Assembly (NCBI GenBank): GCA_947595345.1
Contig: CANQEQ010000003.1
Coordinates: 1-34,562, forward strand
Length of the DNA stretch: 34,562 nucleotides
Direction: 5' to 3'
Source of the DNA: an uncultured Bacilli bacterium
Lineage (GTDB): Bacteria > Bacillota_I > Bacilli_A > RF39 > UBA660
The notes under the pieces are model-generated. The model was not told the DNA's origin, did not search any database, and worked only from the letters and a program-made list of their open reading frames with translations. Positions 1-34,562 of this stretch are shown piece by piece; the first letter of the stretch is position 1, and each line of letters starts with the position of its first letter. The position numbers were made by a program, and so were the translations under genes.

Positions 1-76
1 CTTATATGTCTTTATTTTTTATAAAAAAGTGCATATAATGTTTTTCATTACACACACTAAAAATTATACAACCAAT

Positions 77-104
77 AAAAATGGAAGAAATCTTCCATTT
101 TTTT
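77..104. terminator. Rho-independent terminator of the HIT gene
   Basis: A perfect 8-bp stem (ATGGAAGA, two-base loop, TCTTCCAT) is flanked by A and T runs, so it can act in both directions. It abuts the stop codon of the minus-strand HIT gene. The 76 bases to its left contain nothing I can identify. Confidence 0.85.
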
Positions 105-498
105 AATTTAAGTTAACTTTTTCTTGAATAGTTTTTAAATCTTCTAAAATATCTTTATTAGATAAATAAGTAACCTCATCATCTTCATATCTTGGAATAA
201 AATGGACATGAAAATGTTTGATTTCTTGAGCATATTCTAAATTAGTTGTCAAGGTAAGGCCTATGCAGTTTAACTTTTCTTTATAAACTTTATAAAGTTT
301 ATCTATTAATTCTTGCATTTTAATAACTAAATCACTTGGCATTTCTAATAAATCTTTGTAATGTTTTTTTGGTATTATTAAAGTATCACCATTGGTTGCT
401 GGTTTAATATCTAAGAATACAAAGAAATCAGCATCTTCATAGATAATTTCACTTTCAATTTCCTTATTTAATATTTTACAAAATAAACAATCGTTCAT
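103..498 (-). CDS. HIT family nucleotide-binding hydrolase
   Basis: This is a histidine-triad protein of the HinT/Hit branch (131 aa, normal length). Family members hydrolyse the phosphoramidate or phosphoanhydride bond of AMP-linked compounds in the cytoplasm. The triad H95-F-H97-V-H99-F is visible near the C-terminus, with the last two His expected to be catalytic. The N-terminal CxxC (C4, C7) is typical of zinc-binding bacterial HIT proteins. An upstream TTGTAA-17-TATAAT promoter and an AGGTG ribosome-binding site support the ATG at 498. The gene is monocistronic, diverges from a Nudix hydrolase and has its own terminator. The physiological substrate cannot be told from sequence. Confidence 0.93.
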   Translation of the reverse strand: MNDCLFCKILNKEIESEIIYEDADFFVFLDIKPATNGDTLIIPKKHYKDLLEMPSDLVIKMQELIDKLYKVYKEKLNCIGLTLTTNLEYAQEIKHFHVHFIPRYEDDEVTYLSNKDILEDLKTIQEKVNLN

Positions 499-514
499 AA
501 TTCACCTCACATAA

Positions 515-543
515 ATTATATCTAATTTTAATACATCTTACAA
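515..543 (-). promoter_or_regulatory. Promoter of the HIT gene
   Basis: Read on the minus strand: TTGTAA (538-543), 17-bp spacer, TATAAT (515-520). A short leader then leads to AGGTG and ATG. Confidence 0.7.
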
Positions 544-557
544 TTAATATTTAGTAT

Positions 558-586
558 TTGCTTAAAAAATTTACTTATGATATAGT
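558..586 (+). promoter_or_regulatory. Promoter of the Nudix gene (extended -10)
   Basis: TTGCTT (558-563), 17-bp spacer, then TGA-TATAGT (-10 at 581-586). The ribosome-binding site GGGTGAT follows at 592-598, just before the ATG at 602. Confidence 0.7.
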
Positions 587-601
587 TAAAAGGGTGATAG
601 T

Positions 602-1165
602 ATGTATAAGTTAAAAGAGAAAAAAGAACTTTTAAAAACCAAAAGAATGGAAGTTTCTAAAGTTATTTATCAAGATAGAAAAGGAATTGATGTTATTGAG
701 CATGTAATTATTAATAGTAAGCCTTCAATTGCAACTATTGTAAAATCTCAAGATAATTTAGTTTTTATAAAACAATTTAGGTCAACAACGGGAGAATTTT
801 ATATAGAAATACCAGGAGGTTTAATTGAAGATGGTGAGAGTATACTTGAAGCAGCTAAAAGAGAAGTATTAGAAGAAACTGGTTTAATTGTTTCTAATCT
901 TAAATTACTAACTCATGCTCCTAATTTACTTGACCCTTCTAAGTCTGATGAGGATTATCAATATGCAATCGGAGAGGTTAAAGAAGTAGGACTACAAAAA
1001 CTTGATAAAATGGAAATAATAATGGATGAGTTAATTTATTTAAAAGAAAATGAGGTTTATGAGAGACTTCTTAATACTTTAAAAGAAGGTACACCTTTTT
1101 ATGATAATTTATATATAACCGGACATTCAGCTATGGCTTTACTTATTTATTTTTTTCTAAAATAA
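602..1165 (+). CDS. Nudix hydrolase, ADP-ribose pyrophosphatase-like
   Basis: 187 aa. The complete Nudix box G(x5)E(x7)REUxEExGU runs from G73 to about L95, with the metal-binding E88, E91 and E92 all present. The sequence before it (IPGG at 70-73) and the overall layout resemble ADP-ribose pyrophosphatases (NudF/YqkG type). These split ADP-ribose and related nucleoside-diphosphate sugars into AMP and a sugar phosphate. The C-terminal half is less like the usual dimeric enzymes and ends in a hydrophobic stretch. It has its own promoter and no clear terminator before the T-box leader that follows. Substrate specificity within the superfamily is inferred and uncertain. Confidence 0.85.
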   Translation: MYKLKEKKELLKTKRMEVSKVIYQDRKGIDVIEHVIINSKPSIATIVKSQDNLVFIKQFRSTTGEFYIEIPGGLIEDGESILEAAKREVLEETGLIVSNLKLLTHAPNLLDPSKSDEDYQYAIGEVKEVGLQKLDKMEIIMDELIYLKENEVYERLLNTLKEGTPFYDNLYITGHSAMALLIYFFLK

Positions 1166-1191
1166 ATTTTAAGAAATTAAAAAAAATAGTA

Positions 1192-1218
1192 GCAATTCTA
1201 AGTTATTTATGATAAAAT
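1192..1218 (+). promoter_or_regulatory. Probable promoter of the cmk-alaS T-box leader
   Basis: An extended -10, TGA-TAAAAT (TAAAAT at 1213-1218), has no good -35 hexamer at the usual distance. Transcription from here would give a leader of about 200 nt carrying the T-box. Confidence 0.5.
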
Positions 1219-1224
1219 AAACAC

Positions 1225-1412
1225 ATAAATAAAAAACTTATTAAATATTCGGAGTAATATTTAACAATTTATAGAAAGTTAAGGGTTGATGGAACTTAAT
1301 AATTGTTGATATGAAAGGCTGCTTATTTAGAGTTTCGGGAGACCGTTATAAGAATAAAGACCAAAATAGGATGGTAACGCGAAGTGATTCGCTCCTATGT
1401 TGGTTTTTTTAA
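1225..1412 (+). promoter_or_regulatory. T-box riboswitch leader, alanine specifier
   Basis: The leader carries the T-box core GGATGGTAACGCG (1369-1381; consensus AGGGTGGNACCGCG). It also has a factor-independent terminator whose 12-base arms (1360-1371 and 1393-1404, one mismatch) are followed by seven T. A candidate specifier GCT (Ala) lies at 1318-1320, followed by GC and then a GAG. This is the same layout as the valS leader elsewhere in this window, where the codon is GTA. T-boxes read uncharged tRNA: pairing of the tRNA acceptor end with the T-box bulge prevents termination. The expected effect is raised expression of cmk-alaS(-holA) when tRNA-Ala is uncharged. GCT repeats at 1321-1323, so the exact register is not proven. 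Confidence 0.88.
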
Positions 1413-1427
1413 TGTAAAGGAGAAGTT

Positions 1428-2087
1428 ATGAAAAAAATTAGTATTGCTATTGATGGACCAGCCGGAGCTGGAAAAGGAACAATTGCTAAGTTATTAGCTA
1501 AAAAATTAGGGTTTATCTATGTTGATACAGGAGCGATGTATAGAGCAGTTGGCTTATATTATACTAGATTAGGAATAGACTTCACTGATGAAGAGAAAAT
1601 TAAAGAATTACTTGATAATATTAAGATTAATATGACTTATGATACAGGTAATTTACGAGTTTATTTGAATAATGAAGAAGTAACTTTAGATATTAGAACT
1701 GAAGAAGCTAGTCGGGGAGCTAGTAAGGTTAGTGTTTTTCCATGTGTTCGTGAGAAAATGGTTAAGTTACAACAAGAAATGGCTTTAAAATCTCATGTTG
1801 TAATGGAAGGTAGAGATATTGGAACGGTGGTTCTTCCTGATGCAACTTTAAAAATATTCTTAACAGCTTCAACTGATGTTAGAGCTAAAAGACGTTTTAA
1901 AGAACAAAAAGAAAAAGGTTTAGATGTAAATTTAGAAGATATTAAAAAAGATATAGAAGAAAGAGATGAGCGTGATTCAAATCGCGAGACAAGTCCTTTA
2001 AAAAGGGCCTCTGATGCTATTTTAGTTGACTCTTCTGATATGACAATTGATGAGGTAGTTAACCATATATTAAAACTTTTAAAGTAG
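1428..2087 (+). CDS. cmk: Cytidylate kinase
   Basis: 219 aa, normal for bacterial CMP kinase. It phosphorylates CMP and dCMP with ATP in pyrimidine nucleotide recycling. The P-loop GPAGAGKGT is at residues 10-18. The YVDTGAMYRA substrate-binding segment and the MEGRDIGTVVLP motif (about residues 126-137) are typical, and DERDSNRETSPL near the C-terminus is the conserved lid/arginine region. The ribosome-binding site AAGGAGAAG precedes ATG 1428. It lies directly behind the alanine T-box and eight bases before alaS, so a nucleotide kinase is apparently placed under tRNA-Ala charging control. Function is secure. Confidence 0.97.
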   Translation: MKKISIAIDGPAGAGKGTIAKLLAKKLGFIYVDTGAMYRAVGLYYTRLGIDFTDEEKIKELLDNIKINMTYDTGNLRVYLNNEEVTLDIRTEEASRGASKVSVFPCVREKMVKLQQEMALKSHVVMEGRDIGTVVLPDATLKIFLTASTDVRAKRRFKEQKEKGLDVNLEDIKKDIEERDERDSNRETSPLKRASDAILVDSSDMTIDEVVNHILKLLK

Positions 2088-2095
2088 GTGATAAA

Positions 2096-4774
2096 ATGAA
2101 AAAAATGACAAGTTTAGAAATTAGAAAAATGTGGTTAGACTTTTTTAGTCAAAAAGGACATCAAATAGTACCAAGTGCTCCTTTAGTACCTAAAGATGAT
2201 GACTCACTTTTATGGATTAATGCTGGAGTTACGCCTTTAAAAAAATATTTTGATGGCACCTTAGTACCAGATAATAGACGTCTTACAAATATTCAAAAAT
2301 GTATTAGAACTAATGATATAGAAAATGTTGGAGTTACAAGACGTCATCATACTTTCTTTGAAATGATGGGTAATTTTTCAATTGGTGATTATTTTAAAAA
2401 TGAAGCTATTGAGTTTGCCTTTGAACTTTTAACAAGTAAAGATTGGTTTGCTATTCCTCTTGATAAATTATATTTTACTTTGTATCCTGATGACCATGAA
2501 GCTTATAATAAATGGAGAAGTTTAGGTGTAAGTGATGAGCATATTGTAAAGCTTGAAGATAATTTCTGGGAAATTGGGGAAGGACCTTGTGGACCTGATA
2601 GTGAAATTTTCTTTGATAGAGGGGAAAAATACGACTATGATGGTAAGGCTTTAGAACATTTTAAAAAAGGGGAAGACAACGAAAGATATGTTGAAATTTG
2701 GAATAATGTTTTTAGTCAATTTAATGCTAAAGAAGGAGTAGAAAGAAGCAAATATCAAGAACTTCCAAGTAAAAATATAGATACAGGAGCTGGACTTGAA
2801 CGTTGGGCTTGTATATTCCAAGATGCTGATAGTAATTTTGATACTGATTTATTCTTGCCAATTATTAGAGAAATAGAAGATTTAAGTGGTACTTTATATG
2901 ATACTTCTATGCCATTTAAAGTTATAGCTGACCATATTAGAGCTTTAACATTTGCCCTTGCTGATGGAGCTTTCTTTGATAATGTTGGTCGGGGCTATAT
3001 TTTAAGAAGATTATTAAGAAGAAGTGTTAGATATGGAAAGAAATTAGGCTTTACTAAACCTTTTATGTATAAGTTAGTAAGTGCAGTTGTTGATAACATG
3101 AAAGAAATTTATCCTTATTTAATAGATAAAGAAAAAGATATAGAAGCTTTGATTAAAGAAGAAGAAGAATTATTCTTGAAGACTTTAAATGAGGGTGAAA
3201 AACGTTTGGGAGAGTTAATGCAAGACTCTAAAGATAAAAAAATAAGTGGGGAAGCTGTCTTTAAATTATATGATACTTATGGATTTCCATTTGAACTTAC
3301 TTTAGAAATATTAGAAGAAAATGGTTATCAAACTGATAAGAATGAATTTTTAGAGTATATGAATAAACAAAAAGAATTATCTAAAAGTAATCAAAAACAA
3401 CAAGACTCAATGCAAAGTCAAAATGAATTACTTTTAAATTATAAAGAAGAATCAACTTTTGTCTATGAAGTTTATGAATTAAAAGGTAAGGTAATTACAA
3501 TCATTAAAGATAACAAATTTCAAGATAGTTTAACAGATGAAGGATATGTTGTATTTGATAAAACTTGTTTTTATGCAACTTCCGGTGGTGAAATAAGTGA
3601 TACAGGTATGATAATTGGTTCAGACTTTAAAGCTCGGGTAATTGATGTTTTCAAAGCTCCTAATGGAGAACATATTCATAAAGTAAAGGTTTTAAATGGA
3701 AAAATTAAAAAAGGTCTTGAAGCCTCTTTATTAGTAGATAAAGAAAGACGTTTAAAAATTGAAGCTAACCATTCAAGTGTTCATATCTTACAACTTGCTC
3801 TTCAAACTTTAATATCTAAGGATATTTATCAAGCTGGTTCTTATGTTTCAGATAATTATTTAAGATTTGATTTTGTATATCGTGGTAAGATAACGGATTT
3901 AGATTTAATTAAAATAGAAGATTTTGTCAATGATTACATTAAAAATGATTATAAGAGAGTTACTGAAGTAAAAGATATAAAAGATATTGATAAAAATTCT
4001 GTAATGGCCCTTTTTACAGAAAAATATAAAGATAAAGTTCGTTTAGTAATAATAAATGATTCTAAAGAATTATGTGGTGGTTGTCATGTTAAAAGTACTA
4101 AAGATATAGAACATTTTGCGATTATATCTTTTGAAAATAAAGGTAGTAACACATATAGAATTACAGCTGCTACTAAAAATCTAATTGAAGCTAACTTATT
4201 AAAGGCTATGAAACCTTATAATGATAATATTGTAAAAAATATAATGAAATTAAAAGATATTAAGGCTATGGCTTTAAAAGATGGTATTAAATTAACGGCT
4301 AATATTAAATATGAAAGTATAAAGCCAACTTCTTATAAAGATATAGTAGAAATAAAAAAACAAGATAATGATATTTCAGAAGTAATCAGAGAAGAAACTA
4401 AAAAATATCAAAAATTAAAAACCTCTAAAGCTCATGAAAATATACAAGAATATGAAAATTCTATTACTCCTCTTAAAGATATAAATTTATTATTAATGAA
4501 AACTTCAAATGAAGATATGGAAACTTTGAAAAATATATTAGATACCCTTGCTAATAAATACGAGAATTTCTTCGCTTTAATTGCTAATATAAATTCAGAT
4601 ATGGCAACTTATATTGCTAGAAGCACGTCAAGATTAGATGCTTCAAGTATTATTAAAGATATTGCTTTAAAAACAAATGGTAATGGTGGAGGTTCTAAAA
4701 CTTTTGCTAGAGGAAATGGTCATGCTATAACAAAAATTGATAAAGTCTTTGCTGAAATAAAAAATGGTATTTAA
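2096..4774 (+). CDS. alaS: Alanyl-tRNA synthetase
   Basis: 892 aa, close to the usual bacterial 870-880. It charges tRNA-Ala with alanine. Visible parts in order are the class II catalytic domain (N-terminal about 240 residues, with RTNDIENVG and the HHTFFEMMGNFS motif), the tRNA-binding helical domain, the editing domain and the C-Ala domain. The editing domain keeps its zinc motif as H559-x3-H563 and C660-x3-H664, so deacylation of mischarged Ser/Gly-tRNA should be intact. C-Ala ends in the glycine-rich GNGGGSKTFARGNG. The ribosome-binding site TAGGTG precedes ATG 2096. The gene is cotranscribed with cmk behind an Ala T-box, and its stop lies one base before the likely holA start. Confidence 0.98.
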   Translation: MKKMTSLEIRKMWLDFFSQKGHQIVPSAPLVPKDDDSLLWINAGVTPLKKYFDGTLVPDNRRLTNIQKCIRTNDIENVGVTRRHHTFFEMMGNFSIGDYFKNEAIEFAFELLTSKDWFAIPLDKLYFTLYPDDHEAYNKWRSLGVSDEHIVKLEDNFWEIGEGPCGPDSEIFFDRGEKYDYDGKALEHFKKGEDNERYVEIWNNVFSQFNAKEGVERSKYQELPSKNIDTGAGLERWACIFQDADSNFDTDLFLPIIREIEDLSGTLYDTSMPFKVIADHIRALTFALADGAFFDNVGRGYILRRLLRRSVRYGKKLGFTKPFMYKLVSAVVDNMKEIYPYLIDKEKDIEALIKEEEELFLKTLNEGEKRLGELMQDSKDKKISGEAVFKLYDTYGFPFELTLEILEENGYQTDKNEFLEYMNKQKELSKSNQKQQDSMQSQNELLLNYKEESTFVYEVYELKGKVITIIKDNKFQDSLTDEGYVVFDKTCFYATSGGEISDTGMIIGSDFKARVIDVFKAPNGEHIHKVKVLNGKIKKGLEASLLVDKERRLKIEANHSSVHILQLALQTLISKDIYQAGSYVSDNYLRFDFVYRGKITDLDLIKIEDFVNDYIKNDYKRVTEVKDIKDIDKNSVMALFTEKYKDKVRLVIINDSKELCGGCHVKSTKDIEHFAIISFENKGSNTYRITAATKNLIEANLLKAMKPYNDNIVKNIMKLKDIKAMALKDGIKLTANIKYESIKPTSYKDIVEIKKQDNDISEVIREETKKYQKLKTSKAHENIQEYENSITPLKDINLLLMKTSNEDMETLKNILDTLANKYENFFALIANINSDMATYIARSTSRLDASSIIKDIALKTNGNGGGSKTFARGNGHAITKIDKVFAEIKNGI

Positions 4775-4775
4775 A

Positions 4776-5690
4776 ATGGAAAAATTATATTTAATTGAAG
4801 GAATTAATGAAGTATTAATAGATAAAGAAATTAAAAAAATAATTAAAGATTTAAAGGATATTGAAATAATTAATTTTGACCTTTCTAATACTTTTATAGA
4901 AGATGTTATAGAAACTCTAGATACCTATGATATGTTTTTACATAAAAAAGTTGTAATCTGTAAGCACCCTATGTTTTTAGAAGAAAAAGATGAGAATTTT
5001 AATTTAAAGATTTTTGAAAAATATTTAAAAAATCCCAGTGATAATATATTAATTATTGTTGCTAATAAAATAAATAACCGATTAAAAATTGCAACTTTAA
5101 TTAAAAAATATTTTAAATATATAAAGTTAACTGATATGAATTTAGAAAGTTTTGTTAAAGAAAACTTAGAAGATTATAAAATGACACCTTCCTTAATTAA
5201 TTATTTTATAAGTAGAGTAGGAAAAGATTATAATAATTTATATCAGGAATTAACTAAATTAAAACTTTATAAATTAGATACTAAAGTTATTGAAAAACAA
5301 GATATAGATTTAGTTACTAAGGTAAATTTAGAAGCTACGATTTTTGATTTAATTGAAGCTATAATTAAAAAAGATAAAAAAAAGAGTTATGAATTATATA
5401 ATCATTTTATAACTAATGGAACAGAAATTTTTCAAATATTAGTTCTTCTTTCTAATCAAATTAGATTAATTTATAATGTTAAGATATTAAATAATAAAAG
5501 TGATGCTGAAATTAGTAAGCTATTAGATGTTCATGAATACCCAGTTAAATTAGCTAGAGGCAAGGCTATTAATTATAAAAAAGAAGAACTTTTAAATATA
5601 ATGAAAAAATTAGCTTTATTAGATTTTAATATTAAAAGTGGTAAAGAATTACCGGATATTTGTTTTTTAACTTTTATAATGGCTATGTAG
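4776..5690 (+). CDS. holA: DNA polymerase III delta subunit
   Basis: About 304 aa from this start. The delta subunit opens the sliding clamp as part of the clamp loader. The N-terminal YLIEGINEVLIDKEIKKI segment, the IIVANKINNRLKI strand and the C-terminal collar-type helices (LVLLSNQIRLIYNV and later NIKSGKELPDICF) are characteristic of Bacillota HolA/YqeN. An in-frame ATG at 4764 would overlap alaS by 11 nt. I prefer ATG 4776, one base after the alaS stop, because family members begin close to this YLI segment. No strong ribosome-binding site is visible for either, so translation is probably coupled to alaS. A terminator follows at once. Confidence 0.9.
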   Translation: MEKLYLIEGINEVLIDKEIKKIIKDLKDIEIINFDLSNTFIEDVIETLDTYDMFLHKKVVICKHPMFLEEKDENFNLKIFEKYLKNPSDNILIIVANKINNRLKIATLIKKYFKYIKLTDMNLESFVKENLEDYKMTPSLINYFISRVGKDYNNLYQELTKLKLYKLDTKVIEKQDIDLVTKVNLEATIFDLIEAIIKKDKKKSYELYNHFITNGTEIFQILVLLSNQIRLIYNVKILNNKSDAEISKLLDVHEYPVKLARGKAINYKKEELLNIMKKLALLDFNIKSGKELPDICFLTFIMAM

Positions 5691-5712
5691 GACTATAAAT
5701 TAGTCCTTTTTA
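5689..5712 (+). terminator. Terminator of the cmk-alaS-holA operon
   Basis: Stem AGGACTA/TAGTCCT (5689-5695 and 5701-5707) is followed by TTT. The 5' arm begins inside the holA TAG stop codon. Confidence 0.8.
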
Positions 5713-5762
5713 AGTAGTTAGATTTCTAAAAATTAAAGGTTAATTTATTGCAATTTTTAAAA

Positions 5763-5790
5763 TGTTATGATAATCTTAAATTGTGGAGGA
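5763..5790 (+). promoter_or_regulatory. Promoter and ribosome-binding site of upp
   Basis: An extended -10, TGT-TATGAT (5763-5771), has only a weak -35. The ribosome-binding site GGAGGA (5785-5790) fixes the start at ATG 5795. The in-frame GTG at 5783 overlaps this Shine-Dalgarno sequence and is unlikely to be used. Confidence 0.55.
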
Positions 5791-5794
5791 TATT

Positions 5795-6421
5795 ATGAAG
5801 GAAGTTATTTTAAAACATCCTATGATTGAACACAAGATTACAATTTTACGGAATGAGAAAACTAGTACTAAAGAGTTTAGGGAGTTAATCAGTGAAATTG
5901 CTAGTATTTTATGCTTAGAGGCTCTTCGTGATGCTAAGTTAGAAGAGGTTAGTGTTAAAACACCAATTACAACTACCAAAGGACATTTAATTAATGAAGA
6001 TAATTATGCTTTTGTTCCAATTTTACGAGCCGGAATGGGAATGGTATCTGGTGTATTAAGACTAATGCCTAATGCTAAAATAGGTCATATAGGACTATAT
6101 AGAAATGAAGAGACCTTAGAACCTGTTGAATATTATTGTAAATTACCAAAAGGAATTGATGCTAAGACAGTTATTCTTTTAGACCCTATGTTAGCAACCG
6201 GAGGAAGTGCTGTAAGTGCTATATCTATGCTTAAGAAAAGAGGAGTTAAAAAGATTAAATTTCTATCAATTATTTCTGCTCCAACTGGCATTGAAAGAAT
6301 AAAAAAAGAGCATCCTGATGTTGAAATATATACTGCATATCTTGATGAAAAGTTAAATGATGTTGGTTATATTGTTCCTGGTTTAGGGGATGCTGGGGAT
6401 AGAATTTATGGAACTAAATAG
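5795..6421 (+). CDS. upp: Uracil phosphoribosyltransferase
   Basis: 208 aa, exactly the usual length. It converts uracil and PRPP to UMP in pyrimidine salvage. The PRPP-binding motif LLDPMLATGGSA is present. The uracil-binding C-terminal segment (GYIVPGLGDAGDRIYGT) and the VPILRAGMGM motif are also intact. The start at ATG 5795 is set by GGAGGA at 5785-5790. The gene sits eight bases before mscL, with which it is probably cotranscribed. The pairing of upp with a mechanosensitive channel looks like shared transcription rather than shared function. Confidence 0.97.
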   Translation: MKEVILKHPMIEHKITILRNEKTSTKEFRELISEIASILCLEALRDAKLEEVSVKTPITTTKGHLINEDNYAFVPILRAGMGMVSGVLRLMPNAKIGHIGLYRNEETLEPVEYYCKLPKGIDAKTVILLDPMLATGGSAVSAISMLKKRGVKKIKFLSIISAPTGIERIKKEHPDVEIYTAYLDEKLNDVGYIVPGLGDAGDRIYGTK

Positions 6422-6429
6422 GAGGTAAA

Positions 6430-6825
6430 ATGAAAGAGTTTTTTAAAGAATTTAAAGAGTTTATATCAAGAGGAAATGTTGTTGATTTAGCTGTTGCTGT
6501 TGTTATTGGTAATGCTTTTAATGCTATTGTTACTAGTTTAGTAAATGACATTATCATGCCAATTATGGGAATGGTAATTGGAGGTATTAATTTTTCAGGA
6601 CTTAATATAGTTTATAAAGAATCAGTTTTAAGAATTGGTTTATTTGTTCAAAATATAATTAATTTCTTAATTATTGCTTTATCAATATTTGCTGCAATTA
6701 AAATTATGGCTTTTATAACCGACAAAAGAAGAAAACCTGAAAAAGAAAAAGAAGAACCTAAAAAGCCTAAAGATATTGAATTACTTGAAGAAATTAGAGA
6801 TTTATTAAAGAATAAAAGTAAATAA
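6430..6825 (+). CDS. mscL: Large-conductance mechanosensitive channel
   Basis: 131 aa, usual length. MscL forms a pentameric channel in the membrane that opens under tension and releases solutes on hypo-osmotic shock. The N-terminal amphipathic helix (FFKEFKEFISRGNV) is followed by the pore helix VVDLAVAVVIGNAFNAIVTSLVNDIIMP, the most conserved part of the family. A short periplasmic-type loop, the second helix (about residues 76-96) and a charged C-terminal bundle (EKEKEEPKKPKDIELLEEIRDLL) follow. The ribosome-binding site AGGAGG overlaps the end of upp. A bidirectional terminator follows. Confidence 0.97.
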   Translation: MKEFFKEFKEFISRGNVVDLAVAVVIGNAFNAIVTSLVNDIIMPIMGMVIGGINFSGLNIVYKESVLRIGLFVQNIINFLIIALSIFAAIKIMAFITDKRRKPEKEKEEPKKPKDIELLEEIRDLLKNKSK

Positions 6826-6851
6826 AAAGAGCATCGTCATGATGCTTTTTA
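6824..6851. terminator. Bidirectional terminator shared by mscL and the miniprotein gene
   Basis: Stem GCATC/GATGC (6831-6835 and 6841-6845) has a five-base loop and is flanked by AAAAAGA and TTTTT. It lies between the 3' ends of two convergent genes. Confidence 0.75.
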
Positions 6852-6935
6852 CATATAAATCAAACTGCATACAAATGATGCTATCATTATTAATAATAAA
6901 ATAATGGTTATGATTTGAACAACTTTCTTTTTCAT
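6849..6935 (-). CDS. 28-residue single-pass membrane miniprotein
   Basis: The short ORF encodes a basic N-terminus (MKKKVVQ) followed by about 20 hydrophobic residues ending in SLIYM. It has a complete expression context: a TTGAAA-17-TATAAT promoter, a GAGGTG ribosome-binding site just before the ATG, and a hairpin terminator right after the stop. The design (three Lys, one helix, about 30 residues) resembles the short membrane anchors of Bacillota such as the stressosome anchor Prli42. I see only this general resemblance, not a diagnostic motif. There is no other gene in the space between mscL and the flippase. It is probably a real small protein of unknown role. Confidence 0.65.
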   Translation of the reverse strand: MKKKVVQIITIILLLIMIASFVCSLIYM

Positions 6936-6950
6936 AAACACCTCATCTAT

Positions 6951-6979
6951 ATTATACAGATAAAATATAGTAATTTCAA
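6951..6979 (-). promoter_or_regulatory. Near-consensus promoter of the miniprotein gene
   Basis: Minus strand: TTGAAA (6974-6979), 17-bp spacer, TATAAT (6951-6956) with TG just upstream. This is one of the best promoters in the window. It leaves a leader of only about ten bases. Confidence 0.75.
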
Positions 6980-7022
6980 CCTAAAATTTAAGTGAAACTT
7001 GACGTTTGTCATTTATTTGTAA

Positions 7023-7051
7023 TTTACTTATTTTTCAATACATGGTATACT
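7023..7051 (+). promoter_or_regulatory. Promoter of the flippase operon (extended -10)
   Basis: TTTACT (7023-7028), 17-bp spacer, TGG-TATACT (-10 at 7046-7051). It lies 18 bases before the flippase ATG at 7070. Confidence 0.65.
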
Positions 7052-7069
7052 TAATAAGAGAGTGATAAC

Positions 7070-8464
7070 ATGAATCAAAAACGTGAACTTATAAAAAACA
7101 CTTTGATTATTTCAATAGGAAAATTTAGTACTCAAATAGTTAGCTTCTTATTATTACCACTTTATACTAGTTTACTTACAACTAGTGAATATGGTGCGTA
7201 TGATTTTTTAAATACTATTTCAATTTTTTTAATTCCTTGTGTTACTTTATTAATGGAAGAAGGAATGTTTCGTTTTTTAATTGATAGTGATACTGATAAA
7301 GAGAAAAGTAAAGTTTTTTCAGCTACTATAATATTTTCTTTTTTAAGTTTTCTAGTTTGGAGTATTATTATATTTATATTTGGTAGTATTATGAAATACC
7401 CTTATATAATTTATTTAATATTTTATATCTTAGCAAGTTTACTATCAGCTTTAGCTGGTTCAGCAGCTCGGGGTTTAAGTAAATTTAAACTTTATTCTTT
7501 ATTTTGCTTTTTATCTAGTTTTTTTACAATTATTTTAAATATCGTTTTTATTGTTGAACTTAAATTAGGATTAGTTAGTTTATTCTTATCTTATATAATT
7601 GCTAATTCTTTAGTATCTATTTGGTTACTTTTAAAAATTAAAATTTATAAATATGCTAATTTTAAAAATTTAGAAAGAAAAAAAGTTGTAGAAATGATTA
7701 AATATTCATTTCCTTTAGTACCTAATAGTATATCATGGAATGCCATAGCTTTAACCGATAGACTTTTAATAATTAATTTTTTAGGTGAGGGGAAGAATGG
7801 GATTTATTCAGTTGGAAATAGGTTCCCGACGATTATTAATACTTGTTATAGTTATTTTAATTTGTCATGGAAAGAATCAGCTAGTAAGGCTGTAAAAAAA
7901 GAAGATAAAGACGATTTTTATAATAGTGTTTTTATTGATTTAAAACATTTCTTGATGGCAATTTCTATTTTAATTATTGCCTTTTTACCATTTATCTTTA
8001 ATTTATTAATTAAAAATGATTATAGAGAAGCATATTATTATATTCCTTTAATGGTAATAGCAGTTTATTTTTCTAATATGTCTAACTTTTGCAGTGGTAT
8101 CTTTTCTGCTTATAAAGATACTAAGATTTTAGCTAAAACAACTATTGTTGCTACAATTATCAATCTTTTAGTTGGATTTTCTTTAATTAAATTTTTAGGA
8201 TTATATGCAACAATTTTAGGAACTTTAATCTCATATATTGTAATTTATTTTTATAGAAATTATAAATTAAGAAAATATATTGTTTTAAAACATGATAATT
8301 ATTTATTTTTAAGTATGTTAGTTTTATTGTTAGTCGGTCTTTTCTATTATAGTAAAAATCTTTATTTAATATGTCTTGGACTCTTGTTAGCCGTTTCTTA
8401 TTCTATGTATTTGAATAGAACATTTATTAAAGCAATATTCAAGAAGATTTGGAGGAAGTCGTAG
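7070..8464 (+). CDS. Oligosaccharide flippase family membrane protein (Wzx/MOP-like)
   Basis: 464 aa, almost entirely hydrophobic, with roughly 12-14 predicted membrane helices. The N-terminal region (KNTLIISIGKFSTQIVSFLLLPLYTSLL, then TSEYGAYDFLNT) is the classic opening of polysaccharide-biosynthesis flippases. A second such half begins near SISWNAIALTDRLLI. Family members move lipid-linked sugar chains across the membrane. It is the first gene of a three-gene operon, two bases from a processive-type glycosyltransferase, which supports a role in a cell-surface glycan. The exact substrate is unknown. SpoVB/MurJ-type lipid II flippases are related folds but less similar here. Confidence 0.85.
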   Translation: MNQKRELIKNTLIISIGKFSTQIVSFLLLPLYTSLLTTSEYGAYDFLNTISIFLIPCVTLLMEEGMFRFLIDSDTDKEKSKVFSATIIFSFLSFLVWSIIIFIFGSIMKYPYIIYLIFYILASLLSALAGSAARGLSKFKLYSLFCFLSSFFTIILNIVFIVELKLGLVSLFLSYIIANSLVSIWLLLKIKIYKYANFKNLERKKVVEMIKYSFPLVPNSISWNAIALTDRLLIINFLGEGKNGIYSVGNRFPTIINTCYSYFNLSWKESASKAVKKEDKDDFYNSVFIDLKHFLMAISILIIAFLPFIFNLLIKNDYREAYYYIPLMVIAVYFSNMSNFCSGIFSAYKDTKILAKTTIVATIINLLVGFSLIKFLGLYATILGTLISYIVIYFYRNYKLRKYIVLKHDNYLFLSMLVLLLVGLFYYSKNLYLICLGLLLAVSYSMYLNRTFIKAIFKKIWRKS

Positions 8465-8465
8465 T

Positions 8466-9671
8466 ATGTTAGTCTTGAAAATCATGATAAAAATTTTTAA
8501 TGTCTTTGTTATTTTTTATGGATTATATTATTTTGTATTAGCCATCTTTCCTCTTCTTTTAAAAAAGAAGGAAGCTAAGGACATTAAACCTAAGCATAAG
8601 TTTTTAATTTTAATAGCTGCTAGAAATGAAGAAATGGTAATAGGTGGCTTAATAGATAGTTTAAAAGAGCTTAATTATCCCAAAGATATGTATAAAATAT
8701 TAGTAATACCTAATAATTGTACAGATAAAACGAAAGAAGTTAGTATTAAACATGGTGCCTTAGTTTTGGATATTAAAGAAAAAGTTCATACTAAAGGTGA
8801 TGTTTTAAACTATGTTTTTAAAAAATATAAAAATGATAATTCCTTTGATACCTATGCTGTATTTGATGCTGATAATGTTGTCCATCCTGATTTTTTAAAG
8901 GAAATGAATAAAGAACTTGAAAATGGTTATAGAGTTATTCAAGGCTTTAGAGATACTAAAAATTTATATGATAATTGGTTAACTAATGGTTATGGATTAT
9001 TCTATTATTTACAAAATCTTTTCTTATATCAAGCGAGAATTAATATAAATCAAAGTGCTAATATAAATGGAACTGGTTATGTATTTAAAAAAGATGTAAT
9101 TAAGGAAACTAAGTATGTAGCGAAAACTTTAACTGAGGATATAGAACTAACAGCTTTATGTGCTTCATATGATATTAAAATAGGTTATACCGAAAAAGCT
9201 ATATTTTATGATGAGCAAGTATCTAAAGTTATTCCGTCGTTTAAGCAAAGACTTCGTTGGACAGTTGGAATGCTTCAAACTTTAAAAATATATTTTAAAG
9301 ATTTAATTAAAGGTTTTAAAAAACATAAAAACTTACATGTTATAGATTCCCTTGTAATTTATGTTGCTCCTTATTTACAAGTTGTCATGACATTAGTTGG
9401 AGTTATATCATTTATATTATTCCCTAATTTTTTAATGTTAATTATTGCAACAGTTGTATCATATCTTGCTATGATAATTGTTTCGGTTTATTTAACTATT
9501 CATTATAAAAGAAACTTATTAAAGTCACTTCCCGGAATTTTCTTGTTTCCAATTTTTAACTTAATAGGTATATCAACGGTATTTGTAGCTATATTTAAAA
9601 AAGATATGAATTGGCATGAAATAAAACATACAAGAAAGATTAATATAAATGAAGTTTTAAAAGATAACTAA
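8466..9671 (+). CDS. Membrane glycosyltransferase, GT2 family, processive type
   Basis: 401 aa. An N-terminal helix (about 7-32) is followed by a cytosolic GT-A domain and by C-terminal helices (about 293-375). The catalytic set of processive GT2 enzymes is visible: the nucleotide-sugar pocket beginning AARNEE (51-56), the D-x-D at F-D134-A-D136, the acceptor TED motif (223-225), and Q261-x-x-R264-W265. Such enzymes (cellulose, hyaluronan and poly-GlcNAc synthase-like) polymerise or transfer UDP-sugars while feeding the chain across the membrane. The start at ATG 8466 has GGAGGAAG at 8451-8458. It is coupled to the flippase upstream and the P-type ATPase downstream. The sugar is not predictable. 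Confidence 0.85.
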   Translation: MLVLKIMIKIFNVFVIFYGLYYFVLAIFPLLLKKKEAKDIKPKHKFLILIAARNEEMVIGGLIDSLKELNYPKDMYKILVIPNNCTDKTKEVSIKHGALVLDIKEKVHTKGDVLNYVFKKYKNDNSFDTYAVFDADNVVHPDFLKEMNKELENGYRVIQGFRDTKNLYDNWLTNGYGLFYYLQNLFLYQARININQSANINGTGYVFKKDVIKETKYVAKTLTEDIELTALCASYDIKIGYTEKAIFYDEQVSKVIPSFKQRLRWTVGMLQTLKIYFKDLIKGFKKHKNLHVIDSLVIYVAPYLQVVMTLVGVISFILFPNFLMLIIATVVSYLAMIIVSVYLTIHYKRNLLKSLPGIFLFPIFNLIGISTVFVAIFKKDMNWHEIKHTRKININEVLKDN

Positions 9672-9680
9672 GGAGGAGAA

Positions 9681-12074
9681 ATGAAAACAGAATTAAAAGT
9701 AAAAACGGATATTAAAGTAGGTTTAACCGAAAGAGAAGTAGTAGAAAGAATAAATAAAAATTTAAAAAATTATAATAATCAGCCTAAAACTAAGACGATT
9801 AAAGAAATTATAGCTTCTAATGTTTTTACTTACTTCAACTTTTTAAATATCTTCTTAGGAGCAGCTGTTCTTTTAGCTGGCGTATTTTCAGGCAGGATTT
9901 TCTATTCTTTAAAAAATTGTTTATTCATGGGTGTTATATTTTGTAATACAATAATTAGTACTATTCAAGAAATTATATCTAAGAAAATAATTGATAAATT
10001 ATCGCTTATTTCAAATAGTAAAACCCTAGTTTTAAGAGATGCAAAGGAAGTTACCATTGAAAATGAAGAAATTGTCATGGATGATATAGTGCTTTTAAAA
10101 AGTGGTAATCAAGTAGTAGTTGATAGTGTAATTAGAGAAGGGGCAGTAGAGGTTAATGAGTCATTTATTACAGGTGAATCTAATACCATTGTAAAAAAAG
10201 CTGGAGATGTGATTTTATCTGGAAGTTTTATCGTGTCTGGAAGTTGTATATCTCAAGTAGTCCATGTTGGTAATGCTAATTATATTAATACTATTTCAAG
10301 TGAAGCAAGTTATATTAAAGAGATTAATTCAGTCATTTTAAATTCTTTTGAAAAAATTGTAAAAGTATTATCAATTATAATTATTCCTCTTGGAGCAGCT
10401 TTATTTTGTAATCAATATTTAGTAATAGGTGATACAATAAGTGATTCAATTATTAATACAGTTGCAGCTTTAATTGGTATGATACCAGAAGGATTAGTAC
10501 TTTTAACAAGTTCCGTTATGGCTGTTAGTATAATAAGACTTAGTAAATATAAAGTTTTAGTTCAACAATTATATTGTATAGAAACGTTGTCGCGTGTTAA
10601 TGTTATTTGTTTAGATAAAACGGGGACTATTACAACGGGAAATATGAAAGTGTATGATATTATTCCTAATAAAGGCTATACTAAAAATGATTTTGAATAT
10701 GTATTAAAGAAACTTACTAATTCCTTATATGACGATAGTCCTACTTTCAAGGCTTTAAAAGATAAATTCCCAGAGCATTTAAGTGTTGATATAAAAAATA
10801 CTATTCCGTTTTCTTCAGAGAGAAAATTCTCAGCTGTTGAAGTGGCTGATGATGCTAGTTATTATATAGGGGCTTATGAATATGTTTTAAAAGGTGTTAC
10901 TCTAGATTATTCTTTAATAGAAGATTATCAAAAAGATTATCGGATTTTAGTAGTTTGTAAAAATAATCTTCCTTTAACTGATAAACCGGTAAATTTAAAA
11001 GTAATTGGGTTTGTTTTAATTGAAGATGAGATAAGAAAAGAAGCTAAAGATACTTTAGAGTTCTTTAAAAATCAAGGAGTTAAAATTAAATTAATCTCTG
11101 GTGATAATCCTTTAACGGTTTTAAATATTGCTAAAAAAGCTGGAATTAAAGAAGATTTAAAAGCTATTGATGCTAGTAATTTTGAAAACATGGAAATTGA
11201 TAATTTAGTTCTTGAAAATGATATATTTGGGCGTGTTACTCCTAAGGGTAAGAAAAAAATTATTTTATCTCTTAAAAAACAAGGCTTTATAACAGCTATG
11301 ACTGGAGATGGAGTAAATGATGTTTTAGCTTTAAAAGAAGCTGACTGTTCTATTGCTATGGCTAGTGGAAGTGATGCAACAAGAGCTGTTAGTCAAATTG
11401 TTCTTTTAGATAATAACTTTGCTTCTATGCCTAAAATTGTAGCTGAAGGAAGAAGAACTATTAATAATATAGAAAGAAGTTCCTCTTTACTTTTAGTTAA
11501 AACTATTTATACAATTCTTTTGATTTTAACTTGTTTATTTACGAGAAGTGAATATTTCTTTATTCCAATTCAACTTACTTTAATTACAGCTTGTACTATT
11601 GGAATTCCATCTTTTATATTAGCTCTTGAACCAAATACTAATATAGTATCCGGGAACTTTATTTTAAAAATATTTAAAAATAGTATTCCGGCTGGAGTTA
11701 CAGTTTTCTTAGATGTTGTTATAATTGTTTTATTTAAAATAGCTTTTGCTTTAGACGATAGTATAGTTAATTCTTTAGCTGTATTAATAACTGGTACAAC
11801 AGGTTTTATTCATTTATATCATGTATCTAAACCATTTAATTATTTAAGAATAGCTTTGTTTAGTATTCTTTTATTAGGATTTTTATATGGAGTATTTTTC
11901 CAATATTCTTTCTTTGATATAAAAGGTATTAATCTACCAATTGGTTTAATTACATTCTTATTAATTATTTTCTCATTCTATGCTTATGAATGGATTTCTA
12001 GGTTCTTGCAATTCTTAACTAGATTATTTACAAGAAATAGAGAAGAAGTAAGTTTAAAAAAGAAACATGCTTAA
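9681..12074 (+). CDS. Cation-transporting P-type ATPase, HAD-IC type (CtpE-like)
   Basis: 797 aa with a full P-type core. It has actuator motif TGES, the membrane helix with IPEG, the phosphorylation site D312-KTGT, and hinge TGDGVND starting at T541. Six or so C-terminal hydrophobic segments complete it. There is no N-terminal heavy-metal domain and no CPC motif, so it is not a copper/zinc P1B pump. The segment from MIPEGLVLLTSS to RVNVICLDKTGT resembles the CtpE/YfgQ-like group, for which calcium or other divalent transport has been proposed. A strong ribosome-binding site AGGAGG precedes ATG 9681. It ends the flippase-GT2 operon and is followed by a shared terminator. Ion specificity is unknown. 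Confidence 0.9.
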   Translation: MKTELKVKTDIKVGLTEREVVERINKNLKNYNNQPKTKTIKEIIASNVFTYFNFLNIFLGAAVLLAGVFSGRIFYSLKNCLFMGVIFCNTIISTIQEIISKKIIDKLSLISNSKTLVLRDAKEVTIENEEIVMDDIVLLKSGNQVVVDSVIREGAVEVNESFITGESNTIVKKAGDVILSGSFIVSGSCISQVVHVGNANYINTISSEASYIKEINSVILNSFEKIVKVLSIIIIPLGAALFCNQYLVIGDTISDSIINTVAALIGMIPEGLVLLTSSVMAVSIIRLSKYKVLVQQLYCIETLSRVNVICLDKTGTITTGNMKVYDIIPNKGYTKNDFEYVLKKLTNSLYDDSPTFKALKDKFPEHLSVDIKNTIPFSSERKFSAVEVADDASYYIGAYEYVLKGVTLDYSLIEDYQKDYRILVVCKNNLPLTDKPVNLKVIGFVLIEDEIRKEAKDTLEFFKNQGVKIKLISGDNPLTVLNIAKKAGIKEDLKAIDASNFENMEIDNLVLENDIFGRVTPKGKKKIILSLKKQGFITAMTGDGVNDVLALKEADCSIAMASGSDATRAVSQIVLLDNNFASMPKIVAEGRRTINNIERSSSLLLVKTIYTILLILTCLFTRSEYFFIPIQLTLITACTIGIPSFILALEPNTNIVSGNFILKIFKNSIPAGVTVFLDVVIIVLFKIAFALDDSIVNSLAVLITGTTGFIHLYHVSKPFNYLRIALFSILLLGFLYGVFFQYSFFDIKGINLPIGLITFLLIIFSFYAYEWISRFLQFLTRLFTRNREEVSLKKKHA

Positions 12075-12105
12075 AAAAAGTCTTGATTATTTATCAAGAT
12101 TTTTC
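12073..12105. terminator. Bidirectional terminator between the ATPase and rarA
   Basis: Stem TCTTGAT/ATCAAGA (12081-12087 and 12093-12099) has a five-base loop, with A and T runs on either side. The 3' arm overlaps the rarA TGA stop. Confidence 0.85.
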
Positions 12106-13332
12106 TTTTAATAAAGCTTCTTCTTTTAGTTTTTCAATGGCATCATTTACTTGTTTTAAAGTTCTTTCATATTTACTATTATCTTTAGGTATATAATATT
12201 TTTTATTTTTTATATTATCAGGTAAGTATTGTTGATATACCCAAGCATTAGGATAGTCATGAGGATATTTATAATTAGGGGAGGTTGTTTTAATATGTTC
12301 TGGAGGATTTCCACAGCGTCCGGTTTCAACATCTTTTAAAGCTTCATTTATACTAACATTAGCTGAGTTAGATTTAGGTGATAAAGCAAGTTCAATTACA
12401 ACAACTGATAGGGGAATTATAGCTTCCGGAAGTCCAACACGTTCAGCTGCATTAATTGCTGCCATTACTTTAGGACCCATACTAGGATTAGCAAGTCCAA
12501 TATCTTCATAGCAAATAACTGTAAGTCGTCTAAAGATACTATCTAAGTCTTCGGCTTTTAACATTCTAGCTAGATAATGTAGGCTAGCATTTACATCACT
12601 TCCCCGAATTGATTTTTGAAAAGCACTTAAAACATCATAATAACCATCTTCGTTTTTGTCATGAAAGAAATTATGTTTATTATCAATACTTTCTAAAAAT
12701 TCTTTAGTTATTTTATGGTCACTTGAAGAATAGTAAGCTAGTTCTAATAAATTATAAGCATATCTTAAATCACTTCCGGAGACATTAGCTATATAATTAA
12801 TACTTTTATTATCTATTTTAATACCCTCTAAAACATCTTTTTTAATTGCCATTTTAAGGCCTTTTTTAATGTCGTCTTCGGTTAATTCATGAAGTTCAAA
12901 TAAATGACAACGACTACGAATAGCTGGGTTTATACTATGAAAAGGATTACTAGTTGTAAGACCAATTAAAGTTATTAAACCACTTTCAAGTTGAGGAAGT
13001 AATAAATCTTGTTTATCTTTATTTAATCTATGGATTTCATCTACTATTAAGACTAAACCATCATAGACTTTAGCTTCATTAAAAACTACTTGAAAATCAT
13101 GTTTATCATTTATAGTAGCATTTAATGAGCGATAACGAACACCTAAATCTAAAACTAAACTATTAGCAATACTAGTTTTTCCAATTCCTGGTTTACCATA
13201 TAAAATCATAGAAAAAATTTTTTTGTTCTTGACTAAATTACTTAATATTTTGCCATTTCCAATTAAATGTTCTTGACCTAAGACTTCTTTTAAGGAAGTA
13301 GGTCTTAATTTAAGGGCTAAAGGACTATCCAT
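12094..13332 (-). CDS. rarA: Replication-associated recombination protein, AAA+ ATPase (RarA/MgsA)
   Basis: 412 aa. RarA acts at stalled replication forks and is related to clamp-loader ATPases. Visible motifs are LALKLRPTSLKEVLGQEHLIG at the N-terminus, Walker A GKPGIGKT (46-53), Walker B LIVDEIHR, and the sensor-1 segment LIGLTTSNP. The arginine-finger region AIRSRC follows, and then the C-terminal tetramerisation part (CYEDIGLANP, AAERVGLPEA). The length is shorter than B. subtilis RarA by about ten residues, within family range. An extended -10 promoter lies in the 143-bp region shared with xerD. Confidence 0.95.
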   Translation of the reverse strand: MDSPLALKLRPTSLKEVLGQEHLIGNGKILSNLVKNKKIFSMILYGKPGIGKTSIANSLVLDLGVRYRSLNATINDKHDFQVVFNEAKVYDGLVLIVDEIHRLNKDKQDLLLPQLESGLITLIGLTTSNPFHSINPAIRSRCHLFELHELTEDDIKKGLKMAIKKDVLEGIKIDNKSINYIANVSGSDLRYAYNLLELAYYSSSDHKITKEFLESIDNKHNFFHDKNEDGYYDVLSAFQKSIRGSDVNASLHYLARMLKAEDLDSIFRRLTVICYEDIGLANPSMGPKVMAAINAAERVGLPEAIIPLSVVVIELALSPKSNSANVSINEALKDVETGRCGNPPEHIKTTSPNYKYPHDYPNAWVYQQYLPDNIKNKKYYIPKDNSKYERTLKQVNDAIEKLKEEALLKEKS

Positions 13333-13353
13333 ATTATCACCTACATATTACTT

Positions 13354-13362
13354 ATTTTATCA
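13354..13362 (-). promoter_or_regulatory. Promoter of rarA (extended -10)
   Basis: Minus strand TGA-TAAAAT, with TAAAAT at 13354-13359. The -35 (about 13377-13382, TTTCTA) is weak. The ribosome-binding site AGGTGAT follows. Confidence 0.5.
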
Positions 13363-13442
13363 CTAAAAGGGGAAAATAGAAAGATAATAATTAAGAACAT
13401 TAAGTTTATTAATTCTTTTAGAACTTAAATAAGCCTAGATAA

Positions 13443-13471
13443 TTTACAAGATTTGAAAGTAATGTTATAAT
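13443..13471 (+). promoter_or_regulatory. Promoter of xerD-deoB
   Basis: TTTACA (13443-13448), 17-bp spacer, TGT-TATAAT (-10 at 13466-13471). Transcription should begin near 13478, after the upstream in-frame ATG at 13476. That ATG therefore cannot be translated from this promoter. Confidence 0.78.
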
Positions 13472-13505
13472 TAAAATGAAACATGATTATAATGGAGTTT
13501 TAAAT

Positions 13506-14399
13506 ATGGATTACGATTTAAAAGATTATTTAAGTTATATATCTCTTATGAAAAAACTTTCGGCTAATACTGTTTTTAATTATCAAAAAGATTTAGAAAA
13601 TTATCTTAATTATTTAAAGGAAAATAATATAAAGTCATTTATGGAAGTTGATATTCGTTTTTTAGACGAATACTTTAAATATTTAAGTAAAAAAGGATTA
13701 ACATCTAGAAGTATAGGACGTCATATAACAGCTATTAGAGAATTTCATAAGTATCTTTTAAGAGAAGGAAAAATTAAAAAAAATGTTTTAGAAGACATTG
13801 ATAATATTAAACAATCTAAATACTTACCAACAGTTTTAAAAGATTATGAAATGGAAAAAATATTAGATGTATCATTAGATAATGCTTTTAAATATCGGGA
13901 TAAAGCTATGTTAGAACTTATGTATGGTTCAGGTCTTAGAGTTTCTGAATTAGTTAATCTTACTTTATATAGTATAGATATGGAACAAGATATTATTTTA
14001 ATTGAAGGAAAAGGCAATAAAGAAAGATTAGTTCCCTTAAGTCCTTATGCTAAAGAGGCAGTGAGTGCTTATCTTGAAGTTCGTAGTAGTTTAGTTAAAC
14101 CAAAGTACCAAAATATTGATAAACTATTTTTAAATAATCATGGACAAGGTATTACAAGACAAGGATTTAACTTCATTTTAAAAAATATTTTAGAAGAAAA
14201 GAAGATTGCAACTCATGCAACACCTCATACCTTAAGGCATACCTTTGCAACTGATTTGCTTAATAATGGGGCTGACCTTAAAAGCATTCAAGAATTATTA
14301 GGTCATAGTGATATTTCAACAACTAGTATCTATACACATGTAGTTAATAATAAATTAAAAGAAGATTACATAAAATATAACGCGAGAAAAGAGGAATAA
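13506..14399 (+). CDS. xerD: Site-specific tyrosine recombinase XerD
   Basis: 297 aa from ATG 13506, the usual Xer length. It resolves chromosome dimers at dif. The N-terminal SAM-like core-binding domain (LKDYLSYISLMKKLSANTV) precedes a catalytic domain with R145 (SGLRVSEL), the GKGNKERLVPL lysine hairpin, H241-x-x-R244-H, H267 and nucleophile Y276. I chose 13506 because GGAG at 13494-13497 precedes it and the promoter start point lies downstream of the ATG at 13476. The gene is followed directly by deoB, as in the B. subtilis ripX-drm order. This supports a chromosomal Xer rather than a phage integrase. XerC versus XerD cannot be settled by sequence alone. Confidence 0.9.
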   Translation: MDYDLKDYLSYISLMKKLSANTVFNYQKDLENYLNYLKENNIKSFMEVDIRFLDEYFKYLSKKGLTSRSIGRHITAIREFHKYLLREGKIKKNVLEDIDNIKQSKYLPTVLKDYEMEKILDVSLDNAFKYRDKAMLELMYGSGLRVSELVNLTLYSIDMEQDIILIEGKGNKERLVPLSPYAKEAVSAYLEVRSSLVKPKYQNIDKLFLNNHGQGITRQGFNFILKNILEEKKIATHATPHTLRHTFATDLLNNGADLKSIQELLGHSDISTTSIYTHVVNNKLKEDYIKYNARKEE

Positions 14400-14400
14400 T

Positions 14401-15564
14401 ATGAAATTTAAAAGAATATTTTTAATCGTTTTAGATTCACTTGGAGTAGGGGAAGCAGTTGATAGTGGCAGTTATGGAGATAAAGGTGCTAATACATTAG
14501 GTAATATTATGAAAAACTATGATTTATTTGTTCCTAATCTTCAAAAGTTAGGCTTTTTAAATACTATTTCTATGAATAAAAAAGAAAGTGAAGCTTACTA
14601 TACAATTGGAAGACCTAAAAATAAAGGTAAAGATTCTTTATCTGGGCATTATGAATTAATGGGTATTCAAAGTGATATTTCCTATAAGACATTTGATGAA
14701 AATGGTTTTCCAAGAGAAATGCTAGAAAAAATTGCTAATGAAACAAAACGAGGTATTATAGGTAATATTATAGGAAATCCCTTGGCTGTTATAAATAAAT
14801 TAGGAGATAGACATATGGAAACTAAATCTTTAATAGTTTATACAACTCTTGATTCTAATTTAGAAATTGCAGCTCATGAAGATATAGTTCCTATAAATGA
14901 GTTATATCAATATGGAGAAATTATCCGAGATATAACTAGTAAAGAAGAATGGAAAGTAGCCAGAGTTATTGTTAGACCTTTTACCGGAGAAAGTGGTAAT
15001 TATACTTTAACTAGTAATTCTAGAAGTTATACTTTAACACCTCCTAATAAAAGTGTTTTAGATATCCTTAAAAATAATGAATTACAAGTTATTTCAATTG
15101 GGAAAGTTCATGATATATATAATGGTTATGGAATTACTAAGATAATCAAATCAGGTAATAATTTAGAAGGAATTAATAAGTTAACTGATATAATGGAGAA
15201 GAATTTTAAAGGTTTATGCTTTTTAAATTTAAGTGATTTTGATACTTTATATGGTCATACAAGAGACGTTAAAGGTTATGCTAAAGCAATTGAAGCTTTT
15301 GATGTTGAAATACCTATAATTTTAAATAAATTAAATATAGACGATTTACTTATTATAACAGCTGACCATGGAAACGACCCAACTATGCCAGGTTGTAGTC
15401 ATACAAGAGAAAATGTACCAGTTATAATTTATTCTAGATTATTTAAAACTCCTGGTCAATTAGAGGTTTTAGATTCATTAGCTGATATCGGAGCTACTAT
15501 ACTTGATAATTTTGACCTTGAAAAACCTTGGATGGGAACTAGTTTTCTAGATAAATTAAAATAA
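14401..15564 (+). CDS. deoB: Phosphopentomutase
   Basis: 387 aa, usual length. It interconverts ribose or deoxyribose 1-phosphate and 5-phosphate in nucleoside catabolism. It belongs to the alkaline-phosphatase superfamily: the N-terminal IVLDSLGVGEAVDS holds the first metal aspartate, and K-D-S-L-S-G-H-Y-E (about 77-85) holds the phosphorylated residue region. The C-terminal TADHGNDPTMPGCSHTRENVP supplies the remaining metal ligands. All look intact. Ribosome-binding site GAGGA precedes ATG 14401, one base after the xerD stop, so the two are cotranscribed. Confidence 0.97.
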   Translation: MKFKRIFLIVLDSLGVGEAVDSGSYGDKGANTLGNIMKNYDLFVPNLQKLGFLNTISMNKKESEAYYTIGRPKNKGKDSLSGHYELMGIQSDISYKTFDENGFPREMLEKIANETKRGIIGNIIGNPLAVINKLGDRHMETKSLIVYTTLDSNLEIAAHEDIVPINELYQYGEIIRDITSKEEWKVARVIVRPFTGESGNYTLTSNSRSYTLTPPNKSVLDILKNNELQVISIGKVHDIYNGYGITKIIKSGNNLEGINKLTDIMEKNFKGLCFLNLSDFDTLYGHTRDVKGYAKAIEAFDVEIPIILNKLNIDDLLIITADHGNDPTMPGCSHTRENVPVIIYSRLFKTPGQLEVLDSLADIGATILDNFDLEKPWMGTSFLDKLK

Positions 15565-15570
15565 TATTAG

Positions 15571-15605
15571 GCACTTTGCATATATTAATATGGAGGTGCT
15601 TTTTT
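15571..15605 (+). terminator. deoB terminator whose 3' arm carries a Shine-Dalgarno sequence
   Basis: Arm GCACTTT-G-CAT (15571-15581) pairs with ATG-GAGGTGC (15590-15599) in a ten-pair stem with one bulged G, followed by six T. The 3' arm contains GGAGGTG (15592-15598), a strong ribosome-binding site for the next gene. Termination and translation of that gene would therefore compete. Confidence 0.7.
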
Positions 15606-16025
15606 ATTAAATTCAATTATATTGATATGTTAAATCAATATTTAACTAATATTTTTATTTTAAAACATAATCTAAATATTTTATATTTTAATGTAGTAGG
15701 GGAATATGCAAATTTTTATAAGGAAACTTTATTAAAAGATATTAAAAATATAGAAAAATGCTATTTAAAACTTGGTAATTTAATAAAAAAAATAGGAGGT
15801 TATCCTATTACTGATTTAAAAGAAATAGAAAATATTGCTACTTTGAGAGAAATATCTAGTAAAGATTATACTGCTAATGAGGGAGCTAATATTTTAAATA
15901 GTAACTTTAAAACCATACTTAGTATGAATAAGCAAGTATTTTCTTATGCTATTAAGAAAAATGATGTTAGCAGTATAAGTCTCACACTAGAAATTAACAA
16001 TTATTTAGGGGAGAGTAGGGGGTAG
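15606..16025 (+). CDS. Degenerate Dps/ferritin-like protein
   Basis: About 139 aa if translation starts at ATT 15606; a later in-frame ATG lies at 15627 and a TTG at 15576. The segments LNQYLTNIFILKHNLNILYFNVVG and, later, KIGGYPITDLKEIENIATLRE match the Dps pattern (HNxHWxxxG, then GGxPxxTLKExLExAxI). The ferroxidase ligands expected around the first segment are replaced: the second His of HNxHW is Tyr, and the later His and Asp positions are Lys and Leu. The C-terminus is also short, lacking the usual final WMLKAxL-type helix end. Iron oxidation is therefore doubtful. GGAGGTG at 15592-15598 is spaced seven bases from ATT 15606 but much too far from ATG 15627. It may be a structural remnant or a decaying gene. 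Confidence 0.6.
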   Translation: MKFNYIDMLNQYLTNIFILKHNLNILYFNVVGEYANFYKETLLKDIKNIEKCYLKLGNLIKKIGGYPITDLKEIENIATLREISSKDYTANEGANILNSNFKTILSMNKQVFSYAIKKNDVSSISLTLEINNYLGESRG

Positions 16026-16220
16026 TTATTCCATTTCATTAGAATTATATGTGTCAGTTATATTATTCTTTTGACATTTATTGCAAGTATTATTATTTGA
16101 TTTTGAACTTAGATTATTATTAAGTTCTGAATCAAATGAGTTACGACGTGAATTCATTTCTGAATTTTTAGATTTATTCGTAGCTTTGCTTTGATTTTTC
16201 ATGCTTTTACTTTTTTTCAT
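16026..16220 (-). CDS. Small Asn/Lys/Ser-rich protein of unknown function
   Basis: 64 aa, about a quarter Asn and strongly Lys/Ser-rich, with no hydrophobic segment. A single C-x-x-C (CNKC) sits two thirds along. GGGTGAT lies five bases before the ATG, a good ribosome-binding site. Its stop codon directly abuts that of the convergent Dps-like gene with no spacer. I do not recognise a family. Low-complexity basic proteins of this sort occur among spore-associated proteins of Bacillota, and the genome has engulfment genes, but that link is only a suggestion. Low complexity also leaves room for a chance ORF. Confidence 0.45.
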   Translation of the reverse strand: MKKSKSMKNQSKATNKSKNSEMNSRRNSFDSELNNNLSSKSNNNTCNKCQKNNITDTYNSNEME

Positions 16221-16282
16221 TTTTTATCACCCACTTATATTATGTCTTATAAGAAGATTTATATGTAATTTTAATGTTAACT

Positions 16283-16315
16283 TCCCCTATCAAAATTTGG
16301 ATTACAAAAGGGGAC
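16283..16315. other. Isolated inverted repeat
   Basis: TCCCCT pairs with AGGGGA across a loop of about 20 bases. It stands out because the surrounding DNA has very few G or C. It is not followed by a T run on the plus strand, so it is not an obvious terminator. Confidence 0.35.
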
Positions 16316-16375
16316 TTTATAAGGTATAAATACATGAATTTTGCTAAAAATATTTATATCTAAAAAAATTAAGAG

Positions 16376-16545
16376 TTTCTAAAACAAATCGGGATTTAAA
16401 AAGATGGATAATTATTAATCTCGTTTAAGATTAAAAAATCTAAATTTTTAATTTAAGATAATTAAATATTAATACTTCAAATTATGAATGTGCTCTAGAA
16501 CTAATCGGGAATAAAGTAAATGAATAAATATTCGTCTAAATTAAT
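16376..16545. repeat. Degenerate direct repeat
   Basis: Two copies share the core TCTAxAACxAATCGGGAxTxAA, one beginning near 16378 and one near 16494. Looser AT-rich similarity continues for about 25 further bases. The copies lie about 116 bases apart. Confidence 0.4.
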
Positions 16546-16935
16546 TTAAAATAATATTTATCTATAAAGATAATAATAATATAATTAATTGGTATAGAAA
16601 TGATTATAGATAGAAAATTAAATTTAAAAATAATTATTAATTAATATTAATGAATTTATATCTATAATTATAATATTAGTAGTAGTAAGATTATAATTAG
16701 TATGTTTAAAATACCTTAATTTATACATATTTATATATAAAATTTTGAAAATATCTAACTTTATATAATATATATTATGTTAAGTTCTATACTTTGAATA
16801 AATTATTAAATCAATAATAATATAGTTGTTTATTATATTATAGTTATATATTTATAACTCATTATCTCACTTTAAAATATAAATTGCTCCGATAACTTTC
16901 CTTTTTATTTTTTTATATATTAATACACTTTTATA

Positions 16936-16944
16936 TGCTATAAT
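16936..16944 (+). promoter_or_regulatory. Candidate extended -10 upstream of the membrane-protein gene
   Basis: TGC-TATAAT, with TATAAT at 16939-16944. There is no good -35. It would give a leader of roughly 115 bases to the 10-codon ORF. In DNA this AT-rich, chance matches are likely. Confidence 0.35.
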
Positions 16945-17065
16945 ATTATTGTATATTTATATATCTTTGATTTTTACTTCCCTATTCTATTTTTTAATGC
17001 TGAAGAGACAATGATGCCGTTTATTTTTTTAAATTTATATTTTAATATATTATTAGGAGGTATTT

Positions 17066-17098
17066 ATGTTTAAAAAGTATAGAAAAATAAGACTTTAA
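17066..17098 (+). CDS. 10-codon leader-like ORF
   Basis: A perfect AGGAGG (17055-17060) lies five bases before an ATG that opens only MFKKYRKIRL and then stops. The frame afterwards keeps a Lys/Tyr-rich character with scattered stops. It may be a leader peptide for the membrane protein 52 bases downstream, or the remnant of a decayed gene. Confidence 0.35.
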   Translation: MFKKYRKIRL

Positions 17099-17150
17099 AA
17101 ATAAAGTAATAAAAGATATATTAAAGTATATAAAGAATTAAGGAGTTAAT

Positions 17151-17453
17151 ATGAGTAAAACATTAAAAATAACACTTGGAATACTAATAACTATTGCAAT
17201 ACTACTAATATTAATATTAGTAATCAATTTTGGAATAGCATTATTTTATGATGATTCAAATGATTATCCATTTGTTTATAGTAGTGATAAAACTACTTTA
17301 GAGATCAAGTTAGAAGAGTTATTTAAAGAAGAACCTAAAACACCTCAAGAAAAAGCAACAGTATTTTTAAAGGAAAACTATCAATTTATAATAATTGATA
17401 TATTATTAATAGTTATTATAATTAAAATTGATAAATTAAAAAGGATAAATTAA
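17151..17453 (+). CDS. Small two-helix membrane protein of unknown function
   Basis: 100 aa. Hydrophobic segments lie at about 8-32 and 79-92, separated by an acidic region (DDSNDYPF, then LEELFKEEPKTPQEK). A short basic tail (KIDKLKRIN) follows, so both ends are probably cytoplasmic and the loop external. Ribosome-binding site AAGGAG precedes ATG 17151, and a strong terminator follows the stop. I do not recognise a family. It stands alone beside the AT-rich stretch and a leader-like ORF. Confidence 0.6.
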   Translation: MSKTLKITLGILITIAILLILILVINFGIALFYDDSNDYPFVYSSDKTTLEIKLEELFKEEPKTPQEKATVFLKENYQFIIIDILLIVIIIKIDKLKRIN

Positions 17454-17466
17454 TTTTTAAAATTAA

Positions 17467-17505
17467 AATAAGGATATTTAATTTAAAAATTATCCTTATT
17501 TTTTT
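17467..17505 (+). terminator. Terminator of the two-helix membrane protein gene
   Basis: A perfect ten-base stem AATAAGGATA/TATCCTTATT (17467-17476 and 17491-17500) is followed by a T run. Confidence 0.8.
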
Positions 17506-17536
17506 ACATATTATCTCCCCTACTACATTATAAATT

Positions 17537-17566
17537 AAAAAAGTATTACTTTTAATAATACTTTTT
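17537..17566. terminator. Terminator of the HTH/membrane-protein pair
   Basis: An eleven-base stem AAAAAGTATTA/TAATACTTTTT (17538-17548 and 17556-17566) can act on the minus strand. It includes the stop codon of the gene it ends. Confidence 0.7.
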
Positions 17567-17884
17567 ATTACGATTATTTTTATTTTTTTTATAATTATTA
17601 TTACTATTGTTGTTATTAGTATAATAATTGTAATTACGATTTTTATTTTTGTTCTTTTTACGATAATATTCGTCTTTACTAGCTTCTTCTATAACATCTT
17701 CTGTATTTTGATAAATAACATTTTCTTTTAAGTCTTCTTTATCTTTCTTTTTACCACGAACAAATACTTGAAAATAAGTCCAGAAAATTCCTATTAAAAT
17801 TGCAAGAACAGCAATATAATAAAATGTAGCTGTGAATGAGTCATCAAATTTTCCATTTGTAGCTTCTTCTAATAAATATATCAT
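17552..17884 (-). CDS. Membrane protein with Asn/Lys-rich tail, unknown function
   Basis: 110 aa. A short acidic N-terminus is followed by one strong hydrophobic segment (about 23-44) and a charged linker (RGKKKDKEDLKENV). The last 35 residues are nearly all Asn, Lys, Tyr and Arg. The tail looks intrinsically disordered and positively charged; it could bind nucleic acid or the membrane surface, but nothing in the sequence proves this. Ribosome-binding site AGGTGG precedes the ATG. The gene lies 33 bases behind an HTH regulator and shares its transcript. I do not recognise the family. Confidence 0.65.
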   Translation of the reverse strand: MIYLLEEATNGKFDDSFTATFYYIAVLAILIGIFWTYFQVFVRGKKKDKEDLKENVIYQNTEDVIEEASKDEYYRKKNKNKNRNYNYYTNNNNSNNNYKKNKNNRNKKYY

Positions 17885-17917
17885 ATAATTACCACCTTTA
17901 TATTCTTTCTATTACTA

Positions 17918-18685
17918 TTATGCACCACGAGATTGAATTTCAGCAATTTTTTCAAAAACATCTTTAGCATTATCTTCAGTTATAGTTGTATATCCAAGTT
18001 CTTTTAAAGCTTGTTCTTTAACACTATTTAACTCTTGAGTACGAGATAACTTTTCTTCATGTTTTCTATCAATTTCTTGAACAAAACGCTTATGAGAATC
18101 AACTATTCTACTCTTAGAAGCTCCACCTTTATTATACAAAGTAAAGGCACTGAAAATTATACTTTCAAAATTAAATTGTTGTTCTTGATTAAACAAGAAT
18201 TCCATTGGGTCTGTAAATCCCATTAATTTAGAGATAAAACAAAGTAAATATTTTAATTCTTTATTGTTCTCCATACTTTGTAAATAATGATATAAATATA
18301 CATAAGTATTATAAGTATCTTTAGTATGGTCATCACGTAATTTATCTTTTAAAAGTGAAATAATATCACTTAATACTTCTACTTCCTTACGATTAAATCC
18401 TTTTAAATCAATTAAATTGTTACCAGATAAAGCTACTTTAACACCCTCATTTAATTTAGTATCAATTTTAATTATATATTCTCCATTTATTTCTAAAGTG
18501 TCCAAATCGTCTTCTTTTTTGATTTCTAATAATTGCATTAATCTAGTTGCTTTTTCGCTTGGCCAATCCTCTAATTTATCAAGTGCTAAATAATTATATA
18601 ACATTTGTCTTGATACTCCTAAATATTTTGCTAATCTTACTTTTGAAACTCCTATTTCAGATAGGGTATTACTAATTTTACTCAT
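17918..18685 (-). CDS. Helix-turn-helix (XRE-like) DNA-binding protein
   Basis: 255 aa. Residues about 14-34 (VRLAKYLGVSRQMLYNYLA) form a clear helix-turn-helix, and the domain continues to about residue 55. The remaining 200 residues are helical and charged, without a recognisable ligand or protease domain. They include GFTDPMEFLFNQEQQFNFESIIFSAF, and the last 60 residues look coiled-coil-like. Ribosome-binding site AGGAGG and a TTGACA-16-TAAAAT promoter precede it. It leads a two-gene unit with the membrane protein downstream. It may regulate that unit, but no operator is proven. Confidence 0.8.
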   Translation of the reverse strand: MSKISNTLSEIGVSKVRLAKYLGVSRQMLYNYLALDKLEDWPSEKATRLMQLLEIKKEDDLDTLEINGEYIIKIDTKLNEGVKVALSGNNLIDLKGFNRKEVEVLSDIISLLKDKLRDDHTKDTYNTYVYLYHYLQSMENNKELKYLLCFISKLMGFTDPMEFLFNQEQQFNFESIIFSAFTLYNKGGASKSRIVDSHKRFVQEIDRKHEEKLSRTQELNSVKEQALKELGYTTITEDNAKDVFEKIAEIQSRGA

Positions 18686-18706
18686 CCTTATGTACCTCCT
18701 AAATTA

Positions 18707-18734
18707 ATTTTATCAAATTCTCATATTTTGTCAA
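18707..18734 (-). promoter_or_regulatory. Promoter of the HTH gene
   Basis: Minus strand: TTGACA (18729-18734), 16-bp spacer, TGA-TAAAAT (-10 at 18707-18712). The -35 is a full consensus match, so expression is probably substantial unless repressed. Confidence 0.75.
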
Positions 18735-18780
18735 TTAAATTGTTAAATTTCGTAAAGTATTTTTGCAATTTTTAATTTTT

Positions 18781-19890
18781 TTATAATAAATACCACAATT
18801 TTTTATTATTTTTTCTAACCTCGTCTATTATTCCCCCAGCAATTACCATATCATTTAGATAAATAACACAGGCTTGACCAGGAGTAACAGCTTTAACATT
18901 ATCATAATGAACTATCATATTATTATTATCTAAATACTCAATAGTACAGTCAATATCAGCTTGACGATAACGAAATTTTGCTTTAGCTTCAAGGGGCCTT
19001 AAATCACTTAAATAATTAACATCTGTAACTAAGCAACTATCACTTTTTAAATACTCATTATCACTTTTAAAGGAAACATATAAAATATTTTTTTCTAAGT
19101 TCTTACCAACTACAAACATTTTATCTTGATTACCACCAATATTAAGTCCTTTTCTTTGACCAATTGTATAGTACATCAACCCTTGATGCTCCCCTACTTT
19201 CTTATTAGTATCTATATCAATTACAACTCCAGGCATACTCGGCAAATAATTTTTTAAAAATTCTTTAAAATTTCTTTCTCCGATAAAACATATACCCGTT
19301 GAGTCTTTCTTTTTAGCCGTTACTAAATCATATTCCAAAGCGATTTTTCTGACCTCGTCTTTTTTCATATCTCCAATTGGAAATAAGACATTTTGAAATT
19401 TATCCCGACTTACTTCAGCTAAGAAATAGGATTGGTCTTTATTATCATCAAGACCTTTTAAAAGATTTCCATCTTTAAGTCTTGCATAATGACCAGTTGC
19501 TATATAATCAGCTCCTAATTTTTTAGCTTCTCTTATAAAATAATCAAACTTAATATATTTATTACACATTAAATCTGGATTAGGAGTTCTACCTTTTTTT
19601 AGTTCGTCTAAAAAATAAGTAAATACAAAATCCCAATATTCTTTTACAAAATCAACTCTATGTAAAGGAATATTTAACTTTTCACATACTTTTTTAGCAT
19701 CATTATAATCAACTTCTTGAGGACAAATAGAATTATTTAAGTTAGGATTACCTAGATAATCATTATTAATACCACTATCCCAATTTCTCATGAAAAGTCC
19801 AATTACTTCATATCCAGCTTTTTGTAACATAATAGCAGCAACGGAAGAATCCACCCCACCAGACATTCCAATTACAACCTTTTTTTTCAT
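18781..19890 (-). CDS. mnmA: tRNA-specific 2-thiouridylase
   Basis: 369 aa, usual length. MnmA makes 2-thiouridine at wobble U34 of Lys, Glu and Gln tRNAs. The ATP-pyrophosphatase loop SGGVDSS is at 10-16. The catalytic Cys pair is represented by the DLMCNKYIKF segment and the STGICFIGERNF segment. The C-terminal beta-barrel part (GLMYYTIGQRKGL, then TPGQACVIY) is complete. Ribosome-binding site GGTGAT and a TTTACT-17-TATAAT promoter lie in and beyond the end of spoIIM. No clear terminator follows; transcripts may read into the HTH promoter region. Confidence 0.96.
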   Translation of the reverse strand: MKKKVVIGMSGGVDSSVAAIMLQKAGYEVIGLFMRNWDSGINNDYLGNPNLNNSICPQEVDYNDAKKVCEKLNIPLHRVDFVKEYWDFVFTYFLDELKKGRTPNPDLMCNKYIKFDYFIREAKKLGADYIATGHYARLKDGNLLKGLDDNKDQSYFLAEVSRDKFQNVLFPIGDMKKDEVRKIALEYDLVTAKKKDSTGICFIGERNFKEFLKNYLPSMPGVVIDIDTNKKVGEHQGLMYYTIGQRKGLNIGGNQDKMFVVGKNLEKNILYVSFKSDNEYLKSDSCLVTDVNYLSDLRPLEAKAKFRYRQADIDCTIEYLDNNNMIVHYDNVKAVTPGQACVIYLNDMVIAGGIIDEVRKNNKKLWYLL

Positions 19891-19912
19891 ATAACATCAC
19901 CAAACTAAACAT

Positions 19913-19941
19913 ATTATACATCATTTTATTAGAAAAGTAAA
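19913..19941 (-). promoter_or_regulatory. Promoter of mnmA
   Basis: Minus strand: TTTACT (19936-19941), 17-bp spacer, TATAAT (19913-19918). The -35 lies inside the 3' end of spoIIM. Confidence 0.65.
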
Positions 19942-20550
19942 AAGTTTCATGATAAAATCTGCTAAATATGTCTCATAAAGAGTAGAAATTATTAAAATTA
20001 AGATAGCAATTAAAGAAATTTTTAAATATTTTAAACCAATTTCATGAAAATTATATTGTTTTTTAAAAAATATAGCTTTAAATATTTTAAGTGATAAATT
20101 AATTCCATGAAAGGATAATAATAAATAAGTAATTAAATTAATAATTGCACCTGGAAAAACATAAAATATACCTAATAAAATACCTTTAAAGCCATAAGTA
20201 ATAATTATTATTCCAAGTGAAAATCCTATTATAAAGCTCTTAAAATATAAAATAAAGGGGTTTAATAAAACTCCTATAATTGATAAACTAAAAATTATAA
20301 TCAAAAAGAAATAAAGAAAATTAGTACTACTTATATTAAGTAAGTTTTTTAAATAGTTAACTTCTGCTCCATTTTTAAGATTTAAAAAGTAAGTTTCTAC
20401 GATATTTACCATTTCTTTTTTATCATTATAACTTAATACATTAGCAAGAATTATTCCAGATAGAAAGCCAATTAAAATAATTGTTAATAGGAAGATATAC
20501 TTGTATTTATTTTTTTCTAAATTATTTTTAAATATTAATTTCTTTTTCAT
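19921..20550 (-). CDS. spoIIM: Stage II sporulation protein M-like membrane protein
   Basis: 209 aa, normal for SpoIIM. A basic N-terminus precedes about five hydrophobic segments. The GILLGIFYVFPGAIINLITYLLLSF stretch is the conserved core of the SpoIIM/DUF95 family. In Bacillus, SpoIIM joins SpoIID and SpoIIP in the complex that remodels peptidoglycan during engulfment. SpoIIP is encoded in this same window, 10 kb upstream on the same strand. GGTGAG precedes the ATG. The preceding gene rseP has its own terminator, so spoIIM probably has a separate promoter, which I could not identify with confidence. Confidence 0.85.
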   Translation of the reverse strand: MKKKLIFKNNLEKNKYKYIFLLTIILIGFLSGIILANVLSYNDKKEMVNIVETYFLNLKNGAEVNYLKNLLNISSTNFLYFFLIIIFSLSIIGVLLNPFILYFKSFIIGFSLGIIIITYGFKGILLGIFYVFPGAIINLITYLLLSFHGINLSLKIFKAIFFKKQYNFHEIGLKYLKISLIAILILIISTLYETYLADFIMKLFTFLIK

Positions 20551-20582
20551 TATCTCACCATCTAATGATATGCTTTAGAAAT

Positions 20583-20610
20583 AAAAAAAAGTACAATTAA
20601 ATGTACTTTT
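20583..20610 (-). terminator. Terminator of the rplU-rseP operon
   Basis: A perfect nine-base stem AAAAGTACA/TGTACTTTT (20587-20595 and 20602-20610) overlaps the rseP stop codon. On the minus strand it is followed by a T run. Confidence 0.82.
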
Positions 20611-21679
20611 AGAATAATCTTAATATGTCATTGAAGGTTACATAGATAAGTAAAGCAAGTAATAAGAAGAAACCTATGTTATGAATTAAATTCTCAGTTT
20701 CGGCTTTTACAGGACTACCTTTAATTTTTTCAATTACGAGGAATAAAATCCGACCACCATCAAAGGCTGGGAATGGAATTAAGTTCATAATACCTACATT
20801 GATACTAAGAAGAGCCACTAAAGTTAAAACACTATACCAACCAGCACTTCTTGTCTCATCAACTGCTGAATAAATACCAACTGGTCCTGATAATTGATTT
20901 AAGCCTACTCCTCCTGTAAATAATTCTTTTAAAGTTATAAATACTTGTCTTGATATAGAATAGAACTTTTGAAAACCATATTTTAAAGACCTTAAAAAGC
21001 CTCTTCGCATGGTATTATCAAATTGAATACCAAAACTATAACCTTTTTCTTTTAATTCTTCACCCTTTAAAGGTGTAACCTTATATTTTAATTCTTTGTT
21101 ATCTCTTAAAACAGTGAAAGTTGTTTCTTTCTCACCAGCTATAGTAAGATATAATTCTACATCATCTAAAGTCTTAGTTCTATTGTTATTAATAGCAATT
21201 ATGGTGTCTCCACTTTGAAGACCAGCAACTTCCATTGGTGAACTTTCTATTACCTTTGGTATTTCAGTAGATAAAGTAGGACTACCAAAAATTAAAGCTG
21301 ATAATATTAAAACTAAAATAGCTAAAATAAAGTTATTGCCAGCTCCAAAAAACATTACTAAAAATCTTTGCCAAACTGGTTTTCCTTGAAGTAGATGTTC
21401 TTTAGGAATTTTCTCATCTTCTATTGCCCCTTCTCCGGCTAATTGAACAAATCCTCCAATTGGAATAGCTCTAATACAATAAGTTGTTTCACTTACTTTT
21501 TTCTTTTTTTGTTTCTTCTTCTCTTGATGTTTTTTACTAGTCCAAATAGCTGGACCCATACCTATTGAAAATTCATATACATGAATTTTAAACATCTTAG
21601 CAAAGATAAAATGTCCAAATTCATGAACTAAAACAATAATACCTAAAATAAATACAAAATATATAATTGATACAATCAT
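20609..21679 (-). CDS. rseP: Site-2 intramembrane zinc metalloprotease
   Basis: 356 aa. Zinc motif H19-E-F-G-H23 lies in the first membrane helix. A PDZ domain occupies roughly residues 145-220 (with GLQSGDTIIAINN), and the second metal motif NLIPFPAFDGGRI lies near the C-terminus. RseP/RasP enzymes cut anti-sigma factors, cell-division proteins and signal-peptide remnants within the membrane. The gene follows cdsA with only eight bases between, the common Bacillota order. Ribosome-binding site GGAGGA supports ATG 21679. A basic insertion (KKHQEKKKQKKKK, about 50-62) precedes the GG-x-V-Q-L-A-G loop. Confidence 0.95.
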   Translation of the reverse strand: MIVSIIYFVFILGIIVLVHEFGHFIFAKMFKIHVYEFSIGMGPAIWTSKKHQEKKKQKKKKVSETTYCIRAIPIGGFVQLAGEGAIEDEKIPKEHLLQGKPVWQRFLVMFFGAGNNFILAILVLILSALIFGSPTLSTEIPKVIESSPMEVAGLQSGDTIIAINNNRTKTLDDVELYLTIAGEKETTFTVLRDNKELKYKVTPLKGEELKEKGYSFGIQFDNTMRRGFLRSLKYGFQKFYSISRQVFITLKELFTGGVGLNQLSGPVGIYSAVDETRSAGWYSVLTLVALLSINVGIMNLIPFPAFDGGRILFLVIEKIKGSPVKAETENLIHNIGFFLLLALLIYVTFNDILRLF

Positions 21680-21687
21680 ATTTCCTC

Positions 21688-22476
21688 CTAATATAAATTA
21701 CTTATAAGTATATATGTAATTGCTACAAAAATAATACTATCAAGTCTATCTAAAACTCCACCATGACCAGGAATTAAATTACTAAAATCTTTTATTTTTT
21801 CATATCTTTTAATGCTTGATTTAACTAAATCTCCAATTTGACCTATAATACTTAAAAATAAGGTTAAAACAATGATTATAAAGATATTTTTATTACTTAT
21901 TAAAAAGAAATATATAAGTGTTCCGGACATAGTTCCTGCCATAGTCCCGGCAATTGCTCCTTCTAAAGATTTATTTGGTGAAATATCTGGAAAAATCTTA
22001 TGTTTACCGAATTTACTTCCTATTAAATAAGCAAATGTATCAGTTAAAATGGTAATTCCAAATAAATACACTAAATAATATATTCCTAGATTTCTTAAAT
22101 AAATTAAATTATTAAAAGCTAAACCTATAAAGAATGTAGAAGCTATTAAATAAAAAGCATCTTTATAATTATATTTCTTTTGATTATTAATAAATACTAA
22201 TAATATTAAATAAATAAGTGGGATTAAAAGTAAAACTTTATAATCAACAGCTAAAAGTAAATTATTAAATAATAAATTATAAAGAATTAAAATAGCTGTA
22301 AATATATGAGTTATTATTACTACATAAATAGGTAAATTCTTCCGAAATTTTAATAATTCATGAAGTGCAATCATACCAAGAAGTAAAATCAGACCTGCAA
22401 ACGGCAGTTTTCCAATTATTAATAAGGGAATAAAAACTATAAGCATTATGATAGCACTGATAATTCTTTGTTTCAT
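21688..22476 (-). CDS. cdsA: Phosphatidate cytidylyltransferase
   Basis: 262 aa from ATG 22476; an upstream in-frame start at 22521 adds 15 residues but lacks the GGAGGC ribosome-binding site that lies just before 22476. CdsA makes CDP-diacylglycerol from phosphatidate and CTP for phospholipid synthesis. About eight hydrophobic segments are followed by the CDS signature near the C-terminus (KDFSNLIPGHGGVLDRLDS). The conserved SPNKSLEGAIAG loop is also present. It is membrane-bound and cotranscribed with rpmA upstream and rseP downstream. No UppS gene precedes it, unlike many Bacillota. Confidence 0.95.
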   Translation of the reverse strand: MKQRIISAIIMLIVFIPLLIIGKLPFAGLILLLGMIALHELLKFRKNLPIYVVIITHIFTAILILYNLLFNNLLLAVDYKVLLLIPLIYLILLVFINNQKKYNYKDAFYLIASTFFIGLAFNNLIYLRNLGIYYLVYLFGITILTDTFAYLIGSKFGKHKIFPDISPNKSLEGAIAGTMAGTMSGTLIYFFLISNKNIFIIIVLTLFLSIIGQIGDLVKSSIKRYEKIKDFSNLIPGHGGVLDRLDSIIFVAITYILISNLY

Positions 22477-22539
22477 ATAGCCTCCAATAAAAATTATACC
22501 TTCTATATAGAAAAATAGCAAGAAAAAAAGAGTAATTTC

Positions 22540-22821
22540 TTACTCATTCACGTAAACACTAGCTACTGTTCTTGAACCTTTATGTTCATATTTTAAAGTT
22601 CCAGATACAGTTGTATATAAAGTGTCATCACTACCCTTTTTAACGTTTAATCCAGGATGTATTTTAGTTCCTCTTTGACGATAAATAATAGAACCAGCTG
22701 TAATATATTCACCGTCTCCGGCTTTGGCTCCAAGCCTACGACCTTTAGAATCACGTCCATTTGTAGAAGAACCTTGTCCTTTTTTATGTGCAAATAATTG
22801 AATATTTAATTCTAATTTCAT
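22540..22821 (-). CDS. rpmA: Ribosomal protein bL27
   Basis: 93 aa. The mature sequence [20 protein letters not shown] is preceded by the extension [11 protein letters not shown], the Bacillota-type prosequence removed by the protease Prp after LFA. Its gene lies directly upstream. The N-terminus of mature bL27 reaches the peptidyl-transferase centre. The order rplU-prp-rpmA is conserved. Confidence 0.98.
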
Positions 22822-22827
22822 ATCTTT

Positions 22828-23121
22828 CTACCTTTCTATAATTTTTATATTTTTAGGATAATCTTTACTTAATTTTGTTAATAATTCCATCATATTATCT
22901 ATTAACTTTAAAGTAACATTATCACGTTTTTTTAAAAAAATCTTTAAAGTATCATTTTTATATTCATGACTTATAGCATCTTTTTTTAAGGCAATTATTC
23001 CATTTATAGTTGTAATTACAATACTTGAAATACTACTACAAACAATATCTTTACCAAAATCAGCATATAAAGCATGACCTTTTATTACAATACTATTATC
23101 AGTTTTTTCAATAGTTACCAT
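22828..23121 (-). CDS. prp: Ribosomal-processing cysteine protease Prp
   Basis: 97 aa from ATG 23121. This small cysteine protease cleaves the N-terminal extension of bL27, which is present in the adjacent gene product. The catalytic His is in GHALYADFGKD and the catalytic Cys follows in IVCSSISS, the standard spacing for the family. The ORF can be extended to a TTG at 23130 inside rplU, but ATG 23121, one base after the rplU stop, is more likely. No strong Shine-Dalgarno sequence is visible, so translation is probably coupled to rplU. Confidence 0.93.
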   Translation of the reverse strand: MVTIEKTDNSIVIKGHALYADFGKDIVCSSISSIVITTINGIIALKKDAISHEYKNDTLKIFLKKRDNVTLKLIDNMMELLTKLSKDYPKNIKIIER

Positions 23122-23122
23122 A

Positions 23123-23422
23123 TTAACCAATTTTTTTAATTTCTACTTTTGTATATGGTTGTCTATGTCCTTGTTTCTTTCTAGTAGAAGTTGTATTAGG
23201 CTTATATTTAAAGATTTTGATTTTAGAACCTTTGCCATGTTTTATGATTTCTCCAAGAACACGAGCTCCTTTTACATTTGGGTTTCCAACTGTTTTATCT
23301 AACATAAGTACTTCGTCAAAAGTAACTTTATCGCCAGCTTTACCATCTAATTTTTCAACATAGATAACGCTACCTTCTTCTACACAGTATTGTTTACCAC
23401 CTGTTTTAATAACTGCTTTCAT
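23123..23422 (-). CDS. rplU: Ribosomal protein bL21
   Basis: 99 aa, usual length. The IKTGGKQYCVEEGSVIYVEKL start and the KYKPNTTSTRKKQGHRQPYTKVEI end are diagnostic. Ribosome-binding site AGGAGG precedes ATG 23422. It leads the rplU-prp-rpmA-cdsA-rseP transcript behind a roughly 95-base structured leader. Confidence 0.98.
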   Translation of the reverse strand: MKAVIKTGGKQYCVEEGSVIYVEKLDGKAGDKVTFDEVLMLDKTVGNPNVKGARVLGEIIKHGKGSKIKIFKYKPNTTSTRKKQGHRQPYTKVEIKKIG

Positions 23423-23516
23423 ATATTCCTCCTTTTCTTAAGACTCGCTTTTAAGGTACAAATAAATTGTTTCTAAACCTTTTCAATGCGGTTTGAGCTA
23501 GAAGGCTTCAAACATA
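23423..23516 (-). promoter_or_regulatory. Structured rplU leader (candidate L21 leader)
   Basis: The 5' untranslated region can form two hairpins. AAACC/GGTTT lies at 23475-23494 and CTTAA/TTAAG at 23437-23455, the latter close to the ribosome-binding site. Known Bacillota rplU transcripts carry an L21 leader that is thought to allow autoregulation. I infer the same here from position and structure, not from a matched motif. Confidence 0.5.
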
Positions 23517-23519
23517 TAG

Positions 23520-23548
23520 ATTTTACCATATAATATATGATAAGTCAA
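23520..23548 (-). promoter_or_regulatory. Promoter of the rplU operon
   Basis: Minus strand: TTGACT (23543-23548), 17-bp spacer, TGG-TAAAAT (-10 at 23520-23525). It is a strong extended promoter, as expected for a ribosomal protein operon. Confidence 0.78.
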
Positions 23549-23559
23549 ACAAAATTTGC

Positions 23560-25335
23560 CTATTTTAAGCTTTTTCTTTTAATAATTTCCTCTGGTTTTA
23601 AAACTTCATACCTTGTTTCTATTTTATAATCAAACTTTAAAGGTAAAATTAACCCTGTTATATCTTTTATATTAGGAAGTCTTAAAGTCTCCTCTTCTAT
23701 TTTAGAAGGTAAAATTGTATTAGATATTTCTCTTAACCAATAAATATTTGCTTTTTTTCCAATATAATCAGGTAAAGTAGAATTAATTAATTTAATAGCA
23801 CCCAACAAATTCAAGTCATCTCTTAAAAACTTTGGAAAAGAAATATTTTTAAGTGTTGCATCTTCAATTAAAAAACAATGCATATTTAAAGAGCCATATA
23901 CTTCTTTTGGAAAAACTATATTATCTAGAAAACCATTTACATCAAATTCAATATTGCCATACAGTTTTTCAGTTAAAAATTTAATATTACTTCTATCTTG
24001 CCAATTAGAAATTTTTATATTTCCAACTATAATTTGAGGTGTTATTAATAAGTTATCACTATCTAATAAAAAATCACCATAATAAACTTTAGTTAGATTT
24101 GTAATTTCTGTTTCTAAAATAGCTACTTCTTCTTTTTGACAATTAAAAATTCTACTTAAATCACTTTTAATATCCCGACTTTTAATTATTTCAGAAACTC
24201 TAATATCCCCATCATAGCCAAAGCCAATTATTTTATTATCAAGTTGATATAAAAATCTAAGTTCTTCTATACTTAATTCTTGTTTAGCTTCATTTTTATT
24301 ATAAATTTTTGTAACCTCTTCCATATCTTCTAATTTTTTATAATGTAAATCATTTTTAAAATAGGTATTAAGCATAGTTTTTAAAACATCTGTAAGTTCT
24401 GCTTCTACATCTTGACTCTTCCCTACTCCTCTTATTTCAGCAATTGCTTCATCTTCCATCCGAATAGCAATTCTTGGTATTTTAAATTCGTTATTCAAAT
24501 CTTTGGTAAAATAGATATAAAAGTCTCCCCTTTCAAGTTGACTTTTAGCAACACTTAAAACAGCTGTACACCAATTAGTATTATAACCTTCTATGCTTTC
24601 TACAAGTAAAGACGGATTACTAAACCTTGGAAAATGAACCCACATTCCTTCGTTATTTTCATTTTCTTTTTCATCTTTAGTAATTTTCTTTAAAAAATAA
24701 GGATAAATTTTAGAAAATGAACCAGTTTTAACAATATTTTCTATTTCTTTATTATCTAAGGCATCATTCTTTAAATATTCTATTAAATTTAAAACAGTTT
24801 CTTGAAAGGCTTTTTTATTAAGTTCTATAAAAGGTGATATAGTATTTATTCCTCTATGATTATAAGAATTAGTATCATCATCAAAGCTTCCGATTTTAAG
24901 TATTCCTTTTAAAGCCCAATATTTAACCCAAAAAGGATAAGTATTGTCTTCTAAAAACAAATAATTAAGCCAAACATCTAAACTTTTCTTTTGATTATTG
25001 ATTACTTCTTTAATGACACTTTCTTCATAATTATCATTTAAAAGATTACCATAACCTTTTTCTAATAAAATTCTTTTTCTAAATTCTAAATAACTATTTT
25101 TTATATTTTCTTTTTTTATAATATATTTAGAATATATAACTTCATATAAATATTTAAGGTGCTCTTTAGCAAGTAATTTAGTTTCTATAGCTTCTAATTT
25201 CTTAAGATATTCTTTAATATTTTCAAATTTAGCATATTTATTACCACTTGTATGTCTTAATAATTGAAAGTTTAAATATAAACTTTTATCTAAATTAGAA
25301 ATTAATCTAATAGCTTTAGTTTCTAAATTCTCCAT
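23560..25335 (-). CDS. Large modular protein of unknown function with LRR/solenoid-like C-terminus
   Basis: 591 aa, soluble, with no signal peptide. Three regions can be seen. Residues 1-240 are helical and charged. Residues about 250-325 hold a compact motif with W255-C256-T257 (NWCTA), FYIYF, PRIAIRM and AEIRG, resembling a beta-strand domain found in some phage- and plasmid-encoded proteins. Residues about 410-575 show spaced repeats such as FPKEVYGSLNM, FPKFLRDDLNL and LPDYIGKKANI. These read like a short leucine-rich or beta-solenoid array ending in LPSKIEEETLRLPNI. GGTGAT precedes ATG 25335. A terminator separates it from the xseB operon, and rplU has its own promoter, so it is a free-standing insertion among housekeeping genes. 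I do not recognise a named family. Confidence 0.75.
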   Translation of the reverse strand: MENLETKAIRLISNLDKSLYLNFQLLRHTSGNKYAKFENIKEYLKKLEAIETKLLAKEHLKYLYEVIYSKYIIKKENIKNSYLEFRKRILLEKGYGNLLNDNYEESVIKEVINNQKKSLDVWLNYLFLEDNTYPFWVKYWALKGILKIGSFDDDTNSYNHRGINTISPFIELNKKAFQETVLNLIEYLKNDALDNKEIENIVKTGSFSKIYPYFLKKITKDEKENENNEGMWVHFPRFSNPSLLVESIEGYNTNWCTAVLSVAKSQLERGDFYIYFTKDLNNEFKIPRIAIRMEDEAIAEIRGVGKSQDVEAELTDVLKTMLNTYFKNDLHYKKLEDMEEVTKIYNKNEAKQELSIEELRFLYQLDNKIIGFGYDGDIRVSEIIKSRDIKSDLSRIFNCQKEEVAILETEITNLTKVYYGDFLLDSDNLLITPQIIVGNIKISNWQDRSNIKFLTEKLYGNIEFDVNGFLDNIVFPKEVYGSLNMHCFLIEDATLKNISFPKFLRDDLNLLGAIKLINSTLPDYIGKKANIYWLREISNTILPSKIEEETLRLPNIKDITGLILPLKFDYKIETRYEVLKPEEIIKRKSLK

Positions 25336-25378
25336 AAAAAATCACCACTTGTTAGAATATCATACTTTTTAAATAAAA

Positions 25379-25424
25379 AAAATAAAAACTTAAGATTTTA
25401 TAGTAAAAAACTATAAACTTAAGC
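25379..25424 (-). terminator. Terminator of the nusB-xseA-xseB operon
   Basis: An imperfect stem has CTTAAG at both ends (25389-25394 and 25418-25423) and TATAG/CTATA inside. On the minus strand it is followed by a T-rich run. Confidence 0.75.
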
Positions 25425-25425
25425 T

Positions 25426-26265
25426 TTATTTACTTTCTTTATAAGTAGTTTTAATACTTTCTAAAGTTAAATTCTTATTAATTAATTTTAAATCAACAAC
25501 TTTACTTCCAACATATCTATAAGTGTCATTGTCTTTAGCTTCAAGAGCAAAAACTAAGGTAACTTTATCTCCATCTATCTTTTGATAAGCTAAATTATGT
25601 CTTAAAGTTTCAAATTCAAACTCTGAGAAAGTTAATACTATATTAGAATTATCTTTATATAATCTAATTGTATCTCCCTCAAGATATTCTTGCTCAATTG
25701 TTAAATCAACATCACTTATATTTAAGTAATTTTTAAAATAAGTTAAAAGTGTCTTATAAGGCATAGTAATCTTCGTTGTTAAACAATATTTTTCATTATC
25801 ACTACACATTTCTAATTTATCAGTACTTCCCCAAATTAAATAAGTAGCTATCTCTGTTAATTTTTGATTATCAATTTTTTCTTTATCATAATTTTCTACA
25901 TTATATAACATAACTCTAGAATTAATTATATAATTATCAATCATAGTTGAAGTAATACCATAATCTTTTTCAGATATATCTTTACAAGCATCTTGTAAAT
26001 TATCTTGAGGTTTTAAATAATTATTATAAATTACAAATATTATTAATAATAAGGCTATAAATATAATAATTGTAAAAAGAATACTCGTAAATGATTGAAT
26101 AGTATCATTCAAATTTTTAGGTTTATTCTCTTTAATTGGTTCAACTTCTAAAATCTTTTTTCCTTTAGTACTTTTAGAAGTAGTCGTCTTTTTAGTCTCA
26201 TTTGTCTTTAAATTTTTTTTATTTTTAGTATTTTTATTTGGTGTTTTTTTCTTATTGTCTTTCAT
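25426..26265 (-). CDS. Single-pass membrane protein with Lys-rich N-terminus, unknown function
   Basis: 279 aa. Residues 1-55 are a Lys/Asn/Thr-rich cytoplasmic tail. One hydrophobic helix follows (about 60-82, SILFTIIIFIALLLIIFVIY). The outer part of about 195 residues contains a few Cys (DACKD, EMCSDNEKYC) and alternating strand-like stretches. I recognise no domain. It is the last gene of the nusB-xseA-xseB transcript, five bases after xseB, and a terminator follows. The position in a transcription/DNA-repair operon gives no direct hint of role. A lineage-specific surface protein is the simplest reading. Confidence 0.7.
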   Translation of the reverse strand: MKDNKKKTPNKNTKNKKNLKTNETKKTTTSKSTKGKKILEVEPIKENKPKNLNDTIQSFTSILFTIIIFIALLLIIFVIYNNYLKPQDNLQDACKDISEKDYGITSTMIDNYIINSRVMLYNVENYDKEKIDNQKLTEIATYLIWGSTDKLEMCSDNEKYCLTTKITMPYKTLLTYFKNYLNISDVDLTIEQEYLEGDTIRLYKDNSNIVLTFSEFEFETLRHNLAYQKIDGDKVTLVFALEAKDNDTYRYVGSKVVDLKLINKNLTLESIKTTYKESK

Positions 26266-26270
26266 ATTAC

Positions 26271-26501
26271 CTACTCTTCTACTTCAAATTCTTCTAATGT
26301 TCCATCACTTTTTACTATTTTATTTATCATATCGGTAGCTGTTTTTAGCTTCTTGTCACAAAGCTTAGCAATAGTTGATGCTTCATTAAACTTATTTATA
26401 GCATCATCAAGCATAACATCACCACTTTCAAGCTCCCGAACAATTGTTTCTAATTTTTTGATATTCTCTTCAAAACTTAATTCTTTTTCATTCGCTTTCA
26501 T
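26271..26501 (-). CDS. xseB: Exodeoxyribonuclease VII small subunit
   Basis: 76 aa, usual size. The pattern LSFEENIKKLETIVRELESGDVMLDDAINKFNEA is diagnostic of XseB. It binds XseA in several copies to form the single-strand exonuclease VII. AAGGAG precedes the ATG, which lies inside the end of an unknown gene that separates it from xseA. Confidence 0.95.
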   Translation of the reverse strand: MKANEKELSFEENIKKLETIVRELESGDVMLDDAINKFNEASTIAKLCDKKLKTATDMINKIVKSDGTLEEFEVEE

Positions 26502-27210
26502 AATTTCTCCTTTTCATTATAATTTTCTCATGTTTTTCTTCTTCGTCTTTTTCTAATACTTCATTATTCATTCTTACAGCAAATATTTCATGTCCTCTAA
26601 AATTTAACCATAAGAATATTTTTAATTGTAATTCTTGCTCTGGACTTTTCATATCTAAAGTTTCTTCATTTAATAAAAAGTCTTTAAAGGCTAAAATATC
26701 TAAATTTTCACTTACTTCAATATAAATATTTATTTTAGTTTCTAAATTTTTATTTTTATAGATAAAAACATAATGTTTAAAATCTATACCATCACTTGAG
26801 GCTACAAGATAATCTAAGCCTTTACTTGTATATTTTCTTTCTAAAAAAGTTTTCTTTTTAGTATTATAATATATGGTTTTAACATGTCTTAAATCTTTAT
26901 TTTTAAAGGTATATTCTAAAATATAATCTGAGTATTCCGGGTGAACTCTAATTCTTTTCTTGGAAATATTTATTTCTATATCATAATTTATAAAATCAAG
27001 ATTAGAAGTAGCTTTTACTTTAAGTTCATATATACCATCAGTTCCTTCTAACTCTTTTATATTAATACTTTCTATTTTATAGATTAAATTAGAATTTAAA
27101 CTTGTAAAAACTAAATCAATAAGCTTAGGAATACTAACTAAAGTCTCCGTAAATATAGAACGTATTTCTTTTTTTATTCTTAAATTATTAGTATTAATAT
27201 TTAGCTCCAT
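26488..27210 (-). CDS. Unknown protein inserted between xseA and xseB
   Basis: About 240 aa from ATG 27210; a GTG at 27228 would add six residues. It overlaps the 3' end of xseA by 17 bases and the 5' end of xseB by 14, so all three are translationally coupled. It has no signal peptide or membrane segment. Composition suggests alternating beta strands (EINISKKRIRVHPEYSDYILEYTF, then HVKTIYYNTKKKTFLERKYTSK). The tail is rich in Glu and Lys (VLEKDEEEKHEKIIMKRR). I do not recognise a family. Normally xseA and xseB are adjacent, so the insertion is notable. Possible roles include a modulator of exonuclease VII or an unrelated passenger. Confidence 0.8.
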   Translation of the reverse strand: MELNINTNNLRIKKEIRSIFTETLVSIPKLIDLVFTSLNSNLIYKIESINIKELEGTDGIYELKVKATSNLDFINYDIEINISKKRIRVHPEYSDYILEYTFKNKDLRHVKTIYYNTKKKTFLERKYTSKGLDYLVASSDGIDFKHYVFIYKNKNLETKINIYIEVSENLDILAFKDFLLNEETLDMKSPEQELQLKIFLWLNFRGHEIFAVRMNNEVLEKDEEEKHEKIIMKRRNYESE

Positions 27211-28537
27211 ATATTTCTTTAACCTCACTTTCTAAATACCCCTCATTTATTCTTGTTTTAATAATATCACCTTTTGCTACTTCTTCTAATTTAGTAATTG
27301 CTTTTTCATTTTTAGTTGTAATTGAATAACCTCTTTTAATAGTAGTAATGGGATTTAAAACTTCAACCTTATTTAGTAAGTTAAGATAGTTATTTTCTTT
27401 TTCTTTTAAATAATCTTTTCCAAGGTTTTTAATTTTTTTAATTAAATCATTATATAAATATATATCATCAATTAATAAGACTTTCGGATTTTTAAATACA
27501 AAGCTTTTTTTAAGTTCTTCTAATTTAGTACTCTTATTAAGAATATATAAATTCATACTTTTAATTAAATTTTCATATAAATTAGAAAATGCTTGTTCTT
27601 TAATTTCATAAATTCGTTTTGGATTTTTAAATACTTGACTATTTTCTAAACTGGTAAGTTTTTCATTATAAATACTTACTTTATGAAGTAAAGCTTTTTT
27701 AAGTCTAATAGTTACTTGCTCTAAATAATTTAAAACATCCGGAAGATTAGGAACGGCCATTTCAGCAGCTCCAGTTGGCGTTGGAGCTCTTTTATCAGCT
27801 ACAAAATCAGCAATTGTAAAATCTATTTCATGACCAACAGCTGATATTATAGGAACCTTGGAATTATAAATAGCTCTAGCTACACATTCTTCATTAAAAG
27901 GCCACAAATCTTCAATAGAGCCTCCACCTCTACCAACAATTAAAACATCTATATCATAAGTATTAGCAAGTTCAATTTTTTTTACAATATCATTCTTAGC
28001 AAGTTCTCCTTGAACAAGAGATGGGAAAAGAATTGTTTCAGCAATTGGCCAACGTCTTTTAATCGTAGATAAAATATCTTTAATAGCTGCTCCTGTTGGA
28101 GCTGTTATAATTCCAATTTTTTTAGGAATTTTAGGTATTCTTTTTTTATGTTCTTCTTTAAATAAACCTTCTTTATTTAGTTTTTCTTTAAGTCTTTCAA
28201 AAGCTAAATACAAATTACCAAAGCCATCTTCTTCCATATTTTCAACAATAATTTGATAACTACCACTAGCTTCATATACCGTAATTCTTCCTACTACTAA
28301 AACTTTCATACCATCAGTCGGTGGAAATTTAACTTTTATTGCATTATTTTGAAACATAATTGCACTTATTCTAGAATTTTCATCTTTAAGTGTAAAATAG
28401 AAATGTCCCCGAGAATGTTTTTTAAAATTTGATATTTCACCTTTTAGAAAAACTACTCCTAAATTAGGGTCATTATCAATTTTATATTTTATATATCTAT
28501 TTAATTGACTTACGGTAATATAATCATTCTTTTCCAT
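27194..28537 (-). CDS. xseA: Exodeoxyribonuclease VII large subunit
   Basis: 447 aa, usual length. The N-terminal OB-fold (YITVSQLNRYIKYKIDNDPNLGVVFLKGEISNFK, then HFYFTLKDENSRISAIMF) binds single-stranded DNA. The catalytic region has GIITAPTGAAIKDIL, the glycine run VGRGGGSIEDLWPFNEE and the AVGHEIDFTIADFVADKRAPTPTGAAE block. The C-terminus is a long coiled coil ending in the RGYSITTKNEK segment. Exonuclease VII degrades single-stranded DNA in repair. ATG 28537 lies inside nusB (14-base overlap), with GAGGA upstream. Confidence 0.97.
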   Translation of the reverse strand: MEKNDYITVSQLNRYIKYKIDNDPNLGVVFLKGEISNFKKHSRGHFYFTLKDENSRISAIMFQNNAIKVKFPPTDGMKVLVVGRITVYEASGSYQIIVENMEEDGFGNLYLAFERLKEKLNKEGLFKEEHKKRIPKIPKKIGIITAPTGAAIKDILSTIKRRWPIAETILFPSLVQGELAKNDIVKKIELANTYDIDVLIVGRGGGSIEDLWPFNEECVARAIYNSKVPIISAVGHEIDFTIADFVADKRAPTPTGAAEMAVPNLPDVLNYLEQVTIRLKKALLHKVSIYNEKLTSLENSQVFKNPKRIYEIKEQAFSNLYENLIKSMNLYILNKSTKLEELKKSFVFKNPKVLLIDDIYLYNDLIKKIKNLGKDYLKEKENNYLNLLNKVEVLNPITTIKRGYSITTKNEKAITKLEEVAKGDIIKTRINEGYLESEVKEIYGAKY

Positions 28538-28937
28538 TTAAGTCCTCATTATGATAAATTTTATCTAAACAAGCATTTATCATTTTAGTAACATTTGTAT
28601 CACTGTAAGTTTTAGAAAGTTCTATAGTCTCATTAATACAAACAATTGAAGGAGTATTAGTATACATAAGTTCATAAATACCTAAACTTAAAATAGCTTT
28701 ATCTACTTTACTTAACCTATCAATTGTCCAATTAGTTAAATATTTATTAGCTAACTCTGATATTTCCTCTTGCTTCTTGATAATTCCCATAACAGTATCT
28801 TTAACAAAAGCATTTTCAATTTCTAATTGTTCATGAATAAGAGTTTCTACATCATATTTAACCTTCGTTTTTTCTAAAATATAAACTTGATATAATACTT
28901 TAATTATAATATCTCGTAATTGACTTCTGTTTTTCAC
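28524..28937 (-). CDS. nusB: Transcription antitermination protein NusB
   Basis: 137 aa, usual length. NusB with NusE(S10) binds boxA RNA and supports antitermination on rRNA operons. The all-helical pattern (LRDIIIKVLYQVYILEKT, then LTNWTIDRLSKVDKAILSLGIYELMYTNTPSIVCINETIELSKTYSD) is diagnostic. The start is GTG 28937, with GGTGAT spaced five bases upstream. The TGA stop confirms the standard genetic code. It overlaps xseA by 14 bases. Confidence 0.96.
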   Translation of the reverse strand: MKNRSQLRDIIIKVLYQVYILEKTKVKYDVETLIHEQLEIENAFVKDTVMGIIKKQEEISELANKYLTNWTIDRLSKVDKAILSLGIYELMYTNTPSIVCINETIELSKTYSDTNVTKMINACLDKIYHNEDLNGKE

Positions 28938-28959
28938 TTAAATCACCAAGATAATTGTA

Positions 28960-29832
28960 TCATAAAATACCTAGTTTTTTTAGTATTTTCTTAAAAAATT
29001 CTTTTATTTTTTCAAGTATAACCTTAAAAATGTTCTTTTTTTCTTTATAATCTTCTTTATTTTCCATATTACTTTCTAAACTATTTTCTAAATTATCATT
29101 TATATTTTCTTCTTCTTTATTAGTTTCTATTGGAACTTCTTTAGGTGATGCTTCTTTAATTTCTTCTTTTTTATAAAAAGTTCCAAATTCATTTGAGATT
29201 GCAACCCAAGCATTATTATCTATTTTAACCCAAGTATAATTGCCTGCATCTTTTGTATCTAAAACATTATATATTCCTTTATTTATATAGCCTAATATTT
29301 TTCCATTAGGGGTTTCTCGTACATATAAATTGCTTATTTTAACTTCATATTGGTCTTTAGTTTTATCTCTTTTAGTAGGTGTTTTTAGATATTTCCATTC
29401 AACATAATTATATTGTTCAAAATCTTCCCAATTTCTAGCATTCCAACTTTTTTTATATTCTGATTTATTAAACCAACCAAAATGTAAATGCACTCCCGTT
29501 ACAGCTCCGGTTTTACCAGCTTTTCCTAGTTCCTTATTTTTATTAACTTTCTCACCCTTTTTAGTATTAATGCTTGCTAAATGTTCATATAAACCTACTT
29601 TATTAAGCCGGGGAAATAAAACATATATAAAATTACCACTAGTAGAATTGTAGCCTACCTCAAGCACTTCCCCATCCTCAAGAGGATAAACAGCTAAATT
29701 TTTATTGTTAGTTCCATAATCAACTCCAGCATGTAAAGTTCTTTTTTTAGTAATTGGGTGAATCCTATAACCAAAAGGACTAGTTATATAAGGATTATAA
29801 TTTTTAAATAAACGAAATCCATTTTTACTCAT
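28960..29832 (-). CDS. M23 (LytM-type) peptidoglycan endopeptidase with SH3 domain, no signal peptide
   Basis: 290 aa. The M23 domain occupies residues about 10-125, and all five active-site and metal residues appear present: H34-x3-D38, H84, and H115-L-H117. An SH3-type cell-wall-binding domain follows (about 165-225, with LYVRETPNGKILGYI). The last 60 residues are acidic, then end in a basic amphipathic helix (KIKEFFKKILKKLGIL). There is no signal peptide, which is unusual for a host wall enzyme and typical of phage endolysins. It lies between spoIIP and nusB with ribosome-binding site AGGAGG. It could be a captured endolysin, or a wall enzyme used during sporulation. Cutting of peptide cross-bridges is likely. 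Confidence 0.85.
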   Translation of the reverse strand: MSKNGFRLFKNYNPYITSPFGYRIHPITKKRTLHAGVDYGTNNKNLAVYPLEDGEVLEVGYNSTSGNFIYVLFPRLNKVGLYEHLASINTKKGEKVNKNKELGKAGKTGAVTGVHLHFGWFNKSEYKKSWNARNWEDFEQYNYVEWKYLKTPTKRDKTKDQYEVKISNLYVRETPNGKILGYINKGIYNVLDTKDAGNYTWVKIDNNAWVAISNEFGTFYKKEEIKEASPKEVPIETNKEEENINDNLENSLESNMENKEDYKEKKNIFKVILEKIKEFFKKILKKLGIL

Positions 29833-29855
29833 TAAATACCTCCTTTTATATTCTA

Positions 29856-29900
29856 TTAAAAAAAATAATAACTAAATAATTAAATTATCTAGTTATTATT
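29856..29900 (-). terminator. Terminator of the YqxA-like gene
   Basis: An eleven-base stem AATAATAACTA/TAGTTATTATT (29864-29874 and 29890-29900) is followed on the minus strand by a T run. It includes the stop codon. Confidence 0.8.
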
Positions 29901-30204
29901 CTAAAGCACTACCTAACTTATTAAATAAAAATTTTATAAATTTATCTACCATATTACTAGCTTTAGTTGATATTTTTAAAGACATTTTAGTAGTTTTATT
30001 ACTATAATCAGTTTCAGGTTCTTGATAATTTTCAAGTAAAATATCTTTTCCATTCTTAACATCACTTTCAAATTCTTCAATTTTTTGATTAGTTAAAATA
30101 ACTTCTTCACCTTTTAATTTAGTATAATACCCACTTGAATACGAAATATAAAGACCTAGGAATGCTACTATTAAAAGTATAATAAAAATTTTAAATATTT
30201 TCAT
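29896..30204 (-). CDS. Small anchored extracytoplasmic protein, YqxA/DUF3679-like by position
   Basis: 102 aa. An N-terminal hydrophobic helix (about 4-22) anchors an outer part containing an acidic stretch (EEFESDVKNGKDILLENYQEPETDYSN) and a C-terminal amphipathic helix (SNMVDKFIKFLFNKLGSALE). It lies directly downstream of spoIIP, as yqxA does in Bacillus, and shares that layout of anchor, loop and C-terminal helix. I see no residue-level motif that proves homology. Its own terminator follows. A sporulation-linked role is inferred from position only. Confidence 0.6.
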   Translation of the reverse strand: MKIFKIFIILLIVAFLGLYISYSSGYYTKLKGEEVILTNQKIEEFESDVKNGKDILLENYQEPETDYSNKTTKMSLKISTKASNMVDKFIKFLFNKLGSALE

Positions 30205-30253
30205 ATAATCACCAGAACAAGTATATTAAATCTACAAGATAAAATATGTCGTT

Positions 30254-31132
30254 TTAAGGATTTTTACTTATATAATCATATAACATATTTGCAATTACTT
30301 TTAAAGTATTATTTACTTCTTCAATTGTATTATCAACTCCCCCTACTTCAATTAAAAATACATTCCGAGAAAAATCTTGATTATAAACACCATTTACATT
30401 AGCACCTTTTTTTTCATATATTCCCCGACTTAAACCTTTATAATTTTTATTTAAGTAATCATTTAAAATAGTTATTTTTTCTTTATTTTCTTTATAATTT
30501 TCATTCTCTAAACCTAGTAAAAACATTACTTTAGCATAACTTACGCCATCTATTTCTATGGTTGTTATATCTCTTTTAACACTATCTCTATGTAAATCTA
30601 TAAAATAATTAAGTTCCACGTTTCTAAGTTTTTCTTCTTCCATTAATCTTCTACTTATTTTATAACTATCCTTGTATTCTAATTTTTCTTTATTTAAAAT
30701 TTCAACTACATTCTCTTCTTCAACTAAACTATTAATTCCAAGTTTCTTTAATTCTTCTTCTAAGATGTAACTAGCTGTTCTTACAGTTGGGGTTATATTA
30801 TAAAGAGCATTTTTCTTATAACTATATTCTTCATTTGAATGGGTATTATAAATATAGACAATTGGTTTGTTGGTATTATAAGCTATATTAGAAACTTCTA
30901 AATCTAAACTTTCAGGAGCTTCTTTAAAATATTTTATAGCTTTCTTATTTTTTATATAAAAGTTTAAAAAATCAAACTTAATATTAGGAGCCATTTCTTT
31001 AGTAAACTCTAATTTTAGAATTTTTAAAATTTTTTTATCTAAATCTTTACTTGTCAATTTGTAACTTAAAACTAAGGACATTACTAATAAACTTAGAATA
31101 AAAATAGTATAAATAAACTTGATAAATTTCAA
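30254..31132 (-). CDS. spoIIP: Stage II sporulation protein P
   Basis: 292 aa from the likely TTG start at 31132; GTG 31139-31141 is in frame but forms part of the GGTGAT ribosome-binding site. SpoIIP is a membrane-anchored amidase/endopeptidase that trims peptidoglycan during engulfment. An N-terminal anchor helix (about 6-25) is followed by the amidase core with YIYNTHSNEEY (first metal His), FIDLHRDS (second His), and FLIEVGGVDNTIEEVNNT (catalytic Glu). GVYNQDFSRN is also typical. It is shorter than the roughly 400-residue B. subtilis protein, mainly in the linker after the anchor. SpoIIM is encoded 10 kb away in this window. Confidence 0.93.
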   Translation of the reverse strand: MKFIKFIYTIFILSLLVMSLVLSYKLTSKDLDKKILKILKLEFTKEMAPNIKFDFLNFYIKNKKAIKYFKEAPESLDLEVSNIAYNTNKPIVYIYNTHSNEEYSYKKNALYNITPTVRTASYILEEELKKLGINSLVEEENVVEILNKEKLEYKDSYKISRRLMEEEKLRNVELNYFIDLHRDSVKRDITTIEIDGVSYAKVMFLLGLENENYKENKEKITILNDYLNKNYKGLSRGIYEKKGANVNGVYNQDFSRNVFLIEVGGVDNTIEEVNNTLKVIANMLYDYISKNP

Positions 31133-31174
31133 AAATATCACCAGTAAAGTATATGTTTTAAATTTTAATATATG

Positions 31175-31202
31175 AAAAAAGAATTAGTTTAGGCTAATTC
31201 TT
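31175..31202 (-). terminator. Terminator of valS
   Basis: A nine-base stem AAGAATTAG/CTAATTCTT (31179-31187 and 31194-31202) overlaps the valS stop codon. On the minus strand a run of T follows. Confidence 0.8.
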
Positions 31203-33725
31203 TAATAATTTTTCAAGTAAATTTTCTTCTTCTTTTAATTTTTCTCTTTCACCATCTACTAATTCTTTAGGAGCTTTAGTTAAGTAACCTTCATTACTTA
31301 ATAACTTCTGACGTCTTGCTATACTACTTTTTAAGTTTTCTATTTGATTTTCTAAAAGCTTTTTATCACCTTCGGTTAACTCTTTTTCATAATAAATATC
31401 TAAACTATAATAATTATCAGTAACCGGGTATTTGGTAGTATTAATATCTTTTTCTGTAATATGGCTTTCTAACTTTAACATTTTAATTACTAAATCTGGT
31501 ATATTAGTATTAAATTTAACTTTAAAGTCTTTACCTATATTATTTTCTTGTTTTACATTTCTAAATAATTTTATAAAATCTACAATATGAGTAACTTCTT
31601 CCTCTTCTTTTTTAAAGAGCATTTTAGAATTATATTTAGGATAATCACTTATCATTATATTAGGACTATCAGAAAAAGGCAATTTAGAATAGATTTCATC
31701 AGTTACATAAGGCATTAAAGGATGTAACATTTTTAAAACATTTATAAGAACATAATATAAAGTAGATAAGGTACTTGAAGCAGTTAAACTAAATTTAGCA
31801 ACTTCTATGTAAGTATCACAGAAATCACTCCAAATAAAGTTATATAAAATGCTATTAACATTATTAAATTCATACTTATCCATATATTTTATAACATCAC
31901 GTATAGTTTTATTAAGTCTTGTAATAATCCATTTATCTTCTGGCTTTAAATTAGTTAATTTATAATCACTTTCTTTAAAATTTTCCATATTTAAAAGGCA
32001 AAAACGAGAAGCATTCCATAATTTATTTATAAAGTTCCAAGAAGCTTTAACTTTGGTTGTATCATATCTTAAATCTGTTCCTATACTAGTTGATGTTACT
32101 AAAGTATAACGAAGAGCATCAGCACCATATTCTTCTATTACATCCATTGGGTCAATTCCATTACCTAAAGATTTACTCATTTTAAGACCATTTTTATCAC
32201 GAATTAAACCATGAATTATACATTCTTTAAAAGGTCTTTCCTTCATAAATTCTAAGCCTTGGAAAGTCATACGATTAACCCAAAAAGGAATTATATCATA
32301 AGCTGTAACTAAACAATCGTTAGGATAATATCTTTTAAGTAATTCGGTATTATCAGGAAAACCTAATGTTGAAAAAGGCCACAAAGCACTTGAAAACCAA
32401 GTATCTAAAACATCCTCATCTTGTACCCATCCTTCTCCTTTTGGAGCTTCCATTCCAACATAAACTTCCTCCCCTTTATACCAAGCCGGAATTCTATGTC
32501 CCCACCAAAGTTGACGAGAAATACACCAGTCATAGGTAATTTCCATCCAATGTTCCATAATTTTTTCAAAACGACGAGGAACAAAATTAACTTTTGTATC
32601 TTTATTTTTTTGATTTTTTAAAACATTATCAGCTAAAGGACGCATTTTAACAAACCATTGACGTGATAAATAAGGTTCTACCATGGCATTAGTCCTTTCA
32701 CTATGACCAACTGAATGAGTTATTTCTTCAATATTAATTAATAAATCTTTATCTTTTAATTCTTTAACTAATTCACGTCTACAATCAAATCTATCCATTC
32801 CTTTATAATAGATAGCATTTTCATTCATAGTTCCATCAGGATTAATTACAACAATTCTTTCTAGATTATGACGATTTCCAACTTCAAAATCGTTAGGGTC
32901 ATGAGCTGGAGTTATTTTAACTACACCTGTTCCAAAGTCAGGGTCAGCATGAATATCAGCAATAACCGGAATTTTTTTATTTACAATTGGTAAAATAACA
33001 TTTTTTCCAATATATTTTTTATAACGTGAATCTTTAGGATTAACAGCAACAGCTGTATCTCCAAATAAAGTTTCTGGTCTTGTAGTTGCAACTTCTAAAT
33101 AGTCACTACCATCTTCTAAAAAGTATTTTATATGGTAAAACGCACCTTTTACTTCTTTATAAATTACTTCTTCATTAGAAAGAGCTGTCATAGCTTCAGG
33201 GTCCCAATTAATAATTCTTTCACCCCGATAGATTAAACCTTTATTATATAAAGTAACAAATACATGTCTAACAGCTTTATTTAAGCCCTCATCTAAAGTA
33301 AATCTTTCTTTATCATAGTCAAGTGATAATCCAAGTTTAGCCCATTGCTTATGAATATTAAGTGCATATTCTTCTTTCCATTTCCAAGCAACTTTTAACC
33401 ATTCATCTCTTTCCATAGAGCGAGGATTAATTCCTTCGTCTTTTAATTTTTTATCAATTTTGGCTTGGGTTGCAATTCCAGCATGGTCCATACCAGGTAA
33501 CCATAAAGTATCATAACCTTGCATTCTTTTATAACGAATAATTGTATCTTGAATACCTGTATCCCAAGCATGTCCTAAATGTAATTTTCCGGTTACATTA
33601 GGAGGTGGTATAACTATACAAAACGGCTTTTTACTTAAATCACCACTTTTAAAATACCCACTTTTAAGCCAATTATCATACTTTAATGCTTCTACTTTAG
33701 AATGTTCATATTTATTATCTAACAT
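31194..33725 (-). CDS. valS: Valyl-tRNA synthetase
   Basis: 843 aa, a compact bacterial ValRS. It charges tRNA-Val. The class I signatures are H49-LGH52 and K515-MSKS519. In between is the editing domain (ATTRPETLFGDTAVAVNP, then KITPAHDPNDFEVG). The anticodon-binding domain (DKWIITRLNKTI to LPYVTDEIY) follows, and the C-terminal coiled-coil arm (LTEGDKKLLENQIENLKSSIARRQKLL) completes the enzyme. GGAGGA precedes ATG 33725. It has a T-box leader and its own terminator, so it is monocistronic. Confidence 0.98.
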   Translation of the reverse strand: MLDNKYEHSKVEALKYDNWLKSGYFKSGDLSKKPFCIVIPPPNVTGKLHLGHAWDTGIQDTIIRYKRMQGYDTLWLPGMDHAGIATQAKIDKKLKDEGINPRSMERDEWLKVAWKWKEEYALNIHKQWAKLGLSLDYDKERFTLDEGLNKAVRHVFVTLYNKGLIYRGERIINWDPEAMTALSNEEVIYKEVKGAFYHIKYFLEDGSDYLEVATTRPETLFGDTAVAVNPKDSRYKKYIGKNVILPIVNKKIPVIADIHADPDFGTGVVKITPAHDPNDFEVGNRHNLERIVVINPDGTMNENAIYYKGMDRFDCRRELVKELKDKDLLINIEEITHSVGHSERTNAMVEPYLSRQWFVKMRPLADNVLKNQKNKDTKVNFVPRRFEKIMEHWMEITYDWCISRQLWWGHRIPAWYKGEEVYVGMEAPKGEGWVQDEDVLDTWFSSALWPFSTLGFPDNTELLKRYYPNDCLVTAYDIIPFWVNRMTFQGLEFMKERPFKECIIHGLIRDKNGLKMSKSLGNGIDPMDVIEEYGADALRYTLVTSTSIGTDLRYDTTKVKASWNFINKLWNASRFCLLNMENFKESDYKLTNLKPEDKWIITRLNKTIRDVIKYMDKYEFNNVNSILYNFIWSDFCDTYIEVAKFSLTASSTLSTLYYVLINVLKMLHPLMPYVTDEIYSKLPFSDSPNIMISDYPKYNSKMLFKKEEEEVTHIVDFIKLFRNVKQENNIGKDFKVKFNTNIPDLVIKMLKLESHITEKDINTTKYPVTDNYYSLDIYYEKELTEGDKKLLENQIENLKSSIARRQKLLSNEGYLTKAPKELVDGEREKLKEEENLLEKLLKN

Positions 33726-33739
33726 AATTCCTCCTTAAA

Positions 33740-33965
33740 AATATAAAAAACACGATTTTCCAAAGGACGAAAAACCGTGTTACCACCTTAATTTGTAATA
33801 TACATTACCTTAAAATCTTAATGCGATTAACAATATATTTTACTAAAGTTCAAATATATACCTCCAAAGCTACCTTCTATTATCTAATTATTAGTTTGCA
33901 CCACCCACTAACTCTCTTAAAATCTTGATAATATACTCCTCTTTTTCATAGGTTTGTCTATATAT
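33740..33965 (-). promoter_or_regulatory. T-box riboswitch leader of valS, valine specifier
   Basis: Minus strand: AAGGTGGTAACACGG (33775-33789) is the T-box core. A terminator stem (33751-33760 with 33769-33779) ends in a T run at 33745-33750. A GTA (Val) specifier lies at 33871-33873, preceded by GAAG and followed by GC and GGAG. This is the same arrangement as in the alanine leader. The leader should couple valS transcription to the charging of tRNA-Val. Confidence 0.9.
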
Positions 33966-33993
33966 TAGCATAATTTTTTTTAAAAAGCAAATA

Positions 33994-34315
33994 TTAAGTA
34001 TTAGCTTTTTTATTATTATCAATGATTTCTTTTATTTCTTCTTCATTCATTCCAGTTGATTTTTCTATTAAATCTAAAGAAGTTCCATTATTATAGAAGT
34101 TAATTACCATTTCTCTTTCTTTTTGAATAGCACCTTCTTGAACCCCAGCATTAAAAGATTTTTCTTCAGCTATTTTCTTATCATTAATTGCTTCTAGCTT
34201 TTCAATATATTCGCTCATCTCTTCGTCCATATAGTTTTTTCTAAAGGTTATATCCTCTGATATTTTAGAAAGTTCTTCTATATAACCTTTTAACTCCTTT
34301 TCCTTATTTTCTATT
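33994..34315 (-). pseudogene. C-terminal fragment of an Rpn/PD-(D/E)XK transposase-family protein (copy A)
   Basis: The open frame encodes the tail typical of Rpn (YhgA-like) family proteins: a helical linker (MSEYIEKLEAINDKKIAEEK), a GxxEGxxxKEREMVINFYNNG stretch, and a final short helix pair (SLDLIEKSTGMNEEEIKEIIDN). An ATG at 34230 gives 78 residues, but the same frame stays open upstream to about 34315 without a start (NKEKELKGYIEELSKISEDIT). The N-terminal nuclease domain is missing. Homologous tail sequence is repeated immediately upstream, so this looks like the leftover of a tandem duplication. Confidence 0.7.
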
Positions 34316-34562
34316 TACTTCCTATTTTTTTAATTATTTCTTTTATTTCTTCTAAAGATAAATTTTATATTTCTTTAATGTCTTCTAAAGTTAATCCCTT
34401 TTTGGCCATATTAATTACCATATCTATTTTATTTTGCATAATACCGGCGTTAAAAGCTTTTTCTTCAGCTATTTTCTTATCGTTAATTGCTTCTAGCTTT
34501 TCAATATATTCGCTCATCTCATCATCCATATAATCTTTTCTAAAGGTTATATCCTCTGATAT
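34151..34562. repeat. Tandem imperfect direct repeat within the Rpn-like tail
   Basis: 34151-34263 and 34450-34562 align over 113 bases at an offset of 299 with six differences counted by eye. The repeat may continue past the window edge. It encodes the SEDITFRKxYMDxEMSEYIEKLEAINDKKIAEEK segment in both copies. Confidence 0.85.
34314..34562 (-). pseudogene. Rpn-family C-terminal region with in-frame stop (copy B, partial)
   Basis: Reading in from the right edge, the minus-strand frame runs through YMDDEMSEYIEKLEAINDK and on to NMAKKGLTLEDIKEI. It then meets TAA, after which the same frame continues as NLSLEEIKEIIKKIGSK before a TAG. The tail normally has this helix pair unbroken, so the TAA is a nonsense mutation that removes only the final helix. 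The rest of the gene lies beyond the window, so the state of its nuclease domain is unknown. Confidence 0.65.

Follow-up and report, generated by a model that had tools for sequence, protein, structure and literature searches.

An accessory protein family that joins a PcfJ-related domain, shared with phage polyvalent proteins, to a fast-changing solenoid

A gene of an uncultured Bacilli bacterium, found next to rplU, encodes a 591-residue protein that belongs to an accessory family in which a domain related to PcfJ is followed by a C-terminal solenoid that changes quickly. The same domain, which we call the WCTA domain, is shared with the polyvalent proteins of phages. The WCTA-solenoid family has no name, and no family of Pfam, PHROG, NCBIfam, PADLOC or the PDB covers it. 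We regard this as a real finding that is out of the ordinary. The gene lies in a stretch of 34,562 nucleotides, referred to here as the window, and the features described below are listed in Table 1.

Table 1. Positions in the window of the 591-residue gene, the parts of its product and the adjacent signals
Feature	Coordinates	Strand	Basis
591-residue gene, WCTA-solenoid family member	23560..25335	(-)	ORF and translation
N-terminal helical part, residues 1-225, including invariant R161, F207 and Y211	24661..25335	(-)	AlphaFold2, invariant columns
WCTA alpha/beta domain, residues 226-328 (b-a-a-b-b-b-a), PcfJ-related, predicted GNAT-like topology	24352..24660	(-)	
T-N-W-C motif, residues 253-256; T, W and C invariant in 62/62	24568..24579	(-)	
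Conserved helical linker, residues 329-400, 75% identical to nearest relative	24136..24351	(-)	
Predicted C-terminal beta-solenoid, residues 401-591	23563..24135	(-)	AlphaFold2, structural aligner, 21-residue units in relatives' tails
AT-rich hairpin and T-run, intrinsic-terminator-like end of the operon of the upstream 279-residue gene	25380..25431	(-)	
Promoter-like TTGACT-17-TAAAAT between the 591-residue gene and rplU	23520..23548	(-)	

The gene, its locus and its distribution

The open reading frame has 591 codons and an ATG start. Its translation contains NWCTA, FYIYF, PRIAIRM and AEIRG, together with FPKEVYGSLNM and LPDYIGKKANI, which are the motifs (the last two as FPKxxxGSLN- and LPxxIGxxANI-like units) that a preliminary description of this DNA had listed. 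That the frame is a genuine gene, and not a chance reading frame, follows from its nearest relative, a 594-residue protein of another genome of the genus (G014) that is 57% identical over its length, and from 24 columns that are invariant over 62 aligned sequences. The gene has rplU (23123-23422) on one side and a gene for 279 residues, then xseB, on the other, the position given in that description. Between the 279-residue gene and the 591-residue gene, the terminator-like hairpin has a folding energy of -14.3 kcal/mol (z -4.73) that none of 200 shuffles equalled. This hairpin with its T-run upstream, and the promoter-like site before rplU, indicate that the gene is its own unit, in line with the separate transcription signals that had been suggested. 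Its G+C content of 23.3%, against 25.1% for the window, gives no hint of a foreign composition, and nothing about the gene itself points to a prophage location. The protein is probably cytosolic, since its sequence reveals neither a signal peptide nor a membrane helix. Elsewhere in the window, a T-box leader (RF00230, 117.5 bits) lies at 33760-33958 (-), upstream of the ORF at 31194-33725.

The protein had been called an orphan, a label that did not survive a pattern scan of 84,980 species genomes, which returned 140 stretches and, by one motif, at least 130 relatives. Of the 130 relatives, 79 loci were retained; the titles of the records name Bacilli, several Patescibacteria, a member of the Bacteriovoracaceae, a member of the Caenarcanales, a proteobacterium and a Nanoarchaeota metagenome-assembled genome, single taxa such as the last being subject to possible mislabelling by binning. 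A query with the single protein matched 9 of 98 related genomes, its own included; one of these matches (G012, 8.8e-5) covers residues 323-570 only, and the ORF concerned lacks the WCTA motif. The domain profile matched 24 of the 193 genomes in the same taxonomic family (one only at 1.8e-4) and 21 of 286 in the Patescibacteria phylum to which locus L071 belongs; in a phylum-wide sample, the gene's own genome was the single match among 392. A check for paralogues found one match in the same genome, the protein itself. Several divergent members of the family (G850:C1:83863, G806:C61 and G858:C6; E 1e-13 to 1e-17) were noted, some beside a second copy, which might bridge to other families.

The interval between the 279-residue gene and rplU (23423-25425 in the window, compared with 16 further genomes of the genus) is a variable site, which may be empty or hold guaB and guaA, the 591-residue gene or other ORFs. 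A WCTA-solenoid gene occupies it in 2 of the 17 genomes (G000 and G014). It is empty in three (G001, G011 and G016), with about 136-147 bp between the flanking genes, and G011 has a relative elsewhere in its genome despite the empty site. Two genes that we read as guaB and guaA are present in five (G002, G003, G005, G007 and G010), the content differs in three (G004, G006 and G009), and the locus was unresolved or unlinked in four (G008, G012, G013 and G015). On the basis of this presence and absence, and of the patchiness within the taxonomic family, the WCTA-solenoid family is accessory and patchily distributed, as the preliminary description had supposed. In a tree made by a quick method, and incomplete, Bacillota need at least three changes of label, which is no proof of transfer. 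Across the 79 loci, the neighbours that recur are at most housekeeping genes, each in no more than 7 loci; no partner gene recurs and no defence islands surround the relatives.

Searches with the 591-residue protein gave no matches in PHROGs, NCBIfam, PADLOC or the sequences of the PDB, and no LPD domain in Pfam. The best Pfam model, the Exu RNase H-like domain (E 0.021), fell below that model's cut-off and was uninformative. When eight members of the family were compared with PADLOC, a single match at E 0.032 emerged. Various Pfam, NCBIfam and PHROG models, such as glutaredoxin-2 C and threonine synthase, each matched 1-3 of the eight, and we took these as chance or repeat artefacts. No clear match to a characterised housekeeping family was found in these five collections, and the proposal of a defence, toxin-like or recognition activity gained no usable match from PADLOC. 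Using tblastn, the protein matched nothing in phages and plasmids; of a relative (P0003), only the repeat tail was matched, in one phage and one plasmid. We found no published description of the family among the freely accessible papers searched.

The WCTA domain, PcfJ and phage polyvalent proteins

An AlphaFold2 model built on 62 sequences had a mean pLDDT of 87.9 and a pTM of 0.75. It places helices up to residue 225 with one short hairpin, which bears out the helical N-terminal part described earlier, followed by an alpha/beta domain at 230-325, further helices to 396 and a solenoid of short strands to about 575. The alignment behind the domain profile held 61 relatives and the window protein, and the alignment list comprised 73 of the 79 loci, those left out containing X residues (L030, L076 and L082) or being truncated (L037, L062 and L063). 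The core of the alpha/beta domain has an invariant T-x-W-C...R...E-x-R-G. R161, T253, C256, R292, E300 and Q308 are the same in all 62 rows, which span several phyla; many other invariant residues are W, G, P, A or I, and an invariant His/Asp pair is absent from the 62 sequences.

The WCTA domain is a distant homologue of PcfJ and has the same fold. In a Foldseek search of BFVD with the model of the core, the top row was a 1494-residue phage protein without a functional name (E 9e-7), and a PcfJ-like protein (E 5.9e-4, probability 0.96) was one of the two rows at E<=0.001. Of the 12 rows at E<=0.05, six are named PcfJ-like and six have no functional name. Comparisons of WCTA and PcfJ profiles gave P 0.13 early on, with 5 sequences, P 0.022 from an alignment with one wrong segment and two sequences fewer, and P 0.01 with hhalign, these three being run without decoys. 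The profile from cellular sequences gave P 0.0052, and 2 of 300 column-shuffled decoys did equally well. The strongest test, with a profile from cellular and phage sequences, gave P 8e-4, and 0 of 400 decoys were as good.

The alignment of the two families is collinear over the domain, with C256 on the PcfJ cysteine and the strands paired (FYIYF on IIxFxR, PRIAIRM on the TxEV strand and AEIRG on xQxRG). Both families have a strand, a helix, an invariant cysteine, a helix, three strands ending in I-x-E/Q-x-R-G and a helix, in that order. In 10 PcfJ sequences, the cysteine is followed by a tyrosine and the third strand has an invariant glutamine, whereas in the WCTA family the cysteine is shared, the invariant E300 stands at the glutamine and the tyrosine is not conserved. 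The families also differ in their N-terminal parts, in the motif around the cysteine (H-C-V-G in PcfJ, W-C-T-A here) and in their ends, as the PcfJ chains examined mostly stop soon after the domain, where the WCTA family has a solenoid or another tail. We place WCTA as a sister family of PcfJ and not a member of it, because HMMER found no match to PF14284 for the window protein at E<=10 or for eight members at E<=1.

PcfJ is widespread in phages and on the plasmids of enterococci, and 562 plasmid and 471 phage records were matched. Among the freely accessible papers that our search covered, we found no functional study or biochemical activity of PcfJ. In phage SM1 (L145, 274-1632 and upstream), a gene annotated as an AcrIIA9-family Cas9 inhibitor is directly before the PcfJ gene.

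Neither the entire protein nor an earlier query (A1) found anything when viral contigs were first scanned. This was a limit of the query, because a scan with the domain profile (A3) found the WCTA domain on 49 contigs, from 108 pattern stretches. In 28 of the 29 contigs examined, the domain is in ORFs of about 1500-3000 codons. The remaining one of the 29 (L158) is a solo form of 694 codons, which has the full N-terminal part and another tail. When two of the giant viral ORFs were searched with Pfam, both carried LPD38 (PF18857), a marker of polyvalent proteins, which are thought to be injected. The accessible text of a survey of polyvalent proteins (Iyer et al. 2017, PMC5512222) treats LPD38 as a phage-only domain and lists GNATs among the domains, and that text has 0 occurrences of PcfJ and no WCTA domain that we could find. 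The window protein shares the WCTA domain with the giant PF18857 ORFs and differs from them as the product of a solo chromosomal gene, 591 residues long and without an LPD match. The earlier idea of a phage-derived protein therefore stands in part: the presence of the domain in phage polyvalent proteins and its relationship to PcfJ agree with it, but the gene itself has no prophage signs. Homology between the tails of the phage and cellular proteins was unsupported (profile comparison, P 0.09 over 12 columns). By eye, one giant phage ORF (L190, 1-7086) has repeats of about 18 residues, of the MSFPVLKTAExI type, after the WCTA domain.

The predicted topology of the WCTA domain resembles that of GNAT transferases. 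Structural re-alignment of the core with VIA gave Z 4.9-6.4 over 85-109 residues for 50 listed rows, the best having Z 6.4 over 90 residues at 3.5 A. Judging by their titles, we take all 50 listed rows to be GNAT-fold proteins, among them VipF, PaiA, HAT1, RimI, MprF and malonyl-CoA decarboxylase. The likeness to these enzymes, including MprF-type aminoacyl transferases, is in the order b1-a1-a2-b2-b3-b4-a3. They differ in that the WCTA model lacks strands corresponding to the other half of a GNAT fold and that sequence similarity is absent: against a GNAT profile of 11 fetched loci that passed the motif filter (PF00583-related), 113 of 150 decoys for WCTA, and 16 of 150 for PcfJ, scored as high. 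A Foldseek search with the core gave no significant match (best E 0.7). The glycine loop of GNATs is Q/R-x-x-G-x-G/A, and as such it is absent from the WCTA domain. In the model, the conserved R-G-x4-Q loop of WCTA lies between the strand and helix equivalent to those on either side of the cofactor loop in GNATs. We consider the GNAT-like topology a fair structural lead from the model, not a result.

The C-terminal solenoid

When the whole model was compared with known structures, only the tail was picked, and the best rows were beta-solenoids with Z 8-10; Foldseek gave no significant match to the whole model. The tail was similar to the pentapeptide solenoid AlbG (Z 10.3, 4.0 A over 166), the LRR of SspH1 (Z 8.7, 5.5 A over 169) and the L1 domain of the insulin receptor (Z 8.6, 3.1 A over 132). 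Relatives have LRR-like units of 21 residues (LPxxIGGxLxLxxLTSAEGL), but no Pfam LRR model matches any of eight members at E<=1. The tail is modelled as a beta-solenoid, which may be of an LRR-like, receptor-L-like or pentapeptide-like class. A C-terminal repeat fold had been expected, and the short strands of the model at about 417-575, with these structural matches, support it.

Tail length evolves fast while the core stays. The window protein is 67% identical to its nearest relative in residues 226-328 and 75% in residues 329-400, and 49% in the tail. Tandem DNA arrays, mostly of 63 bp (21 residues) or multiples, are present in 50 of the 79 related genes; the tail of the window gene has no DNA-level tandem array of its own. 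In five pairs of paralogues, each from the same assembly, core identity is 91-98% and the tails measure 237/363, 281/342, 241/137, 210/146 and 144/270 residues, differences that short-read assembly of repeats could inflate. A sixth such pair (L040/L050) was outside this comparison. Tails of the Patescibacteria type, which are not repeats, hold their length among the pairs listed (187/187 and 182/182), and tail length is also constant in one repeat-tailed group of nearly identical members (L052, L053, L055, L057 and L061). Two other kinds of tail were seen. Patescibacteria-type members (L071, L074, L077 and L079-L087) end in another shared domain, without repeats and some 190-240 residues long, that has an LCPxxxGPxxRLxY-like motif, and a relative of 1082 residues (L065, 3009-6254) has about three units of 97 residues (a 291-bp DNA array, 3.2 copies) besides short units.

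Possible function of the family

We propose, with a probability of roughly 0.4, that the window protein is an accessory protein of the conflict type, in which a PcfJ/GNAT-like domain, probably a transferase, would be aimed by the fast-evolving solenoid. The protein would have three parts, a helical N-terminal scaffold, the WCTA domain with a half-barrel arrangement resembling that of GNATs, and the C-terminal beta-solenoid. The solenoid may bind a target macromolecule, to which the WCTA domain could then transfer an acyl or aminoacyl group from a CoA- or tRNA-like donor. T-x-W-C, R292, E300 and R-G-x4-Q308 would line the site, with the E-I-R-G-x4-Q-N loop after the fourth strand possibly standing where GNATs have their cofactor loop. 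The transferase and its cofactor loop are proposed because of the GNAT-like topology of the model, and the role in conflict, including any part in defence, is suggested by presence and absence, by the turnover of the tails and by the association of the domain with phages and plasmids. Under such a role, phages would inject the domain in its polyvalent form, and bacteria with small genomes may keep, gain and lose the solo copies. Against a conflict-type transferase are the housekeeping surroundings, the lack of a recurrent partner, the low structural scores to GNATs, the missing glycine loop, the lack of support for GNAT by sequence and the mismatch between phage and cellular tails in profile comparison. 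A wider proposal, which we hold to be doubtful, is that WCTA and PcfJ form a new superfamily of transferases on a minimal GNAT core that serves both sides of a conflict, as phage polyvalent proteins and plasmid PcfJ, with solo enzymes in Patescibacteria and reduced-genome Bacilli whose target would be set by the rapidly rearranged solenoid.

A somewhat unlikely alternative is that the WCTA/PcfJ domain is no enzyme but a binding or inhibitor module, and the whole protein a two-sided adaptor that sequesters a target such as an anti-defence or regulatory protein. The absence of an invariant His/Asp pair and of the full GNAT glycine loop, the many invariant W, G, P, A and I residues, the failure of GNAT by sequence and the AcrIIA9-family gene adjoining PcfJ in SM1 would all suit this. 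However, six invariant residues (R161, T253, C256, R292, E300 and Q308) in 62 of 62 sequences across phyla are more invariant polar positions than would usually be retained by a domain that only binds, and all 50 of the best structural rows listed are of the GNAT fold.

We think it improbable that the protein, instead of acting in conflict, has an everyday physiological task as a sensor or modifier, perhaps of ribosomes. Ribosomal genes adjoin the gene both in this genome and in another of the genus, and relatives sit among housekeeping genes; yet further relatives are found at other places, any given neighbour is shared by at most 7 of the 79 loci, and most close genomes are missing the gene. 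Quite improbable is a domesticated or stranded fragment of a phage polyvalent protein without present function, as would fit the domain being common in those proteins, the patchiness of the gene and a window tail without DNA-level repeats, because the reading frame is unbroken and has signals of its own, its core is better conserved than its tail relative to the nearest relative, and solo members of several phyla have the helical N-terminal part in common.

A fold assignment for PcfJ would make the function of PcfJ testable. In addition, the paralogues that differ in their solenoids while their cores are almost the same are a natural set for finding what the solenoid recognises, and they come from Patescibacteria and gut Bacilli, about whose dealings with phages little is known.
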